This document shows positions 1-64,000 of a stretch of 64,000 nucleotides of DNA, one piece after another. The stretch is from Serinicoccus chungangensis (lineage in GTDB: Bacteria; Actinomycetota; Actinomycetes; Actinomycetales; Dermatophilaceae), in contig NZ_LQBL01000003.1 of NCBI RefSeq assembly GCF_001483745.1, positions 1,425 through 65,424 of the forward strand, in the 5' to 3' direction. Each line of letters begins with the position of its first letter. Positions within the stretch are counted from its first letter, which is position 1. The notes below the pieces were generated by a model. That model saw nothing but the letters and a program-made list of their open reading frames with translations, had not been told where the DNA came from and searched no databases. A program made the position numbers and the translations under genes.

Positions 1-1
1 C

Positions 2-421
2 TGGGACCGCTCGCAGATGATCAGCGGCGCCGAGATCCTGGACAAGCTGCGCACCGGCTACGACCTCACCCCGCAACCGGACGAGTCCCGCGGCAGCGCA
101 CCGGCCGAGCTCTTCGACGTCCGGCCCCTGGGTGCCGCACCCGGCAGCGAACCGCTCGGCACCGTCGGCGCCATCGCGTCGGTGACGATGCCGTTCTGCG
201 GCAGCTGCGACCGCGTCCGGCTCACCGCCGACGGCATGATCCGCAACTGCCTGTTCGCCGCCGGGGAGACCGATCTGCGGACCCCCCTGCGCGAGGGCGC
301 CTCGGACGACGAGCTGGCCGCGCTGCTGCGGGCCTCGATCACCGCCAAGCTGCCCGGGCACGGCATCAACCAGCCCGACTTCCTGCAGCCGCCGCGGCCC
401 ATGAGCGCCATCGGCGGCTGA
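2..421 (+). CDS. moaA: GTP 3',8-cyclase MoaA, C-terminal part (5' end outside window)
   Basis: This is the C-terminal part of MoaA, the radical-SAM enzyme that converts GTP to the cyclic precursor in the first step of molybdenum cofactor synthesis. The frame is open from the window edge, so the gene is cut by the window and is not a fragment. The second iron-sulfur site is visible as FCGSCDRVRLTADGMIRNC, a C-x2-C-x13-C pattern that binds GTP in this family. The protein ends in Gly-Gly, the conserved MoaA tail. The N-terminal radical-SAM CxxxCxxC motif must lie upstream. It converges on moaD with 6 bp between the stops and supplies the cofactor for the adjacent nitrate reductase. Confidence 0.93.
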   Translation, partial: WDRSQMISGAEILDKLRTGYDLTPQPDESRGSAPAELFDVRPLGAAPGSEPLGTVGAIASVTMPFCGSCDRVRLTADGMIRNCLFAAGETDLRTPLREGASDDELAALLRASITAKLPGHGINQPDFLQPPRPMSAIGG

Positions 422-427
422 GACCGG

Positions 428-667
428 TCAGCCGCCGGCGAAGGGCGGCAGCACGTCCAGGACGGCGTCCTGGGCCAGGTGTAGGGACCGGTCGCTGACG
501 TAGCGACCCTCGTGCAGCACCGAGCTGCAGGAGAGCACGCGGGCGAGCTCGGCGCCATGCAGCTCGGCGAGCTGGTCGAGCAGGCTGCCCAGGTTGTCGG
601 CGGGCACCTGCTCGCTCTGGGTGCCGGCCGCTTCTGCCGCAGCGGCGAAGTACCTCACGGTCGCCAT
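428..667 (-). CDS. moaD: Molybdopterin synthase small subunit MoaD (ThiS family)
   Basis: A 79-residue ubiquitin-fold sulfur carrier, close to the usual MoaD length. It ends LPPFAGG; the terminal Gly-Gly becomes the thiocarboxylate that donates sulfur to the cofactor precursor. The start ATG is preceded by a purine-rich AAGGAAGGG. It is the last gene of the long minus-strand nar unit, directly after mobA with a 3-bp gap. No moaE is visible here, so the large synthase subunit must be encoded elsewhere. A ThiS paralogue is the only real alternative, and the context favours MoaD. Confidence 0.9.
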   Translation of the reverse strand: MATVRYFAAAAEAAGTQSEQVPADNLGSLLDQLAELHGAELARVLSCSSVLHEGRYVSDRSLHLAQDAVLDVLPPFAGG

Positions 668-670
668 CGT

Positions 671-1351
671 CTATCCCTTCCTTTGCGGTTCATCCGTCGT
701 CATCGACCCACCCCGCAGGCGATGTTCCCAGTCCCGGGCGTCGGCCCAGGTGTCCACGTCCCCGAGGTGCTCCCGCCCGGACTCCTCGTCCTGCCAGCGC
801 AGGTCGGCGACGAGACGGCGGACCGAGACGTCGCGAGCCTGCCCCAGCTGGCCCAGCGCCCTCTCCAGCGAGACCCGGCGGTAGACGGCCAGCAGCCACT
901 GCCGGTGACCCTGAGCGTCCTGGTGACCGACGGCGTCGACGTGATCCGCCGCGACGTCCAACGAAGCGCGCAGCGCGGCCAGCGCGACCGCGGCACCGGG
1001 CTGGTCGACCGCCACGACTGCTACCCAGTCGGGTGACGGAGCACCAGCCTGTCCTCCGCTCGGGCCGTGGACGCCCCCGTCGCCCTCGGCGCCGCCGCGC
1101 AGCGCTGCCAGTCCCGCGGCGATGCCGGCGACCGGGCCCCCGTCGGGGGGCTCCTCCACCGCCCGGAGCACGCCCGGTGGCACAGGAGTGTCGCCCACGA
1201 CCACCACCCGGCCCCCGAGCAGCGGCTTGGCGTCGAGCACCCGTGCCAGCAACGACCGGCCGCCCACCTCCAGCGCCGCCTTGTCCCGGCCCCCGAGCCG
1301 CTTTCCGCGGCCGCCGGCCAGGACCAGGAGGTCCACGACCTGTCCGGGCAC
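671..1351 (-). CDS. mobA: Molybdenum cofactor guanylyltransferase MobA
   Basis: A nucleotidyltransferase that adds GMP to molybdopterin, giving the MGD cofactor NarG needs. The N-terminus carries the signature LAGGRGKRLGGRDKAAL, followed by DGGPVAGIAAGL and VAVDQPG, the latter in the place of the usual CDxP motif. I chose the GTG start 2 bp after the cupin stop because the signature then begins about 8 residues in; longer versions only add a low-complexity Arg-rich stretch that overlaps the cupin gene. The predicted length is 226 residues. It sits in the nar operon between the cupin and moaD genes, so cofactor supply is probably co-expressed with the reductase. Confidence 0.85.
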   Translation of the reverse strand: MPGQVVDLLVLAGGRGKRLGGRDKAALEVGGRSLLARVLDAKPLLGGRVVVVGDTPVPPGVLRAVEEPPDGGPVAGIAAGLAALRGGAEGDGGVHGPSGGQAGAPSPDWVAVVAVDQPGAAVALAALRASLDVAADHVDAVGHQDAQGHRQWLLAVYRRVSLERALGQLGQARDVSVRRLVADLRWQDEESGREHLGDVDTWADARDWEHRLRGGSMTTDEPQRKG

Positions 1352-1353
1352 GG

Positions 1354-1737
1354 TCAGGAGTCCGGGAGCGAGAGCGCGAGCAGGCAGACGCTGTCCACGG
1401 CGGCGGTGACCTCGTGCCGCTCCGACGGTATGACGCACGCCGTACCCGCGGGCAGGGTGTGCGACGCCCCTTCGCTGGCCAAGGTCACCCGGCCGGAGAG
1501 GCAGAGCAGGGAGGCCGGGCCGGGCGCGTCGTGCTCGGGCAGGCCGCCGCCGGCGGGCAGACCGAGCAGGATCAGGCTCTGCCCGGGCTGGCGCACGACC
1601 GCCCGCACCGCCCGGCCGCTGCCGGTGGAGCGAGCCTGGTCCAGGAGCGCCTCACCCTCCGCGCGCAGGTCGACGACCGCCGAGGTGCCCTGAGCGCGGG
1701 ACCGACCGGGCTCCTCGAGCACGGGGTGCTCGTTCAT
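1354..1737 (-). CDS. Small cupin-domain protein in the nar operon
   Basis: A 127-residue single-domain cupin. The barrel is recognisable from GGGLPEHDAPGPASLLCLSG and a second strand region around LPAGTACVIPSERHEV, with His and Glu residues that could hold a metal. Its ATG overlaps the narI stop (ATGA), so it is translated with the reductase genes. Function is unknown. A role in metal or cofactor handling, or in sensing for the nitrate reductase, is only inferred from position. It does not match any nar subunit, and single cupins of this kind are often annotated as hypothetical. Confidence 0.7.
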   Translation of the reverse strand: MNEHPVLEEPGRSRAQGTSAVVDLRAEGEALLDQARSTGSGRAVRAVVRQPGQSLILLGLPAGGGLPEHDAPGPASLLCLSGRVTLASEGASHTLPAGTACVIPSERHEVTAAVDSVCLLALSLPDS

Positions 1738-2480
1738 TGGACCCGCTCCCAGCCACGCTTCTGCGCCCGGGTGCCGGTCGCCGTCCCAGGCCGCTCGTCA
1801 CGGCTGCGGTAGACGATGTAGGGCCGGGTGAAGTAGCCGATCGGTGCGGAGAAGACGTGCACCAGACGGGTGAAGGGCCACATCGCGAAGAGCAGGAAGG
1901 CGAGCAGGGCGTGCAGCTGGAAGCCGATCGGTGCGCCCTCCATGAGCGAGGCGTCCGGCTGGAACCAGAAGATCTGCCGGAACCACGGCGAGACGCCGTC
2001 GCGGTAGTTGTAATGGTCGCCGGCGATACCCAGGTTCAGCAGGGTGCCCGCGATGGTGTTCCACATGCCGAGCACGATGACCACGGCGAGCACGGCATAC
2101 ATGACCTTGTCGTTGACCGTCGTCGCGCGGAAGACCGGCCCGACCGTGCGCCGCCGGTAGACGAGGATGGCCAGCCCGACCAGGCAGGCGATCCCCGCCG
2201 GCAGGCCGCCGGCGAGCGCGACGATGTGATACAGCTCCTGGCTCATCCCGGCCCGCTCGGTCCAGCTCTGCGGCACGATCAGCCCCATGAAGTGGCCGAC
2301 CGCCACGAAGAGGATGCCGAAGTGGAACAGCGGGCTACCGATTCGCAGCAGCTTGTCCTCGTAGAGCTGGGAGCTTCGGGTGGTCCACCCGAACTTGTCG
2401 TAGCGGTAGCGCCAGACGTGGCCCACGACGAAGGTCGCCAGGCAGATGTAAGGGAAGATCACCCAGAGAAAGGTGCTCAT
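1734..2480 (-). CDS. narI: Respiratory nitrate reductase gamma subunit NarI
   Basis: The membrane cytochrome b subunit, which takes electrons from quinol and passes them to NarH. It is 248 residues with about five hydrophobic segments, matching the family. Candidate haem ligands are the His pair near residues 53 and 63 (FHFGILF, VGHFMGL) and two His near the C-terminus (LHALLAF, RLVHVFSAP). The start ATG overlaps the narJ stop (ATGA) and has a GTAGGAG ribosome site, which excludes a longer reading frame upstream. Confidence 0.95.
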   Translation of the reverse strand: MSTFLWVIFPYICLATFVVGHVWRYRYDKFGWTTRSSQLYEDKLLRIGSPLFHFGILFVAVGHFMGLIVPQSWTERAGMSQELYHIVALAGGLPAGIACLVGLAILVYRRRTVGPVFRATTVNDKVMYAVLAVVIVLGMWNTIAGTLLNLGIAGDHYNYRDGVSPWFRQIFWFQPDASLMEGAPIGFQLHALLAFLLFAMWPFTRLVHVFSAPIGYFTRPYIVYRSRDERPGTATGTRAQKRGWERVQ

Positions 2481-3241
2481 CGGGGGGCTCCTACGGGGAT
2501 GGTCGGGCCGAGAGACTGGGGGGTGTGCGGTGCGCTGCCGGGGGGCGCGCACCCGTCGGCCGGGGGTGTGCGTAGGCCGTCGAGAGCGGGGTCCATGGCG
2601 TAGGGCGCGTCGTCGATCCCGACCGTCTCCTGCGGCGGTCCTTGGGCGATGAGCCGCGCGAGGGCCTGCTCGTCGTCGCCGTCGAGGTCGGGCAGGGTGG
2701 CCCGAAGGGCCGCGACCACGTCCAACCAGGGTGAGCCGCGCCGGTCCAGGGCCCGCCGGAGGAGCTCGATGCCGACCCGATGGTCGTTGAGGACCTTCCA
2801 GGCCGTGTCGGGGGCGACGGTCGCGCCGAACTCCAGCACGACGGGCAGGTAGTCAGGGAGCTCTGCATCGGCGTCGTCCAGCTCGACCCCGTGCTGGCGG
2901 TAGAGCTGCTTGAACTGCACCAGTGCCACGCCCCGGTTGCGGGTGTCCCCGTGCAGGAAGTAGGTCAGGTGCAGGGCGCACTTGCGGGTGACGTCGAAGG
3001 TGTCCACGTAGTCGCGTTGCAGCTCGGGCAAGCCTACGGTCTCCGCATGGTCGAGGAACCGGGCCAGCGGCTCGCCCGCCGACCGCGGCAGAGACGCGGC
3101 CACGTCCCGGAGCGCCGCTAGGCGCTCGGGCAGGTCCTCGCGGGGGTAGTCCAGCAGCATCGAGCACAGCTGCCAGGTGTCGGCCTGCGTCCGCGCGTCG
3201 AACCGGGGGCTGCTGCGCCGGTGGCGCCGCCAGGGCATCAT
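2477..3241 (-). CDS. narJ: Nitrate reductase assembly chaperone NarJ
   Basis: A TorD/NarJ-type chaperone that holds apo-NarG until the molybdenum cofactor is inserted; it acts in the cytoplasm. Typical sequences include LLDYPREDLPERL and LQRDYVDTFDVTRKCALHLT, followed by YFLHGDTRNRG, which is strongly conserved in NarJ. At 254 residues it is slightly long, with an acidic and Pro-rich tail. The gene starts with two consecutive Met codons overlapping the narH stop and ends in an ATGA overlap with narI, as expected for a tightly coupled narGHJI operon. Confidence 0.95.
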   Translation of the reverse strand: MMPWRRHRRSSPRFDARTQADTWQLCSMLLDYPREDLPERLAALRDVAASLPRSAGEPLARFLDHAETVGLPELQRDYVDTFDVTRKCALHLTYFLHGDTRNRGVALVQFKQLYRQHGVELDDADAELPDYLPVVLEFGATVAPDTAWKVLNDHRVGIELLRRALDRRGSPWLDVVAALRATLPDLDGDDEQALARLIAQGPPQETVGIDDAPYAMDPALDGLRTPPADGCAPPGSAPHTPQSLGPTIPVGAPR

Positions 3242-5016
3242 CGCTGCTGCCCTTCGTCGGCGCCGGCGACGTTGTCCGGCCGTGCCTGGCCGTCCCCGAG
3301 CACGGACCGGTCGGCGGTGGGCTGGTGCGGGCTGCCGCCACCCGAGGGGGACTCGACGCCCTCCTGGCGCTGGGGGAAGAGACCCTCGGGTATGCCGCGC
3401 CCGTCCCAGTTGAGCAGGTTGACGCGACCGCGCTTGGCGCCGCCGGAGACCAGGGTTTCCGACTGGGCCCGCTCCTGGAGCATCTTGAGGTTCTCCACCG
3501 CGACCGGGGTGACGGCGCCGCGGCCCGAGCCTTCGCCGAACGGGCCGGAGGAGTCGAGCAGCTCGTCGTCGAAGGAGCTCACGGGGCAGTCGGTGGCCAG
3601 CTCCTCCAGGGCGTGCGCCTGCTCCCCGTGGGCGGTCGGGATGACGTAGCGGTCGCCGTACTTGGCAATCGCCAGGAGGCGGAACATCTCGTACATCTCC
3701 TCCTCCTCCATACCGACGGCCTCGGCGATGTGCGCCTGGGGGTCGCGGCCCAGGTTGATGTCGCGCATGTAGGACCGCATCGCAGCCAGGCGGCGCAGCA
3801 CCTCCTGGACCGGACGGGTGTCGCCGGCGGTGAAGAGGTTGGCGAGGTACTCGACCGGGATGCGCAGCGCGTCGATGGCGGCGAAGAGGTTGTCCTTGTC
3901 CTCGGCGTCGTAACCGGTGTCCTTGATGACATCGACGACCGGCGACAGCGGCGGGATGTACCAGACCATCGGCATCGTGCGGTACTCCGGGTGCAGGGGC
4001 AGCGCGACCTTGTAGTCGGTGATGAGCTTGAGGACGGGGCTCTTCTTGGCCGCCTCGATCCAGTCGCCGGGGATGCCCGCACGCTCGGCCTCGCGCTGGA
4101 CCGCCGGGTCACGGGGGTCGAGGAAGACGCTGCGCTGGGCCTCGTAGAGGTCGTGCTCGTCCTCGACCGCGGCGGCCTCGAGGACCCTGTCGGCGTCGTA
4201 GAGCATGAGGCCGATGTAGCGCAGCCGGCCCACGCAGGTCTCGGCGCACACGGTCGGGATGCCGACCTCCACGCGTGGGTAGCAGAAAGTGCACTTCTCT
4301 GCCTTGCCGGTCTTGTGGTTGAAGTAGACCTTCTTGTAGGGGCAGCCGGTGACGCACATGCGCCAGCCACGGCACCTGTCCTGGTCGACCAGCACGATGC
4401 CGTCCTCCTCGCGCTTGTAGATGGCACCGGAGGGGCAGGAGGCAGCGCAGCTGGGGTTGAGGCAGTGCTCACAGATCCGCGGGAGGTAGAACATGAAGGT
4501 CTGCTCGAACTCGAACTTCACCTTGTCCTCGATGCCTTTGAGCATCGGGTCCGTGGCGGCGTGCTCGGTGGAACCCCCGAGGTCGTCGTCCCAGTTGGCC
4601 GACCACTCGATGTTGATGTGCTTGCCCGAGATGAGCGACTTGGGCCGCGCGACGGGGAAGGTGTCCTGCGCCGGGGCGTTGAGCAGCGTCTCGTAGTCGT
4701 AGGTCCAGGGCTCGTAGTAGTCCTGGATCGAGGGCATCTTGGGGTTGGAGAAGATGTTGAGCATCTTGTTGATGCGTCCGCCGGCGCGCAGCTTGAGCCG
4801 GCCGTTGTCGGCCCGGATCCAGCCGCCCTTCCACTCCTCCTGGTCCTCGTATCCCCGGGGGTAGCCCAGGCCCGGTCGGGTCTCGACGTTGTTGAACCAG
4901 ACGTACTCGGTGCCCTGACGGTTGGTCCACGCCTGCTTGCAGGTGACCGAACAGGTGTGGCACCCGATGCACTTGTCCAGGTTCATGACCATGGCCATCT
5001 GTGCCATGACGCGCAT
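3238..5016 (-). CDS. narH: Respiratory nitrate reductase beta subunit NarH
   Basis: The iron-sulfur electron-transfer subunit. The first ferredoxin-type site is CIGCHTCSVTC, Cys 16 to 26, and further cysteine groups follow at CEHCLNPSCAASC, CRGWRMCVTGC and CTFCYPRVEVGIPTVC. The Trp in CRGWRMC replaces a Cys, as in other NarH proteins where it marks the [3Fe-4S] cluster. At 592 residues it is longer than E. coli NarH (512) because of a C-terminal extension of low conservation rich in Gly, Pro and Asp. A GAGG lies about 12 bases before the chosen ATG; later ATGs would be further away. It lies 43 bp after narG. Confidence 0.96.
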   Translation of the reverse strand: MRVMAQMAMVMNLDKCIGCHTCSVTCKQAWTNRQGTEYVWFNNVETRPGLGYPRGYEDQEEWKGGWIRADNGRLKLRAGGRINKMLNIFSNPKMPSIQDYYEPWTYDYETLLNAPAQDTFPVARPKSLISGKHINIEWSANWDDDLGGSTEHAATDPMLKGIEDKVKFEFEQTFMFYLPRICEHCLNPSCAASCPSGAIYKREEDGIVLVDQDRCRGWRMCVTGCPYKKVYFNHKTGKAEKCTFCYPRVEVGIPTVCAETCVGRLRYIGLMLYDADRVLEAAAVEDEHDLYEAQRSVFLDPRDPAVQREAERAGIPGDWIEAAKKSPVLKLITDYKVALPLHPEYRTMPMVWYIPPLSPVVDVIKDTGYDAEDKDNLFAAIDALRIPVEYLANLFTAGDTRPVQEVLRRLAAMRSYMRDINLGRDPQAHIAEAVGMEEEEMYEMFRLLAIAKYGDRYVIPTAHGEQAHALEELATDCPVSSFDDELLDSSGPFGEGSGRGAVTPVAVENLKMLQERAQSETLVSGGAKRGRVNLLNWDGRGIPEGLFPQRQEGVESPSGGGSPHQPTADRSVLGDGQARPDNVAGADEGQQR

Positions 5017-5059
5017 GTTGTCTCTTTTCCTCAGGTCGGTATGTCGTGCGTCGGGTGGT

Positions 5060-8000
5060 TCAGTACTTCACCGGGGCGGTGCGCCGGCGGATGACCGTGA
5101 CCTCGTCACGGTTGCTGCCGATGGGCCCGATGTAGTTGAAGAAGTAGGAGAACTGGGCGTAGCCGCCGACGATGTGGCTCGGCTTGAGCAGGATCCGCGT
5201 GAGGCTGTTGTGGATGCCGCCGCGCTTGTTGTCGGTCTCGGTCAGCGGCACGTCGATGAGCCGGTCCTGGGCGTGGTGCATGAAGACCGTGCCCTCGGGC
5301 ATGCGGTGGCTGACGATGGCCCGGCAGGCGACCACGCCGTTGCGGTTGACCGCCTCGATCCAGTCGTTGTCCCGCACGCCGATCTTGGCCGCGTCCACGT
5401 CGGACATCCAGATGGTCTGACCGCCGCGCGAGAGCGAGAGCATGAACAGGTTGTCCTGGTACTCGCTGTGGATGGACCACTTGCTGTGCGGGGTCAGGTA
5501 GCGGACCGCGACCGCGACCGCACCGTCGTGGTCGCTCTGCTGACCGACCGGGTCCTCGCCGAAGAGCGTGGTCATGTTCAGCGGCGGCCGGTAGGTCGGC
5601 AGCGACTCGCCCATCCCCTGCACCCAGTCGTGGTCGAGGTAGAAGTGCTGCCGGCCGGTCAGGGTGTGGAACGGTTTGGAGCGTTCGATGTTGATCGTGA
5701 ACGGTGCGTAGCGCCGCCCTCCGCTCTCCGAACCGGACCACTCCGGGGAGGTGATGACCGGTACCGGCGCGGCCTGGGTGTCGGCGAAGGTGATCTGCTT
5801 GCCCTCGTGCTCGGCCGACAGGTCGTGCAGCTGGGTGCCAGTCCGCTTCTCCAGGAAACGGAACCCCTGCGTCGCCAGGTGGCCGTTGCTGACCCCGGAC
5901 AGGTGCATGATCGCATCGGCGACCTGGATGTCGGTCTCGATCTTCGGTTGCCCGTCCGCGACGCCACCGCGGACGGTGCCGTTGCGTCGGCGCAGGATGT
6001 CGATCTCGCGGCCGACCTCGTACTTCACGCCCTTGGTCAGCATGCCGACCCTCTCCAGCAGCGGGCCGATCGAGGTCATCTTCTCGTAGACGGCGGTGTA
6101 GTCGCGCTCGACCTCGGCGACCACCGGCATGGTGCGTCCCGGGACCGGCTCGACCTCGCCGGTGCGCCAGTCCTGGACCCGGCCGTGCACGGTCGCCATC
6201 GCCTCCGGGGTGTCGTGCCACAGCGGTTTGGTCACGACGTCCTTGCGGGTGCCCAGGTGCTCGACCGCCAGCTCGGAGAAGCGCCGGGCGATGGCCTTCC
6301 ACGCCTCCCAGTCGCTCTTGGCCTGCCACGGCGGGGCGATCGCAGGGTTGAAGGAGTGGATGAACGGGTGCATGTCCGTGGTGTTGATGTCGTGCTTCTC
6401 GTACCACGTCGCGGCCGGGAGCACGACGTCGGAGAAGAGCGTGGAGCTGGTCATCCGGAAGTCGAGCGTCAGCAGCAGGTCGAGCTTGCCCTCGCCGGCC
6501 TGCTCGGGCCAGGCCACGTCCTGCGGCCGGTGCTCTGGTGAGGCCTGCGTCGCCTTCACCGCATGGTCGGTGCCCAGCAGGTGCTTGAGGAAGTACTCGT
6601 TGCCCTTGGCCGAGGAGCCGAGCAGGTTGGAGCGCCACAGCGACAGGACCCGGGGGTAGTTGTCCGGGTGCTCCGGGTCCTCCACGGCGAACCGCAGCGT
6701 GCCGTCCTTGAGGCGGCTGGCCACGTAGTCTGCGGCGGCCATGCCGGCCTCGGCGGCCTCGTCGGCGACCTGCAGGGAGCTCCGGTCGAACTGCGGGTAG
6801 GACGGGACCCAGCCCAGCCGGACCGCCTGGGCGAGCAGGTCCATCGTGGACCGGCCGGTGAAGGCGCCGGTCGCGCCGTTGACCGCGTCGGCGTCGAAGG
6901 TGTCGTAGCGGTACTGGCTGGTGTGGACGTACCAGTACGCGGTCTGGTTCATGTGTCGCGGTGGGCGCACCCAGTCCAACGCGAAGGCGAGGTGCTGGAA
7001 CCCCATGATCGGGCGGACCTTCTCCTGGCCGACGTAGTGCGCCCAGCCACCGCCGTTGCGGCCCTGGCAGCCGGTGATCGAGGTCAGCACCAGCAGGGCC
7101 CGGTAGATCTGGTCGGAGTGGTACCAGTGGTTGATGCCGGCGCCCATGAGGATCATGCCGCGACCCTGCGTGTCGATGGCGTTCTGGGCCCACTCCCGGC
7201 CGATGCGGATGATCTGCTCGGCCGGGACGCCGGTGATCTCGGCCGCCCAGGCGGGGGTGGCGGGGGCCGAGGGGTCGTCGTAACCGGACGGCCAGGTGCC
7301 GGGCAGCCCGTCGCGGCCCACGCCGTACTGGGCGAGCAGGAGGTCCATGACCGTGGTGACCAGCCGGTCCCCGACCCGGCGGACCGGGACGCCGCGGCGC
7401 TCCAGCACCTGATGGCCCTCGAGGTTGTCGAAACGTGGCAGCGCGACCTCGACCGCCTCGGCGGTGCCGCCGTAGAGCGAGAGCACCGGGCGGATGTCGC
7501 CGAGGTCGAGGTTCCAGCGGCCTTCGCCCTCGTCGCCGAAGCGGTGGCCGATCGACCCGTTCGGGATCGCGACCTCACCGGTGGCCCCGTCGAGGACCGC
7601 CGGCTTCCACATGGCGTTCTCGCTGCCCGCCTCGGGGTGGCCCTCCAGGTCGCCCGCGACGAGGAACTTGCCCGGACGGTAGCTCCCGTCACCGGCGTCG
7701 TCGAGCGTCACGAGGTAGGGCAGGTCGGTGAAGCGCTGGTTGTAGTCGGTGAAGAAGTCAACCTGGCGGTCGACGAAGAACTCGCGGAGGACGACGTGCC
7801 CCATACCCATCGCGAGCGCGCCGTCGGTGCCGGGGGCGGAGGCGACCCACTCGTCGGCGAACTTGACGTTGTCGGCGTAGTCGGGCGCGACCGCGATGAC
7901 CTTCTGGCCGCGGTAGCGCGCCTCGACCATCCAGTGTGCGTCGGGGGTGCGGGTCAGCGGGACGTTGGAGCCCCACATGATCAGGTAGCCGGCGTCCCAC

Positions 8001-8776
8001 CAGTCACCGGACTCCGGGACGTCGGTCTGGTCGCCGAACATCTGCGGCGAGGCGTTGGGCAGGTCGGCGTACCAGTCGTAGAAGGACAGCATCGGCGCGC
8101 CGATGAGCTCGTGGAAACGGGCGCCGGAGGCGTAGGAGACCGGTGACATCGCCGGGATCGGGGAGAAGCCGGCGACCCGGTCGGGGCCGAAGCGCTTGAT
8201 CGTGTAGACGTGGGCGGCGGCCACGAGGTCGACGACCTCCTCCCAGCTGGCCCGCACCAGCCCCCCCTTGCCGCGTGCCGTCTTGTAGGCCCGTGCCTTC
8301 TCCTCGTCCTGGACGATCGAGGCCCAGGCCAGCACGGGGTCGCCGTACTGCTGGCGGGCGGCTCGGAACATCTCCAGCAGGGTGCCGCGCACGTAGGGGT
8401 AGCGCACCCGGGTCGGGCTGTAGGTGTACCAGGAGAAGGCGGCACCCCGGGGGCAGCCGCGCGGCTCGTACTCCGGCCGGTCCGCGCCGGCCGAGGGGTA
8501 GTCGGTCTGCTGCGCCTCCCAGGTGATGATCCCGTCCTTGACGTAGACCTTCCAGGAGCAGGACCCGGTGCAGTTGACACCGTGCGTGGAGCGGACGACC
8601 TTGTCGTGGCTCCAGCGGTCGCGGTAGAAGGAGTCGCCGCTGCGGCCGCCCTCCAGGCTCAGGGTCCGCCGGTCCTGCGAGACCTGGCCCCGGGTGAAGA
8701 ACCGCCTGGTCCCGACCAGCGCCTCGCTCAGGGGGCCGTCAAGACCGGCGGCGGGACGCTCGTGGATGTCCGTCAT
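5060..8776 (-). CDS. narG: Respiratory nitrate reductase alpha subunit NarG
   Basis: The catalytic Mo-bis-MGD subunit that reduces nitrate to nitrite on the cytoplasmic side. It is 1238 residues, the usual length. The N-terminal [4Fe-4S] site uses His65, Cys69, Cys73 and Cys108 (STHGVNCTGSCSWKV, RGCPRGAAFSW). The molybdenum-binding Asp is near residue 238 in SFYDWYADLPNASPQ, followed by the conserved QTDVPES. The early TRRFFTRG resembles the vestigial twin-arginine motif that binds NarJ. Its ATG overlaps the stop of the upstream regulator gene, so the two are translationally coupled. Confidence 0.98.
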   Translation of the reverse strand: MTDIHERPAAGLDGPLSEALVGTRRFFTRGQVSQDRRTLSLEGGRSGDSFYRDRWSHDKVVRSTHGVNCTGSCSWKVYVKDGIITWEAQQTDYPSAGADRPEYEPRGCPRGAAFSWYTYSPTRVRYPYVRGTLLEMFRAARQQYGDPVLAWASIVQDEEKARAYKTARGKGGLVRASWEEVVDLVAAAHVYTIKRFGPDRVAGFSPIPAMSPVSYASGARFHELIGAPMLSFYDWYADLPNASPQMFGDQTDVPESGDWWDAGYLIMWGSNVPLTRTPDAHWMVEARYRGQKVIAVAPDYADNVKFADEWVASAPGTDGALAMGMGHVVLREFFVDRQVDFFTDYNQRFTDLPYLVTLDDAGDGSYRPGKFLVAGDLEGHPEAGSENAMWKPAVLDGATGEVAIPNGSIGHRFGDEGEGRWNLDLGDIRPVLSLYGGTAEAVEVALPRFDNLEGHQVLERRGVPVRRVGDRLVTTVMDLLLAQYGVGRDGLPGTWPSGYDDPSAPATPAWAAEITGVPAEQIIRIGREWAQNAIDTQGRGMILMGAGINHWYHSDQIYRALLVLTSITGCQGRNGGGWAHYVGQEKVRPIMGFQHLAFALDWVRPPRHMNQTAYWYVHTSQYRYDTFDADAVNGATGAFTGRSTMDLLAQAVRLGWVPSYPQFDRSSLQVADEAAEAGMAAADYVASRLKDGTLRFAVEDPEHPDNYPRVLSLWRSNLLGSSAKGNEYFLKHLLGTDHAVKATQASPEHRPQDVAWPEQAGEGKLDLLLTLDFRMTSSTLFSDVVLPAATWYEKHDINTTDMHPFIHSFNPAIAPPWQAKSDWEAWKAIARRFSELAVEHLGTRKDVVTKPLWHDTPEAMATVHGRVQDWRTGEVEPVPGRTMPVVAEVERDYTAVYEKMTSIGPLLERVGMLTKGVKYEVGREIDILRRRNGTVRGGVADGQPKIETDIQVADAIMHLSGVSNGHLATQGFRFLEKRTGTQLHDLSAEHEGKQITFADTQAAPVPVITSPEWSGSESGGRRYAPFTINIERSKPFHTLTGRQHFYLDHDWVQGMGESLPTYRPPLNMTTLFGEDPVGQQSDHDGAVAVAVRYLTPHSKWSIHSEYQDNLFMLSLSRGGQTIWMSDVDAAKIGVRDNDWIEAVNRNGVVACRAIVSHRMPEGTVFMHHAQDRLIDVPLTETDNKRGGIHNSLTRILLKPSHIVGGYAQFSYFFNYIGPIGSNRDEVTVIRRRTAPVKY

Positions 8777-9615
8777 GAAGGAAGCACTCCTTGAGTGGTG
8801 GGCGGGTCGGGATCGGTGATGGTACCCAGGTCAGGGGCCTGGACGGGGGAGGCCTCGCCCGGCACGTACAGACGCGCGCGACAGGTGGTCGGCCCGACGA
8901 ACGGCTGCAGGCTGACCCGGGCGTCGGGCTCGCCGACGGCGTCGAGCGCGCCGCGCAGCAGGCCGCGGTGCACGCCGCAGACGACGTCGGGGTGGGTGTG
9001 CGCCAGGTCGAGGAAGGGGCAGTCGCGCAGGGTGATGTCGACGGCCCTCCCCTCCTCGGCGGGCTCGGTCTCGGGGGTGTAGCCCCACTCGGCCAGCAGC
9101 TCGATGACCCCCTCCACCGCAGACCGGGAAGCCGTCGCCGGGGCGGGCGCCCCGGGCTCGGGGGCGTGCGCCGCCTCGGCCTCCTCGGCCCGGTGGCGGG
9201 CCCAGCGCACCCCAGCCTCCTCGGGCGTCATCTGCTCGGCCTCCCCGGCCGACATCGCGGAGGCCAGCAACCCGGCCAGCACCTGGTAGGGCCCGGCACC
9301 GTGCTGGGCGGTGTCGGTCTCGCCGAGCACCTGCTCGCGCAGCACGTACTTCTTGCTCGGCCGGCCCACGCCGCCGCTGCGCACGAAGTGGGACTCCAGC
9401 ACACCGCCGGCCACCAGCTGGTCGACGTGGAAGCGGATCGTGGTGGTGTGCAGCCCGAGGCGCAAGCCCAGCTCGGCGGCCGTCAGCCCGACCGGACGCG
9501 TGGCCTCGTCGAGGGCGGCGAGCTCGTCCACGACGGCCCTGCGCACCGGCGAGACGAGCAGGGCCGCCCCGGCGGGCGGCTCCGGCCGCGTGGGCTGGAT
9601 GGCTGGAACGGGCAC
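8773..9615 (-). CDS. Winged-helix regulator with Cys-rich C-terminus (SufR-like), coupled to narG
   Basis: A 280-residue transcriptional regulator. Residues about 20-95 form an ArsR/SufR-type winged helix (LTAAELGLRLGLHTTTIRFH, then SGGVGRPSKKY as the wing). The C-terminal third contains three Cys in conserved-looking settings: RDCPFLDLAH, DVVCGVHRG and GPTTCRARL, which resembles regulators that ligate an iron-sulfur cluster. I prefer the GTG at 9615, five bases after GGAGG; a GTG two codons earlier abuts the ribosome site. The stop overlaps the narG start. By context it may sense oxygen, NO or cluster status and control the nar genes. That role is inference; the fold assignment is more secure. 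Confidence 0.8.
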   Translation of the reverse strand: MPVPAIQPTRPEPPAGAALLVSPVRRAVVDELAALDEATRPVGLTAAELGLRLGLHTTTIRFHVDQLVAGGVLESHFVRSGGVGRPSKKYVLREQVLGETDTAQHGAGPYQVLAGLLASAMSAGEAEQMTPEEAGVRWARHRAEEAEAAHAPEPGAPAPATASRSAVEGVIELLAEWGYTPETEPAEEGRAVDITLRDCPFLDLAHTHPDVVCGVHRGLLRGALDAVGEPDARVSLQPFVGPTTCRARLYVPGEASPVQAPDLGTITDPDPPTTQGVLPS

Positions 9616-9638
9616 CTTCACCTCCTCACAAGGGCCGT

Positions 9639-9663
9639 CCGGCTCGTCGCATCGATGAGCCGG
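9639..9663 (-). terminator. Hairpin between narK and the regulator gene
   Basis: Seven-base arms CCGGCTC and GAGCCGG enclose an 11-base loop that can pair further (TCG with CGA). It lies in the 53-bp gap between the narK stop and the regulator start. There is no T-run after it, so it could be a partial terminator, an mRNA-processing site, or a stabilising 3' end for narK. Confidence 0.4.
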
Positions 9664-9668
9664 TCACG

Positions 9669-11000
9669 TTACTGGGTGGTGGCGGCGAGCTCCTTGCGGA
9701 AGCCCACCAGGGTGAACAGGCCACCCCCCACGGCCACGACGGCCAGGAGCAGCAGACCGGGGGTGTAGCTGCCGAAGGCACCGTAGATCGCGCCCATCAG
9801 CAGCGGGGGGACGAACCCGCCCAGCCCGCCGGCCGCGCCGACGACACCGGTCACCGCGCCGACCCGGGCCGGCTCGACGAGCGCGGCGACCAGCGCGAAG
9901 ACGGCACCGGCTCCCGCACCGAGCCCGGCAGCCATCCCGAGGAAGGCCACGGTGCCGACCGGCTCGAGGGCCACCGGGTAGGTGTTGTCCCCGACGATGA
10001 CCGTGGTGCCCGCACCGACGAGGGCGGCGAGCAGCGCGAAGAGCCCGGTGACGATGAGCAGGGAGGCCAGCACGAGGGTCTTGGAGTAGCGGTCGCACAG
10101 CCAGCCACCGACGGGCCGGGCGACGACGGAGACGACGACGAAGCCGGCCATCCGCAGGGCCCCGTCGCCCTTGTCCATGCCGAAGTTGTTGACCAGGTAG
10201 GTCGGCAGGTAGACGCTGAACGCCACGAAACCGCCGAAGGCGATGGCGTAGAGCATCGCCAGCTTCAGGGCCACCGGCTGGGCCAGCGTGTGCAGGGCCG
10301 CGGACAGCCAGTTGCCGCCGCGGGCACCCCCGGCGCGGCCCGGGGGCACGCGCAGGACGAACCAGGCCAGCACGGCATACCCGGCGAGGAGCACCGCGAC
10401 CAGCACGAAGGGGGCGGGGCGGCCGAAGGCGTTGGCCAGCTGGAGGGTGGTGAACGCCGCGACCGCGGTGCCACCGGTGCCCATGCCGAAGATGCCGAGC
10501 GCCGCGCCGCGCCGGGCCGGGGGGTGCCAGGCGTTGACGAAGGGCACACCGACCGCGAAGGAGGTGCCGCCGATGCCCAGGAAGAAGCCACCGATCAGGA
10601 GGGCGGCGAGGTTGTCGCCGAAGAAGCCGAGGAAGAGCACCGGCAGGATGGTCAGGACCGCGACGGCCGGGAACATCACCTTGGCGCCGAGGCGGTCGGT
10701 GAGCGCGCCGGCCGGGATCCGGCCCAGGGAGCCGACGATCACCGGCGTGGCGACGACCAGCGACTGCTGCAGCGAGGTCAGGCCCAGCTCCTCGCGCAGG
10801 GTGACCGCCAGCGGGGAGAGCAGGGCCCAGGCCCAGAAGCAGAGGGCGAAGCCGAGCGTGGCCATCAGCAGCATCGTGCGCGCGGTGCGGGGGTCGGGCT
10901 CACCCGTCGCGGCGGTCGCGCCGGCCCCGGCGGGGGCGGCCGCAGGAGCCCCGAGGTCGGGAGCGGGCGTGCCGACGTCGCGGCTCGGGGAGTCGGTCAT
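9669..11000 (-). CDS. narK: Nitrate/nitrite transporter NarK (MFS)
   Basis: A major facilitator protein of 443 residues with about 12 membrane segments. It imports nitrate and/or exchanges it for nitrite across the cytoplasmic membrane. Gly-rich helices typical of nitrate/nitrite porters are present: IFGMGTGGTAVAAF in the first half and VGAAGGLGGFVPPLLMG in the second. The N-terminal 40 residues are an Ala/Pro-rich cytoplasmic extension. The ATG at 11000 is preceded by AAAGAGA; longer frames begin in the promoter region. It is the first gene of the minus-strand nar unit, divergent from the DUF2249-nirK unit. Confidence 0.93.
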   Translation of the reverse strand: MTDSPSRDVGTPAPDLGAPAAAPAGAGATAATGEPDPRTARTMLLMATLGFALCFWAWALLSPLAVTLREELGLTSLQQSLVVATPVIVGSLGRIPAGALTDRLGAKVMFPAVAVLTILPVLFLGFFGDNLAALLIGGFFLGIGGTSFAVGVPFVNAWHPPARRGAALGIFGMGTGGTAVAAFTTLQLANAFGRPAPFVLVAVLLAGYAVLAWFVLRVPPGRAGGARGGNWLSAALHTLAQPVALKLAMLYAIAFGGFVAFSVYLPTYLVNNFGMDKGDGALRMAGFVVVSVVARPVGGWLCDRYSKTLVLASLLIVTGLFALLAALVGAGTTVIVGDNTYPVALEPVGTVAFLGMAAGLGAGAGAVFALVAALVEPARVGAVTGVVGAAGGLGGFVPPLLMGAIYGAFGSYTPGLLLLAVVAVGGGLFTLVGFRKELAATTQ

Positions 11001-11161
11001 CAACAGTTCTCTTTCGGCGTCGGTCGGTGCAGGACTGGGGCAGGGATGGTGCCGGGTCCGTCGAGAGCGGACACTACGGAGCATAGTGGACGACGGACTC
11101 CGTTGTTTAGTTTATATTGGATCTGTCCGTCAAACTCCTCCCGACCCGCGAAGGACTCCTC
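11001..11161. promoter_or_regulatory. Divergent narK / DUF2249-nirK control region with two inverted repeats
   Basis: A 161-bp intergenic region between divergent units, notably AT-rich around 11103-11118 for this genome. Two inverted repeats stand out. CACTA (11072-11076) pairs with TAGTG (11084-11088) across 7 bases. ACGGA (11093-11097) pairs with TCCGT (11099-11103) across 1 base. TATATT at 11113-11118 is a possible -10 element for the plus-strand unit, but no convincing -35 is seen. The repeats are candidate operators for the nearby Cys-rich regulator. No FNR-type TTGAT-N4-ATCAA box is visible. Confidence 0.5.
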
Positions 11162-11473
11162 ATGAGCGACTCCACCGCCCCCGCCGGCACCACCGCGCTG
11201 CCCCTCTCCGACCGCAGCGGCTGCGCCTGCGGCTGCACCGACGAGGGCGTGCCCGCGCTCGACGCCCGCGAGATCCCCCACGCGATCCGGCACGCGACGA
11301 TCTTCGGCGCGCTCTCCGGCCTGCGCCCGGGCCAGCAGATGGACCTGGTCGCCCCGCACGACCCGCTGCCGCTGCTCGCCCAGATCACCGACCGCGAGGG
11401 CGAGGCCATCACCTGGGACTACCGAGTCCGCGGCCCCGAGGCCTGGACCCTGCGCTTCACCCGCTCCGCCTGA
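11162..11473 (+). CDS. DUF2249 domain protein
   Basis: A 103-residue cytoplasmic protein of the DUF2249 family, recognised from LDAREIPHAIRHATIFGALS and the closing ITWDYRVRGPEAWTLRF. An N-terminal CACGC cluster could bind metal or act in redox chemistry. DUF2249 proteins frequently occur beside hemerythrin and nitrogen-oxide genes, and here the hemerythrin gene begins 2 bp downstream. The start ATG follows GAAGGA; a longer frame would begin inside the promoter. Biochemical function is not established for the family. Confidence 0.8.
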   Translation: MSDSTAPAGTTALPLSDRSGCACGCTDEGVPALDAREIPHAIRHATIFGALSGLRPGQQMDLVAPHDPLPLLAQITDREGEAITWDYRVRGPEAWTLRFTRSA

Positions 11474-11475
11474 GG

Positions 11476-11964
11476 ATGTGCACCTACTGCGGCTGCGAGT
11501 CGATCGGGGTGATCGGCCGGTTCATGGCCGAGCACACCGAGATCATCAACGCCGCCGGCGAGCTGCGCCGGGCCTGCGAGGGCGGCGGCGCCCCGCAGGT
11601 CGCGGCGGCCGTCGACCGGGTCGAGGCGCTGCTGCACCCGCACACTCGCGACGAGGAGACCGGGCTGTTCGCCGTGTTGCGCCGCCAGGAGGAGTTCACC
11701 GACCACATCGACAGCCTCTGCTCGGAGCACACGACGCTCGATGCCCAGCTCGAGGCGATCCGGCGGGCCGGTGCGGACGTCGACCCCGTGCTCGTCGACG
11801 CCTTCCTGCGCGACCTGCGTCACCACATCGACAGGGAGGACAACGGCCTGTTCCCCGCTGCGGCGATCGCGCTGGACTCTCCCGACTGGGCTGAGGTGGA
11901 CGAGGTGACACCGGCCCTGGCACCCGCGTCCGGGGCCCCAGGAAAGGCACCGGGCCGAGGATGA
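11476..11964 (+). CDS. Hemerythrin (HHE) domain protein
   Basis: A 162-residue four-helix-bundle protein with the spaced His/Glu/Asp ligands of hemerythrin-like di-iron proteins: MAEHTEI, LLHPHTRDEETGLF, SEHTTLD and LRHHIDREDNGLF. It starts MCTYCGCES, a CxxCxC motif often seen in actinobacterial members. Such proteins bind O2 or NO or help repair iron centres. It is coupled to DUF2249 upstream and its stop overlaps the next start (ATGA), so a role in nitrosative stress during nitrite reduction is a reasonable inference. Confidence 0.85.
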   Translation: MCTYCGCESIGVIGRFMAEHTEIINAAGELRRACEGGGAPQVAAAVDRVEALLHPHTRDEETGLFAVLRRQEEFTDHIDSLCSEHTTLDAQLEAIRRAGADVDPVLVDAFLRDLRHHIDREDNGLFPAAAIALDSPDWAEVDEVTPALAPASGAPGKAPGRG

Positions 11965-13130
11965 GCAGCAGCGCGGGCCCCGCCGGCCGCAGTCCGCGCT
12001 GGGCCCCGCTGCTCATCGCCGGCGGTGGACTCGCCCTGCTATCCGGGCTCGACGCCGCACTCACCCTGGCCGGTCTGCCCGCTCCCGTCGGCAGCGCGCG
12101 GCTGGGGGTCCTGCACGGGCCGCTCATGGTGCTCGGGTTCCTCGGCACCGTCATCGCCCTCGAACGTGCCGTCGCCCTGCGTGCGGGCTGGTCTCTCCTT
12201 GCGCCTGCACTGCTGGGCGCCGGGGCCCTCGCCCTGGTCCTGCTGCCCCGGCCGCTGCTCGGACGGTTGCTGCTCGTGCAGGGCATGTTGCTGCTCGTGG
12301 TGGTCTACTTCGCGCTGTGGCGGCGCAACGGCGACCTGCTCGTGGCCGTGCAGGCTCTTGGCGCCGTGCTCGCCGCCGCGGCCGCGCTGCTGCTCACCCG
12401 CGTTGATGTGGCGGCCGTCATGCCTCTGCTGATCGGCTTCGTCGTGCTGACCATCGCCGCTGAGCGCGTGGAGCTGGCCCGCCTGGCGATGCCGCCCATC
12501 GCCCGGGCCACCCTCACCGCCCACGCCACGGCCCTGACCGGCACCGCCGTCGCGGCCGTGCTGTGGCCCTCGACGGGAGGGCGCCTGCTGGGGGTGTCCT
12601 TGTTGCTTCTGACGGCCTGGCTCGTCCGGCACGACGTGGCGCGCCGGTTGGTCCGCTCGACCGGCCTGCCGCGCTTCGCCGCCGCCGCGCTCCTCGCCGG
12701 CTACGCGTGGCTGGCCGTCGCTGGGCTGGGCCTGGCCCTGCTGGGGTCGCCCGCGGTCTCGGTCGCCGGGTACGACATCGTGGTCCACGCCACCTTCCTC
12801 GGCTTCGCGATGTCGATGATCCTGGCTCACGCCCCGGTGATCCTGCCCGCCGTGCTGAGGGTGCACCTGCCCTACACGACGCTCATGTGGGGCCCCTTGG
12901 TCCTGCTGCATCTCACGCTGCTCGGACGGGTCCTCACGGTGGCCGCCGGCACGACGACCGGCTGGTACGCCGCGCTCGTCGGCAACATCGCTGCGGTCCT
13001 GCTCTTCGTCGCCGTCGCGGCGCTCACCGCGGTCGGCGCGCGGCGCCGCCCGAACGGGCGCGCGCGGCATTCCCGCCACCGCTCCTCCACCCCAACGACC
13101 GAGGGACACGAGCCCGCATGCCTGCCCTGA
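11961..13130 (+). CDS. Polytopic membrane protein upstream of nirK, possibly NnrS-like
   Basis: A 389-residue protein with roughly 10-12 hydrophobic helices and no obvious soluble domain apart from a basic tail. Intramembrane His residues occur in VLHGPLMVLGFLGT, TLTAHATAL, VVHATFLGF and MILAHAPVIL, reminiscent of haem/copper-binding NnrS-type proteins, which relieve NO-related stress. The similarity is in pattern only and I cannot confirm the family. Its start overlaps the hemerythrin stop and its end overlaps the nirK start by 13 bp, so it is probably dedicated to the nitrite reductase system. Confidence 0.6.
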   Translation: MSSSAGPAGRSPRWAPLLIAGGGLALLSGLDAALTLAGLPAPVGSARLGVLHGPLMVLGFLGTVIALERAVALRAGWSLLAPALLGAGALALVLLPRPLLGRLLLVQGMLLLVVVYFALWRRNGDLLVAVQALGAVLAAAAALLLTRVDVAAVMPLLIGFVVLTIAAERVELARLAMPPIARATLTAHATALTGTAVAAVLWPSTGGRLLGVSLLLLTAWLVRHDVARRLVRSTGLPRFAAAALLAGYAWLAVAGLGLALLGSPAVSVAGYDIVVHATFLGFAMSMILAHAPVILPAVLRVHLPYTTLMWGPLVLLHLTLLGRVLTVAAGTTTGWYAALVGNIAAVLLFVAVAALTAVGARRRPNGRARHSRHRSSTPTTEGHEPACLP

Positions 13131-15880
13131 CCAGCCCTGCCGTCCCCGACGCCCCGCGACCGACCGGTCCCGCCCGTCCGGGCGGCGCACGGGGCAGGTG
13201 GCCGCTGCGCGACTACCCCGGCGTGCTCTGGATGGTGCTCGCGGTGATCACGACCCTGGTGCACCCCTTCGTGCCCGGCTCCCGGTGGCTCATGGTGCAC
13301 CTGGTGCTGCTCGGCGCCCTGACGCACTCGATCATGGTGTGGAGCACCCACTTCAGCCAGGCGCTGCTGAAGACGGCGCCCGGCCTGGACGACCGTCGCC
13401 AACAGAACCGCCGCCTGGTCCTCCTGCTGGTCGGCACCACGACCACCCTGGTCGGCGTGCCCACGGTCCAGTGGTGGGTCACCGCGTCGGGCGCGGCGCT
13501 GGTCACCGTCGCCGTCGTCTGGCACGGCGCCCAGCTCTTCCGCAGGCTGCGCACGGCGCTGCCGGGCCGGTTCCGGGTGACGGTGCGGTACTACCTGGCC
13601 GCCGCCGCCTGTCTGCCGGTCGGTGTCGCTCTGGGCGCCACCCTCGCGCTGGGTCTCGACGACGCGACGCACGGGCGCATCCTGCTGGCGCACATCAGCG
13701 TCAACGTCCTGGGCTGGGTCGGGCTCACCGTCACCGGCACCCTGCTCACCCTGTGGCCCACGATGCTGCGCACCCCCATCGGGTCCGCGGCGGAACGGCG
13801 CGCGCGCCAGGCCCTGCCCGGACTTGCCGGCGCGATCGTGCTGCTCGTGGCCGGTGCCCTGGCTGACCTGCGGTGGGTCACCGTGGTCGCGCTCGGCCTG
13901 TATGCCGTGGCCCTGGTGTGGTGGGCCTCCGCGGTCCTCGCGCCGGCCCGGACCACCCGCCCGCGCGAGTTCGCCCCGGCCTCGGTCGGTCTGTCGCTGG
14001 TCTGGTGGCTGACCGGCATCGTGGTCGTCCTCGTGCGGCTCTCGACCACGCAGACGTGGGCCGAGTTCACCGACGGCTTCGGCACCACCAGCGCGATCCT
14101 CGTCGTCGGGTTCGCCGCGCAGCTGCTGACGGGGGCGCTGTCCTACCTGGTCCCGTCGGTGCTCGGCGGCGGGAAGACCGTCGTGCGTGCCGGCCAGGCG
14201 TGGTTCGACCGGTGGGGCACCGCGCGGCTGGTCGTCGTCAACGCCGGCCTGCTCCTGTGCCTGCTGCCCGTCCCGAGCATCGTCCGCGTCATCCTGTCCG
14301 TGCTCGTCGTCCTGGCCCTCGCGGCGTTCGTCCCGCTGATGCTCAGGGGAATCCGCGCCGCGGTGCGCGCGAAGAAGGAGGTGGAGACGGCCCGCGCCCG
14401 GGGAGAACGCCCGGCCGGGGCGGCCCCCACGCCGAGAACTCCCGGCGGCGAGCCCGACCGCATGCCGTCAGTCTGGTCCGGCGGACAGCTGGTGGCCGCG
14501 GTGTCCGCGCTCGTGCTGGCCGTGTCGGTCGGCGTCGCGCTCGACCCTTCCGCAGCCGGTTTGGCGGGGGGAACGTCGACCGGTCGGGCGGTCACGGTCG
14601 CCCCCACCGGCGCCACCACCACCGTGCAGGTGGCCGCCGTCGACATGCGCTTCCAGCCCGCCCGTATCGAGGTGGCCCGCGGTGATCGCCTCGTCGTCGA
14701 GCTGACCAACACCGACCCGACCACCGTGCACGACCTGCAGGTCCTCGGCCAGCGCACGCCCCGCCTGGCCCCAGGCGAGTCAGCCACGCTCGACCTGGGT
14801 GTCGTCGGGGAGCCGGCGCAGGGTTGGTGCACGATCGTGGGCCACCGGCAGATGGGCATGGTGTTGGACGTCGTGATGACCGGGGACGACCAGGTGTCTG
14901 TCGCCGCTGAGGACCACACCGACCACGACGCCGGGGGCAACGACACCGACGGCCCAACCTTGGTGCACCCCGACCCGCAGGCCTCGGTGACGGACCCGGT
15001 CGACCCAGCTCTGCCGCCGGTGACGACGACCGCGGGCACCACGCACCGGCTCACCCTCAGGGCGACCGAGGAGGAGCTCGAGGTCGCCCCCGGCATCACC
15101 CAGCTCCGCTGGACCTTCAACGGTCGGGTCCCGGGTCCGACGTTGCGCGGCAAGGTGGGGGACGTCTTCGAGATCACCCTGGTCAACGACGGGACGATGG
15201 GTCACTCGATCGACTTCCACGCCGGGGCACTGGCCCCTGACGAGCCGATGCGCACCATCCCACCCGGGGAGTCGCTCGTCTATACCTTCACGGCACAGCG
15301 GGCCGGGATCTGGATGTACCACTGCTCGACCATGCCCATGACCAGCCACATCGCGGCCGGCATGCACGGTGCCGTCATCATTGAGCCACCCGAGGGCCTG
15401 CCCCCGGTCGACCGGGAGTACCTGCTCGTCCAGTCCGAGGTACACCTCTCCCCCGCCACGGGTCGCGGGGGTGTGCCCGCGGCCGAGGTCGACGCCGTCG
15501 CGGCCGCCTCGGACCGGCCGACCTTCCTCACCTTCAACGGCATTGCCAACCAGTACGACGAGCACGTCCTGGACGCCGTGGCGGGAGACCGCGTGCGGCT
15601 CTGGGTGCTGGACGCCGGCCCGAACCGTTCGACGTCCTTCCACGTCGTCGGCGGCCAGTTCGACACCGTCTACGCCGAAGGGGCTTGGCGTCTCGGGAGC
15701 CCCGAGGGCCCGGCCGAGGGCGCAGGGGCCCAGACTCTGGGCCTGATGGCCGCCCAGGGTGGATTCGTCGAGCTGACCTTCTCCGAACCGGGGTCATACC
15801 CGTTCGTCTCCCACGTCATGGCCGACGCCGAGCGCGGCGCCCACGGGGTCATACAGGTCACTGCGCGGACCGACGATTGA
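13118..15880 (+). CDS. nirK: Membrane-anchored copper nitrite reductase-like protein (membrane domain + cupredoxin + NirK)
   Basis: A 920-residue three-part protein. Residues about 25-420 form 10 or more membrane helices with intramembrane His (THSIMVWSTH, LLAHISVNVLGWVG). Residues about 500-590 form a cupredoxin with likely type-1 copper ligands (TTVHDLQ, WCTIVGHRQM). Residues about 640-920 are a two-domain NirK module: HSIDFH, MYHCSTMPMTSH and SFHVVGGQFD hold the type-1 and type-2 copper ligands and the catalytic Asp of HSIDFH. The residue matching the second catalytic His of PTHVVFNG appears to be Phe (RPTFLTFNG). It probably reduces nitrite to NO outside the membrane with its own electron-transfer domain. 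A related multicopper oxidase is the alternative. Confidence 0.8.
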   Translation: MPALTSPAVPDAPRPTGPARPGGARGRWPLRDYPGVLWMVLAVITTLVHPFVPGSRWLMVHLVLLGALTHSIMVWSTHFSQALLKTAPGLDDRRQQNRRLVLLLVGTTTTLVGVPTVQWWVTASGAALVTVAVVWHGAQLFRRLRTALPGRFRVTVRYYLAAAACLPVGVALGATLALGLDDATHGRILLAHISVNVLGWVGLTVTGTLLTLWPTMLRTPIGSAAERRARQALPGLAGAIVLLVAGALADLRWVTVVALGLYAVALVWWASAVLAPARTTRPREFAPASVGLSLVWWLTGIVVVLVRLSTTQTWAEFTDGFGTTSAILVVGFAAQLLTGALSYLVPSVLGGGKTVVRAGQAWFDRWGTARLVVVNAGLLLCLLPVPSIVRVILSVLVVLALAAFVPLMLRGIRAAVRAKKEVETARARGERPAGAAPTPRTPGGEPDRMPSVWSGGQLVAAVSALVLAVSVGVALDPSAAGLAGGTSTGRAVTVAPTGATTTVQVAAVDMRFQPARIEVARGDRLVVELTNTDPTTVHDLQVLGQRTPRLAPGESATLDLGVVGEPAQGWCTIVGHRQMGMVLDVVMTGDDQVSVAAEDHTDHDAGGNDTDGPTLVHPDPQASVTDPVDPALPPVTTTAGTTHRLTLRATEEELEVAPGITQLRWTFNGRVPGPTLRGKVGDVFEITLVNDGTMGHSIDFHAGALAPDEPMRTIPPGESLVYTFTAQRAGIWMYHCSTMPMTSHIAAGMHGAVIIEPPEGLPPVDREYLLVQSEVHLSPATGRGGVPAAEVDAVAAASDRPTFLTFNGIANQYDEHVLDAVAGDRVRLWVLDAGPNRSTSFHVVGGQFDTVYAEGAWRLGSPEGPAEGAGAQTLGLMAAQGGFVELTFSEPGSYPFVSHVMADAERGAHGVIQVTARTDD

Positions 15881-16161
15881 ACACCCAACCTCGCAGCGCA
15901 AATCGCTCCGCAGGCCGAGCCCACCCCAGTGTCCGTCGGTGGCTGAGGACAGCTCAAGTACCGGGGCCTGGAGGACAGGGCGTCCTGACGGACGTGCAGC
16001 ACACGTGCATCAGTGACCTGAAGCGTCTGAGCGCCTCGGCGATGCGTGCCAACAGAAACCGCAGGTCAGACGTGCCACGCGGCCTGGTCTACCTGCTTTC
16101 GCGCAGATAGGCACGTTTGCTGCTGTTGAGCCCGATTCGCCTGCGCCACAGGCGATCTCCG
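15881..16161. other. Intergenic segment between nirK and tRNA-Thr
   Basis: About 280 bp with no convincing gene on either strand. It has lower GC than its surroundings and scattered short repeats. I looked for remnants of an integrase or transposase and saw none. The only structured element is the hairpin next to the tRNA 3' end. Confidence 0.5.
16137..16155 (-). terminator. Hairpin just downstream of tRNA-Thr
   Basis: Perfect 7-base arms TCGCCTG and CAGGCGA around a 5-base loop, starting 6 bases after the tRNA 3' end on the minus strand. The following bases are not T-rich. It is probably the tRNA transcript terminator or a processing signal. Confidence 0.5.
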
Positions 16162-16234
16162 AGCTGGCGAAGGGACTCGAACCCTCAACCACCTGTTTAC
16201 AAGACAGGTGCGCTACCAATTGCGCCACGCCAGC
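16162..16234 (-). tRNA. tRNA-Thr (anticodon UGU)
   Basis: A full 73-base cloverleaf on the minus strand. The acceptor arms are GCTGGCG and CGCCAGC, the D arm is GCGC...GCGC, and the anticodon stem CCTGT/ACAGG encloses the 7-base loop CTTGTAA with TGT in the anticodon positions. The T arm GAGGG/CCCTT holds TTCGAGT. CCA is not encoded. It separates the nitrogen-oxide block from the Rpf-like gene, and its 3' end faces the nitrogen-oxide block. Confidence 0.95.
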
Positions 16235-16277
16235 GCGTCCGGCCCGCAGGCCGGACGGCGCGTCGATGCTACCCGTC

Positions 16278-17243
16278 TCAGCCGATGACGTTGGAGTTGA
16301 GCCACTTCTGCAGGCCGACGACCGTGCGGTGGTTCATGTAGGTCGAGCCGTCCCGGGAGACGCCGATGTAGCTCTGCAGCGCGGCCTGCGACTTCGGGCC
16401 CCACACGCCGTCGACACCGGTGCCGACCTTGGCCTGGACGGCCTTGATGGTCCGGGTGTCCCACGCGCCGGTCTCGGCGACGCCGACCCAGCGCTGGACC
16501 GCCTTGGTCGTCAGCGGGCCGCGGATGCCGTCGGCCACGAGCGGCGCCATGTCGGAGGCGCTGCCACCCCCGCCACCGCCGCCCTGGTTGCCGCCGGAGC
16601 TCATGATGCTGGCGCTGATCCACCCGGAGCGCCCGTCGAGCTTGACCCAGCCGTTGCTGGCCACGCCCTGGAAGCGGGTGCCCTTCGACGCGCCGCCGAT
16701 GACACCGTAGCTCGTGCCCGGCCCGGAGCGGATGTTCGCACCGGCACCGGCGGTGACCGTCCACGTGGTGGCCTCGCCCGGGGGCGGGGTGGGGTCGGGC
16801 TGCGGCTCGGGCTCGGGGTCCGGTGCCGGCGAGCCGCCGCCACCCGGGTAGGGCTCGAGCCCGTTCTGCATGGTCAGCCCCGCGCGCACCGAGCACACCG
16901 GCCAGGCGCCCGGGCCCTGCACCCGCAGCACGCGCTGGGCCACGGTGATCTGCTCGACCTTGCTCGCCTGGTGCGCGTAACCGGCGAACTCCTGCCCGCC
17001 GAAGCCCTTCCACGTCGGGTGCCAGAACTGCAGCCCGCCGTAGAACCCGTTGCCGGTGTTGATGCTCCAGTTGCCGGTCGACTCGCAGGCCGCGACGCGG
17101 TCCCACACGTTGTCGTCGGCCGCGGCGCCCTGGGCGGTGAGCCCGACCGAGGCGAGGGAGGCGGTGCCGGCGAGCGTGGCCTGCCCGGCTCGACGCAGGG
17201 CGGCACCCGTGCGGGCGGCGCGGTGGCGGGCGTGGCGGGCCAT
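16278..17243 (-). CDS. Secreted Rpf-like transglycosylase with SH3 and peptidoglycan-binding regions
   Basis: A 321-residue secreted cell-wall protein. It opens with a basic region and hydrophobic signal peptide ending near AQGAAADD. The resuscitation-promoting-factor/lysozyme-like domain follows at about 45-120 (VWDRVAACESTGNWSINTG, YGGLQFWHPTW), with the catalytic Glu in ACESTGNW. A Pro/Asp/Glu-rich linker, a bacterial SH3 domain (GANIRSGPGTSYGVIGG) and a C-terminal repeat region with VDGVWGPKSQAAL, typical of peptidoglycan-binding modules, come next. It probably cleaves peptidoglycan and promotes growth. I chose the ATG at 17243, six bases or fewer after GGAAGG, over a start 8 codons upstream. 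Confidence 0.88.
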   Translation of the reverse strand: MARHARHRAARTGAALRRAGQATLAGTASLASVGLTAQGAAADDNVWDRVAACESTGNWSINTGNGFYGGLQFWHPTWKGFGGQEFAGYAHQASKVEQITVAQRVLRVQGPGAWPVCSVRAGLTMQNGLEPYPGGGGSPAPDPEPEPQPDPTPPPGEATTWTVTAGAGANIRSGPGTSYGVIGGASKGTRFQGVASNGWVKLDGRSGWISASIMSSGGNQGGGGGGGSASDMAPLVADGIRGPLTTKAVQRWVGVAETGAWDTRTIKAVQAKVGTGVDGVWGPKSQAALQSYIGVSRDGSTYMNHRTVVGLQKWLNSNVIG

Positions 17244-17256
17244 GGAAGGTCCTTCC
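17244..17256 (-). promoter_or_regulatory. Inverted repeat covering the rpf ribosome binding site
   Basis: GGAAGG and CCTTCC are separated by one base and end at the start codon, so the ribosome site itself is half of a small inverted repeat. A one-base loop cannot fold as a simple hairpin; it may instead be a protein site or chance. Confidence 0.3.
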
Positions 17257-17405
17257 GTCTGGGACACAGGTGACGCCTGGGACGAGGCGCCCGGCCCACG
17301 TTAGGTCAAGGCGACACGCCTGGGAAGCCCAATGTGACGAGTCTCACGTGACGCAATGCATCGCGTGTGACGGATGTGGCGGTATACCTGGCCCGCCTCA
17401 GCGGC

Positions 17406-19430
17406 TCAGCGCACCCCGAGCGGCAGGTAGTCCCACGGGCTCGCCCCACCCGGCAGCGGCCACCACGAGACCACGTCGCCGTCCATGAGCGACCAGTACG
17501 CCAGGCCCGCCCCGCCGGCGAGGCACAGGGTCACGAGGACCATCGTCGCCACCCCCGGCGGCACGACGCCGCGGACCACGGTGCGGGACCCGCGCCGCAG
17601 CGAGGTGCTCCCGAGGCCCCACCAGCCCAGCCACCCACCGACGAGGGAGCCGGTGCCCACGGCCACCGGGTGGGCGAACCCCACCCCCGGAGCCAGCTCG
17701 GTCGTCGTCAGCAGCCCCGACATCACCATGGCCACCACGCCCGCGATCGCGAGCGGCAGCAGCAGCGAGAGCACCGTCGCCAAGGTGGCGGTCAGCAGGT
17801 GCCACGGCGAGGCCACGACCGCCATCGGCACGTCGCTGGGGCGCGGGCCGTTCTGGTGCCGCCGCAGGACCAGGCCGGTCAGCGACCGGTCGACGGTGCG
17901 CGCGACGACGCCCCACACGGCATACAGCCCCCACGCCAGCAGCGGCGCCGCGGCCGCGACCGCGGTGAAGCCGACGAGCATCGCCGCGAGGGTCCCGCGG
18001 CGCGCGCTGCGCCCGATCCGCGGGTCCGGCTGCCGCTGCTGGGGGTCCAGGGGGCTGGGTCGCTCCGCTCCCTCGGGGTATGCCGTGGCCGCACCCCCGG
18101 CGCCGCGGTCGGCGTAGGCGACCGGCGGGTTCGGCGAGGGGTCGGGGAAGGACGACCGCGGACTCTCGCCGCGCTGACCACCCTGCGCCCACCGCTGCGC
18201 CTCGCGCGGGTCTGCCGGCCACTGCTGCGGCTCGCGCGCCTGGCCCGCACCGGCGAACCCGGCATACGTCCCGGCGGCCCGGCCGTCCCACTCCCGCGTC
18301 TGCGGGCCGCTCGGCGCGGCCCGGGTCGGGTCGGGGCGGCGTACCGGCGCCTGCCGGGTCTGCGGACCCTGCGGCGTCGCCCGGGTGGCGTCCGCCGAGG
18401 GTGCGTCCGCGGGGGGCGCCGCCCAGGCGGCAGCCCCGGCGGCACGATGCACCTGCGTCGCGTCCGCGCCCCGGTCCGACCCACCGTCCGCCGCGTCCTG
18501 CGGCACCCGGGGCAGCGCGCCGGTGACGTCCTGGCCCCGGGCATACAGCTCGACCGCCTCGAGCACCTCCCGGGCGTCCGGCCGCCAGGACGGCTTCGGC
18601 GACAGGGCGAGCGCGAGCAGCGGCGCCAGCTCGGGGTCCACCCCGTCCAGCTGCACCCTCCCCCGCACGACCCGGTCGAGGACCACCGTCATCGGCCCGC
18701 GCCCGAACGGCGGGTGCCCGGACGCGGCGAAGGCCAGGCACGCCGCCCAGCCCCACCAGTCCGTCGCCTCGGTGATGTCGCCGCCGTCGACGAGCTCGGG
18801 CGAGAGGTAGCCCGGCGTCCCCATGACGAGCCCGGTCGAGGTGAGCCGCACGTCGTCGGCCACCTGGGCGATGCCGAAGTCGATGACGACCGGGTCCAGC
18901 TGCTCACCCTCCCCCACCAGCAGGACGTTGCCCGGCTTGAGGTCCCGGTGCACGATGCCGACCCCGTGGATCGCCTGCAGAGCGTCGGCCAGCCCCCGGG
19001 CCAGGCGCAGCAGCGGCTCCCGCCCCAGGCCGCCGCGCTCCTCGATGACGACGTCGAGAGGTCGCCCGGGGACGAACTCGGTGACGATGTAGGGCGCCGG
19101 CCCGTCGACGTCGGCGTCGATCACCGCCGCCACCCGCGGGTGGTGGACCCGCGCCAGGGTGTGCACCTCGCGCCGCAGCCGCTCGCGGGCGCCGTCGTCG
19201 TGCGCAATGTGGCTGCGCAGCACCTTGATGGCGACCTCGCGACCCCGCTCGTCGCTCGCCCGCCAGACGACCCCCATACCCCCCTCGCCGATGCGCTCCT
19301 GCAGCGTCCACGGACCGAGCCGCCGGGGGACGACGATCTGCTGGGTGTCCGCGGAGCCGCCGCCGGAGGGCACCGGGCGGGTCACGTCCGGGTGGCTCGA
19401 GCGCGGCATCTCGGTGGTCACGTACTCCAC
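17406..19430 (-). CDS. Membrane-associated Ser/Thr protein kinase (PknB-like catalytic domain)
   Basis: A 674-residue Hanks-type kinase. Residues about 38-300 carry the glycine loop IGEGGMGVVW, AIKVLRSH with the catalytic Lys, HRDLKPGNVLL, VIDFGIAQ and GTPGYLSPE, so the domain looks active. A long Pro/Ala/Gln-rich linker follows. The last about 190 residues have several hydrophobic helices (TAVAAAAPLLAWGLYAVWG, LLLPLAIAGVVAMVMSG and others) in place of the single helix and PASTA repeats of PknB. The start may be this GTG or an ATG 7 codons later. It lies upstream of the Rpf-like gene in the same direction, so a link to wall turnover is possible. Confidence 0.88.
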   Translation of the reverse strand: MEYVTTEMPRSSHPDVTRPVPSGGGSADTQQIVVPRRLGPWTLQERIGEGGMGVVWRASDERGREVAIKVLRSHIAHDDGARERLRREVHTLARVHHPRVAAVIDADVDGPAPYIVTEFVPGRPLDVVIEERGGLGREPLLRLARGLADALQAIHGVGIVHRDLKPGNVLLVGEGEQLDPVVIDFGIAQVADDVRLTSTGLVMGTPGYLSPELVDGGDITEATDWWGWAACLAFAASGHPPFGRGPMTVVLDRVVRGRVQLDGVDPELAPLLALALSPKPSWRPDAREVLEAVELYARGQDVTGALPRVPQDAADGGSDRGADATQVHRAAGAAAWAAPPADAPSADATRATPQGPQTRQAPVRRPDPTRAAPSGPQTREWDGRAAGTYAGFAGAGQAREPQQWPADPREAQRWAQGGQRGESPRSSFPDPSPNPPVAYADRGAGGAATAYPEGAERPSPLDPQQRQPDPRIGRSARRGTLAAMLVGFTAVAAAAPLLAWGLYAVWGVVARTVDRSLTGLVLRRHQNGPRPSDVPMAVVASPWHLLTATLATVLSLLLPLAIAGVVAMVMSGLLTTTELAPGVGFAHPVAVGTGSLVGGWLGWWGLGSTSLRRGSRTVVRGVVPPGVATMVLVTLCLAGGAGLAYWSLMDGDVVSWWPLPGGASPWDYLPLGVR

Positions 19431-19622
19431 GGTAGGGGGTCTTCCTGGATCTCAGATGTCTGGCGGGCGGCCCCGGTGTGGCGCGTGCGCGAGAGGGCAC
19501 CGGCGCCAGGACCGGTTCCGGTGGAGAACGTGCAAGGGTGGGACCCGGTTCCCCCGGCGTGCGGCCCGCGCACCTCGTAGGCTGACCACGACCACACGGA
19601 CCACTGACCTGGAGGTATGTCG

Positions 19623-21089
19623 ATGGGCTCGAGCGCCAGGTACGACTTCGTCATCGCGGCCAACCGGTTGCCGGTGGACCAGCACACCAACCCCGACGGC
19701 AGCACCGAGTGGCGCACCGCCCCCGGCGGGTTGGTGACCGCCATGGACTCGGTGATGCGCAGCTGGGAGGGCAATGCCGCGTGGGTGGGGTGGGCCGGCT
19801 TCCCGGGTGAGGCCCCCGAGCCGTTCGACGAGGGGAAGCTGCGCCTGCACCCGGTGCCGCTGTCGACCAAGGAGCTCTCCGACTACTACGAGGGCTTCTC
19901 CAACGACACCCTGTGGCCGCTCTACCACGACGTCATCGTCCCGCCGACGTTCCACCGCTCCTGGTGGACCTGCTACCGCGAGATCAACCAGCGCTTCGCC
20001 GAGGCGGTGTGCGAGGTCGCCGCCGAGGGCGCGACCGTGTGGATCCACGACTACCAGCTGCAGCTGGTCCCGGCCCTGGTCCGCGACCGTCGCCCCGACG
20101 TGCGCATCGGCTGGTTCAACCACATCCCCTTCCCCCCGGTCGAGCTCTTCGCCCAGCTACCGTGGCGCTCCAGCATCCTGCGCGGCCTGCTCGGCGCCGA
20201 CTTCCTCGGCTTCCAGCGCCCCGACGACGCCCGCAACTTCGGCCGTTCCTGCCGGGCCGTCCTCGGGGCCACGACCAAGGGCGAGAAGATCGAGTGGTCC
20301 GGGGCTGACGACGACCGCCTCGGCGGCGCCCCCCGCACGGTGCGGGCGGCCGCCGTCCCCATCTCCATCGATGCCGTCGGCCTGCGCGAGCTGGCGGACT
20401 CCGAGGCCGTCCAGGAGCGGGCCGAGGAGATCCGCGCCTCGCTCGGCAACCCCGACGTCGTCGTGCTCGGCGTCGACCGGCTCGACTACACCAAGGGCAT
20501 CCGCCATCGCCTGCGCGCGATCGGCGAGCTCTACGACGACGGCTCCATCTCCCCCGACGAGGTGACCTTCATCCAGGTGGCGACCCCGAGCCGGGAGCGG
20601 GTGGAGGCCTACCGCACCCTGCGCGAGCAGATCGAGGGGACGGTGGGCCGGATCAACGGCGACGTCTCGCACCTCGGCGCGACCGCCATCCACTACCTGC
20701 ACCAGTCCTACCCCCGCGAGGAGATGGCCGCGCTCTACCAGGTCGCCGATGTCATGCTCATCACCCCGCTGCGCGACGGGATGAACCTCGTGGCCAAGGA
20801 GTACGTCACCGCCCGCCACGACGGCAAGGGCGCCCTCGTCCTGTCCGAGTTCACCGGGGCCGCGCAGGAGATGCCGCAGGCCTACCTGTGCAACCCGCAC
20901 GACATCACCGGGCTCAAGGAGACCATCCTGCGCGCGATCAGCGACGAGCCCGCCGAGAAGGAGCGCCGGATGAAGGCGCTGCGTCGTCGCGTGCGCAAGC
21001 ACGACGTGCAGACGTGGGCGCAGGACTTCCTCAACGGCCTGGAGTCGGCGCCGGAGCGGCCCCGCAGCGGCGCCAGGGGCGAGGCGTGA
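19623..21089 (+). CDS. otsA: Trehalose-6-phosphate synthase OtsA (GT20)
   Basis: Transfers glucose from an activated nucleotide sugar to glucose-6-phosphate, giving trehalose-6-phosphate, in the cytoplasm. The 488-residue length and motifs match GT20: IAANRLPVD, WVGWAGFPG, WIHDYQLQLVPALVR, GWFNHIPFPP, FLGFQRPDDARNF, GVDRLDYTKGI and LRDGMNLVAKEYV. GGAGG ends only one base before an ATG at 19617, so the second ATG at 19623, seven bases away, is the likely start. The stop overlaps the otsB GTG start. It is divergent from the kinase gene. Confidence 0.97.
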   Translation: MGSSARYDFVIAANRLPVDQHTNPDGSTEWRTAPGGLVTAMDSVMRSWEGNAAWVGWAGFPGEAPEPFDEGKLRLHPVPLSTKELSDYYEGFSNDTLWPLYHDVIVPPTFHRSWWTCYREINQRFAEAVCEVAAEGATVWIHDYQLQLVPALVRDRRPDVRIGWFNHIPFPPVELFAQLPWRSSILRGLLGADFLGFQRPDDARNFGRSCRAVLGATTKGEKIEWSGADDDRLGGAPRTVRAAAVPISIDAVGLRELADSEAVQERAEEIRASLGNPDVVVLGVDRLDYTKGIRHRLRAIGELYDDGSISPDEVTFIQVATPSRERVEAYRTLREQIEGTVGRINGDVSHLGATAIHYLHQSYPREEMAALYQVADVMLITPLRDGMNLVAKEYVTARHDGKGALVLSEFTGAAQEMPQAYLCNPHDITGLKETILRAISDEPAEKERRMKALRRRVRKHDVQTWAQDFLNGLESAPERPRSGARGEA

Positions 21090-21901
21090 GCGGCCCGCCC
21101 CAGCTGGACACCGCCCTCGTCGCGGCGCTCGCCGACTTCGCCGCCCACGACCGCGTCCTCGTCGCCACCGACTTCGACGGGGTCCTCGCCCCGCTCGTGG
21201 TCGACCCCATGGACTCCCGCCCCGTCGAGGGAGGTATGCCGGCCCTCGCCTCCCTCGCCGACCTCCCCGGCACGACGGTCGCCCTGGTCAGCGGGCGGGC
21301 CCTCGACCCGCTGCGCGAGCTCTCCGGCGCAGCCCTCGACGGGCCGCTCGTGCTCATCGGCAGCCACGGCGCCGAGGACTCCCGCGCGGAGGGCGGCCTG
21401 GCCCTGGACGACGACCAGCAGGCGCTGCTCTCGACCCTCGACGACGAGCTGGGGACCCTGCGCGAGGAGCACCCGGGCCTGCGGGTCGAGGACAAGCCGG
21501 CCGGCCGGGTCGTGCACACCCGGGGCCTGCCCGAGGACGAGGCCCAGGCCGCCCTGGACGCCGCCCGGGAGCTGGGGGCACGGCATACCTCGCTGGAGGT
21601 GACGCCCGGCAAGGGCGTCGTCGAGCTCGCCGCCGCGCACGTCGGCAAGGGCGTCGCGCTCGTGGCGCTGGCCGACGAGGTGGGCGCCGAGGCGGTGTTC
21701 TACGCCGGCGACGACCTCACCGACGAGCACGGCTTCGAGGCCCTGGCCGACGACGCGGACGCCGACCGCGCGGCACGGCGGCTCACGGTGCACGTCGGCG
21801 ACGGCGAGACGCAGGCGCGCTTCCGGGTCGCGGACGAGCAGGCGATGGTCGCGCTGCTGCAGGCGCTGCTCGACGCCCGCCGCGCGGCCACCGCGCGCTG
21901 A
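21086..21901 (+). CDS. otsB: Trehalose-6-phosphate phosphatase OtsB
   Basis: A HAD-family phosphatase that finishes trehalose synthesis. The 271-residue protein has the nucleophile motif ATDFDGVLAPL, the second motif VALVSGR, a Lys in GKGVVELAAAHVGKG and the Mg-binding GDDLTDEHGFEAL. The start is a GTG in a GTGA overlap with the otsA stop, so both are translated together. It converges on the lacI-type gene, with a repeat array in the gap. Confidence 0.95.
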   Translation: MSGPPQLDTALVAALADFAAHDRVLVATDFDGVLAPLVVDPMDSRPVEGGMPALASLADLPGTTVALVSGRALDPLRELSGAALDGPLVLIGSHGAEDSRAEGGLALDDDQQALLSTLDDELGTLREEHPGLRVEDKPAGRVVHTRGLPEDEAQAALDAARELGARHTSLEVTPGKGVVELAAAHVGKGVALVALADEVGAEAVFYAGDDLTDEHGFEALADDADADRAARRLTVHVGDGETQARFRVADEQAMVALLQALLDARRAATAR

Positions 21902-21930
21902 GGCCCGTGCCCTCACCCGCCCCCATCACG

Positions 21931-22020
21931 ACCGAGCGCCGCGAATGGTTGGCCCTCACCCCCACCGAGCGCCGCCCATGGTTGCCCCCACCCCACCGGG
22001 CGCCGCGAATGGTTGCCCAC
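21931..22020 (+). repeat. Three-unit array of the 32-bp intergenic repeat (family A)
   Basis: Three imperfect tandem copies start at 21931, 21962 and 21992. The shared core reads ACCGAGCGCCGCGAATGGTT in the first copy, with substitutions in the others. The spacing is about 30-32 bp. The array fills the gap between convergent otsB and the lacI-type gene. The same family recurs at 30711-30797 (same orientation) and 31951-32102 (opposite orientation). Confidence 0.9.
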
Positions 22021-22038
22021 GGAGCGGTTGGAGCGCTC

Positions 22039-23109
22039 TCAGCGCCGGACAGGCCCTGTCGACTCCCGCAGGATGAGCTCGGGGTCGAAGAGGTACTCCC
22101 GCCGGTCCACCGGCTCGCCCGCGATCTCCTCGAGCACCGCCGTGACCGCCGCCTCGGCCATCCCCATGACGTCCATGCGCACCGTCGTGAGCGGCGGGTC
22201 GACGAAGGTCATGAAAGGCACGTCGTCGCCGCCGACGACGGACAGGTCGCCCGGCACGCTGAGCCCCAGCTGCGTCGCCGCCCGCATGACGCCCAGCGCC
22301 ATGACGTCCGAGCCGCAGACGATCCCGGTCGCCCCGGCCTCGATGAGCTGGCGCCCGGCGGCCGCACCGCCCTCGACGGAGAAGAGGGTCGTGCAGATGA
22401 GCTCGTCGAGGTCCACCCCGTCGCTGCCGTCGAGGTCGGCCATCGCCGCGCGGAAGCCCTCGATCCGCCGCTCCACGGGGACGTAGCGCGCCGGGCCCGT
22501 CGCGAAGCCGATGCGGGTATGCCCCAGGTCGCGCAGGTGCCGCACCGCCAGCCGCATGGAGGCGTGGTCGTCGTGGCTGATGAAGGTCGCGTCGATGCCC
22601 TCGCGGTAGCCGTTGACCAGGGCGATGGGCAGCCCGCGCTCGCGCAGCGCGGTGTAGCGGTCGATGGCGGCCCGGGAGTCGGCGTGGTAGCCGCTGACGA
22701 AGACGATGGCCGAGACGCCGCGGTCCAGCAGCATCTGGACGTACTCGTCCTCGTGCACCCCGCCCGGAGTCTGCGTGCAGAGCACCGGGGTGAAGCCGGC
22801 CGCCGCCATCTGCGTCTCGATCGACTGGGCGAACATCGGGAAGACCGGGTTGGTGAGCTCGGGGGTGATGAGCCCGACGAGGCCGGCGCTGTTGCGGGAC
22901 AGCTTGCCGGGCCGCTCGTAGCCCAGGACGTCGACCGCGGTGAGCACGGCCTGGCGGGTCGCCACCGCCACGCCCGGCTTGTCGTTGAGCACCCGGCTGA
23001 CGGTCGCCTCGCTCACCCCGGCATACGCCGCGAGGTCGGCGAGCCGACCGCGCGAGGCGCCCGAGCCCTCACCCGCGCCGGGGCGGACGGGGACGGATGT
23101 GCTGCTCAC
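22039..23109 (-). CDS. LacI-family regulator of the maltose-type operon (MalR-like)
   Basis: A 356-residue repressor-type protein. The N-terminal helix-turn-helix is LADLAAYAGVSEATVSRVLN with the hinge helix motif that follows, and the rest is a periplasmic-binding-protein-like effector domain (VGLITPELTNPVFP, GIVCGSDVMALGVMRA, VVGGDDVPFMTFVDPPLTTV). The start is the GTG overlapping the glycosidase stop (GTGA), so it is the last gene of the mal operon. It most likely binds the TTGCAAG repeats upstream of malE and responds to a maltose-type sugar. The effector is not deducible from sequence alone. Confidence 0.92.
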   Translation of the reverse strand: MSSTSVPVRPGAGEGSGASRGRLADLAAYAGVSEATVSRVLNDKPGVAVATRQAVLTAVDVLGYERPGKLSRNSAGLVGLITPELTNPVFPMFAQSIETQMAAAGFTPVLCTQTPGGVHEDEYVQMLLDRGVSAIVFVSGYHADSRAAIDRYTALRERGLPIALVNGYREGIDATFISHDDHASMRLAVRHLRDLGHTRIGFATGPARYVPVERRIEGFRAAMADLDGSDGVDLDELICTTLFSVEGGAAAGRQLIEAGATGIVCGSDVMALGVMRAATQLGLSVPGDLSVVGGDDVPFMTFVDPPLTTVRMDVMGMAEAAVTAVLEEIAGEPVDRREYLFDPELILRESTGPVRR

Positions 23110-25031
23110 CAACCACCTCGGTAGGTCTCGGGCACCGGCTCCCAGGCCGGTGCGTCGGTCGCCCAGGTCCACACCTGCACGGTCGGGCCGGGCGCGGCCA
23201 GCCGCACCCCGCTCCCGGTCACGTCGAGCCCCGCGGTCTGCGGTGTCCGGCCCTGCGCGGCCCCTGCTCCGGCCACCTGGGTGGTCGGGATCTCGACGCC
23301 GTCGTGGGCCGCCCGCGCGACGTGCACGAGGGCCGTCTGCTCCGGGTGCTCCCGCAGGAAGACCATGACGTCCCCCTCAGCATAGAGCCACCGCATCCCG
23401 CCGCCCCAGAGCGCCGGGGAGTCGTGCCGCAGCGCGATGAGCTGCCGGTAGTGCTTGACGAGCCCGGCGTCCCACAACCCGTCCTCGGTGTCCCGCGACG
23501 CCCAGGGCATCGGGCGTCGCCCGTCCTCCCCGAAGTCGCCCGGCATACCGATCTCATCACCGTAGGTGATCATCGGGATCCCCGGCATCGTCAGCAGCAG
23601 CCCGGCGGCCACCCTCACCTGGTCCACGTCGTCGCCGACGAGGGTGTGCACCCGGGTGGTGTCGTGCGACCCGACGAGGGTCATCGAGTGGGTCCACGCC
23701 CGCCAGGACACGATCGAGCAGAAGTCGCGCATGGTCTCGGCGACCAGCTCGGCCCCGAGCCGGGGCACCTGCAGGGGGCTGCCCAGGAACTTCGGCGCGA
23801 AGTCCGCCGCGCGCAGCCAGGTCCAGACGGGCCGGGTGAAGCCGGAGTAGTTCATCACCCCGTGCCAGCCGTCGCCGTCGACGTCCCGGCTGTGGTCGTG
23901 GGTGTGCTCGGCGATGAGCAGGCCCTGCCCGCCGGTCGCCCGGTCCACCGCGGCCCGGGTCTCGCGGGCCACCTGGTGGGTGAGGTCGACCCCCTTGTAG
24001 CGCCCGGTCATGTTGGCGACGTCGACCCGCCAGGAGTCGAAGCCGCCGCCCTCCCCCAGCCAGCGCTCAATGACCGACCCCGGCCCCTCGGTGAGCCTCG
24101 CCCGCAGCCCGTCGGCGGAGTGGTCCAGCTTGGGCAGGCTCGCCACGCCCAGCCAGGTGACCCACCGCTCGTCGTCGCGGACGTACCACCCGCCCTGCTC
24201 GCCGTCCGGGTCCTGCCGGGCGGCGGCATACCACTCGTGCCGGTCGCCGGTGTGGTTGGTGGTGATGTCGCCCATGACGCGTATGCCGTGCTCGTGCGCC
24301 GCCTCCTGCAGCCGCAGCAGCGCCGCGTCGCCGCCGAGCACCGGGTCGACCGCCTCGAAGGTGGAGGCGTCGTAGCGGTGGTTGGAGCGGGCCGGGAAGA
24401 CCGGGGTGAGGTAGAGCACGTCGGCGCCGAGGTCGACGAGGTGGTCCAGCCGCTCCCGGGCGCCGTCGAGGGTGCCGCCGAAGACCTGGGCCGGGTTGTC
24501 CCCCCGGCCCAGGGCCACGGGGTCGTCCCACCGGGCGGGCACGGCCCAGTCGGGCAGGTCGGTGCGCGGCCCGCCGGGGTCGCCGACCGGCTCCACCGTC
24601 TCGTCGCGCGCGAACCGGTCGGGGAAGACCTGGTAGACGACCGCGCGCTGCGCCCAGTCCGGCGGCGGCGCGTGGGTGACGAGCCGGAAGTCGCTGGTGT
24701 CGGGCACGTCGCGCAGGTGCACGCCGGTGCCGTTGAGCCAGCGGTATGCCGGCACGTCCTCCGCGTCGCTCTGCAGCAGGAAGCGGTAGGTGGTCACCGG
24801 GTTGTGGCAGAGCACCTCCCCCTGCCACCAGTCCTCGTCCTCGGTCCGCCGCACGACGCGGGCGTCGGTGAAGAACTGCTCGCCGTCGGGCGTGGTGCGC
24901 ACGTGCACGGCGCCCACCGCCGCGGCCCGTGGCACCCGCACCCGCACCGACACCACCGCGCCGGGCGCGGGGTGCTGGTCGCTGACGTAGAGCGGTGACC
25001 CGTCGTGGTGAGGATCGACCGCCCGGCTCAC
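23106..25031 (-). CDS. GH13 alpha-glycosidase (cyclomaltodextrinase/neopullulanase type)
   Basis: A 641-residue GH13 enzyme with no signal peptide, so it probably acts on imported maltodextrins. An N-terminal beta-sandwich of about 120 residues precedes the barrel. Barrel motifs are VVYQVFPDRFARD, GDITTNHTGD, FDSWRVDVANM (nucleophile Asp), LLIAEHTHD (acid/base Glu) and LVGSHDTTR. FDSWRVDVAN and a long N-domain are typical of cyclomaltodextrinase, maltogenic amylase and neopullulanase; I cannot tell these apart. The start GTG overlaps the malG stop and the stop overlaps the lacI start. Confidence 0.92.
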   Translation of the reverse strand: MSRAVDPHHDGSPLYVSDQHPAPGAVVSVRVRVPRAAAVGAVHVRTTPDGEQFFTDARVVRRTEDEDWWQGEVLCHNPVTTYRFLLQSDAEDVPAYRWLNGTGVHLRDVPDTSDFRLVTHAPPPDWAQRAVVYQVFPDRFARDETVEPVGDPGGPRTDLPDWAVPARWDDPVALGRGDNPAQVFGGTLDGARERLDHLVDLGADVLYLTPVFPARSNHRYDASTFEAVDPVLGGDAALLRLQEAAHEHGIRVMGDITTNHTGDRHEWYAAARQDPDGEQGGWYVRDDERWVTWLGVASLPKLDHSADGLRARLTEGPGSVIERWLGEGGGFDSWRVDVANMTGRYKGVDLTHQVARETRAAVDRATGGQGLLIAEHTHDHSRDVDGDGWHGVMNYSGFTRPVWTWLRAADFAPKFLGSPLQVPRLGAELVAETMRDFCSIVSWRAWTHSMTLVGSHDTTRVHTLVGDDVDQVRVAAGLLLTMPGIPMITYGDEIGMPGDFGEDGRRPMPWASRDTEDGLWDAGLVKHYRQLIALRHDSPALWGGGMRWLYAEGDVMVFLREHPEQTALVHVARAAHDGVEIPTTQVAGAGAAQGRTPQTAGLDVTGSGVRLAAPGPTVQVWTWATDAPAWEPVPETYRGGW

Positions 25032-26002
25032 TTGACCGAGCCCGCGGTCATGCCGCCGATGAGCAGGCGCTGGAGGCTGAGGTAGACGAGCACCACCGGC
25101 AGCGAGGCGAGCAGGGCGCCGGCGACGAACTGGCCGAAGTACTCGTTCTGGTTGGCGTTGCGGGTCGCGTAGAGCCCGACGGCCAGGGTCTGGTCGTCCG
25201 CGTCGGTGAGGAAGATGCTGGCGAGCAGGAACTCGCCCCAGAGGCCGACGAAGGCCAGGATGCCCACCGTCGCGAGAATCGGCGTCACCAGCGGGATGAT
25301 GATGGTGAAGAACACCCGGGCGTGGCTCGCGCCGTCGATCTTGGCCGCCTCGTCCAGCTCCTTGGGGATGGTGTCGAAGTAGCCCTTGAACAGCCAGATG
25401 TTGGCGCCCATCGCGCCGCCGAGGTAGACGAGCAGCAGGCCCCAGAGGGTGTTCAGGCCGATCTGCGGGATGACCTCGCCGACGGTCGCGAAGGTGATGT
25501 AGAGCGCCACGAAGGCCAGCAGGGCGGGGAACATCTGCACCAGCAGGATGAAGAGGAGCCCGAACCGGCGGCCGGTCCAGCGCAGCCGGGAGAAGGCGTA
25601 GGCCGCCGCCGCCCCCAGCATGAGGGTCGCCGCGGTGGCGACCCCGCAGATGATGAGCGAGTTCTTGTACCACGTCCAGTAGGGCCGGGCGCCGTCGCTG
25701 AACAGCGCGTCGAAGTTGCGCAGCCCCAATCGGGTCGGCAGCAGCCCTGAGGTGGACAGCGTGCCGGCGTTGTTGAACGCCGAGGACACGATGAAGACGA
25801 TCGGGAAGAGGGCGAAGGCCAGCGCCAGCAGGGCCAGCGCGTGCCGCCACCAGACGGCGCGGAAGGAGGTGCGTCGTGACTTCCGCGTGACGGTGTAGAC
25901 GTCGGCGGCGGCGGTGCCGAGCCGGCCGCCGCGACCCCGGTCGCTGCCGTGCGCGTCGACCGACCCGAGGGTGCTGCTGGTGGGGTCCTGGGGAGAAGTC
26001 AT
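25028..26002 (-). CDS. Maltose/maltodextrin-type ABC permease MalG
   Basis: A 324-residue inner-membrane permease with about six helices after a 55-residue Gly/Arg-rich cytoplasmic tail. The EAA loop that contacts the ATPase is KELDEAAKIDGASHARVFF followed by IPLVTP. It partners the MalF-like protein encoded just upstream (1 bp apart). Family and gene order point to maltose or maltodextrin uptake, supported by the linked GH13 gene; other alpha-glucosides remain possible. Confidence 0.92.
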   Translation of the reverse strand: MTSPQDPTSSTLGSVDAHGSDRGRGGRLGTAAADVYTVTRKSRRTSFRAVWWRHALALLALAFALFPIVFIVSSAFNNAGTLSTSGLLPTRLGLRNFDALFSDGARPYWTWYKNSLIICGVATAATLMLGAAAAYAFSRLRWTGRRFGLLFILLVQMFPALLAFVALYITFATVGEVIPQIGLNTLWGLLLVYLGGAMGANIWLFKGYFDTIPKELDEAAKIDGASHARVFFTIIIPLVTPILATVGILAFVGLWGEFLLASIFLTDADDQTLAVGLYATRNANQNEYFGQFVAGALLASLPVVLVYLSLQRLLIGGMTAGSVK

Positions 26003-26003
26003 G

Positions 26004-27638
26004 TCAGTTCACGTCCTCGAGCGCCGCGGTACGGGTGAAGCCGAAGTAGCTGATGACGGCCACCAGGAAGAAGATGATGACCGAGATGGCCGAGGCGAAG
26101 CCGAAGTTCGGCGACGCGCCGCCCAGGGCCAGCCGGTAGGCCAGGGTGATGAGCAGGTCGGTGGAGCCGATCGAGCTCTGCCCGCCTACGAACGGCCCGC
26201 CCTCGGTGAGCAGCCAGATGAGCCCGAAGTTGTTGAAGTTGAAGGCGAAGGAGGCGATCATCAGCGGGCCGACGGCCACGAGGAGCAGCGGCATGATGAC
26301 CCGCCGGACCGTGGCGAAGGCGCCGGCCCCGTCGATGGCCGCCGCCTCCTTGACGTCGCTGGGGATGGCCTGCAGGGCCCCGGTGCAGACGATGAACCAG
26401 TAGGGGAACCCCAGCCACAGGTTGGTGATGAGCACGGCGACCCGCGCCCACCAGGCGCTGCCGAGCCAGTTGATGTCCAGCCCGAAGAGGTTGTTGATGA
26501 GGCCGAAGTCCTGGTTGAACATCGACGCCCAGACGAGCGCCGTCACGTAGATCGGGAGGGCGTAGGGGAGGATGAGGATCGAGCGGTAGATCCCCTTGCC
26601 CTTGAGCCGCTCGTCATTCATGAGCAGCGCGATCGCCATGCCGAGCAGGAACGTCGCGACCACCGTGAAGGCGGCGAAGAAGACGTTCCAGACGAAGACC
26701 TTGGTCAGGCCCTCCCGCAGGGTCGCGTTGGTGAAGGCGTTGGTGTAGTTCTCGAATCCGACGAACTCGCGCCACCCCTGGGGCAGCGCGGCGCCCTCCC
26801 CGTTCTCGGGCACGAAGTTGGCGTCCTCGGCGACGTAGACCGTGCCCGTCACCGTGTCGGTGATGGTGTCGGCCTCCTCGTCGTAGACCCTCGTCGGGGT
26901 GCCGATGAAGGCTTCGGACAGCCCCACCTGCCGGATGCCGGCGGTCTGCTCCCCCGCGTCGTTGAACACCGGGACGCCGAAGTCGGCGAGGTCGTCGGAC
27001 CGTTCGTTGACCTCCTGAGGGGTCAGCGTGGTCCAGCCGGGGGCGGAGATGATGCGCCCCGTCGGGCCCGCCTCAACGCCGTCGGCGGGCAGCTCCTCCA
27101 GCCCGTCGAGGGTGCCGACGTAGTAGGTCCCCTCCGCATCGGTGAGCAGGTAGGCGAGGTCACCGGTGGCCACGTCCCCGCCCTCGGGGACGGCGATGTT
27201 CAAGGCATACCGGCTGCTGCCCTCGACCTCGCGCACCGAGTTGGCCACGATGGAGGCGACCGCCTCCTCCTTGGAGCTGATGTGGCCGTCACCGAAGTTG
27301 GTGAAGGAGATCTGCACCGTGTAGATCAGCGGCCAGATCTGCAGCAGCAGCATGAGCAGGACGCCGGGGAAGAGGTACTTCGCCGGGATCGCCCGCTTCG
27401 TCGCGTAGACCGCGAGCACGCACAGGGCGATGAAGCCGATGAGCGAGACCATGATCCAGTAGCCGGCCTCGATCACCTGCTGGGCCATCCAGCCCAGCAC
27501 CGCGAGGGTCAGCAGGATCAGACCCCACTTGACGACCTGCACCCACAGCGGGGTGCGCGAGCTGAACTCGAGGTGCTCCCCGGTCGGCTCGAGGTTCTCC
27601 AGCGCAGCGTCGACCTCGCTGCTCCGTGTCTGCGACAT
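26004..27638 (-). CDS. Maltose/maltodextrin-type ABC permease MalF with extra large outer loop
   Basis: A 544-residue permease. The first four helices lie within residues 30-120, then about 190 residues form an extracytoplasmic loop like the P2 loop of MalF, which contacts the binding protein. The remaining helices carry the EAA loop (SDVKEAAAIDGAGAFATVRR, then IMPLL). It is separated from malE by a 167-bp gap without a clear terminator; this gap may lower expression of the permease genes relative to the binding protein. Confidence 0.92.
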   Translation of the reverse strand: MSQTRSSEVDAALENLEPTGEHLEFSSRTPLWVQVVKWGLILLTLAVLGWMAQQVIEAGYWIMVSLIGFIALCVLAVYATKRAIPAKYLFPGVLLMLLLQIWPLIYTVQISFTNFGDGHISSKEEAVASIVANSVREVEGSSRYALNIAVPEGGDVATGDLAYLLTDAEGTYYVGTLDGLEELPADGVEAGPTGRIISAPGWTTLTPQEVNERSDDLADFGVPVFNDAGEQTAGIRQVGLSEAFIGTPTRVYDEEADTITDTVTGTVYVAEDANFVPENGEGAALPQGWREFVGFENYTNAFTNATLREGLTKVFVWNVFFAAFTVVATFLLGMAIALLMNDERLKGKGIYRSILILPYALPIYVTALVWASMFNQDFGLINNLFGLDINWLGSAWWARVAVLITNLWLGFPYWFIVCTGALQAIPSDVKEAAAIDGAGAFATVRRVIMPLLLVAVGPLMIASFAFNFNNFGLIWLLTEGGPFVGGQSSIGSTDLLITLAYRLALGGASPNFGFASAISVIIFFLVAVISYFGFTRTAALEDVN

Positions 27639-27805
27639 CGTCGTCGTCCCTCTCTTGCTGCGGCCGTCGGCCTGCGGGGTGGTGCTGCTGGGGCTGGTGC
27701 TTCAGGGGGTGGCGCCACAGGGGTGGTGCCGCGGAGCGTGCTGTGGGGCCTCGGCCCGGCGGCGGGACGGTGTCCGCACCGCCGGACCGAGGGATGAGGG
27801 ACGGC

Positions 27806-29173
27806 TCAGCGGCCGATGTTGGAGACGATCTCCTCCTCGGCGGCGGGGAGCCGCTCGGCGGGGTCGGCACCACCGACGATGTCGGAGGTGGCCTGGCCCA
27901 GCGGACCCCAGACGGCGTTCATCGCGGGGATGTTCGGCATCGGTGAGGCACCCTCGCCGGCGGCCGACCAGGCCTCGATGTCCTCGTCCTCGGCCGAGAC
28001 GGTGTCCAGCGCCGACTGCAGGGCCGGGGGACGCTGGCCGACCTCGAAGAGCGCCAGCTGCATCTCCTCGGTCGTCACGTAGGTGTTGACGAACTCCTGC
28101 GCCAGGGTCGGGTTCTGCGCGCCGGAGGCGACGTAGAACATCTGGACGCCCAGGAACGGCACGGTCTCGCCGCCGTCCTCGAAATCCGGGATCGGGTCGA
28201 TGGCGTACTCGATCTCGGCGCCCTCGACGTTGGGGATGGCCCACGGCCCGGCCACCATGTAGGGGGTGCGGCCCTCGGCGAACAGCGACTCCATGGTCGG
28301 GGAGTCGACGTTGACGTTGAGCAGGCCCTCCTCGGCCATCCAGGCGATCTTCTCGCCGCCCTGGATCGACTCCTCGGAGCCCACGATGACGTTGTCCGGG
28401 TCCCAGCCGCCGTCGGAGTTGGTGCCGAAGATGCCGCCGCCGTAGGCCGACAGGTAGGGGTAGGCGTGGTAGGCGTCACCGACGTTGCTCACCGGGGTGA
28501 CGAAGGCCTGGTCGGCGTCGCCGGCGTCGACGAGCTCGTTGCCGAAGGAGGCCAGCTCCTCCATCGAGGCCGGGGCGTCCGGGGCGAGGGCGGTGTTGCG
28601 GATGAGGCCGAGGGACTCGGTGGCGTAGGGGACGCCGTAGATCTGGCCGTCGAACTGGGTGGCCGCGAGGGAGTCCTCGGTGAAGAGGGCCTGGGTGTCG
28701 GACGACATCTGGACGGGCTCCACGATGCCGTTCTGGACGAACTCGCCCAGCCAGTCGTGGGCGCCGACGACGATGTCCGGGCCCTGGTCGACGTTGGCGG
28801 CGTCCTTGAACTGCTGGCGCACGTCGGTCGCGACCTGCACCTGCGTGGTGATGCCGTACTCCTCGCCGAACTGCTCGGCCCACTCGGTGAGGATGGGGGC
28901 GCGCACGTCGTCGGCCCAGATGACCAGCTCGGCGTTCTCGTCGCGGACGGGGGCCTCGGTGGAGGCGGCCTCGTCACCCGCGGCCTCCTCGTCCTCGGCG
29001 GCAGCGTCGTCCTCGGCGGCAGCGTCGTCCTCCGCGGCAGCGTCGTCCTCCGCGGCGGACTCCTCGGCGGTCGAGCCGGAGTCGGCGTTCTCCTCGCCCG
29101 ACTCGCCGCCGCAGGCGGACAGCAGCAGAGCCGCCGCGCTGGTGATGGCTACAGCACCGGTGGTGCGCTTCAT
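27806..29173 (-). CDS. Maltose-type substrate-binding lipoprotein MalE with acidic repeat linker
   Basis: A 455-residue extracellular solute-binding protein (family 1). The signal peptide ends in the lipobox LLLSAC, so it is lipid-anchored. A linker follows at about 22-70 that is almost only Ala, Glu and Asp, with repeats of AEDDAA encoded by an 18-bp DNA repeat. The binding domain begins ELVIWADDVRAPIL and includes DIVVGAHDWLGEFV and GPWAIPNVEGAEI. The ATG at 29173 has a clear GAAGGAG site. It is the first gene of the mal operon, under the TTGCAAG control region. Confidence 0.93.
   Translation of the reverse strand: MKRTTGAVAITSAAALLLSACGGESGEENADSGSTAEESAAEDDAAAEDDAAAEDDAAAEDEEAAGDEAASTEAPVRDENAELVIWADDVRAPILTEWAEQFGEEYGITTQVQVATDVRQQFKDAANVDQGPDIVVGAHDWLGEFVQNGIVEPVQMSSDTQALFTEDSLAATQFDGQIYGVPYATESLGLIRNTALAPDAPASMEELASFGNELVDAGDADQAFVTPVSNVGDAYHAYPYLSAYGGGIFGTNSDGGWDPDNVIVGSEESIQGGEKIAWMAEEGLLNVNVDSPTMESLFAEGRTPYMVAGPWAIPNVEGAEIEYAIDPIPDFEDGGETVPFLGVQMFYVASGAQNPTLAQEFVNTYVTTEEMQLALFEVGQRPPALQSALDTVSAEDEDIEAWSAAGEGASPMPNIPAMNAVWGPLGQATSDIVGGADPAERLPAAEEEIVSNIGR
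28991..29060 (-). repeat. 18-bp in-frame tandem repeat in malE
   Basis: About four imperfect copies of an 18-base unit encoding AEDDAA lie in the linker between the lipid anchor and the binding domain. Because the unit is a multiple of three, copy-number change would alter linker length without breaking the frame. Confidence 0.8.
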
Positions 29174-29490
29174 GGTTCTCCTTCGAACAGTGGTGAGGTC
29201 ACCGGCCCGGCGCTGCTCGAGGAGCGGCGACGATGCCGCGGTCGTCGTCGTGCAGGTGGGGGGTCGACGACCGTTGCGGCAAGTATGCAAGCACGTCCCG
29301 CGACTTTGCAAGAACTTGCAAGAAGTCGTGAGGTCACGATCTGCTAACGTGACGCCCGTCACCGGCAACGGCGCCCTGACGGCATACCACCGCCACCCCG
29401 CCGCCCGGAGATGATCCGGTGCCGACCGGCGCCGGGTCCGTCCTTTACAACGGATCGTCCGGCACGTACCTGCCGGTGAAGGAGCTGATC
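29174..29490. promoter_or_regulatory. Divergent malE / msiK control region with TTGCAAG operator repeats
   Basis: A 317-bp region between divergent transport genes. TTGCAAG occurs at 29306-29312 and again at 29316-29322, where ACTTGCAAG contains the palindrome CTTGCAAG. Two weaker GCAAG words lie at 29278-29282 and 29287-29291. This matches the style of LacI/MalR operators at actinobacterial maltose genes, so the downstream lacI-type protein is the probable ligand. Because the region is shared, the ATPase gene may respond to the same regulator. No other gene is seen here. Confidence 0.65.
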
Positions 29491-30573
<1,083 letters not shown>

Positions 30574-30647
30574 CCCCGCCCGCGACGAGCCGCGCGGGAT
30601 CGTTGCGTAGAGCCGCAGGCATCGTCGCGACCAGCCGCGCGGCATAC

Positions 30648-30683
30648 CGAGGCCGCCTGTCCCACCCGGGGCAGGCGGCCTCG
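30648..30683 (+). terminator. Hairpin terminator downstream of msiK
   Basis: Perfect 12-base arms CGAGGCCGCCTG and CAGGCGGCCTCG, with CCC/GGG able to extend the stem inside. No T-run follows, as is common for high-GC actinobacterial terminators. Confidence 0.75.
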
Positions 30684-30710
30684 CCGCGTCCGCGCGCGCC
30701 CCCTATCTCC

Positions 30711-30797
30711 CACCGAGCGCCGCGAATGGTTGCCCAGGACCCCACCGAGCGCCGCCAGTGGTTGCCCACCACCCCACCGAGCGCCGCGAATGGTTGG
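30711..30797 (+). repeat. Three-unit array of the 32-bp repeat (family A), left of the AbiEi-like gene
   Basis: Three copies begin at 30711, 30742 and 30774, spaced 31-32 bp, each with the core CACCGAGCGCCGC followed by A/T-containing AATGGTTG or AGTGGTTG. Orientation matches the 21931 array and is opposite to the five-unit array on the other side of the AbiEi-like gene. Confidence 0.9.
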
Positions 30798-30892
30798 CGA
30801 CGCTGTCCACATCGTCCGTGGCTGCCCGCACCCGTCCACAGATCGTCGCGCGTCCCTGGCGAACGGAGTGCGGACGCCCTCAACGTGACCGG

Positions 30893-31924
30893 ATGGCGAC
30901 GCTCACCGACCTCCCCCTGACCCCGTTCCGGTATGCCGATGCGCTGGGTCTCGGCCTGTCGCGTCAGCAGCTGCGTCACCTCGTCGGCAGCGGTCGGGTC
31001 GTGCGCCTGCGCCGCGGCTGGTATGCCGCGGCCGGAGTCGCCCTTCCCGACGGGGAGCGCTGGGAGCTCACGCGGCGCCACCACCTGCAACGGCTGGGGG
31101 AGGCCCTGCTCGATCACCCCGGGTGCGTCGCCAGCCATGCGAGCGGAGGGGTGGTGCACGACCTGCCGCTGGTCATCTCCCCGCACGCCGACGTGGAGCT
31201 CGTGCGCGTCGAGGACGCACCGAGCTCGCGGCGGCTCCCTGGCGTGACGATCCACCACACGGACACGATCGACGTCCCCGTCACGACCGTGGACGGGATG
31301 CGCACGACCACGATCGCCCAGACCTGCGCCGACATCCTGCGCACACGACGCCTCCCGCACGCTCTGGCCATGCTCGACGAGGCGGTGCGCGCGTCGACGG
31401 TCACGCCCCGGGAGGTCCGGGCCGTCCTCGACACCCAGCGGCGCTGGGTCGGCCGACCCAGGGCGCTCCAGGTCATCGACCTGCTGGACGGGCGTCGCGA
31501 GAGCTGGGGCGAGGCATACTCCGCCGGCGTCATCCACCTGGCCGAGCTTCCGCAGCCCATCCCCCAGGTCGAGCTGTATGACGAAGAGTTCCGTTTCGTC
31601 GCCCGGCTCGACGGCCTCCTGGACCACGAGCAGGTGGCCACGGAGTGCGACGGTCAGGGCAAGTACCGACTGGGAGCGACGGCGGAGACCGGTGAGCAGG
31701 TGGCCCGGTCGGTCCTCGCGGCCGAGGCGGTTCGCCAAGGACGCATCGAGCGGCTGGGTCTGGAGGTCGCGCGCTGGATGACCGAGGAGGCCATGCACAC
31801 CCCGGAGGTCGTCGCCCAGCGCATCAACGCCGCCCGGTCCCGAGCGCTGTCGCGTCCCTTCACCGGCTGGGTCAGGTGGGAGGGAGAGTTCCGCAGGCTC
31901 CCGCTCCTGCCACGCGCAGAGTGA
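30893..31924 (+). CDS. Orphan AbiEi-like / DUF559-type protein
   Basis: A 343-residue protein of a class common in actinobacteria. The N-terminus is a winged-helix, AbiEi antitoxin-like region (YADALGLGLSRQQLRHLV, RGWYAAAG). The middle resembles the AbiEi domain (VASHASGGVVHDLPL). The C-terminus has a possible endonuclease-like core, RLDGLL...ATECDGQGKY, where related proteins show an Asp then E-x-D-G and Lys. No AbiEii toxin lies next to it. I chose the ATG at 30893; earlier codons would read through the repeat array. Repeat arrays in opposite orientations flank the gene. Function is unknown; DNA binding or cleavage is inferred. Confidence 0.65.
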   Translation: MATLTDLPLTPFRYADALGLGLSRQQLRHLVGSGRVVRLRRGWYAAAGVALPDGERWELTRRHHLQRLGEALLDHPGCVASHASGGVVHDLPLVISPHADVELVRVEDAPSSRRLPGVTIHHTDTIDVPVTTVDGMRTTTIAQTCADILRTRRLPHALAMLDEAVRASTVTPREVRAVLDTQRRWVGRPRALQVIDLLDGRRESWGEAYSAGVIHLAELPQPIPQVELYDEEFRFVARLDGLLDHEQVATECDGQGKYRLGATAETGEQVARSVLAAEAVRQGRIERLGLEVARWMTEEAMHTPEVVAQRINAARSRALSRPFTGWVRWEGEFRRLPLLPRAE

Positions 31925-31950
31925 CGGTGTGCACGGCCTGGAGCGACGTC

Positions 31951-32102
31951 AGCAACCACTCACGACGCCCGGTGGGAACCAGAGCAACCACTCACGACGC
32001 CCGGTGGGAACCAGAGCAACCACTCACGACGCCCGGTGAGGAGGAGAGCAACCACTCACGACGCCCGGTGGGGAGCAGAGCAACCACTCACGGCGCCCGG
32101 TG
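31951..32102 (-). repeat. Five-unit array of the 32-bp repeat (family A), right of the AbiEi-like gene
   Basis: Five copies at an exact 32-bp period, starting at 31951, 31983, 32015, 32047 and 32079. The plus strand reads AGCAACCACTCACGACGCCC, the reverse complement of the core seen in the other two family A arrays. The copies are nearly identical to each other, more so than in the other arrays, suggesting recent expansion. The array ends about 30 bp before the DUF4032 start. Confidence 0.92.
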
Positions 32103-32135
32103 CGGGGGAGCCAGGACGGGCCTACGCTGGGCGGT

Positions 32136-33383
32136 ATGCCGCTCGACATCAGCGCCATCAAGCTGGACCCGGCGATGCTCGACCTCCCGTGGGAGGTGCC
32201 GCTCGAGGAGTGGCCGGAGAAGCACCTGGCCGCGCTCCCCCGGGGCATCTCCCGCCACGTGGTGCGCTTCGTGCGGTTCCAGGGGGCGGTCATCGCCATC
32301 AAGGAGATCTCCGAGCCGCTGGCCCGGCGCGAGTTCCAGACCCTGCGCAACCTGCGCCGGCTCGACCTGCCGACCGTCGAGCCGCTGGCCGTCGTGTCCG
32401 GGCGCACCGACGCCGACGGCGAGCCGCTGGACGCCTGCCTCGTCACCCGGCACCTGAAGTTCTCCCTCCCCTACCGCGCGGTCTTCAGCCAGCGGATGCG
32501 CCCCGACACGGCCAGGCGCACCCTCGACGCGCTCGCCGTCCTGCTCGTGCGGCTGCACCTGGCGGGCTGCTTCTGGGGCGACGTCTCCCTGTCCAACACG
32601 CTCTTCCGCCGCGACGCGGGCGACTTCGCGGCCTACCTCGTCGATGCCGAGACCGCCGAGCTGCACCCCCAGCTCTCCCCCGGGCAGCGCGAGCACGACC
32701 TCTTCGTCGCGCACGGCAACATCGCCGGCGAGCTCATGGACCTCGAGGCGGCCGGCGCCCTGGACGAGGGGGAGGACCCCATCGAGATCGCCAACCGCAT
32801 CATGCACCGCTACGACCTGCTGTGGAACGAGCTGACCGGCGAGGAGCGCTTCGAGCGCGGCGACCGCTGGCGGGTGGACGAGCGCATGCGCCGCCTCAAC
32901 AACCTGGGCTTCGACGTCGACGAGCTGGAGATGACCACCGACATCGACGGCGCCTACATCCGCATCCAGCCCAAGGTCGTCGACGCCGGCCACGCCTCGC
33001 GGCGGCTCATGCGCCTGACCGGCCTGGACGTCGAGGAGAACCAGTCGCGCCGGCTGCTCAACGACCTCGACTCCTACCGCGCGGCGACCGACCGGCTCGA
33101 GGACGACGAGGAGCTCGTCGCGCACGACTGGCTGTCCCGGGTCTACGAGCCCGTCACCCGGACGGTGCCGCGCGAGCTGCGCAGCAAGCTGGAGCCGGCC
33201 GAGCTCTTCCACGAGATCCTCGAGCACCGGTGGTACCTCTCCGAGCGGGTCCAGCACGACGTCGACCTCGTGGAGGCCGTGCAGGACTACGTCGCGACGG
33301 TGCTGCCGCAGAAGCCCGACGAGATCTCGATCCTCGGCGTCGACACCGAGGAGATCCCCATCCGGGCCCAGCTCGCGGAGTGA
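32136..33383 (+). CDS. DUF4032 protein with kinase-like (LPS-kinase-type) core
   Basis: A 415-residue cytoplasmic protein of the actinobacterial DUF4032 family. The N-terminal half looks like a small protein/sugar-kinase fold: FQGAVIAIKEISEPLARREF supplies a Lys and Glu, GCFWGDVSLSNTLFRR resembles the catalytic loop with Asp and Asn, and YLVDAETAEL resembles the metal-binding Asp. The C-terminal half is the conserved DUF4032 region (RWRVDERMRRLNNLGFDVDE). Substrate is unknown. The ATG at 32136 is preceded by the last repeat of the family A array and little spacer, so its promoter may overlap the repeats. Confidence 0.8.
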   Translation: MPLDISAIKLDPAMLDLPWEVPLEEWPEKHLAALPRGISRHVVRFVRFQGAVIAIKEISEPLARREFQTLRNLRRLDLPTVEPLAVVSGRTDADGEPLDACLVTRHLKFSLPYRAVFSQRMRPDTARRTLDALAVLLVRLHLAGCFWGDVSLSNTLFRRDAGDFAAYLVDAETAELHPQLSPGQREHDLFVAHGNIAGELMDLEAAGALDEGEDPIEIANRIMHRYDLLWNELTGEERFERGDRWRVDERMRRLNNLGFDVDELEMTTDIDGAYIRIQPKVVDAGHASRRLMRLTGLDVEENQSRRLLNDLDSYRAATDRLEDDEELVAHDWLSRVYEPVTRTVPRELRSKLEPAELFHEILEHRWYLSERVQHDVDLVEAVQDYVATVLPQKPDEISILGVDTEEIPIRAQLAE

Positions 33384-33434
33384 GGCGCGGGCGGGCGACC
33401 CGGGTCGCCCGCCGGTCCGACGCCTGACCGCACC

Positions 33435-34175
33435 TCACCCACCGGCGACGCGCTCAGGTATGCCGTCCGCCAGCCCGCGCGCCCGGCCCACCGCGACCAC
33501 CCCGGCCGCGGTCGCGCCGATGACCAGGGCGATGCCGACGACGTAGAGCGACACCCCGGCATACCCCGGCGGCGTGAGCGCGGGGTTCTCCGGGTCGAGG
33601 AACGGGTAGGGGTACCAGCGGTCGGCGCCGGTCACCGGGTTGGGCACGAGCGGGCCCCGGACGAGGGTGTAGGCGACCCAGACGACCGGCACGACGAGGA
33701 CGGTCCCGACCGCCCGCCACGCCAGCCCGCCCCGCCTCGGCGCGAGGACGAGGTCCAGCACGAGCAGCACCGGGCCGACGACGTGCAGCACCTCGTTGGA
33801 CCAGGCGACCGTCGTGCCCTGCGGCAGCTCGATCCCGCGCAGCAGGGTGTTGTAGACCACCCCGGTGACGACCATGTATGTCGTCACGCACGCGAGCGCG
33901 ACCGCGAGGGCCGGCGGTTCCCGGCGCGCCCCGTGGTCGCCGCGCGCCCGCAGCAGCCACGCCCCCGCCCAGGTCAGGACGACGACCGACCCGACGTTGG
34001 ACAGGATGGTGAAGAAGCTGAAGAAGTTCACGGTGGTGAGCCCGAGGTCGCGGCCCGCGTCCGCCGCGCCCCCGAGGGTCACCCGCGCCTGGGCGAGGAC
34101 GGCGGCGAGGATGAGCGCCGCCGAGGCGAGGCGGACGACCGCCCAGGTGGTGGCCCGCACGGGCGAACTCGTCAC
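33435..34175 (-). CDS. Pr6Pr-family integral membrane protein
   Basis: A 246-residue protein with about six membrane helices. It shows the Pr6Pr signatures NFFSFFTILSNVGS in the second helix region and NEVLHVVGPVLLVLDLVL later, plus a loop with RWYPYPFLDP. The family is widespread in actinobacteria but has no defined biochemical role. It converges on the DUF4032 gene with about 50 bp between the stops and precedes no obvious partner. Confidence 0.8.
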   Translation of the reverse strand: MTSSPVRATTWAVVRLASAALILAAVLAQARVTLGGAADAGRDLGLTTVNFFSFFTILSNVGSVVVLTWAGAWLLRARGDHGARREPPALAVALACVTTYMVVTGVVYNTLLRGIELPQGTTVAWSNEVLHVVGPVLLVLDLVLAPRRGGLAWRAVGTVLVVPVVWVAYTLVRGPLVPNPVTGADRWYPYPFLDPENPALTPPGYAGVSLYVVGIALVIGATAAGVVAVGRARGLADGIPERVAGG

Positions 34176-34242
34176 AGCAGGACGGTAGCGGCTCCGGAGG
34201 CCATCCGGCCGAGCGCGACGAGGACCGGCACCGCCCCGGCGC

Positions 34243-35223
34243 TCAGCGGGTGCGGGCGCGCGCGATCTCGTAGAGCGTGACCGCCGTCGCGATCCCGGCG
34301 TTGAGCGACTCGGTCGCCGCCGCCATGGGGATCGACACGATCTGGTCGCAGGTCTCCCGGACGAGCCGGGACAGCCCCTTGCCCTCCGACCCGACGACCA
34401 CGACGAGCGGCTGGTCGGCGAGCTCCAGGCCGGGCAGCTGCACGTCGCCGTCGGCGTCGAGACCGATGACGAAGAACCCCGCCTTCCGGTAGGCCTCCAG
34501 CGCCCGGGTGAGGTTCGTCGCCTGCGCGACGGGGACCCGGGCGGCGGCCCCCGCCGAGGTCTTCCAGGCGGCGGCGGTGAGGCCGGCCGAGCGCCGCGCG
34601 GGGACGACGACGCCGTGTGCGCCGAAGGCCCCGGCCGAGCGGACGATCGCGCCGAGGTTGCGCGGGTCGGTGATGCCGTCCAGCGCCACGACGAGCGGCA
34701 CGCCCGGCAGCTGCTGGCTCAGGAGGTCCTCGGGGTGCGCGTAGTCGTACGGAGGCACCGCGAGGACCAGGCCCTGGTGCACGGCCCCGTCGGTCATCCG
34801 GTCCAGCTCGCCCCGCGGCGACTCCATGACCGGGATGCCCGCCTCGGTGGCCAGCGTGATGCTCTCCCGCACGCGGTCGTCGGACTCCATCCGGGACCCG
34901 ACGTGCAGGGCCGTCCCCGGGACCCCGGTCCGCAGCGCCTCGAGAACGCTGTTGCGCCCGGCGACGAGCTCGGTCGAGCCCTTGTTCGCCCCGCCGCGCC
35001 GGCCGCCCTGGCCACCACGACCGCCCCCCGGACGACCTCCGCCCTTCTCGCCCGCACCCTCGGACCGTCCGGCCCGGCGCGCCGCCGGGTGGCCGACGCG
35101 GTCCGCCGCCCGCGGCGTCGGGCCCTTGCCCTTGAGCTGCTTGCGCCGCTGCCCGCCGGAGCCGACGACGGCGCCCTTCTTGTTGGTCGTGCGCGCCGCG
35201 CGGCGTCGCTGGTTGCCTGCCAT
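34243..35223 (-). CDS. rlmB: 23S rRNA 2'-O-methyltransferase RlmB-like (SpoU/TrmH family)
   Basis: A SPOUT methyltransferase of 326 residues. The first about 85 residues are a basic Gly/Arg-rich extension typical of actinobacterial members. The substrate-binding domain begins ELVAGRNSVLEALR, and the three SPOUT motifs are NLGAIVRSAGAFG, VVVGSEGKGLSRL and IPMAAATESLNAGIATAV. It should methylate the ribose of a 23S rRNA guanosine; the exact base is inferred from family. It follows cysS by 12 bp, the conserved order in actinobacteria. Confidence 0.92.
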   Translation of the reverse strand: MAGNQRRRAARTTNKKGAVVGSGGQRRKQLKGKGPTPRAADRVGHPAARRAGRSEGAGEKGGGRPGGGRGGQGGRRGGANKGSTELVAGRNSVLEALRTGVPGTALHVGSRMESDDRVRESITLATEAGIPVMESPRGELDRMTDGAVHQGLVLAVPPYDYAHPEDLLSQQLPGVPLVVALDGITDPRNLGAIVRSAGAFGAHGVVVPARRSAGLTAAAWKTSAGAAARVPVAQATNLTRALEAYRKAGFFVIGLDADGDVQLPGLELADQPLVVVVGSEGKGLSRLVRETCDQIVSIPMAAATESLNAGIATAVTLYEIARARTR

Positions 35224-35235
35224 GTCTGTTCCTCC

Positions 35236-36741
35236 TCAGCGCAGGGCCCAGCGGGCCCCGGCCGGTGTGTCCTCGATGACCACGCCGAGCGCGGTCAGCT
35301 GGTCGCGGATGGCGTCCGCGGTCGCGAAGTCCCTGTCCGCCCGGGCCTGCGCCCGCGCGTCCAGCCGGTCCTGCACCAGCGCGGCGAGCACCTCGCCGGC
35401 GTGGTCGTCCGCGCCCGGGCCGCCGCCCCAGCGCTCGTCCAGGGGGTTGGCGCCGAGCACGTCGAGCATGGCGACCACCTGCAGGACGGTATGCCGCAGC
35501 GCACCGTCGGCACCGTCCGCGTCACCCGGGTCGGCGTCGCTCGGGTCCGCGTCACCACGGACGCCACCACCCTCGAGCGCCCGGTTGCCCTCCCGGATCG
35601 CCCCGAAGACGACGGCCAGACCCTCGGAGACGTTGACGTCGTCGTCCAGCGCAGCCCGGAACGCCTCGGGGAAGGCCTGCTCCACGGGCAGCGCCCGCGA
35701 CTGCGCCACCACGTCGCCGGCCGCGACACCGAGCTCCTCGAGCGCCCGCGCGAGGAAGCCCTCGACGCGCTCCACCGAGGCGGCGGCCTCGGTGAGCGAG
35801 CCCTCGGCATACTCGATGACCGAGCGGTAGTGCACCGCGCCGAGGTAGAAGCGCAGCACCAGCGGCCGCACCGTCCTCGTCAGCTCGGTCACCGCGAGCG
35901 CGTTGCCGAGCGACTTGCCCATCTTGGCGCCCTTGACCGTGACCCAGGCGTTGTGCAGCCAGAAGTTGGTGAAGCCGAGCCCGGCGGCGTGCGACTGGGC
36001 CTGCTCGTTCTCGTGGTGCGGGAAGCGCAGGTCGACGCCGCCGCCGTGGATGTCGAAGGCGTCACCGAGGTACTTGCGCGCCATCGCCGAGCACTCCAGG
36101 TGCCAGCCCGGGCGGCCGCGCCCCCACGGCGTCGGCCAGCTGGCGGTCTCCGGCTCGCCCTCCTTGTGCCCCTTCCACAGCGCGAAGTCGCGCGGGTCGC
36201 GCTTGCCGCGCGGGTCGGCGTCGCCGGCCGGCTCCATGTCCTCCAGCCGCTGCCGGGTGAGCGAGCCGTAGTCCGGCCAGGACCGCACGTCGAAGTAGAC
36301 GTCGCCGCTGCCGTCCTGCGCGGCGTAGGCGTGGCCCCTCTCGACGAGGGTCTCTACGAGCTCGACCTGCTCGGTGACGTGCCCGGTCGCCCGCGGCTCG
36401 TAGGTCGCCGGCAGGACCCCGAGCAGGTCGAGCGCCCGGCTGGTCTCCTGCTCGTGCCGGTAGGACCAGGCCCACCACGGCCGGCCCGCGTCCGCGGCCT
36501 TGGTGAGGATCTTGTCGTCGATGTCGGTGACGTTGCGCACGAGGGTGACGTCGTAGCCGTGCCCGCGCTCCAGCCACCGCCGCAGCACGTCGAAGGCGAC
36601 GGCGAAGCGCACGTGCCCGATGTGCGGGCTGCCCTGCGTGGTGAGCCCGCAGATGTAGATGCCGACGCTCCGGCCGTCCGGGTCCAGCGGCACGAACGGC
36701 CGCAGCTCGCGGGTGGCGGTGTCGAACAGGTGCAGGGTCAC
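35236..36741 (-). CDS. cysS: Cysteinyl-tRNA synthetase CysS
   Basis: A class I aminoacyl-tRNA synthetase of 501 residues. The HIGH motif is PHIGHVRF, and the second motif is KMGKSLGN, the usual actinobacterial variant of KMSKS. Zinc ligands are seen in [18 protein letters not shown] and [11 protein letters not shown]. An Asp/Gly-rich repeat insertion ([15 protein letters not shown]) lies in the C-terminal helical region. I chose the GTG that puts [13 protein letters not shown] at the N-terminus, as in relatives; a TTG three codons earlier is possible. It is not MshC, because it keeps the full anticodon-binding C-terminus. Confidence 0.94.
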
Positions 36742-36877
36742 AGGAGTCAAGGTTACGGGTCGGACCCGGTATGCCGTGCCTCCCCGCCACGGGCGCCGTC
36801 CTCTCCTCCCGTGGTCGGAGGCCGATCTCCGTCCCGGAGCCGACGCGCGCGCGACCGGGCATGGGTAGCGTCGAGGC

Positions 36878-37531
36878 ATGCTCATCGCCGAGGAGTTCCT
36901 GCTCGTCACCCGCGCCGACGACGGCTTCGACAGGGTCGGCCGCGCCGAGCTCGCCGTGGCCGGGGCGCTGCTGTGCGAGCTGGCCCTGGCGGAGCGGGTG
37001 AGCCTGGACGGCGGGCGGATCGCGGTCGTCGACGCCTCCCCCACCGGTGACGAGCTGCTGGACGAGGCCCTGACCCGGTTCGCGGACCGGGCCGGGAAGA
37101 AGCCCCGGGACGTCCTGGCCCGGATCGGCCGCGGGCTGCCGGGCCGGGCGCTGGAGCGGCTGAGCCGCGCCGAGGTGGTGCAGGAGGAGCAGGCGCGGGC
37201 CCTGGGGGTGCGGTGGTGGTCGCGCTGGCAGGTCGTCGACGTGGCGCGGCGCGACGCCCTGCGGGCCGAGCTGCTCGCCGTCCTCACCGGGCGGCAGGAG
37301 CCGGACGGGCGCACCGGCTCGCTCGTGGCCCTGCTGCACGCCACCAACGCCCTGGGCCAGGCGCTGCCGACCGCGGCGCGCAGCGGCATCCCGCTGCGCG
37401 ACCTGCGGAAGCGGGCCAAGGAGGTCGCCCGCGGGCGGTGGGCCGCGAGCGCGGTGTCCGAGGCGATCCAGGCGGCGACCGCGGCGGCTGCGGCGGCCGT
37501 CGCCGCCGGGGGCGCGGCCGCCAGCAGCTGA
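36878..37531 (+). CDS. GPP34 (GOLPH3-like) family protein
   Basis: A 217-residue protein of the GPP34 family, recognised from [33 protein letters not shown] and [18 protein letters not shown], ending in an Ala-rich tail. Eukaryotic GOLPH3 binds phosphoinositides; bacterial roles are not defined, though lipid binding is often supposed. It is divergent from cysS and precedes the GH31 gene by 96 bp. Confidence 0.85.
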
Positions 37532-37627
37532 CCGAGGGGGACCGAGGGACGGGCCGGTGCCGAGGGGGCGAGGATCGGCGCGAGGGCTCCGCGGAGGCCC
37601 GCGGGTCCTGCCCCCTAGGGTTGCGGC

Positions 37628-39925
37628 ATGCCGATCGTGCACCAGAACGACCGCTGCCGCCTCACCGCCCTCACCCCGCACCTGCTGCGGATCGAGTGGT
37701 CCCCGAGTGGCACCTTCACCGACGACCCCACCCAGGTGGTGGTCGACCGCGACCTGTGGCGGGAGGACCGCGGGGAGCTGCCCCTGCACGTCGAGCCGTG
37801 GCGCGGCGGCGTGCGGGCGCTCAGCGACGGCTTCGAGGTCCGCTACGACGGCGCCGACCCCTCCGCCGCGGGGCTGAGCGTGCAGGCGCGCGGCGGGCTC
37901 ACGTCATACCACTCCACCTGGCGCTTCGGGGAGCCGGTCGACGCGGCGCTGCCGGGCACCACGCGCACCCTCGACGACGCCGACGGGCCGGTGCCGCTGG
38001 AGCCCTCGATCCTGTCGCGCAGCGGTCTCGGCGTGCTCGATGACTCCCCCTCGCTGGTCCGCACCGGCCCCGCGCTCACCGACCTGACCCCGCGCGAGCC
38101 GGGTGCGGTCGACCTCTACGTCTTCACCCACGGGCTCGACTTCCACGGCGCGCTGCGGGACTTCCACGCGCTGACCGGGCCGGTGCCGCGGGTGCCGCGC
38201 TTCGTCCTCGGCAACTGGTGGAGCCGCTACCACCCCTACTCCGCGGACGAGTACGCCGCGCTGCTGGACCGGTTCGCCGCCGACCGGCTGCCCTTCTCGG
38301 TCGCGGTCATCGACATGGACTGGCACCTCGTCGACGTCGACCCGCAGATCGGCAGCGGGTGGACGGGCTACACCTGGAACCGCGAGCTCTTCCCCGACCC
38401 GCAGGCCTTCCTCGACGACCTGCACCGTCGCGGTCTGAAGGTCACCCTCAACGACCACCCGGCCGACGGCATCCGGCGGCACGAGGAGGCCTACCCGGCG
38501 ATGGCGCGGGCCATGGGCATCGATCCGGCGAGCGGGGAGCCGGTCGAGTTCGACCCCACCTCCGAGCGCTTCTGGCAGGCGTTCTTCACCCACGTCGCCG
38601 GACCGCTCGCGGAGCAGGGTGTCGACTTCTGGTGGATCGACTGGCAGCAGGGCACCCACACCGCGCTGCCCGGGCTGGACCCGCTGTGGCTGCTCAACGA
38701 GCGGCACTTCGCCCAGCAGGAGGCCGACGGGCTGCGACCGCTGGTCTTCTCCCGGTATGCCGGGCCCGGCTCGCACCGCACGCCCATCGGCTTCTCCGGC
38801 GACTCGCTCATCAGCTGGGAGTCGCTGGCCTTCCAGCCCGAGTTCACCGCGAGCGCGGCCAACATCGGCTACGGCTGGTGGAGCCACGACATCGGCGGTC
38901 ACTGGGCCGGCTCCAAGGACGTCGAGCTCGCGGTGCGCTGGGTGCAGCTGGGCGTGTGGTCCCCGGTCAACCGCCTGCACGCGAGCGCCAGCCCGTTCCA
39001 GGGCAAGGAGCCGTGGCGCTTCGGCCCCGAGGGTGAGCGGCTCATGGGCGAGGCGCTGCGGCTGCGGCACCGGCTGCTGCCCTACCTCGCCACGATGGCC
39101 GAGCGGGCCGCGGTCGAGGGGATCTCGCTGGTCGAGCCGGTCTACCACCGCCACCCCGGGCGCCCGGAGGCGTATGCCCACCGCGCCACCTTCTTCTTCG
39201 GCGAGGACCTACTCTGCGCCCCGGCGGTGACCCCGCGCCTGCCCGGCGTCGACCTGTCGGCGACCCCCGTCTGGCTGCCGCCGGGCCAGTGGTCCGACCT
39301 CGAGACGGGCCGCCGCTACGACGCCGGGGCGCACGGTCGCGAGCTCACGGCATACCGCGACCTGGGCAGCACGGCCGTCTTCGCCCGGGCGGGCACGGTG
39401 CTGCCGCTGACCGGCGGCGAGCCGGTCAACGGGGTCGAGCTGCCCGAGCACCTGGAGCTCGTGGTCTTCCCCGGTCAGGACGGGGAGCACCTGCTCGTCG
39501 AGGACGACGACGGCCCCGAGGACACGCGCCGGCTCGCGCGCACCCCGCTGCGCTGGGACGAGGCCGGTCGCCGGCTCGTCGTCGGCCCGGCCGAGGGCGA
39601 CCTCGGCGTGCTGCCGACCACCCGGACCTGGAGCGTGCGCCTCGCCGGGGCGGACGAGGTGCACACCCTGCGCGACGTGCCCGTGGGCGAGCAGGTCTCG
39701 GTGGAGCTGCCCGACCCGGGCGCGCCCGACGTGCTGGGCGAGTGCTTCGCGCTGCTCGACGCGGCGCAGGTCGAGCACGCGGCGAAGGAGCGCGCCTGGG
39801 TGGTGCTGCAGCGCGGCCTCGGCGACGGTGGCGCGGGCCCTGCCCGGGTCGCCGACGAGCTGCGCTCGGCCCGCCTCGACGACGCCCTCGTGGGCGCGCT
39901 CACCGAGATCGTCACGGCGGCCTGA
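37628..39925 (+). CDS. GH31 alpha-glycosidase
   Basis: A 765-residue GH31 enzyme without a signal peptide. After an N-terminal beta-sandwich, the barrel shows LGNWWSRYHPYS, VIDMDWH, DFWWIDWQQG with the nucleophile Asp, and FSGDSLISWESL with the likely acid/base Asp, then GYGWWSHDIGGHW. C-terminal beta domains and a helical tail of about 60 residues follow. It probably removes terminal alpha-linked glucose or xylose from an oligosaccharide; the linkage is not predictable. It lies in the segment that separates ispF from cysS, away from the mal operon. Confidence 0.9.
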   Translation: MPIVHQNDRCRLTALTPHLLRIEWSPSGTFTDDPTQVVVDRDLWREDRGELPLHVEPWRGGVRALSDGFEVRYDGADPSAAGLSVQARGGLTSYHSTWRFGEPVDAALPGTTRTLDDADGPVPLEPSILSRSGLGVLDDSPSLVRTGPALTDLTPREPGAVDLYVFTHGLDFHGALRDFHALTGPVPRVPRFVLGNWWSRYHPYSADEYAALLDRFAADRLPFSVAVIDMDWHLVDVDPQIGSGWTGYTWNRELFPDPQAFLDDLHRRGLKVTLNDHPADGIRRHEEAYPAMARAMGIDPASGEPVEFDPTSERFWQAFFTHVAGPLAEQGVDFWWIDWQQGTHTALPGLDPLWLLNERHFAQQEADGLRPLVFSRYAGPGSHRTPIGFSGDSLISWESLAFQPEFTASAANIGYGWWSHDIGGHWAGSKDVELAVRWVQLGVWSPVNRLHASASPFQGKEPWRFGPEGERLMGEALRLRHRLLPYLATMAERAAVEGISLVEPVYHRHPGRPEAYAHRATFFFGEDLLCAPAVTPRLPGVDLSATPVWLPPGQWSDLETGRRYDAGAHGRELTAYRDLGSTAVFARAGTVLPLTGGEPVNGVELPEHLELVVFPGQDGEHLLVEDDDGPEDTRRLARTPLRWDEAGRRLVVGPAEGDLGVLPTTRTWSVRLAGADEVHTLRDVPVGEQVSVELPDPGAPDVLGECFALLDAAQVEHAAKERAWVVLQRGLGDGGAGPARVADELRSARLDDALVGALTEIVTAA

Positions 39926-39943
39926 CCCGGCCGTCGCCGCGGT

Positions 39944-40708
39944 CTAGGCAGGCGCGGCGGGGGGCACCGCGCTGATACGCCGCAGGCTGGCCCGCTCGAG
40001 TAGGCCCCATATCGCGCTGGTGACGAGGTAGAGGCCCGCCGCGAGCGGCAGCGACACCACCGCGAGCACGGTGAGGAAGGACATGAGCGGCAGCACCTTG
40101 GTCATCTGCTCCATCGAGTCCTGCATCGCCCGCTGGGCGTCGGTGAGCCGCTCGCGGGCGCCGGGGTCGAGCGCCGCCGTCCGCTCCCGGTCCTGCGCCA
40201 TGTGCCGCCGCATCTGCCGGGCCGCGAACACCGCGACGACGAGGGTGAGACCGATGAGCACCAGGAAGACCCAGCGGTCCCCGGCGCCCGCGGTCAGCAG
40301 GTGCTCGGACAACCCGACGCCGAGGAAGGTGTGGTCCAGCAGCTGGTTGTGCTCGCCGTGGATCTCGGTGGCGGTGAACAGCCGGTAGACCATCGAGAAC
40401 ACCGGGATCTGGACGAGGACGGGCAGGCACCCGGGCAGGGGGGAGACACCCTCCTCGCGGTGCAGGTCGAGGATCGCCTGCTGGAGGGCGCGGTGGTCCT
40501 CGCCGTGCTCGGCGCGCAGCGCCGCGATGCGCGGCTGCAGGTCGCGGCGGCGCACGGTGCCGTGGGCGAGGCCACGGTTCATGGGGTGCAGGGCCAGGCG
40601 CACCGCGAGGGTGAGCGCGATGATGACGAGGGCGGGCGGCACCCAGTCGTCGAGGGCGGCGAGCAGGTCGTGGACGTGGATGAGCAGGGGGTCGAGAAAG
40701 GCGAACAC
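39944..40708 (-). CDS. YidC/Oxa1-family membrane insertase, short second copy
   Basis: A 254-residue insertase with about five membrane helices and no large periplasmic domain. The core is recognisable: RLALHPMNRGLAHGTVRR with cytoplasmic basic residues, LHREEGVSPLPGCLPVLVQ, IPVFSMVYRLFT and a late AAGLYLVTSAIWGLLER. The housekeeping yidC is normally beside rnpA and rpmH, so this looks like a paralogue. The GTG at 40708 follows GGAG by six bases. It converges on the GH31 gene and lies downstream of the DUF6412 gene. Confidence 0.85.
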   Translation of the reverse strand: MFAFLDPLLIHVHDLLAALDDWVPPALVIIALTLAVRLALHPMNRGLAHGTVRRRDLQPRIAALRAEHGEDHRALQQAILDLHREEGVSPLPGCLPVLVQIPVFSMVYRLFTATEIHGEHNQLLDHTFLGVGLSEHLLTAGAGDRWVFLVLIGLTLVVAVFAARQMRRHMAQDRERTAALDPGARERLTDAQRAMQDSMEQMTKVLPLMSFLTVLAVVSLPLAAGLYLVTSAIWGLLERASLRRISAVPPAAPA

Positions 40709-40817
40709 GTGGGTCTCCGGAGGGCGCGGGCACACCGCTGGGGTATGCCGTGGGCAGGGGCTGGGGGTCAGCCCGGCTCCTGCCGACGGTCAGTCCTGAC
40801 CGGGTCGCGGAGCCGGG

Positions 40818-41096
40818 TCAGCCCCGCCCGGGTGCCCGCGGCCGGACCCAGCCGGAGCGGTCCGGGTCGCTCGAGCGCACGCCGGCGCCGCGGCATACCT
40901 CGTTGTGGTGCTGCACGGAGACGACCTGCGCCCGCAGCGGCAGTGCTCCCCGGTCGGCCGCCAGCGCGACCACGGCGGCCGCGGCGAGCGCGACCAGCAG
41001 GTGGTCGGGCGTCGCGGCGGCCGAGAGCAGCACGACGACCGCGAGCAGCGGCAGCAGCACCCCGAGGAGGGGCAGCCGGTCGCCGCGGGAGGTCAT
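40818..41096 (-). CDS. DUF6412-type small membrane protein
   Basis: A 92-residue protein with two adjacent hydrophobic helices (LLGVLLPLLAVVVLL and LLVALAAAAVVALA) and a soluble tail ending in the RPRAPG motif seen in DUF6412 proteins, which tend to occur next to short YidC copies, as here. The tail has VQHHNEVCRG. It might assist the paralogous insertase; that is inferred only from position. Confidence 0.65.
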   Translation of the reverse strand: MTSRGDRLPLLGVLLPLLAVVVLLSAAATPDHLLVALAAAAVVALAADRGALPLRAQVVSVQHHNEVCRGAGVRSSDPDRSGWVRPRAPGRG

Positions 41097-41121
41097 GGCA
41101 CGCAGCCTACTCCGGTGCCGC

Positions 41122-41751
41122 TCACTCCCCCCGGTCGATCCACTCCTGCCGGTGCGGCTTCTCCTCGCCGATCGTCGTGGTGTCGCCGTGGCCGGTGTGG
41201 ACCACCGTGTCCTCCGGCAGGGTGAGCAGCCGGTCGGTGATGGACTCCACGATGACGTCGAAGTCGCTGAACGAGCGGCCGGTGGCACCCGGACCGCCCT
41301 GGAAGAGGGTGTCGCCGGAGAAGACGACGCCGAGGTCGGCGACCGAGAAGCAGCAGGCCCCCGGCGAGTGCCCGGGGGTGTGCAGCACCTCGATCGTCAC
41401 GCCGGCGACCTCGATGCGCTGCCCGTCGGCGAGGTCCTGGTCCCACCGCGCCTCCGGGTGGGTGAGCTCCCACACCGGGGCCTCGCCGGGGTGCAGGAGC
41501 AGGGGCGCGCCGGTGCGCTCCTTGAGGTCGAGCGCGGCGTCCACGTGGTCGCTGTGGGCGTGGGTGAGCAGGATGGCGCGGACCTGCCGGTCCCCGACGA
41601 CCTCCGCGATCGCGTCGGCGTCGTGCGGGGCGTCGATGACGACGCACTCGGTGTCGTCACCGAGCACCCAGACGTTGTTGTCGACGTCCCACGAGCCGCC
41701 GTCCAGCTCGAAGGTGCCGCTGGTGGTCGCGTGGTCGATGCGCGCGCTCAT
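41122..41751 (-). CDS. MBL-fold hydrolase linked to mycothiol-dependent formaldehyde oxidation
   Basis: A 209-residue metallo-beta-lactamase-fold protein with the dinuclear metal motif [11 protein letters not shown], then [16 protein letters not shown] and [11 protein letters not shown]. Its ATG overlaps the stop of the mycothiol-dependent dehydrogenase (ATGA), a pairing conserved in actinobacteria. It may hydrolyse the mycothiol thioester made by that enzyme (S-formylmycothiol), like glyoxalase-II-type proteins. That reaction is inference from context. Confidence 0.85.
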
Positions 41752-42881
41752 GCGCCCACCTCCTCGCCGGCGGCCGCCTGGTCGAGGACCACGACCGAGC
41801 GGAGCACGTCGCCGCCGTGCATCTTGGCGAAGGCGGACTCCACGTCCCCGATGCCGATGGTCTCGGTGACGAAGCCGTCCAGGTCGAAGCGGCCCTGGCG
41901 GTAGAGGTCGATGAGCATCGGGAAGTCCCGGCTGGGCAGGCAGTCGCCGTACCAGCTGGACTTCAGCGCGCCGCCCCGTCCGAAGACGTCGATGAGCGGC
42001 AGCGTGACCTCCATCTCGGGGGTCGGGACGCCGACGAGCACCACCGTGCCGGCCAGGTCCCGGGCGTAGAACGCCTGCTGGTAGGTCTCGGGCCGGCCCA
42101 CCGCCTCGACGACGACGTCGGCGCCGTTGCCACCGGTCAGCGCCTGGATCGCCTCGACCGCATCGGTCTCCGTGCTGTTCACGGTATGCGTGGCGCCGAA
42201 CCTTCTCGCCGTCTCCAGCTTGCGGTCGTCGACGTCGACGGCGATGACGGTCGTCGCGCCGGCGAGCGAGGCACCGGCGATCGCGGCGTCCCCGACCCCG
42301 CCGCAGCCGATGACGGCGACCGAGTCGCCCCGGGTGACGCCGCCGGTGTTGACGGCCGCGCCGAAGCCGGCCATGACACCGCAGCCGAGGAGCCCGGCCG
42401 CCACGGCGGAGGCCTCCCGGTCGACCTTGGTGCACTGGCCGGCGTGCACCAGCGTCTTCTCGATGAACGCGCCGATGCCCAGGGCCGGGGAGAGCTCGGT
42501 GCCGGCCATCTCGTCGCCCTCGGCGATCGTCATCTTCTGGCTGGCGTTGTGGGTGGCGAAGCAGTACCACGGCTTGCCCTTCGCGCAGGCCCGGCACTGG
42601 CCGCAGACCGCGCGCCAGTTGAGGATGACGAAGTCGCCCGGCTGGACGTCGGTGACCCCCTCGCCGACCGCCTCGACCGTCCCGGCCGCCTCGTGCCCGA
42701 GCAGGAAGGGGAACTCGTCGTTGACCCCGCCCTCGCGGTAGTGCAGGTCGGTGTGGCAGACCCCGCAGGCGTCGACCTTGACGACGGCTTCGCCCGGCCC
42801 CGGGTCGGGGACGACGACGTCGACCACCTCGACGTCGGCCCCCTTGCTGCGGGCGATGACACCCTTGACGGTCTGCGGCAT
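41748..42881 (-). CDS. mscR: S-(hydroxymethyl)mycothiol dehydrogenase (also S-nitrosomycothiol reductase)
   Basis: A zinc alcohol dehydrogenase of 377 residues that oxidises the formaldehyde-mycothiol adduct, and in related enzymes reduces S-nitrosomycothiol. The near-invariant opening [43 protein letters not shown], the structural zinc set [15 protein letters not shown] and the NAD-binding [14 protein letters not shown] are all present. It is the strongest sign, with mshA and mshD, that the organism makes mycothiol. S-nitrosothiol reduction would fit the nitrite-reducing lifestyle suggested by the first 16 kb. Confidence 0.93.
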
Positions 42882-43002
42882 GCTGCGGTCCTCTCTGGCG
42901 GCGGTCGACGTGCTGCGCCCACGGTATGCCGTCCCCTCCCCCCACGCAGCCGGGGGACGTCAGCGCGCAGCCGCACTCCGGGCCGCCACTGGGAGCCGGT
43001 GC

Positions 43003-43073
43003 GTCATCTGAGAACCGGTCTGTCAGCTAACAGCCTGTTCGAGGGGGCTGTCAGATGACCTCGAGGCTGTCAG
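43003..43073. other. Structured intergenic element with nested inverted and direct repeats
   Basis: GTCATCTGA (43003-43011) pairs with TCAGATGAC (43051-43059). Inside, ACAGCC (43030-43035) pairs with GGCTGT (43046-43051). CTGTCAG occurs three times in the same direction, at 43020, 43048 and 43067. It lies between the mscR start and the ispF stop, so it could end the ispF transcript, or regulate mscR, which starts about 120 bp away. Confidence 0.55.
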
Positions 43074-43128
43074 TGGACGACGCGGCTGGCAGAGGGACAG
43101 GTCGGTGGTGCCTGAGGCCGCCGGTCGG

Positions 43129-43614
43129 TCAGGCCCGGACGACCAGCGCCGTGGCGATGCAGGCGACGCCCTCGCCGCGGCCGGTGAGCCCGAGCCCGTC
43201 CGTGGTGGTGGCGCTCACCGACACCGGGGCCCCGCCCAGGGCCGCCGACATGGCGGCGGCCGCCTCCGCGCGGCGCGGCCCGACCTTCGGCCGGTTGCCC
43301 ACCACCTGCACGGCGACATTGCCGACCTGCCAGCCGGCCGCCGCGAGCATCTCGTGCACGTGGGCGAGCATCTGCCGGCCGCTGGCCCCGGCCATCTCCG
43401 GCCGGCCGGTCCCGAAGACCGAGCCAAGATCCCCGAGCCCGGCGGCCGACAGCAGCGCGTCGCACGCGGCGTGGGCCGCCACGTCGCCGTCGGAGTGCCC
43501 CTCGATCCCTCGCTCCCCCGGCCACTCCAGGCAGGCGAGCCAGAGGGGGCGGGGGTCGTCGGCATACCCGTGGACGTCCACCCCGATCCCGGTGCGCGGC
43601 AGGTTCGTCGTCAT
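43129..43614 (-). CDS. ispF: 2-C-methyl-D-erythritol 2,4-cyclodiphosphate synthase IspF
   Basis: A 161-residue MEP-pathway enzyme, forming the cyclodiphosphate in isoprenoid precursor synthesis. Metal and active-site motifs are GIGVDVHGY (the usual form is DxH), [28 protein letters not shown] and [14 protein letters not shown]. Its ATG overlaps the ispD stop (ATGA). The fifth step of this pathway (IspF) and the third (IspD) are therefore co-translated here, as in many actinobacteria. Confidence 0.95.
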
Positions 43615-44918
43615 CGGCAGACCTCCTCGACGAGGGCGGCGGCGTCCTCGACGCCGGTCGTGGCGGTGTCGATCGTCAGCTCGGCGCCCGTCCAGGCCGT
43701 CCAGTCCTGCGGGCCGACCTCGTCCCACGTGGGCAGCCGGTGCCCGTCGATGTCGGCCACCCGACCCTGGACCCTGCTGCGGTGCGCGTCGACGTCCGAG
43801 CACACGAGCTCCACCCGGACGAGGCGGGCACCAACGTCCACCGCGAGGCGCTCCCACGCCTCCCGTGCCTCGGGCACGGCGTTGACCAGGTCGGCCACGA
43901 CGGGGCGCCGCACGGCGACCTGGTCGGCGGCGACGGCGAGCGCGACGGCATACCCCCGCGCCCCGACCTCCGCGCCGGGCGTCCCCGCCCGCACCAGCGC
44001 CTGCTCGACGGTGTCGACCCGCACGTGGGCCGCGGCGAGGCGTCGGCACAGGGTCCGCGCGAGGGTCGTCTTGCCGACCCCCGGCAGGCCGGCGAGGACG
44101 ACCAGGAGGGGCTGGCCCGCGGCGCGCTCGTCGTCGACCCAGCGGGCGGCGAGCTCGAGGTCGCCCGGCGTCGTGACCTTGAGCGCCCGGGGGTCGCCGG
44201 GCACCACGGCGACGCGCCCGCCGGTGGCCTCGACCATCCCGGCGTCGTCGGTATGCCGTGCCTCGCCCCGTGCCTGCCCGTGCGCCCGTTCCAGGGTCGC
44301 CCGGCGGAAGCCCTGCGGGGTCTGCACGGCCCGCAGACCCGCGCGGTCGGGGGTGGCGGTGACCCTCTCGACGTCCCCGTCAGCCGTCACCTGCTTGACG
44401 GTGTCGGTGACGGCCAGCGCCGGCACCACGGCGTCGTGGCCTGCGTGCACGGCAGCGACGACGCGGTCGAAGACCGGGGTGGGCGTGAAGGCGCGGGCGG
44501 CGTCGTGCACCAGCACGACGTCGAGCCCGGCCGGGAGGGCGGCCAGGCCCGCGGCGACGGAGTCGGGGCGCTCGGCCCCGCCCGGCACGACGGCCACGGG
44601 GACGCCCCGCGCACCCTCGGGACCCGGCCCGACCGCACCGTCTGCGGCGCGAGGGATGCCCGGGAGGGAGGGAGCGGCATCGGAGACGGCGTCGACCATG
44701 GCCTGCAGCCCCGCCTCGTCGGGCGGAGCGACGACGACGACGTGCCGCAGCCCCGTGGTCCCCAGTGCGCGCGTCAGCGCGTGGTGGACCAGGGACCGCG
44801 CGTCCCTACCGGTGCCGACAGGCACCAGGGCCTTGGGCCGGCCCGCTCCGAGACGGGTGCCGCGCCCGGCGGCGACGAGGACGATGCCGACGCCACCCGC
44901 GGCGACGTCCGCCTCCAT
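43611..44918 (-). CDS. ispD: IspD cytidylyltransferase fused to a P-loop kinase-like domain
   Basis: A 435-residue two-domain protein. Residues 1-265 are IspD, which makes CDP-methylerythritol: [47 protein letters not shown] and [12 protein letters not shown]. Residues about 268-435 form a separate nucleotide-binding domain starting [19 protein letters not shown] (Walker A) and resembling stand-alone predicted kinases of the AAA/zeta type. The reading frame is continuous, so this is a true fusion and not two overlapping genes. IspD is normally about 230 residues. The gene starts 2 bp after the carD stop. The role of the kinase domain is unknown. Confidence 0.88.
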
Positions 44919-44920
44919 CG

Positions 44921-45403
44921 TCAGGAGGCGAGGACCTCGTCGAGGGTGGCCTCAGCGGTGTCCTCGTTGGTCTTCTCCGCGAGCGCGAGCTCGCTGACCA
45001 GGATCTGGCGGGCCTTGGAGAGCAGCCGCTTCTCGCCCGTGGACAGGCCGCGGTCCTTGTCCCGGCGCCACAGGTCGCGCACGACCTCGGCGACCTTGAT
45101 GACGTCGCCGGAGGCGAGCTTCTCGAGGTTGGCCTTGTAGCGGCGCGACCAGTTGGTCGGCTCCTCGGTGTGCTCGGCGCGCAGCACGGCGAAGACCTTG
45201 TCCAGGCCGTCCTTGCCGACGACGTCGCGGACCCCGACCAGGTCGCAGTTGTCTGCCGGCACCTCGATCGTGAGGTCGCCCTGGGCGACCTTGAGCTTCA
45301 GATAGAGCTTCTCCTCGCCCTTGATGGTTCGCGTCTTCATCTCTTCAATGAGAGCGGCCCCATGATGGGGGTAGACAACCGTCTCTCCGACCTTGAACGT
45401 CAT
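44921..45403 (-). CDS. carD: RNA polymerase-binding regulator CarD
   Basis: A 160-residue transcription factor that binds RNA polymerase beta and stabilises promoter opening. The N-terminal Tudor-like domain begins [20 protein letters not shown], and the DNA-binding helical region has [21 protein letters not shown] with the conserved Trp that wedges into the bubble. The ATG at 45403 gives the standard N-terminus; an AAGGGG lies about 11 bases before it. It leads the carD-ispD-ispF unit. Confidence 0.95.
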
Positions 45404-45715
45404 CGTGGTAAAGCCCCTTTCGGCGGACTCCCAGGATACCACGCGTGGCGCAGGTCACGTAATCTCGAGAACGATGTTTCCGCAGGTCAAAGGGTTGACA
45501 AGCACCAGGTGATGTGCTCCGGGCGGGGCCCGGATAGCCCCCGGGGTATGCCGTCCCGCCCCCGCCCAGAGGGCTCCCCGCCGACCCCGGGGCCGGGTCC
45601 GGCGGACGGCCCGGGAGCCACGTCGGCGCAGGTGGAGGGGCAGGTCGGCGCGCCCCCGAGCACGTGGGGCGGGGACGACGGGCGGGGCGTGGGGGCCGGA
45701 CGCTACGCTGTCCTC
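45404..45715. promoter_or_regulatory. Divergent carD / lpqE intergenic region
   Basis: A 312-bp region without a supported gene. It contains a consensus-like TTGACA on the plus strand at 45495-45500 but no good -10 at the right distance, and on the minus strand TATCCT about 30 bases before the carD start is a possible -10. One GGTATGCC word lies at 45546. Both units probably start here. Confidence 0.4.
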
Positions 45716-46261
45716 GTGACGACTGCACGCACCTCCCGCACCCGCCGCCCGGCTGCCCTGGTGACCGGCGCGCTCGCTGCGCTGGCCCTCACCGGATGCT
45801 CGGTCAACTCCCCCCAGGCGACCACCTTCGTCTACGCCCCCGCCGACGGCGTGCAGATGGACGGCGAGGTGTTCGACGTGCGCGACCTGCTCCTGGTCTC
45901 CCAAGGGGACGGAGCGCCCGCCGTGGTCTCCGGTGCCGTCATCAACCAGACCTCGGAGCCGGTCACGGTGACCGTGAGCGTGGCCGGGGAGAGCCTGAGC
46001 CCGGAGGTGACCGTCGACCCGAACGGCTCGGCCCGGCTCGACGGTGGGCTGTCCGCCAGCGGCACCGAGGGTGAGCGCATCATCGTGCCGGCCCTCGAGG
46101 GCCCGTCCGGGCAGCACGTCGAGGTCCGCGTCAGCGCCGACGGCGAGACGCTGTCCTCCACCGCCCCGGTGCTGCTCCCGCAGGGCCCCTACGCGGTCTT
46201 CGCCGACGACGCCGGCGGCCCCGTCGAGCCTCCTGAGGAGCACGACGAGGGCGACCACTGA
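45716..46261 (+). CDS. lpqE: LpqE-like lipoprotein
   Basis: A 181-residue lipoprotein: basic N-terminus, hydrophobic stretch and lipobox LALTGCS. The mature part is a beta-rich domain (GVQMDGEVFDVRDLLLVS, ERIIVPALEGPSG) with an acidic, His-containing tail (EPPEEHDEGDH). M. tuberculosis LpqE sits next to and divergent from carD, the same arrangement, so I take this to be its counterpart. Copper- or metal-binding has been suggested for related folds; that is not demonstrated by this sequence. The start is a GTG. Confidence 0.65.
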   Translation: MTTARTSRTRRPAALVTGALAALALTGCSVNSPQATTFVYAPADGVQMDGEVFDVRDLLLVSQGDGAPAVVSGAVINQTSEPVTVTVSVAGESLSPEVTVDPNGSARLDGGLSASGTEGERIIVPALEGPSGQHVEVRVSADGETLSSTAPVLLPQGPYAVFADDAGGPVEPPEEHDEGDH

Positions 46262-46280
46262 GCCGATACCCCAGCAGCCG

Positions 46281-46315
46281 ACGCGGCCCCGGACCCACGA
46301 GGTCCGGGGCCGCGT
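46281..46315. terminator. Bidirectional terminator between lpqE and phoU
   Basis: A perfect 15-base stem: ACGCGGCCCCGGACC pairs with GGTCCGGGGCCGCGT around the loop CACGA. It lies between convergent stops, 19 bp from one and 13 bp from the other, so it can serve both genes. No T-run is present on either side. Confidence 0.85.
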
Positions 46316-46328
46316 GCGTCTGCGGGGC

Positions 46329-47027
46329 TCAGCTCTCGCGCGGGACGCTCCCCGGGTAGCGGTCGTCGTCCCCGGGCAGCTGCTCGTCGTGCCACACCCC
46401 GGTCACGAGGTAGACCACGCGGAGCGCGATCGAGACCGCGTGGTCGGCATACCGCTCGTAGTAGCGGGAGAGGAGCGTCGCGTCGACCGTCACCTGCGCG
46501 GACTGCGGTGACGAGGGCTCGAGCAGGACGCGGAAGACCTCCCGGTGCAGACGGTCCATCGTGTCGTCGGCCCGGATGAGCTCGCCGGCCCCGTCGGCGT
46601 CCTTGCTGTCGATGATGTCGCCGGCCCGCAGGATCATGGCCTCGGCGGTCGTGGCCATCTCCGCGAAGGTCGGGCGCAGCTCGTCGGTGAGGGCGTGCGC
46701 GGGGTAGCGCAGGCGGGTGAGCTTGGCGACGTGCCGCGCCAGGTCACCGCTGCGCTCGAGGTCCGAGCTCATCCGCAGCGCGGTGACCATCTGCCGCAGG
46801 TCGGTGGCCACCGGCTGCTGCCGGGCGAGCACGTCGATGGCGCGGTTGTCCAGCTCGCGGCGCAGGGCGTCGATGAGCTGGTCGTCGGAGATGACCTCCT
46901 GGGCCAGGGCGAGGTCGGTGTCCATGAGGGACGTGGTGGCCCGCCGGAGCGCCGTCGCCGACAACCGGCTCATCTGCACCAGCTGTCCGCTGATGAGGTC
47001 GAGCTCCTCGGTGAACGCGCTGCGCAT
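46329..47027 (-). CDS. phoU: Phosphate-signalling regulator PhoU
   Basis: A 232-residue protein with two PhoU three-helix repeats, recognised from the opening MRSAFTEELDLISGQLVQMS, the first-repeat DDQLIDALRRELDNRAIDVLARQQP and the second-repeat LLSRYYERYADHAVSIALRV. It couples phosphate transport to the histidine kinase of the PhoR/SenX3 type. The ATG at 47027 follows GAGGAGG. It is divergent from senX3, with a PHO-box-like site between them. Confidence 0.93.
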   Translation of the reverse strand: MRSAFTEELDLISGQLVQMSRLSATALRRATTSLMDTDLALAQEVISDDQLIDALRRELDNRAIDVLARQQPVATDLRQMVTALRMSSDLERSGDLARHVAKLTRLRYPAHALTDELRPTFAEMATTAEAMILRAGDIIDSKDADGAGELIRADDTMDRLHREVFRVLLEPSSPQSAQVTVDATLLSRYYERYADHAVSIALRVVYLVTGVWHDEQLPGDDDRYPGSVPRES

Positions 47028-47118
47028 GCCTGCCTCCTCGGGGCCGGGACGGGGGACGGGGCCGTCGCCCCATTGTCGGGCACCTGGGCAGGTGCCACCA
47101 GCGTGGAACCGTGGCAGA

Positions 47119-47151
47119 CCCACGTGAACGCCGCACGACCCCCGGATGAAC
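47119..47151 (-). promoter_or_regulatory. PHO-box-like direct repeats between phoU and senX3
   Basis: On the minus strand, GTTCATC (47145-47151), GGTCGTG (47134-47140) and GTTCACG (47123-47129) are spaced exactly 11 bp. Direct 11-bp repeats of GTTCACC are the recognised site of PhoP/RegX3-type regulators in actinobacteria. The outer two copies match well and the middle one weakly. The likely binder is RegX3, encoded nearby. Confidence 0.7.
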
Positions 47152-47225
47152 TCTGGTCGGACAGGGCACCCCCCGGGCACCCGACGTGCACGGGGTGGTC
47201 ACCCGCAGACCCTAGGCTGGTCATC

Positions 47226-48488
47226 GTGAATCCCCTGACCGCTGGGCTCCTGGGGCTCCTCGTGGGGCTGCTGCTGGCCGCGCTGGTGTGGTCGCTCGTG
47301 CGACCCGCCCGGCGCCCCGCCGACGACCCCGAGGGCGCCACGCCGGTCGGTGTCGTGCCCGAGGGCGCCACGCAGGTGCTGTCGGTGCTGCGCTCGGGCG
47401 CCATCGTCGCCGACCGCTCGGCGCAGGTGCACGTCGCCACGGGAGCCGCGCTGGCCTTCGGGCTGGTCCGGGGGAACGACCTCGTCAACACCCGGCTGCG
47501 CGAGCTCGTCGCCGAGGTGCTCGCGCACGGTCAGGTGACCGAGGACGAGCTCGAGTACGTCCGCGGCCCGCTCTCCTCCGGCAGGGTGCTGCTCGCCGTC
47601 CGGGTGGCCCCCTTCGGCGACGGCCTGGCGCTCATCCTCGTCGACGACCGCACGCAGGCCCGACGGGTGGAGGAGGTGCGCCGCGACTTCGTGGTCAACG
47701 TCAGCCACGAGCTCAAGACGCCGGTCGGGGGGCTGGCGCTGCTCGCCGAGGCGATCGCGGGGGCCGCGGACGACCCGGACGCCGTGAGCCGCTTCGCCGG
47801 CCGGATGAAGGTCGAGACCGAGCGGCTCACCCGGCTGGTGGCCGAGATCGTCGACCTGTCCCGGCTGCAGGCCGGTGACCTGCTGGCCGACATGGTCGTC
47901 GTGGACGTGGGGGCCTGCGCCGAGGAGGCGGTGGACCAGGCCCGGGTCGTCGCCGGGGCGCGCACGGTGGTGGCCGCCCCCGCGGGCCGGCCGGAGAACC
48001 TGCGCATCTACGGCGACCACGACCTCGTGACGACCGCCATCCGCAACCTCGTCACCAACGCCATCGCCTACTCCGACGACAAGACCCGCGTCGGGGTGGT
48101 CACCCGTCGGGTCGACGACCTGGTCGAGGTCTCGGTGTCCGACCAGGGCCGCGGCATCTCCGCGCAGGACCAGGAGCGCATCTTCGAGCGCTTCTACCGC
48201 GTCGACCCGGCGCGCTCGCGCCGCACCGGCGGCACCGGGCTGGGTCTGTCGATCGTCAAGCACATCATCGCCGGCCACGGCGGCAGCGTCTCGGTCTGGA
48301 GCGAGGAGGGCCAGGGCTCGACCTTCACCCTGCGCTTCCCCGCCGCCGTCGGTGAGACGCGCGCCGTCGGCACCCCCGCGCCGTACCAGCAGGGTCGCCC
48401 CGTCCAGGTCTTCGACCCGGCCCACGGCGACGCCCCGCCACCCGCCCCGAAGGCGGACCGACCCGACCGAGGAAAGGTGACCCGATGA
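47226..48488 (+). CDS. senX3: Sensor histidine kinase SenX3
   Basis: The phosphate-responsive histidine kinase of the SenX3-RegX3 pair, 420 residues. A single N-terminal membrane segment (TAGLLGLLVGLLLAALVWSL) is followed by a PAS-like region, the phospho-acceptor motif VNVSHELKTPVGGLALLA, and the ATP-binding boxes NLVTNAIAYS, VSDQGRGI, FERFYRVD and GGTGLGLSIV. The start is a GTG directly after the phoU-side intergenic region. The stop overlaps the regX3 ATG (ATGA). Confidence 0.93.
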   Translation: MNPLTAGLLGLLVGLLLAALVWSLVRPARRPADDPEGATPVGVVPEGATQVLSVLRSGAIVADRSAQVHVATGAALAFGLVRGNDLVNTRLRELVAEVLAHGQVTEDELEYVRGPLSSGRVLLAVRVAPFGDGLALILVDDRTQARRVEEVRRDFVVNVSHELKTPVGGLALLAEAIAGAADDPDAVSRFAGRMKVETERLTRLVAEIVDLSRLQAGDLLADMVVVDVGACAEEAVDQARVVAGARTVVAAPAGRPENLRIYGDHDLVTTAIRNLVTNAIAYSDDKTRVGVVTRRVDDLVEVSVSDQGRGISAQDQERIFERFYRVDPARSRRTGGTGLGLSIVKHIIAGHGGSVSVWSEEGQGSTFTLRFPAAVGETRAVGTPAPYQQGRPVQVFDPAHGDAPPPAPKADRPDRGKVTR

Positions 48489-49168
48489 CCCAGATCCTGG
48501 TGGTGGAGGACGAGGAGTCCTTCTCCGACCCGCTGGCCTACCTGCTCGAGAAGGAGGGGTATGACGTCACCGTCACCGAGACGGGGACGGACGGGCTGTC
48601 CGAGTTCGAGCGCAACGGCGCCGACCTCGTCCTCCTGGACCTCATGCTGCCGGGCATGTCCGGCGTCGACGTCATCCGGGCCCTGCGCCAGCGCTCGAGC
48701 GTGCCGGTCATCATGCTCACCGCGAAGGACTCCGAGGTCGACAAGGTGGTCGGCCTGGAGCTGGGCGCCGACGACTACGTCACCAAGCCCTACTCCGGCC
48801 GCGAGCTGCTGGCCCGGATCAAGGCGGTGCTGCGCCGGCAGAGCGAGCCCGAGGAGCTCATGCCCTCCACGGTCGAGTCCGGCCCGGTCCGCATGGACGT
48901 GGAGCGGCACACGGTGTCCGTGGACGGCGCGTCCGTGTCCCTGCCGCTCAAGGAGTTCGAGCTGCTCGAGATGCTGCTGCGCAACGCCGGGCGGGTGCTC
49001 ACCCGGGGCCAGCTCATCGACCGGGTCTGGGGCAGCGACTACGTCGGCGACACCAAGACCCTGGACGTGCACGTCAAGCGGCTGCGGGCCAAGATCGAGC
49101 CCGACCCGTCGCACCCGCAGCACATCGTCACCGTCCGGGGGCTGGGCTACAAGTTCGAGACCAGCTGA
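48485..49168 (+). CDS. regX3: Response regulator RegX3 (OmpR/PhoB family)
   Basis: A 227-residue regulator. The receiver domain has the acidic pocket VVEDEES, phospho-acceptor Asp in VLLDLMLPG, Thr in VIMLTAK and Lys in YVTKPYS. The C-terminal winged helix shows LKEFELLEMLLRNAGRVLTR and TLDVHVKRLRAKIE. It controls phosphate-starvation genes in relatives and probably binds the PHO-box-like repeats beside phoU. It converges on gpmA with 13 bp between stops. Confidence 0.95.
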   Translation: MTQILVVEDEESFSDPLAYLLEKEGYDVTVTETGTDGLSEFERNGADLVLLDLMLPGMSGVDVIRALRQRSSVPVIMLTAKDSEVDKVVGLELGADDYVTKPYSGRELLARIKAVLRRQSEPEELMPSTVESGPVRMDVERHTVSVDGASVSLPLKEFELLEMLLRNAGRVLTRGQLIDRVWGSDYVGDTKTLDVHVKRLRAKIEPDPSHPQHIVTVRGLGYKFETS

Positions 49169-49181
49169 CCCGGGCGACGCC

Positions 49182-49937
49182 TCACTTCTTGCCCTGGTCG
49201 GCGACCGCTTGGATCGCGTCGGCCGCGGCCGCCGGGTCGAGGTAGCGCCCGCCCGGGGTGGTCGGCGCCAGGTCGGCGTCCAGCTCGTAGAGCAGCGGGA
49301 TGCCGGTGGGGATGTTGAGCCCGGCGATGTCCTCGTCGCTGATGCCGTCGAGGTGCTTGACCAGGGCCCGCAGGCTGTTGCCGTGGGCGGCCACCAGCAC
49401 CGTCCGGCCGCTGCGCAGGTCGGGAACGATCGCGTCGTCCCAGTAGGGCAGCATCCGGGCGACGACGTCCTTGAGGCACTCGGTGCGGGGAAGGTCCTCG
49501 CCGAGGTCGGCGTAGCGGGGGTCGCCGGCCTGGGAGTACTCGGCGTCGTCCTCGATGGGCGGGGGCGGGGTGTCGAAACCACGGCGCCAGGCCATGAACT
49601 GCTCCTCGCCGTACTTCTCCCGCGTCTGCGCCTTGTCCAGGCCCTGCAGCGCCCCGTAGTGGCGCTCGTTGAGCCGCCAGTGCCGGTGCACGGGGATCCA
49701 GTGGCGGTCGGCGACGTCCAGCGCGGTGTTGGCGGTGGTGATCGCACGGCGCAGCAGGGAGGTGTGCAGGACGTCCGGCAGCAGGTCCTCCTCGAGCAGC
49801 AGCTCGCCGGCCCGGCGCGCCTCCTCGTGGCCGGTCGGCGTCAGGTCGACGTCGACCCACCCGGTGAAGAGGTTCTTCTCGTTCCACCGGCTCTCGCCGT
49901 GGCGCAGCAGGATCAGGGTGTATGCGGCCTCGCTCAT
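49182..49937 (-). CDS. gpmA: 2,3-bisphosphoglycerate-dependent phosphoglycerate mutase GpmA
   Basis: A glycolytic enzyme of 251 residues interconverting 3- and 2-phosphoglycerate. It has the phospho-His motif [31 protein letters not shown] with the catalytic Glu, the [12 protein letters not shown] region and the second His in [15 protein letters not shown]. Its position between mshA/ybjN and senX3-regX3 is the same order seen in mycobacteria. The ATG at 49937 gives the standard N-terminus. Confidence 0.95.
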
Positions 49938-49954
49938 GCCACCCACCCTACCGA

Positions 49955-50473
49955 TCAGGACCGACCGACCTGGCCCTCGGTCGAGGACTCGAGCTCGGCC
50001 CGGAAGGCCTCGAGGTTGGCGGTGGACTCGCCGCGGTCCACCCGCCAGGCCCACTCGCGCCGGATCGAGGTCCAAAACCCCAGGCGCAGCAGCTCGTTGA
50101 AGGGTTCGTCGCAGGCCGCCAGCACGGCGCCGAGCAGCTCGTCGAGCACGGACTCGTCCTTGAGCCCGGCCAGCGGGACGCGCCCGGTGAGGTAGACGTC
50201 GCCGCTGGCGTCCACGGCATACCCCACGCCGGGCAACCGCAGCGCCCGCCGCAGGAGGTAGCGGTAGAACGCCTCGTGGTTCTCGTCCGGGTTGCGGATG
50301 ACGAAGGCGCGCAGCTCCAGCGCGCGCTCCCCGACGACGAGGGAGAGGACCGTCCGCAGCTTGCGCTCCCCTGGCAGGGCGACCGCGGTCTCCCCCGGGC
50401 GGGTGCCGACCTCCCAGGCGACGCCGAGGGCGTCGAGCTGCTCGCGGAGCCGGGTCTGCGCGGACTCATCCAT
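49955..50473 (-). CDS. YbjN-domain protein
   Basis: A 172-residue cytoplasmic protein of the YbjN family, with a chaperone-like alpha/beta fold. Recognisable parts are LEVGTRP-like opening ([19 protein letters not shown]), [20 protein letters not shown] and [11 protein letters not shown]-like ending ([19 protein letters not shown]). Function is undefined. The ATG at 50473 follows GAGGAGG and overlaps the mshA stop by 8 bp, so it is expressed with mshA. Confidence 0.88.
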
Positions 50474-51761
50474 GCGGTCCTCCTCGCCGACGTGCGTGCG
50501 TGTCCTTCGCGGCAGCATAGGCCGCGAGGAGGGCGTCGACCGTGCGCTCCCAGGAGTAGCCCTGCGCGTGCGCCACCCCCTGCGCCGACCACGCCGCCCG
50601 CTCCTGCGGGTCCTCGAGACGCCCCAGCGCCTGCTGCAGGGCGTCCGCCCACGTCGTCGGGTCGTGGCCGTCGACCAGGACGCCGGCCTCGCCCACCGCG
50701 AGCGGGAGGCCGCCGACGCGCGCCGCCAGGACCGGCGTGCCGCAGGCCAGGGCCTCGATGGCGACCAGCCCGAAGGACTCGTTGTGGGAGGGCACGACGA
50801 CGAGGTCGGCGGCCCGCATGCGGCCGGCCAGCTCTTCGCGGGTCACCGGCGGGGCGACGTGCACCAGCCCCTCGACGCCCTCGGCGGCGGCCAGCTGCTG
50901 CAGGGCACCGGGGGTGGCGGTGCCGGAGCCCGAGAGCCCGCCCAGCACCGAGACGACGAGGCGGTCGCGCAGCGCCGGGTCGCGCCGGACCAGCTCCCCC
51001 GCGGCGCGCACCAGCACGTCGGGGGCCTTGAGCGGCTGGATCCGGCCGACGAAGAGCAGGACCCGGTCCTGCGGCGCCAGCCCCAGGGCCCGGCGGTCGG
51101 CGTCGCGGTCTCCGGGCCGGAAGGTCTCCAGGGCGACCCCGGGCGGGACGACGTGCACGCGCGCGGGGTCCGCGGAGTAGAGCTGCACGAGGTCGCGGGC
51201 CTCTGCCGGGGTGTTGGCGACCAGGGCGTCCGCCCGGTCCACGAGCTCCTGCTCGCCCGCGACCCGCGCCGGCGGCTCGGGGGTGTCGCCGTCCGCGAGC
51301 GCGGCGTTCTTGACCCGGGCCATGGTGTGCATCGTCTGCACCAGCGGCACGTCGAAGCGCCGGGCGGTGAGGCCGCCGGCCTGGCCGGAGAGCCAGTAGT
51401 GGGCGTGGATGACGTCGTAGTGGCCCTCGGCCAGGCCGGCGACGTGCCGGGACAGGTCGTCGGCGAAGGCGCACAGGTGGCCCGGGAGCTCGTCCTTGGG
51501 GACCCCCTCGCGCGGTCCGGCCGGGACGTGGTGCACCGTGACGTCGAGCCCCGGCTCCAGCTCGACGCTCCCGGCCCCGCCGGGGCCGGCGCGGGTGAAG
51601 ATGTCGACCTCGACGCCGCGGCGGGCCAGCCGGGTCGCGGTCTCGACGACGTAGACGTTGAGACCGCCCGCGTCCCCGGTGCCCGGCCGCTGCAGCGGTG
51701 AGGTGTGCAGCGAGACCATCGCGACCCGGCGGACCGGCGGGTCGGCGGCGGTCGTCGTCAC
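50466..51761 (-). CDS. mshA: D-inositol-3-phosphate glycosyltransferase MshA
   Basis: A GT4 enzyme of 431 residues that joins N-acetylglucosamine to inositol-3-phosphate, the first step of mycothiol synthesis. Signature parts: VSLHTSPLQRPGTGDAGGLN, VIHAHYWLSGQAG, QTMHTMARVKN, LFVGRIQPLKAPDVLV and VVPSHNESFGLVAIEALACG with the catalytic Glu. It begins the minus-strand mshA-ybjN-gpmA unit, divergent from the methyltransferase gene. Confidence 0.95.
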   Translation of the reverse strand: MTTTAADPPVRRVAMVSLHTSPLQRPGTGDAGGLNVYVVETATRLARRGVEVDIFTRAGPGGAGSVELEPGLDVTVHHVPAGPREGVPKDELPGHLCAFADDLSRHVAGLAEGHYDVIHAHYWLSGQAGGLTARRFDVPLVQTMHTMARVKNAALADGDTPEPPARVAGEQELVDRADALVANTPAEARDLVQLYSADPARVHVVPPGVALETFRPGDRDADRRALGLAPQDRVLLFVGRIQPLKAPDVLVRAAGELVRRDPALRDRLVVSVLGGLSGSGTATPGALQQLAAAEGVEGLVHVAPPVTREELAGRMRAADLVVVPSHNESFGLVAIEALACGTPVLAARVGGLPLAVGEAGVLVDGHDPTTWADALQQALGRLEDPQERAAWSAQGVAHAQGYSWERTVDALLAAYAAAKDTHARRRGGPHG

Positions 51762-51808
51762 GCCAGCAGTGTGGCACGCGGCGCCCCGCGGCGACCTAGT
51801 CTGGGTCG

Positions 51809-52693
51809 GTGCCCGCCCGTCCCGCCCGCCGACCCGTCGGCACCGTGACCCGTGGGACGACCAACCCCAACCGGCTGCGCAAGGTCGACCGGTGGATGGG
51901 GTACGCCCTGGGCGGCCTCCTGCGCGCCGCGCCGGAGCCGCCCGTCGTCGTCGACCTGGGCTTCGGCGCCTCGCCCGTCACGGTGCTGGAGCTGGCGGCG
52001 CGGCTGCGCCAGGTCCGCTCCGACGTGCGGCTGGTCGGGGTGGAGATCGACCCGGAGCGGGTCGAGCGGGGTCGCCCGCTGGCCGACCCTCCGGGGGTGG
52101 ACTTCGCGCTCGGTGGCTTCGAGGTGCCGCTGCCCCGGGCGCTGGGGGCGGACGCGCGACCGACGGTGGTGCGGGCGTTCAACGTGCTGCGCCAGTATGC
52201 CGAGGACGAGGTCGCGCCGGCGTGGGCCCGGGTGACGCAGCGGCTGGCCCCGGGGGGCACGCTCGTGGAGGGCACCTGCGACGAGCTGGGCCGGCTGGCG
52301 AGCTGGGTCGAGGTGCGTCGTGGTCCGGACGGGGGTCCGACGCCGGTGTCCCTGACCCTGTCGCTGCGGCTGGCCGGCCTCGGGTCGCCCTCGGTGGTCG
52401 CCGAGCGGCTGCCCAAGGTGCTCATCCACCGCAACGTCCCCGGCGAGCCGGTCCACGCCTTCCTCGGGGCGCTGGACGCGGCCTGGGACCGGTCGGCGCC
52501 GATGGGCAGCTACGGCGCCCGCCAGCGGTTCGTGGCCACCGCCCGCACCCTGCGCGAGGAGGGTTGGCCGGTGAGCGGCGGGGTCGCCCGCTGGCGCCTG
52601 GGCGAGCTCACCGTCGCCTGGCCCGCCGTCGCCCCCACCTCGACGACCTCCACGACCTCCACGACCTCCGCCCCCGCACCGGACGCGCGCTAG
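51809..52693 (+). CDS. SAM-dependent class I methyltransferase-like protein
   Basis: A 294-residue protein with a Rossmann-type methyltransferase core: VVVDLGFGASPVTVLELA for SAM binding, VGVEIDPERV and RAFNVLRQY. Its C-terminus includes GSYGARQRFVATARTL and a Thr/Ser repeat tail. Substrate unknown. It is divergent from mshA and often found beside it in actinobacteria. The stop codon lies inside the first unit of a 22-bp repeat array, so the last residues (APAPDAR) are repeat-encoded. The start is a GTG. Confidence 0.75.
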   Translation: MPARPARRPVGTVTRGTTNPNRLRKVDRWMGYALGGLLRAAPEPPVVVDLGFGASPVTVLELAARLRQVRSDVRLVGVEIDPERVERGRPLADPPGVDFALGGFEVPLPRALGADARPTVVRAFNVLRQYAEDEVAPAWARVTQRLAPGGTLVEGTCDELGRLASWVEVRRGPDGGPTPVSLTLSLRLAGLGSPSVVAERLPKVLIHRNVPGEPVHAFLGALDAAWDRSAPMGSYGARQRFVATARTLREEGWPVSGGVARWRLGELTVAWPAVAPTSTTSTTSTTSAPAPDAR

Positions 52694-52839
52694 GCATACA
52701 CAGGACGCGTGCCAGGCATACACCGGACGCGCGCTCGGCATACACCGGACGCGTGCTCGGCAGACACCGGACGCGCGCTAGGCATACACAGGACGCGTGC
52801 TCGGCAGACACCGGACGCGTGCTCGGCAGACACCGGACG
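52678..52839 (+). repeat. 22-bp tandem repeat array (family B), upstream of DUF2516
   Basis: Seven full units and a partial eighth at an exact 22-bp period from 52678. Each unit begins AC[C/A]GGACGCG[C/T]GCT and ends in GGCATAC or GGCAGAC. The first unit spans the end of the methyltransferase gene. The same family appears in the opposite orientation at 53245-53340 and twice near 61.6-61.8 kb. Confidence 0.95.
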
Positions 52840-52889
52840 TCGCCCGCCGCCGACAGGCTGCGCCCAGCCAGGCGGCGTAGGGTGGGTCC

Positions 52890-53219
52890 ATGCCAGCCAT
52901 CTACGAGGCACAGAACCTGCTGCAGGTCGTCGTGGGCGTCGCGGTCTTCGGGATGATGCTGTGGGCGCTCATCGACTGCGCCCGCACCCGGGCCGACGCG
53001 TTCGCCGCCGCGGGCAAGCGCACCAAGCAGTTCTGGCTGCTCCTCACCGGCGGCGCGGCGCTCATCGGCTTCATCTTCATGTTCAGCCCGTTCTCGATCT
53101 TCAACGTCATCGCCGTGGTCGCCGCCGCGGTTTACCTGGCGGACGTCCGCCCGGCCGTCAAGTCGGTCCAGGGGCACGGCGGGTCGTCCAGCCACATGGG
53201 TCCCTACGGCCCCTGGTGA
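52890..53219 (+). CDS. DUF2516 small membrane protein
   Basis: A 109-residue protein with three hydrophobic helices (VVVGVAVFGMMLWALIDC, WLLLTGGAALIGFIFMF, IFNVIAVVAAAVYLADVRP) and a Gly/Ser/His tail, matching DUF2516 in length and layout. The function of the family is unknown. Its start is ATG at 52890, 50 bp after a repeat array, and its stop is about 25 bp before the opposing array, so it is the only gene in a repeat-bounded segment. Confidence 0.85.
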   Translation: MPAIYEAQNLLQVVVGVAVFGMMLWALIDCARTRADAFAAAGKRTKQFWLLLTGGAALIGFIFMFSPFSIFNVIAVVAAAVYLADVRPAVKSVQGHGGSSSHMGPYGPW

Positions 53220-53244
53220 CCCCCCCGGTGTCGGGGGTATGCCC

Positions 53245-53340
53245 GGAGTCGCCTGAGCACGCGTCCGGAGTCGCCTGAGCACACGTCCGGTGCGGACTGA
53301 GCACGCGTCCGGTGCGGACTGAGCACGCGTCCGGTGCGGT
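53245..53340 (-). repeat. 22-bp tandem repeat array (family B), downstream of DUF2516, inverted
   Basis: Four units and a partial fifth at a 22-bp period from 53245. The plus strand carries GAGCACGCGTCCGG, the reverse complement of the core in the array on the other side of DUF2516. Units 1-2 and 3-4 form two slightly different pairs (GAGTCGCCT versus GTGCGGACT). It lies between the convergent DUF2516 and dtd genes. Confidence 0.93.
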
Positions 53341-53392
53341 GGGGGCGGTGACGGGCCCTGGGTCGAGCGGTCAGGTGGCGAATCGCAGACGG

Positions 53393-53818
53393 TCAGGTGT
53401 CGACGATCAGCGTGAACGGGCCGTCGTTGACGAGCTCCACCTCCATCATCGCGCCGAAGCGACCGGTCGCGACCTCGACGCCCCGGTCCCGCAGCGCGGC
53501 CACGACCGCCTCGACCAGGGGCTCGGCCACCGGGCCCGGGGCCGCATCGCCCCAGGAGGGGCGCCGTCCCTTGCGGGTGCTGCCGTAGAGGGTGAACTGG
53601 CTGACCACCAGCACCGGCGCGCCCCTCTCCAGCACTGAGCGCTCCTCCCTCAGGATGCGCAGCTCGGCGATCTTGCGGGCCATCGTCCCCGCGTCGTCCG
53701 GGCCGTCCTCGTGGGTGGCGGCGACCAGCGCGACCAGACCCGGCCGGGTGATCTCACCGACCACCTCGCCGTCGACGCGGACCGCCGCCCGGGTGGCCCG
53801 CTGCAGCACCGCCCGCAC
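53393..53818 (-). CDS. dtd: D-aminoacyl-tRNA deacylase Dtd
   Basis: A 141-residue enzyme that removes D-amino acids (or glycine) mischarged on tRNA. The signature [30 protein letters not shown] and the cis Gly-Pro motif in [11 protein letters not shown] are intact. It is third in a minus-strand set with the asparaginase and ygfZ genes, 49 bp after the asparaginase stop. Confidence 0.95.
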
Positions 53819-53867
53819 TAGCCCGCCCCCGGCCGGCCGGCACCGGGCCGCAGCACCCGCGACAGCA

Positions 53868-54881
53868 TCAGCCCGCCCCGGGCAGCACGGCGCGCACCGC
53901 GCCGACCCGCTCGCCGTGCCCGCGCACCACCGCGCGCGCGTCCAGGGCGTCCATCGTGTCCGACGCGCCCGGCCCGAGCTCGTGCGCCCCGGCCCGGCGC
54001 AGGGCGGCGGTCGCGACGACCACCCGCGCCCGCTCCCCGCCGTCGGTGATCTTGACCGACAGGCCGCGGCCGTCCGCGAGGCCCACCGCGTAGACCGACT
54101 CCGCGCCGTCCTTGGCGATGAGGCCGGGCACCGCCCCGATGAGTTCGGTGACGTCCCGGCCCGTCCCCCCGAGGAACTCCGGGTGGCTGCGGATCGCGTC
54201 GGCGACCCGCCCCTCCTCGGTCGACGCGTCGGCCGCGGCGATGCGCCCGAACGCCCGGGCCAGCCCGAGCGAGGACACCCCCAGCGCGGGCGCGCCGCAC
54301 CCGTCCACGGTCGAGACCTCGACGGGCTCGCCGGTCAGCTCCTCGACCACCTCGACCACGAGCCGCTGCAGGGGGTGCTCGGGGTCGAGGTAGGTGGCGG
54401 TGTCCCACCCCGCCGCCACGCAGGCCGCGAGCATGCCGCTGTGCTTGCCCGAGCAATTCTGGGCCAGCGAGGTCGCGGGGCTCCCCTCCCGCACCCAGCG
54501 CCGCCGCTCGTCCTCGTCGAACGGCAGGTCGGGGGTGTTGCGCAGCGCCGACTCGTCCAGCCCCACCGAGGCGAGGATCCGCCGGGCCCCGTCGAGGTGG
54601 CGCTCCTCCCCCGAGTGGCTGGCGCAGGCGAGCGCCAGGAGCTCCCCGTCCAGCGCGGCGCCGGCACGCAGCATGGCGACCGCCTGGAGGGGCTTGAGCG
54701 AGGAGCGCGGCAGGACGGGAGCCCCGACCGGCCCGAGCGCGAGCTCCGGCGAGCCGCCCGGGCCGGTCAGCGCGACGACGCCGTGGTGCACCGACTCGAC
54801 GAAGCCGTTGCGCACCACCTCGGCGACGACCGGCGCGGACGCCAGCGGTGAGTCGGACGCCTGCGGGAGCTGGGGTTCCAT
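53868..54881 (-). CDS. Asparaginase (R. etli asparaginase II type)
   Basis: A 337-residue protein of the asparaginase family typified by Rhizobium etli type II. Family motifs are [40 protein letters not shown] and TVDGCGAPA, which hold the candidate catalytic Ser, Lys and Cys. It would hydrolyse asparagine to aspartate and ammonia. No signal peptide is seen. It is 64 bp downstream of ygfZ in the same direction. Confidence 0.85.
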
Positions 54882-54945
54882 GGGCCAGATCCTGCCAGCC
54901 GCGCCCGCGGCCCCCGCACCCCGGGACGCGCGGGGGTGCCCTCGC

Positions 54946-55962
54946 TCAGCCGCCGACGACCACCGTCTGGGCGGCGGACGCGCCGTCGGCGAGCAACGTC
55001 ATACCGGGGTCGAGGTTGCGCTTGACCAGCGCCAGGGCGATCGGTCCGTCCTCGGCGTGCCGGGCCACCGTGGTGAGCCGGCCGACCGCGCGACCCCCCT
55101 CCAGCGGGGTCAGGTCGGTCCCCGGCTCGGGGATGACGTGCCCCGAGCCGTCGAGGTGCAGGAACACGACCCGCCGGGGCGGGCGTCCGAGGTTCTTGAC
55201 CCGGGCGACCGTCTCCTGGCCCCGGTAGCAGCCCTTGTGCAGGTGGACGGCGGTGCGCAGCCAGTCCAGCTCGTGCGGGATCGTGCGGTGGTCGGTGTCC
55301 ACGCCGGCCCGGGGACGCCAGGCGGCCACCCGCAGCGCCTCCGCCGCCCAGGTGCCGGCGAGCGGCCGGTCCCCCACCGCGGCCGCGAGCTCGGCGCAGG
55401 GAACGACGAGCTCGCGCCAGGCGCGACCGTGGCCCGGGTGCTCCTCCCCCTCGGGGCCGTAGCAGAAGGTGTCGCCGACCGGCCCCGGCCAGGGGTCCAC
55501 CCAGGCGACCGGCTCGCCCGGCGCCGACTCGCGGGCGACCGGCTCGCCGAGCACGGCATACGCCTCGCTGACGTCGGCGACCTCCACCCGGAGCATGAAC
55601 CGCATCGAGTCCAGCCAGCCGGCCACCGCCGCAGCCGCACCCGGCTCGGTGGTGATCCACGTGGTCGTGCCGTCGTCGACGACGTGCAGGGCGTGCTCGA
55701 CGTGCCCCTTGGGCGAGAGGACGAGCGTCTCGGCGGACTGCCGGGCGGGCAGGTCGACCAGCTGCTGGGTGGTCAGCGAGTGCAGCCAGCTCAGCCGGTC
55801 CGCACCGGTGACCGTGACCACGCCGCGGTGGGAGAGGTCGACGACCGCCAGCCCCTCCGCCAGCAGCCGTTGCTCGCGGTGCGGGTTGCCGTAGTGCGCC
55901 GCCACCCCGGCGTCGACCCCGGTGCCGTCCACGGCGCCGGGCCGCTGCAGCAGCACGCTCAT
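54946..55962 (-). CDS. ygfZ: Folate-binding iron-sulfur maintenance protein YgfZ (GcvT-like)
   Basis: A 338-residue GcvT-fold protein that supports iron-sulfur enzymes. The family fingerprint KGCYRGQETVARVKNLG with the conserved Cys is clear, and the N-terminus has LVDLSHRGVVTVTGADRLSW-like sequence (VVDLSHRGVVTVTG, SWLHSLTTQ). The ATG at 55962 gives a standard N-terminus (MSVLLQRPGAV). It is divergent from the LCP gene. Confidence 0.93.
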   Translation of the reverse strand: MSVLLQRPGAVDGTGVDAGVAAHYGNPHREQRLLAEGLAVVDLSHRGVVTVTGADRLSWLHSLTTQQLVDLPARQSAETLVLSPKGHVEHALHVVDDGTTTWITTEPGAAAAVAGWLDSMRFMLRVEVADVSEAYAVLGEPVARESAPGEPVAWVDPWPGPVGDTFCYGPEGEEHPGHGRAWRELVVPCAELAAAVGDRPLAGTWAAEALRVAAWRPRAGVDTDHRTIPHELDWLRTAVHLHKGCYRGQETVARVKNLGRPPRRVVFLHLDGSGHVIPEPGTDLTPLEGGRAVGRLTTVARHAEDGPIALALVKRNLDPGMTLLADGASAAQTVVVGG

Positions 55963-56061
55963 CGTCTCTCCTCGCGTCGTGGATCCGGGCCGGTCACCGG
56001 CACCACGGTACGCGCCTGTCGTCACGGAGAACATGCAGGCTGCGGGCATACAATCCGGCCC

Positions 56062-57291
56062 ATGCCGGCTCACGACACCTCCCGCCACCGCGAGGACGCC
56101 CCCACCCGCGACCGTGGACCGCGCCACCCGGTGCGCGCCCTCGTCGTCGGGGTGGGCCTGCTGGCGCTCGTGGGGGTGCTCGCCCTGGGCGGCTACGCGT
56201 TCTTCCTCCAGCGGACCGTCGAGGGCAACATCGAGCGGGAGGACCTCAACGCCGACGACAACTCGGTCGTGACCATCTCCCCGGACCGCTTCGGCTCCAC
56301 GCAGCCCGGTGACGACGAGGCCGGCGCCGAGGACGGCGGGTCGGTCGACCTCGACGGGGCGGTCGAGACCGACGGCGGGCCCGGCGAGGAGCAGCTCGAG
56401 GACGAGGCGGCCGCCCCCATCGTGGGTGAGGACGGTGAGCAGATCGAGGTGCTCCAGAGCGAGTTCGTGGCCACCAGCCCCGAGCGGCCGGCGGAGGCCG
56501 GGGACGCGATGAACTTCCTCATCATCGGCTCGGACAGCCGCGACCTGTCCGTGGAGCGCGGCCGCTCGGACGTCATCGTGCTCATGCACATCAACGACGA
56601 GCGGGACCGGGTCGACCTCGTGCACTTCCCGCGCGACCTCTTCGTGCCGATCGCGGGGACCGGAGGCTCGTCCAAGATCAACGCCGCCTACTCCTACGGC
56701 GGCGCACCGCTGCTCGTCCAGACCCTGCAGCCGCTCATCGACGTGCCGATCGACCACGTCGTCATCGTCAACTTCGAGAGCTTCCGCGCGATGACCGACG
56801 CCATCGGCGGGGTCGACGTCGAGGTCGCCGAGGCCTCGCCCGGCTTCCCCGAGGGCGTCATGCACATGGACGGCGCGACCGGGCTGGAGTTCGTCCGGGA
56901 GCGGTATGCCCTGTCGCAGGGCGACATCTCCCGCGGGCAGCGCCAGCAGGCCTTCATCCAGGGGATCATGACCGAGGCGCTCTCCCGGGAGACGCTGACG
57001 AACCCGGCACGGCTCTCGCGGTTCGTCGACGCGGCGACGACGAACCTCACGGTGGACGCGGACCTGCAGGTGGGCGACATGCGCGACCTGGGCTTCGCCA
57101 TGCGCGGCGTGCGCGGCGACGACATCCACTTCGAGACCGCGCCGTGGAGCGGCATCGCCGACCACCCGGTGGCCGGCTCCATCGTCATCATGGCCGACGA
57201 GCAGATGCAGGTGCTGTCCGAGCACCTCAAGAACGACACCATGGAGGACTACTCCGACCCGGTGTCCCCGAGGTCCGGTTTCGGCGGCTGA
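56062..57291 (+). CDS. LytR-CpsA-Psr (LCP) family wall-polymer ligase
   Basis: A 409-residue membrane protein: cytoplasmic tail, one helix (VVGVGLLALVGVLALGGYAF), then an extracytoplasmic acidic stretch of about 90 residues and the LCP domain. LCP motifs: FLIIGSDSRD, GRSDVIVLMHIN, VHFPRDLFVPI, KINAAYSYGG, and the acidic/Arg pocket in FVRERYALSQGDISRGQRQQ. LCP proteins attach glycopolymers such as teichoic acids or arabinogalactan to peptidoglycan. The nitrobindin-like gene follows 17 bp downstream. Confidence 0.93.
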   Translation: MPAHDTSRHREDAPTRDRGPRHPVRALVVGVGLLALVGVLALGGYAFFLQRTVEGNIEREDLNADDNSVVTISPDRFGSTQPGDDEAGAEDGGSVDLDGAVETDGGPGEEQLEDEAAAPIVGEDGEQIEVLQSEFVATSPERPAEAGDAMNFLIIGSDSRDLSVERGRSDVIVLMHINDERDRVDLVHFPRDLFVPIAGTGGSSKINAAYSYGGAPLLVQTLQPLIDVPIDHVVIVNFESFRAMTDAIGGVDVEVAEASPGFPEGVMHMDGATGLEFVRERYALSQGDISRGQRQQAFIQGIMTEALSRETLTNPARLSRFVDAATTNLTVDADLQVGDMRDLGFAMRGVRGDDIHFETAPWSGIADHPVAGSIVIMADEQMQVLSEHLKNDTMEDYSDPVSPRSGFGG

Positions 57292-57308
57292 GTCCCTACC
57301 ATGGTCGG

Positions 57309-57803
57309 GTGCCCATCGAACTCGACCCGACCATGCACCCGGACAACGCCCCCCTCGCCTGGCTGCTCGGCACCTGGGCCGGTGCGGGCGTCGTCGGCTA
57401 CCCGACGATGACGTCCCGCAACTTCGGCCAGGAGGTCGAGGTGACCCACGACGGCCGTCCGTTCCTGCACTGGACCTCACGCACCTGGCTCCTCGACGAG
57501 CAGGGCGAGAAGCAGGAGGTCTTCGCCGTCGAGAGCGGCTACTGGCGTCCGCAACCGGACGGCGACGTCGAGCTGCTCCTCGCCCACCCGACCGGCGTCG
57601 TCGAGATGTACTACGGCAAGAGCGGCCAGGCCAAGGTCGAGGTCGCCACCGACAGCATCGTGCGCAGCCCCAGCTCTCCGGAGTATGCCGCGGCGCAGCG
57701 GCTCTACGGCTACGTCAACGGCAACCTCATGTGGGTCATGGACATGGCCGCGCACGGGCACGAGATGCAGTCCTACATGTCGGCCGAGCTCCGGCGGGTC
57801 TGA
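57309..57803 (+). CDS. Nitrobindin-like haem-binding beta-barrel protein (FABP family)
   Basis: A 164-residue lipocalin-like barrel of the actinobacterial nitrobindin group. The family fingerprint is LLGTWAGAGVVGYPTM, NFGQEVEVTHDGRPFL and the C-terminal AAHGHEMQSYMSAELRRV, where His is the likely haem ligand. Ferric nitrobindins turn peroxynitrite into nitrate and can bind NO. The start is a GTG. Given the nitrite-reducing genes elsewhere, a nitrosative-stress role is plausible. Confidence 0.85.
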   Translation: MPIELDPTMHPDNAPLAWLLGTWAGAGVVGYPTMTSRNFGQEVEVTHDGRPFLHWTSRTWLLDEQGEKQEVFAVESGYWRPQPDGDVELLLAHPTGVVEMYYGKSGQAKVEVATDSIVRSPSSPEYAAAQRLYGYVNGNLMWVMDMAAHGHEMQSYMSAELRRV

Positions 57804-57809
57804 GGCGGC

Positions 57810-58613
57810 TCAGCCGGGGAAGGACGAGGGCAGGAAGGCCAGGCCCACGAGGTAGGGCGTGACCCCCACGACGAGCACCGACAGGATGCCCGTCACCAGG
57901 CGCGGGCGTGAGTGCGCCAGCGTGGGCAGCCCCACCAGCACGGCCCGCAGCGCGTGGCTCACCGCCCCGGCCGCCACGCCGAGCAGCACCCAGGTCTCCC
58001 ACGGCGCCCCGAGCGAGAGCGCGACGCCCAGCGAGGCCGCGGCCCCGCCGGCCATGGCCAGCGCCAGCAGCCACCCGCCCACCGCCCGCCAGCGGACCGC
58101 CAGGTCCGTCACCGAGGACGCGGCGGACGCGGCGAGGGCGCCCAGGAGCAGGCCGATGCCCCCGGCGGTGTGGCTCGCGGGCACCATGAGGATCCCGCAG
58201 CCCACCAGGGCCAGCCCGAGCACCACCGCGCTGACCGACTGCACCACCCGGGGCCGGCCGTCGCGGCGCAGGATCTGGTGCAGGAAGGCGGTGATCATCG
58301 CCAGCGCCAGCGCCGCAGGGACCCACTCCAGCCACGGCTCCTCCTGACGGACGCCCACCGAGACCACGAGCGCGAGCCCCCCGATGAGGAGCACCGCGGC
58401 GGTGCCGCGCGGCGAGGGCAGCCCCAGGGTGCCCGACCAGCCCCAGGCGACCACCACGGCGCACACCCCCAGGGTCACCGCCAGCAGCCAGGGCGCGGCC
58501 ACCGCCGACACCGCCAGCAGCCCGGCCACGGCGCACGCCACCACCGCCAGCGCCCCCACCAGTCCTGGCGTGGGGGCATCGGCGACCCGCGCGCTGGAGG
58601 TGGGGTGCGGCAT
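57810..58613 (-). CDS. Uncharacterised polytopic membrane protein
   Basis: A 267-residue protein with about eight hydrophobic helices and few soluble residues except a loop with FLHQILRRDGRPRVVQSVSAV, a sequence that recurs in actinobacterial homologues beside glnR. No enzyme or transporter motif is evident. The ATG at 58613 is preceded by GGAGG only one base away; a GTG six codons upstream is an alternative start. It is divergent from glnR. Confidence 0.7.
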   Translation of the reverse strand: MPHPTSSARVADAPTPGLVGALAVVACAVAGLLAVSAVAAPWLLAVTLGVCAVVVAWGWSGTLGLPSPRGTAAVLLIGGLALVVSVGVRQEEPWLEWVPAALALAMITAFLHQILRRDGRPRVVQSVSAVVLGLALVGCGILMVPASHTAGGIGLLLGALAASAASSVTDLAVRWRAVGGWLLALAMAGGAAASLGVALSLGAPWETWVLLGVAAGAVSHALRAVLVGLPTLAHSRPRLVTGILSVLVVGVTPYLVGLAFLPSSFPG

Positions 58614-58678
58614 ACCTCCATCTTGCCGCACCCGTCCTGGTGGAGGCCGCAGGCGGGCCGACTCCTTATCCTGGGTCC

Positions 58679-59407
58679 GTGGCCGACCTGGTCCTGCTCA
58701 CCCCCCGCCCCGCCGAGGACACCTCGGCGGGCCTCGTGCTGCCCGGCCTGGCCCTGCTGCCGCACCGGGTCTCGGTCCTCGGCATGGACGTCGGCACCCT
58801 CGTCAGCCGCGGCGACCCGGACCTCGTCCTCGTGGACGCGACCGCCGACCTGGTGCAGGCCCGCGGCGTGCTGCGCTCCCTGTCCGCGCTCGGTCTGGGG
58901 GTGCCGGTGGTGGCCGTCGTCGGCGAGGGCGCGCTCGCGGTCCTCGACGACCAGTGGCCGATGGACGACCTGGTCACCGCCACCGCCAGCCCGGCCGAGC
59001 TGTCCGCCAGGCTGCGGCTGGCCCTGGGGCGCGGCCCGCGGGAGGCGGGACCGGCGCCGGACCCCGCCCACGGGGCCGGGGGTCCGGAGGAGCCGGAGGC
59101 CATCCGGGTCGCCGACGTCGTCGTGGACGAGGCCAGCTGGACGGTGCGGGCCGGCGGCCGGGCGCTGGACCTGACGTTCAAGGAGTTCGAGCTGCTGCGC
59201 TACCTCGTCCAGCACCCGGGCCGGGTCGTCACCCGGGACATCCTGCTCCAGCAGGTCTGGGGCGGTGACTACTACGGCGGCACGCGGACCGTGGACGTCC
59301 ACATCCGCCGGCTGCGCGCCAAGCTCGGGCCGGAGCGGGAGTCGCTCATCGGGACGATCCGCGGCGTCGGCTACCGCTTCACCGGGGCACGCACCACCGA
59401 GCGCTGA
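58679..59407 (+). CDS. glnR: Nitrogen regulator GlnR (atypical OmpR-type)
   Basis: A 242-residue orphan regulator of nitrogen metabolism. The receiver-like domain opens ADLVLLTPRPAED and has VLVDATADLVQARG in place of the usual phospho-acceptor surroundings, lacking the acidic cluster, as in GlnR proteins that work without phosphorylation. The C-terminal winged helix is DLTFKEFELLRYLVQHPGR and GTRTVDVHIRRLRAKLG. Start GTG. It is followed by mshD, the same order as in mycobacteria. In relatives GlnR controls nitrate and nitrite uptake genes. Confidence 0.88.
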   Translation: MADLVLLTPRPAEDTSAGLVLPGLALLPHRVSVLGMDVGTLVSRGDPDLVLVDATADLVQARGVLRSLSALGLGVPVVAVVGEGALAVLDDQWPMDDLVTATASPAELSARLRLALGRGPREAGPAPDPAHGAGGPEEPEAIRVADVVVDEASWTVRAGGRALDLTFKEFELLRYLVQHPGRVVTRDILLQQVWGGDYYGGTRTVDVHIRRLRAKLGPERESLIGTIRGVGYRFTGARTTER

Positions 59408-59429
59408 TCTGCGTGCCAGACTGACCCCC

Positions 59430-60401
59430 ATGCCTGGAGATCGCCCCCAGCCCGACATCGACGAGCTCCCTGCACTGCCCGGCCGGGTGTCCGGCGACGT
59501 GCTGGCCCTGGCCGTGCGGGCCGCGGGCCACGACGGCGTCAGACCGCTGTCCGAGCAGACCGTGCTGCAGGCGCGCCGGCTGCCGGAGAGCAGCGCCAGC
59601 CACGAGACGGGGGTCCACCTCGTGGTGCGGGACGGGGCGCAGGGGCCGGTCATCGGCTACGGCCACGTCGGCACCAGCGACCCGCAGGCCCCGTCCGCCG
59701 AGCTCGTCGTCGACCCCGAGCAGCGCCGCCGCGGGGTGGGCGGGGCCCTCCTCGACCACGTGCTGCGGCGGTGGCCGCAGGTCCGGCTCTGGAGCCACGG
59801 GGACCTGCAGGACGCGCGCACGCTCTACGCCTCCCGCGGGCTGCGGGTCGTCCGCGAGCTCTGGCAGATGGCCCGGCCGCTGGCCGGCGAGTGGGCCGAC
59901 CTGCCCGACCACGTGGAGCTGCCCGAGGGCTTCGCCGTGCGTGCCTACCGGGTCGGCGCCGACGACGAGGCCTGGCTCGCGGTCAACGCGCGGGCCTTCG
60001 CCGACCACGCCGAGCAGGGGCGCACGAGCCTGGCCGACCTCCAGGACCGCCAGCACGAGCCGTGGTTCGACCCCTCGGGCTTCCTCGTCGTGGAGGACAC
60101 CACCGAGGTCGACCCGGACGGACGCGCCCGGATGGCGGCCTTCCACTGGACCAAGGTCGAGACCGACCACCCGGAGACGGGCGAGGTCTACGTCGTCGGG
60201 GTGGACCCCGACTACCAGGGCCGGGGGCTCGGCACCGCGGTGACGCTGCTCGGTCTGCAGCACCTGCGCGCGTGCGGGGTGCAGGAGGCCACGCTCTACG
60301 TCGACGGGGACAACGCGCCGGCGATCGCGACCTACCAGCGCCTCGGCTTCGAGCGCTCCGCGGTCGACGTCATGTATGCCGCGGGGGACGCGGAGGCATG
60401 A
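59430..60401 (+). CDS. mshD: Mycothiol synthase MshD
   Basis: The last enzyme of mycothiol synthesis, acetylating Cys-GlcN-Ins. A 323-residue tandem GNAT protein: the first acetyl-CoA loop is ELVVDPEQRRRGVGGALL, the second VVGVDPDYQGRGLGTAV, followed by TLYVDGDNAPAIATYQRLGF. WQMARPL and PWFDPSGFLV are conserved in MshD. The stop overlaps the following ATG (ATGA). Confidence 0.94.
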   Translation: MPGDRPQPDIDELPALPGRVSGDVLALAVRAAGHDGVRPLSEQTVLQARRLPESSASHETGVHLVVRDGAQGPVIGYGHVGTSDPQAPSAELVVDPEQRRRGVGGALLDHVLRRWPQVRLWSHGDLQDARTLYASRGLRVVRELWQMARPLAGEWADLPDHVELPEGFAVRAYRVGADDEAWLAVNARAFADHAEQGRTSLADLQDRQHEPWFDPSGFLVVEDTTEVDPDGRARMAAFHWTKVETDHPETGEVYVVGVDPDYQGRGLGTAVTLLGLQHLRACGVQEATLYVDGDNAPAIATYQRLGFERSAVDVMYAAGDAEA

Positions 60402-61348
60402 GCAGCGCCGGTCCGCCGGTGGTGCGCGCCGGCGGGGTGCTGCCGGTGCGCGTCCGCAAGGGAGGGCTGCAGGTCGCCCTCGTGCACCGCCCGCGCTACG
60501 ACGACTGGTCCTGGCCCAAGGGCAAGCTGGAGCGCGGGGAGGACTACCCGGTCGCGGCCGTGCGCGAGACCTGGGAGGAGACCGGGCTGCAGGTGCGGCT
60601 GGGCGCGCCGCTGCCGGTCTCGCGCTACCGGTTGGCCGGTGGGTCGGACAAGGTCGTGCACTACTGGGTGGGCGAGGTCGTCGGCGGCCGGGGGTCGCTG
60701 GAGCACGAGGTCGACGAGGTGCGCTGGCTCTCGCCGACCCTGGCCGGCCGTCGCCTGAGCTACGACCGGGACCGAGAGCAGCTGGCGGCCGTCGTGGACC
60801 TGCACGAGGCCGGGAGGCTCCCGACGTGGACCTTCCTCGTGGTGCGCCACGCCCTGGCCGTCCCCCGGGGCGACTGGTCCGGCCCGGACCCGCTGCGTCC
60901 GCTCACCGGACCCGGGCGCCGCCGATCGGCGCACCGGCTCGCGGACCTGCTGACGGCATACCGGCCGGAGCGGCTGCTCAGCAGCCCCTCGGTGCGCTGC
61001 ACCGACACCCTCGCCCCGTTCGCGCGATCGGCCAAGCTGGACGTCACGACGAAGAAGGGGCTGTCGGAGGAGGGCTTCGAGAGCGACCCCGGCACGCTGC
61101 GCAAACACCTCGGGCGGGTGCTGGAGAAGGGGGTCTCGACCGCACTGTGCACCCACGGGCCGCTGCTGCCGGACCTGGTAGGCGTGCTGCTCGAGCGGAC
61201 CGCGCCGGGCATGGAGCGGTCGGAGGTGCGGGTGCTGCGGCGCCTCACGCAGGTGACGATGGACAAGGGCGAGGTCCTGGCCTGCACCATGACGGGCTCC
61301 GGAGCGGGCGCCCGGGTGCTCTCGGCGACGAGGTACCGGCCCCGCTGA
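60398..61348 (+). CDS. mutT1: MutT1-like NUDIX + histidine-phosphatase protein
   Basis: A 316-residue two-domain protein. The NUDIX domain has PRYDDWSWPKGKLERGE and AAVRETWEETGLQ, which contain the complete NUDIX box. The C-terminal domain begins FLVVRHALAVPRGDW, an RHG-type motif with His (phosphohistidine acceptor), and CTHGPLLPDLVGVL with the second His. This layout is that of mycobacterial MutT1, which removes 8-oxo-dGTP and diadenosine polyphosphates. Coupled to mshD, so both serve oxidative-stress defence. Confidence 0.88.
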   Translation: MSSAGPPVVRAGGVLPVRVRKGGLQVALVHRPRYDDWSWPKGKLERGEDYPVAAVRETWEETGLQVRLGAPLPVSRYRLAGGSDKVVHYWVGEVVGGRGSLEHEVDEVRWLSPTLAGRRLSYDRDREQLAAVVDLHEAGRLPTWTFLVVRHALAVPRGDWSGPDPLRPLTGPGRRRSAHRLADLLTAYRPERLLSSPSVRCTDTLAPFARSAKLDVTTKKGLSEEGFESDPGTLRKHLGRVLEKGVSTALCTHGPLLPDLVGVLLERTAPGMERSEVRVLRRLTQVTMDKGEVLACTMTGSGAGARVLSATRYRPR

Positions 61349-61562
61349 GCCGCCGGCGACCCGCGTTGGTCACGGTCCGGGCGCCCGAGCCGCCAGCACA
61401 AAGTGGACGAGCAACCAGCCGACGAGGGGGGTGTGTGCGTGCCGGGCCGGGAGCGCCTCTCGGCGCGTGGCCGCTCGAAGCGGCGTGTGTTGGAGCCCGG
61501 GGCTGCCGCGGCCCGGCACGCACCTTCCCACGGTACGCCTCCGCCCGGGGTTCCCCAAACCT

Positions 61563-61628
61563 GCACCGGACGCGCGCTCCATACGCACCGAACTCGTCGT
61601 CGGAACGCACCGGACGCACGTTGCGGAC
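61563..61628 (+). repeat. Three-unit 22-bp array (family B)
   Basis: Three units at an exact 22-bp period from 61563, each opening GCACCG; units 1 and 3 carry the GGACGC core, while unit 2 is diverged. A partial fourth copy of the core is at 61702-61710. Orientation matches the 52678 array. Confidence 0.88.
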
Positions 61629-61708
61629 CCGAAGGGAGGACGACGAGGTAGGCACCGTGCCTCGCGCGCTCGCCGACCCGCTCCCCCGGTCCGGCCGCCT
61701 TCACCGGA

Positions 61709-61818
61709 CGTCTACGACGCGTCCGGTGCGCTCGGAGGACGCGTCCTGTGCACTCCGAAGACACGTCCGGTGCACTCCGAGTACGCGTCCGGTGCGTGCT
61801 GAACACACGTCCGGTGCA
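61709..61818 (-). repeat. Five-unit 22-bp array (family B), inverted
   Basis: Five units at an exact 22-bp period from 61709. The plus strand reads ACGCGTCCGGTGC or ACACGTCCGGTGC in most units, the reverse complement of the units at 61563. The two arrays could fold against one another as a large imperfect hairpin. Confidence 0.9.
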
Positions 61819-61868
61819 GAGGGGGCGGGTCAGGGCGGGTCAGGGTGGGTCAGTCCGGTCAGGGTGGG

Positions 61869-62498
61869 TCAGTGCAGGTCGCCGAGGCGCCACAGGCCGG
61901 CGCAGGCCGCGAGGTCGTCGGCGGTGTCGCGCAGGCGCGCGGCCCGCGTCACCTGCTCGGAGGGTATGTCGTCGTCCCCCGGGTCGGCGAGCCCGACCGC
62001 CATGACGTGGCAGAAGGCGCTGGCGCGCTCGAGGGCGATCGCGAGGTCGCCGGTGAAGACGCCCCCGAGGACCTGCTCGGTGAGGCGGCGCAGGGCGTCC
62101 GGGTCGGGGGGCTCGGCGACCCCCGCGATGGCGTGGTAGACCTCCGTGTGCCCGGACCCGGCGACGAACCGGCGACCGACCTCCTCGGGCTGGCGCAGCA
62201 CCCACTCGTGCAGGAGGTAGATGCGCCAGAGCGCCCCGGGCAGGCTGCGGGCCGGCCGGTCCGACCACAGCTGGGCCACCGTGGCCAGCCCCACCTCGCC
62301 GACCAGGCCGACCAGGCGGGAGGCCAGCTCGCTGTCCTGGGCCGACTCGGCGCGGCCCCGGCCCACGACCAGCTCGGCGCTGCGGTGGGCCGCCTCGGCG
62401 ACCTCGAGCGGGTCGACCTGCTCGGAGGCGTCCTCGAGGCGGTCCGGGGGCCGCAGCGTGGGCCGGTGGAAGCGGCGGCGCGGCTCCTCCCCGCTCAT
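61869..62498 (-). CDS. Uncharacterised helical protein coupled to treZ
   Basis: A 209-residue soluble, mostly alpha-helical protein. A conserved-looking core is LWSDRPARSLPGALWRIYLLH, followed by FTGDLAIALERASAFCHVMAVG. It resembles proteins of actinobacteria that lack a named domain. The start ATG overlaps the treZ stop (ATGA), so it is translated with treZ; a role in trehalose metabolism would be guesswork. I do not recognise its function. Confidence 0.7.
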   Translation of the reverse strand: MSGEEPRRRFHRPTLRPPDRLEDASEQVDPLEVAEAAHRSAELVVGRGRAESAQDSELASRLVGLVGEVGLATVAQLWSDRPARSLPGALWRIYLLHEWVLRQPEEVGRRFVAGSGHTEVYHAIAGVAEPPDPDALRRLTEQVLGGVFTGDLAIALERASAFCHVMAVGLADPGDDDIPSEQVTRAARLRDTADDLAACAGLWRLGDLH

Positions 62499-64000
62499 CG
62501 CCGCACCACCACCACGCTGTCCGGGCCGAGCCGCAGCTGCCCGGCTGCCGGCTCCCCCGCCGTCGCCGGGAAGGCCGCGACGAGGTCCACCCCCGCCGGC
62601 CGCGCCGCGTGGTCTCCGCCCGGCGGCGGCACGGCGACCTCGCCCTCGCCGCCCAGCCGCGCCACCAGCGCCACCCCGGGGCGCGTGACGGTGAGGACCT
62701 CCCCACCGGTGCCGTCCGGCTTCCGGGTCACCTCTCCGACGGTCCCGCGCATCTGAGCCGGGGTGTCGCGGCGCCAGTGCAGCAGGGCGCGGTAGAACGC
62801 CAGCATCTCGGCGTGCTCACCCTCGTCCACCTCCGCCCAACGCAGGGTAGAGGCCGTCACCGTCCCGGTGTCCTGCGGGTCGGGCACCTCCCCGGCCCAG
62901 CCGTGCTCGGCGAACTCCGCCTGGCGCCCCTCGCGGATCGACTGCGCCAGCCACTCCTCCTCGTGGTCGGTGAAGTACTGCCACGGCGTCGAGGCGCCCC
63001 ACTCCTCACCCATGAAGAGCATCGGCGTCCAGGGCGCGGTGAGCAGCAGCGCCGCCCCGACCGCGTGCCGCCCGGCCGGTATGCCGTGGTGCAGCCGGTC
63101 CCCGACCGCCCGGTTGCCGACCTGGTCGTGGGTCTGCAGCGAGGCGACGAAGCGCCACGGCTCGGTGACCTCGAGGTGGACGGGGCGCCCGTGCACCCGC
63201 CCCCGGAAGGTCGACAGGGTGCCGTCGTGGAAGAACGGCGTGCGGCCCAGCACCTTGGGGACGGCCCCCGGGTCGGCGAAGTCGCCGTAGTAGCCCTGGG
63301 ACTCCCCCGAGAGCAGCACGTGCAGCGCGTGGTGCACGTCGTCGGCCCACTGGCCGTGCAGCCCGAGACCGCCCGCACCGCCCGGCCCGCGCCGCGCGAC
63401 GGTCGCGGGGTCGTTGCGGTCGGACTCGGCGACCAGCGAGCGCGGCACGCCGGTGCGCCCGGTGATGTCGTCGGCGAGCGCGGCCAGCTCCTCCAGGACG
63501 TGCACGGCCCGCTCGTCGTGCAGCGCGTGCACGGCGTCCAGCCGGAGCCCGTCGAGGTGGTAGTCCTCCAGCCACATCCGGGCGTTGTCGAGCAGGTAGG
63601 CCCGCACCTCGTCGCTGCCCGGCCCGTCGAGGTTGACCGCCTCGCCCCAGGGGGTGTGGTGCCGGTCGGTGAAGTAGGGCCCGGTCTGCCGCAGGTAGTT
63701 GCCGCTCGGACCCAGGTGGTTGTAGACGACGTCGAGCCACACCGCGAGGCCGGCGGCGTGGGCGGCGTCGACGAAGCGGGCCAGTCCCTGCGGCCCGCCG
63801 TAGGCGTCGTGCACGGCATACAGGGCGACGCCGTCGTAGCCCCACCCGTGCCGACCGGGGAAGGCGGCCACGGGCATGAGCTCGACGACGCTCACCCCCA
63901 GCTCGACGAGGTGGCCGAGCCGCTCGGCGGCGGCGTCGAAGGTGCCCGCCTCGGTGAAGGTCCCGACGTGCAGCTCGTAGACGGCCGCCCGCTCCAGCGG
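62495..64000 (-). CDS. treZ: Maltooligosyltrehalose trehalohydrolase TreZ (5' end outside window)
   Basis: A GH13 enzyme that releases trehalose from maltooligosyltrehalose. The frame is open to the window edge (PLERAAVYELHVGTFT), so the N-terminus lies beyond it; about 500 residues are seen. Motifs are VELMPVAAFPGRHGWGYDGV, WLDVVYNHLGPSGNYL, DGLRLDAVHALHD with the nucleophile Asp, LVAESDRND with the acid/base Glu, and SLQTHDQVGNRAVGDRL. TreZ works with TreY, which should be upstream outside the window. With otsAB it gives two trehalose routes. Confidence 0.95.
   Translation of the reverse strand, partial: PLERAAVYELHVGTFTEAGTFDAAAERLGHLVELGVSVVELMPVAAFPGRHGWGYDGVALYAVHDAYGGPQGLARFVDAAHAAGLAVWLDVVYNHLGPSGNYLRQTGPYFTDRHHTPWGEAVNLDGPGSDEVRAYLLDNARMWLEDYHLDGLRLDAVHALHDERAVHVLEELAALADDITGRTGVPRSLVAESDRNDPATVARRGPGGAGGLGLHGQWADDVHHALHVLLSGESQGYYGDFADPGAVPKVLGRTPFFHDGTLSTFRGRVHGRPVHLEVTEPWRFVASLQTHDQVGNRAVGDRLHHGIPAGRHAVGAALLLTAPWTPMLFMGEEWGASTPWQYFTDHEEEWLAQSIREGRQAEFAEHGWAGEVPDPQDTGTVTASTLRWAEVDEGEHAEMLAFYRALLHWRRDTPAQMRGTVGEVTRKPDGTGGEVLTVTRPGVALVARLGGEGEVAVPPPGGDHAARPAGVDLVAAFPATAGEPAAGQLRLGPDSVVVVRR

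Follow-up and report, generated by a model that had tools for sequence, protein, structure and literature searches.

In Serinicoccus chungangensis, a single gene with an AbiEi-like product stands between two arrays of a 32-bp repeat that lie in opposite orientation. The locus raises the question of whether gene and repeats belong together, in the manner of RAYT genes and the REP elements that flank them. We analysed this locus within a stretch of 64,000 nucleotides, hereafter the window, which corresponds to G000:C3:1425-65424, where G000 is the window's own genome.

The gene and its flanking arrays

The window contains arrays of two unit families, i.e., the 32-bp unit around the gene (family A) and a 22-bp unit (family B). 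The features of the locus and the dispersed arrays are as follows.

21930-22015, minus strand: dispersed family A array of three units, between convergent genes
30709-30796, minus strand: left array, family A, three 32-bp units, spacing 32/32, with 22-bp cores at 30711-30732, 30743-30764, and 30775-30796
30803-30811, plus strand: DnaA-box-like motif 1 (CTGTCCACA), a YYRTCCACA motif
30832-30840, plus strand: DnaA-box-like motif 2 (CCGTCCACA), 29 bp after motif 1
30893-31924, plus strand, ATG at 30893: predicted AbiEi-Vsr-like nuclease gene, 343 aa
30926-31435, plus strand: part matching AbiEi antitoxins, residues 11-180 of the query starting at 30896, whole models matched
31490-31855, plus strand: predicted PD-(D/E)XK / Vsr-like nuclease domain, with residues invariant in 19 homologues
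31951-32102, plus strand: right array, family A, five 32-bp units, spacing 32/32/32/32
52677-52839, minus strand: dispersed family B array, left half of the pair around the DUF2516 gene
53243-53334, plus strand: dispersed family B array, right half of the DUF2516 pair
61563-61617, minus strand: dispersed family B array, left half of a second pair
61716-61818, plus strand: dispersed family B array, right half of the second pair

The sequence-only reading had described three units on the left and five inverted units on the right of one gene, with an exact 32-bp period in the right array. The coordinates (30709-30796 on the minus strand, 31951-32102 on the plus strand) and the measured spacing bear out both points. 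The gene is also an orphan, as that reading had it: its neighbours encode an ABC-transporter ATPase and, downstream with a frame from window position 32136, a DUF4032 protein, and an AbiEii partner is absent. In the named genome collection the window gene has three near relatives, all from Serinicoccus. A search of the genome for other 32-bp arrays, which the same reading had proposed, was productive. The family A pattern (CAACCAYTSRCGRCGCYCGGTG, up to 3 mismatches) gave 178 matches in G000 versus 2 for the reversed pattern, so that the arrays occur far beyond chance, and a further family A array lies in the window itself (21930-22015).

Two other observations concern the window. A different 22-bp unit (CGCGACGAGCCGCGAGGCATCGT) is present in three imperfect copies at 30581-30645, between the ABC transporter gene and a hairpin at 30648-30683. 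Ordinary genes can also be enclosed by array pairs, as is the DUF2516 gene by the family B pair at 52677-53334.

PADLOC AbiEi models matched residues 11-180 of the encoded protein (E = 1.3e-13). An AlphaFold2 model of the protein had a pLDDT of 88.5, and Foldseek aligned it with AbiEi (6y8q, E = 5.5e-5) and Rv2827c (1zel, E = 6.8e-4), in agreement with the AbiEi-like identity first read from the sequence. This part of the protein matches whole AbiEi models and the AbiEi fold, as in the antitoxin of type IV AbiE systems, a DNA-binding protein of two domains; unlike in those systems, no gene for an AbiEii nucleotidyltransferase toxin is adjacent and the protein has an extra, nuclease-like domain at its C-terminus. 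Structural matches of the latter to nuclease folds were weak and had poor E-values, i.e., 0.21 for the Vsr endonuclease (1vsr, probability 0.87) and 0.36 for the homing endonuclease I-Bth0305I (3r3p, probability 0.57). They are accompanied by the order of the secondary structure elements and by five residues, E206, D239, E250, D252, and K256 (numbering from 30896), that are invariant over 19 homologues. Ten distant paralogues, which align with the set of 19 at an hhalign probability of 100, show no variation in the corresponding motif. Unlike in Vsr and I-Bth0305I, the domain is fused to AbiEi, and its residue pattern (E, D, ExDGxxK) probably differs from theirs.

Relatedness to the DUF559 / MTES_1575 proteins is most apparent among the distant paralogues, four of ten of which match Pfam DUF559; the distant paralogue L035 reaches it with 26.3 versus 20.6 bits. 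In contrast, only two of the 19 close homologues reach these families, one DUF559 and one MTES_1575, both weakly, and the window protein has no match to DUF559. A search of NCBIfam gave no match, and sequence comparison with solved structures yielded no relative of the family at an E-value of 1 or lower. Pfam, PADLOC, and Foldseek returned AbiEi and Vsr-like matches instead of a Y1 HUH tyrosine transposase domain, which is absent from the protein. On these models, the protein is an AbiEi fused to a predicted Vsr-like nuclease domain, the Vsr match being the weaker one.

Bracketing and dispersal of the repeats

For each homologous gene we compared the left flank (500 bp, reverse-complemented) with the right flank (600 bp), taking as threshold the 99th percentile of the scores of 384 ordinary genes drawn from three genomes (score >41). 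Shared inverted flank sequence was present at 35 of the 43 homologues that belong to other genera in the family and order, at 12 of 16 distant paralogues, and at 21 of 24 homologues from the genus. The genus set is not independent, as it includes the window gene with its orthologues, seven in all, and four genes of family B. Three of the 384 ordinary genes exceeded the threshold; the ordinary genes replaced a control with mismatched flanks, which was discarded because orthologous loci in opposite orientation match. The misses were L080, L082, and L084 in the genus, L123, L128, L135, L142, L157, L243, L257, and L258 in the other genera, and L034, L160, L161, and L163 among the distant paralogues; at L082 one array lies beyond the flank used, and L243 is close to a contig end. 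Loci that were partial or cut by contig ends were not scored (L085, L086, L089, L090, L114, L117, L122, L129, L140, L261, and L266), and further homologue matches outside the scored set include three with E < 1e-50, one each in G110, G157, and G179. The link between gene and repeats is real and general among the homologues.

The repeats are specific to gene clades. TRF found arrays on both sides of 20 of the 24 full-length close homologues from the genus and on one side of four (L032, L074, L076, and L080), with basic units that are mostly 21-23 or 32-33 bp and differ from clade to clade. The closest paralogue in G000 (41% identity, C22:4075-5058), for example, is flanked by inverted arrays of the unrelated 22-bp unit of family B. 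Unit similarity correlated with protein identity (Spearman 0.52, 276 pairs), the correlation being non-significant below 50% identity (p = 0.10). Unit lengths shorter than 21 bp also exist, as in the 20-bp arrays on both sides of L260; on one side of a distant paralogue in G009 (L161:798-1100) there are several arrays with 19-bp units. At L035, the distant DUF559 paralogue, three 35-bp repeats are located upstream (1176-1280) and a family B array 1.1 kb downstream (3550-3635).

Single palindromes are common in place of arrays in other genera. At 16 of the 43 loci outside the genus, the left and the right flank each contained a hairpin. Inspected by eye, these are nearly always the same palindrome on the two sides and differ between most genes, with L119 and L127 having a palindrome in common. 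Genus g30 (ten loci) again has inverted arrays, of other units, which stand on both sides in L133, L141, L150, and L152 (33-35 bp; 33 and 44 bp in L133) and on one side in L146 and L149 (32 bp). Since pstB adjoins 22 of the 43 homologues outside the genus, and their palindromes mostly differ, we suggest vertical inheritance at one slot while the repeat changes. A conserved outer tag was partly supported only, outer ends being shared as CCCGACTT on both sides in 7 of 43 loci and as ACCGGAC in 4 of 16.

To describe dispersal, matches to three unit families (A, B, and C) were counted per genome, on both strands, in 31 genomes of the genus. Seven genomes carry the A gene at 71% identity or more, and family A is abundant (at least 46 matches) in all seven: G000 (178), G003 (46), G012 (192), G019 (266), G020 (154), G027 (158), and G028 (130). 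Among genomes lacking the A gene, counts were 119 in G015, 46 in G007, which has a 53% homologue with a related unit at the A locus, 17 in G011, and 14 in G030; the remaining genomes had at most 4 matches, where the reversed pattern gave up to 5. Family B was most frequent in the four genomes with B genes, G000 (156), G003 (109), G020 (140), and G028 (88), followed by G027 (22), G007 (15), where a B-like unit accompanies the gene L091, and others with at most 3. Carriers of A and of B are closely related, so these co-occurrence counts are not independent. Family C had 96 matches in G012 and 90 in G011, which hold the C genes L092 and L077, respectively, 8 in G015, and at most 4 in the remaining 28 genomes. 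In 400-kb samples of two further genomes, the G107 unit gave 20 half-sites in G107 versus 3 in G159; the signal of the G159 unit was weak, with 4 half-sites (two palindromes) in G159 versus 2 in G107.

The repeat families are dispersed in step with their cognate genes, with G015, G007, G011, G030, and G027 as exceptions. Together with the general bracketing, the abundance of family A in seven of seven carriers supports the REP/RAYT-like pairing that the sequence-only reading had proposed. Its expectation that arrays would not be common without the gene holds in so far as abundant A arrays track the gene, but not for G007 (53% homologue), G015 (deleted gene), or G011 and G030 (17 and 14 matches). 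The other refuting case that it named, the gene always being found without arrays, does not apply to most homologues; 11 of 67 in the two nearer tiers fell below the flank threshold.

Upstream motif, dyads, and gene loss

The motif YYRTCCACA was first spotted by eye. Of 77 homologues, 74 have it in the 300 bp upstream of the gene (24/24 in the genus, 36/39 in the family and order, 14/14 distant), versus 12 of 624 ordinary genes, and none of the scored homologues has it in the 300 bp downstream; six loci of ambiguous gene strand were left out of the count. A subsequent unbiased count of 8-mers placed TCCACAGG at the top (50/72 homologues versus 5/624 ordinary genes). PMC4285127 gives TTGTCCACA as the DnaA box with high affinity in Streptomyces coelicolor and Mycobacterium tuberculosis. 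Two exact plus-strand boxes, 27-30 bp apart, precede 19 of 72 homologues. With relaxed boxes, a pair spaced by 28-30 bp was found in 22/39 family and order homologues, 2/14 distant paralogues, and 1/624 controls versus 1/19 in the genus, and the pair is therefore mainly a feature outside the genus. This putative DnaA-box-like motif suggests that expression of the gene may be coupled to replication.

Similar boxes were noticed at two other genes of G000. A 750-aa protein at L173:753-3005 (G000 C3:226177-228429) presumably resembles the DUF222/HNH endonucleases and would be a further orphan nuclease; upstream of its gene lie two YYRTCCACA boxes at a distance of 30 bp. A 322-aa gene without a Pfam family, at L168:79-1047 (G000 C3:125503-126471), has palindromes (GGTGGTGCAGGAACGGTGCTGC...) on both flanks and a TCCACAGG box 61 bp upstream, and was alone among 100 ordinary G000 genes in being above the flank threshold and having an upstream box. 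It may be a further, very distant member; the likeness is suggestive but its relation to either alignment is not significant, and we do not claim membership.

Away from the gene, the units repeat the geometry seen around it. Among pairs of neighbouring arrays of one family within 2 kb, including single units beside an array, the minus-then-plus (head-to-head) order was found in 9 of 11 pairs for family A, 6 of 6 for B (9 of 12 before removal of six self-overlapping palindromic matches), and 12 of 12 for C, i.e., 27 of 29 in total, two of the 27 being the gene's own brackets. Three palindromes and two A dyads folded better than shuffled sequences (z = -6.8 to -11.2), in contrast to two tandem A units (z = +1.05). 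G000 and G003, approximately 90% identical here, differ in the size and presence of their arrays. Copy number changes by whole units: a B array with 3 units in G000 has a single unit in G003, a difference of exactly 44 bp. Other arrays are present in one of the two genomes only, some of them at places where the other strain has diverged sequence, and none of six aligned junctions showed a clean insertion with target duplication.

DNA orthologous to the downstream gene was located in 28 of 31 genomes. The search for empty sites in relatives, which had been put forward as a check, found them: the region upstream of the DUF4032 gene was examined at 19 loci, and at six of these (G011, G018, G021, G026, G029, and G030) the two neighbouring genes are 72-146 bp apart and enclose no gene. 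G015 has no intact A gene; what remains at its A locus is two minus units, a leader that includes a TCCACAG box, a piece of the gene's 3' end, and three plus units. Its arrays are less uniform. In this one lineage, with 30 loci taken by best pattern matches, identity of adjacent A units was 0.796 (n = 30), versus 0.862 in G000 (n = 81, Mann-Whitney p = 4e-4) and 0.906 in G003 (n = 29, p = 2e-5), which fits array decay after loss of the gene.

A REPtron-like reading and its alternatives

We think it probable that gene and repeats are a cognate, co-evolving pair that works in the manner of REP and RAYT, though its enzyme is unrelated. AbiEi antitoxins bind inverted repeats (PMC7319586); here, the AbiEi part would recognise the half-palindrome unit, two head-to-head units would form a palindrome or dyad able to extrude as a hairpin or cruciform, and the predicted Vsr-like nuclease would nick or cut at the dyad. 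Host repair or replication would then multiply the units in tandem and copy dyads to other intergenic sites. The bracketed gene would be the source, and the dispersed minus-plus dyads and arrays its non-autonomous copies. We infer that the protein binds, cleaves, and mobilises the repeats; in parallel with the proposal made for RAYTs, the most likely course would be binding, a cut or nick at the dyad, and repair-driven multiplication and movement of the units.

In RAYT systems, as set out in PMC2817692 and, as a further source, in PMC8266576, two inverted REPs flank the gene, gene and repeats co-evolve, and repeat abundance correlates with the gene. The present family is alike in that the gene lies between two inverted repeats, the repeats are dispersed, their abundance follows the gene, and the two co-evolve; the bracket is often a REP-like palindrome in other genera, while half-palindromes form tandem arrays in Serinicoccus. 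TnpA-REP, the enzyme of the RAYT/REP system (REPtron), is related to the IS200/IS605 transposases and belongs to the HUH superfamily. In contrast, the window enzyme combines AbiEi with a predicted PD-(D/E)XK/Vsr-like domain and has no HUH tyrosine transposase domain. Further differences from RAYT/REP are that the GTAG tag is absent from the A, B, and C units, as read directly, that half-palindromes are multiplied into 22- or 32-bp arrays, and that a DnaA-box-like motif lies upstream. The system is REPtron-like in its working but not a RAYT, because it has the flanking repeats, co-evolution, and gene-correlated abundance of RAYTs but neither their tyrosine transposase nor the GTAG tag.

The protein could instead be a regulator with a large regulon or a nucleoid role, whose binding to the dispersed, phased arrays would organise or insulate the chromosome or terminate transcription, the brackets being autoregulatory and the nuclease fold unused. 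AbiEi proteins are reported to autoregulate through inverted repeats (PMC7319586), and genus units of 21-23 or 32-33 bp approximate two or three helical turns. Moreover, 33 of the 37 family A arrays (at least two units) scored in G000, drawn from the regions around the first 100 of the 178 matches and from contig C3, lie between genes, with 4 inside gene calls. We nevertheless regard this account as unlikely, given that the predicted nuclease residues are invariant in the 19 and ten aligned proteins, that array size and presence differ between G000 and G003, and that the gene is deleted in G015 and absent from the locus in six relatives. An orientation rule, by which arrays lie antisense downstream of genes, was seen for A and B in G000 (20 to 7, in gaps between tandem genes) but was dropped because family C in G011 gave 9 to 7.

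That another enzyme, e.g., a Y1/RAYT transposase, spreads the repeats and the gene is merely a favoured or tolerated neighbour would accord with the location of most A, B, and C matches far from the gene; however, it is quite improbable when the units on both sides of the gene are those of its own clade, high counts of the three scanned units essentially coincide with the matching gene, and ordinary genes are so rarely bracketed (3/384). Least probable is a defence or toxin-antitoxin relic, in which an AbiEi-type protein with a nuclease would be directed at phage or foreign DNA, with the repeats as self-recognition or titration sites: the PADLOC AbiEi models match, but no AbiEii partner lies beside the gene, and the dyads, the dispersal, and the unit-specific co-occurrence would go unexplained.

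Read as a cognate pair, gene and repeats point to a partnership, not described so far, of an enzyme with the repeats on which it acts. Within the part of the open-access literature consulted, we found no tie between AbiEi, DUF559, or Vsr-like genes and such repeats. More tentatively, and as a possibility that we would not yet favour, the large actinobacterial AbiEi-Vsr family may be a second, independently evolved REPtron, in which a PD-(D/E)XK enzyme under DnaA control multiplies its own palindromes during replication and keeps inventing specificities at fixed chromosomal slots.

A repeat-carrying nuclease family would provide a cause for actinobacterial intergenic repeats and a role for orphan AbiEi/DUF559-type genes. 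Its natural series of protein/DNA-site pairs may reveal how binding specificity changes, and the DnaA-box-like motif makes the link with replication directly testable.
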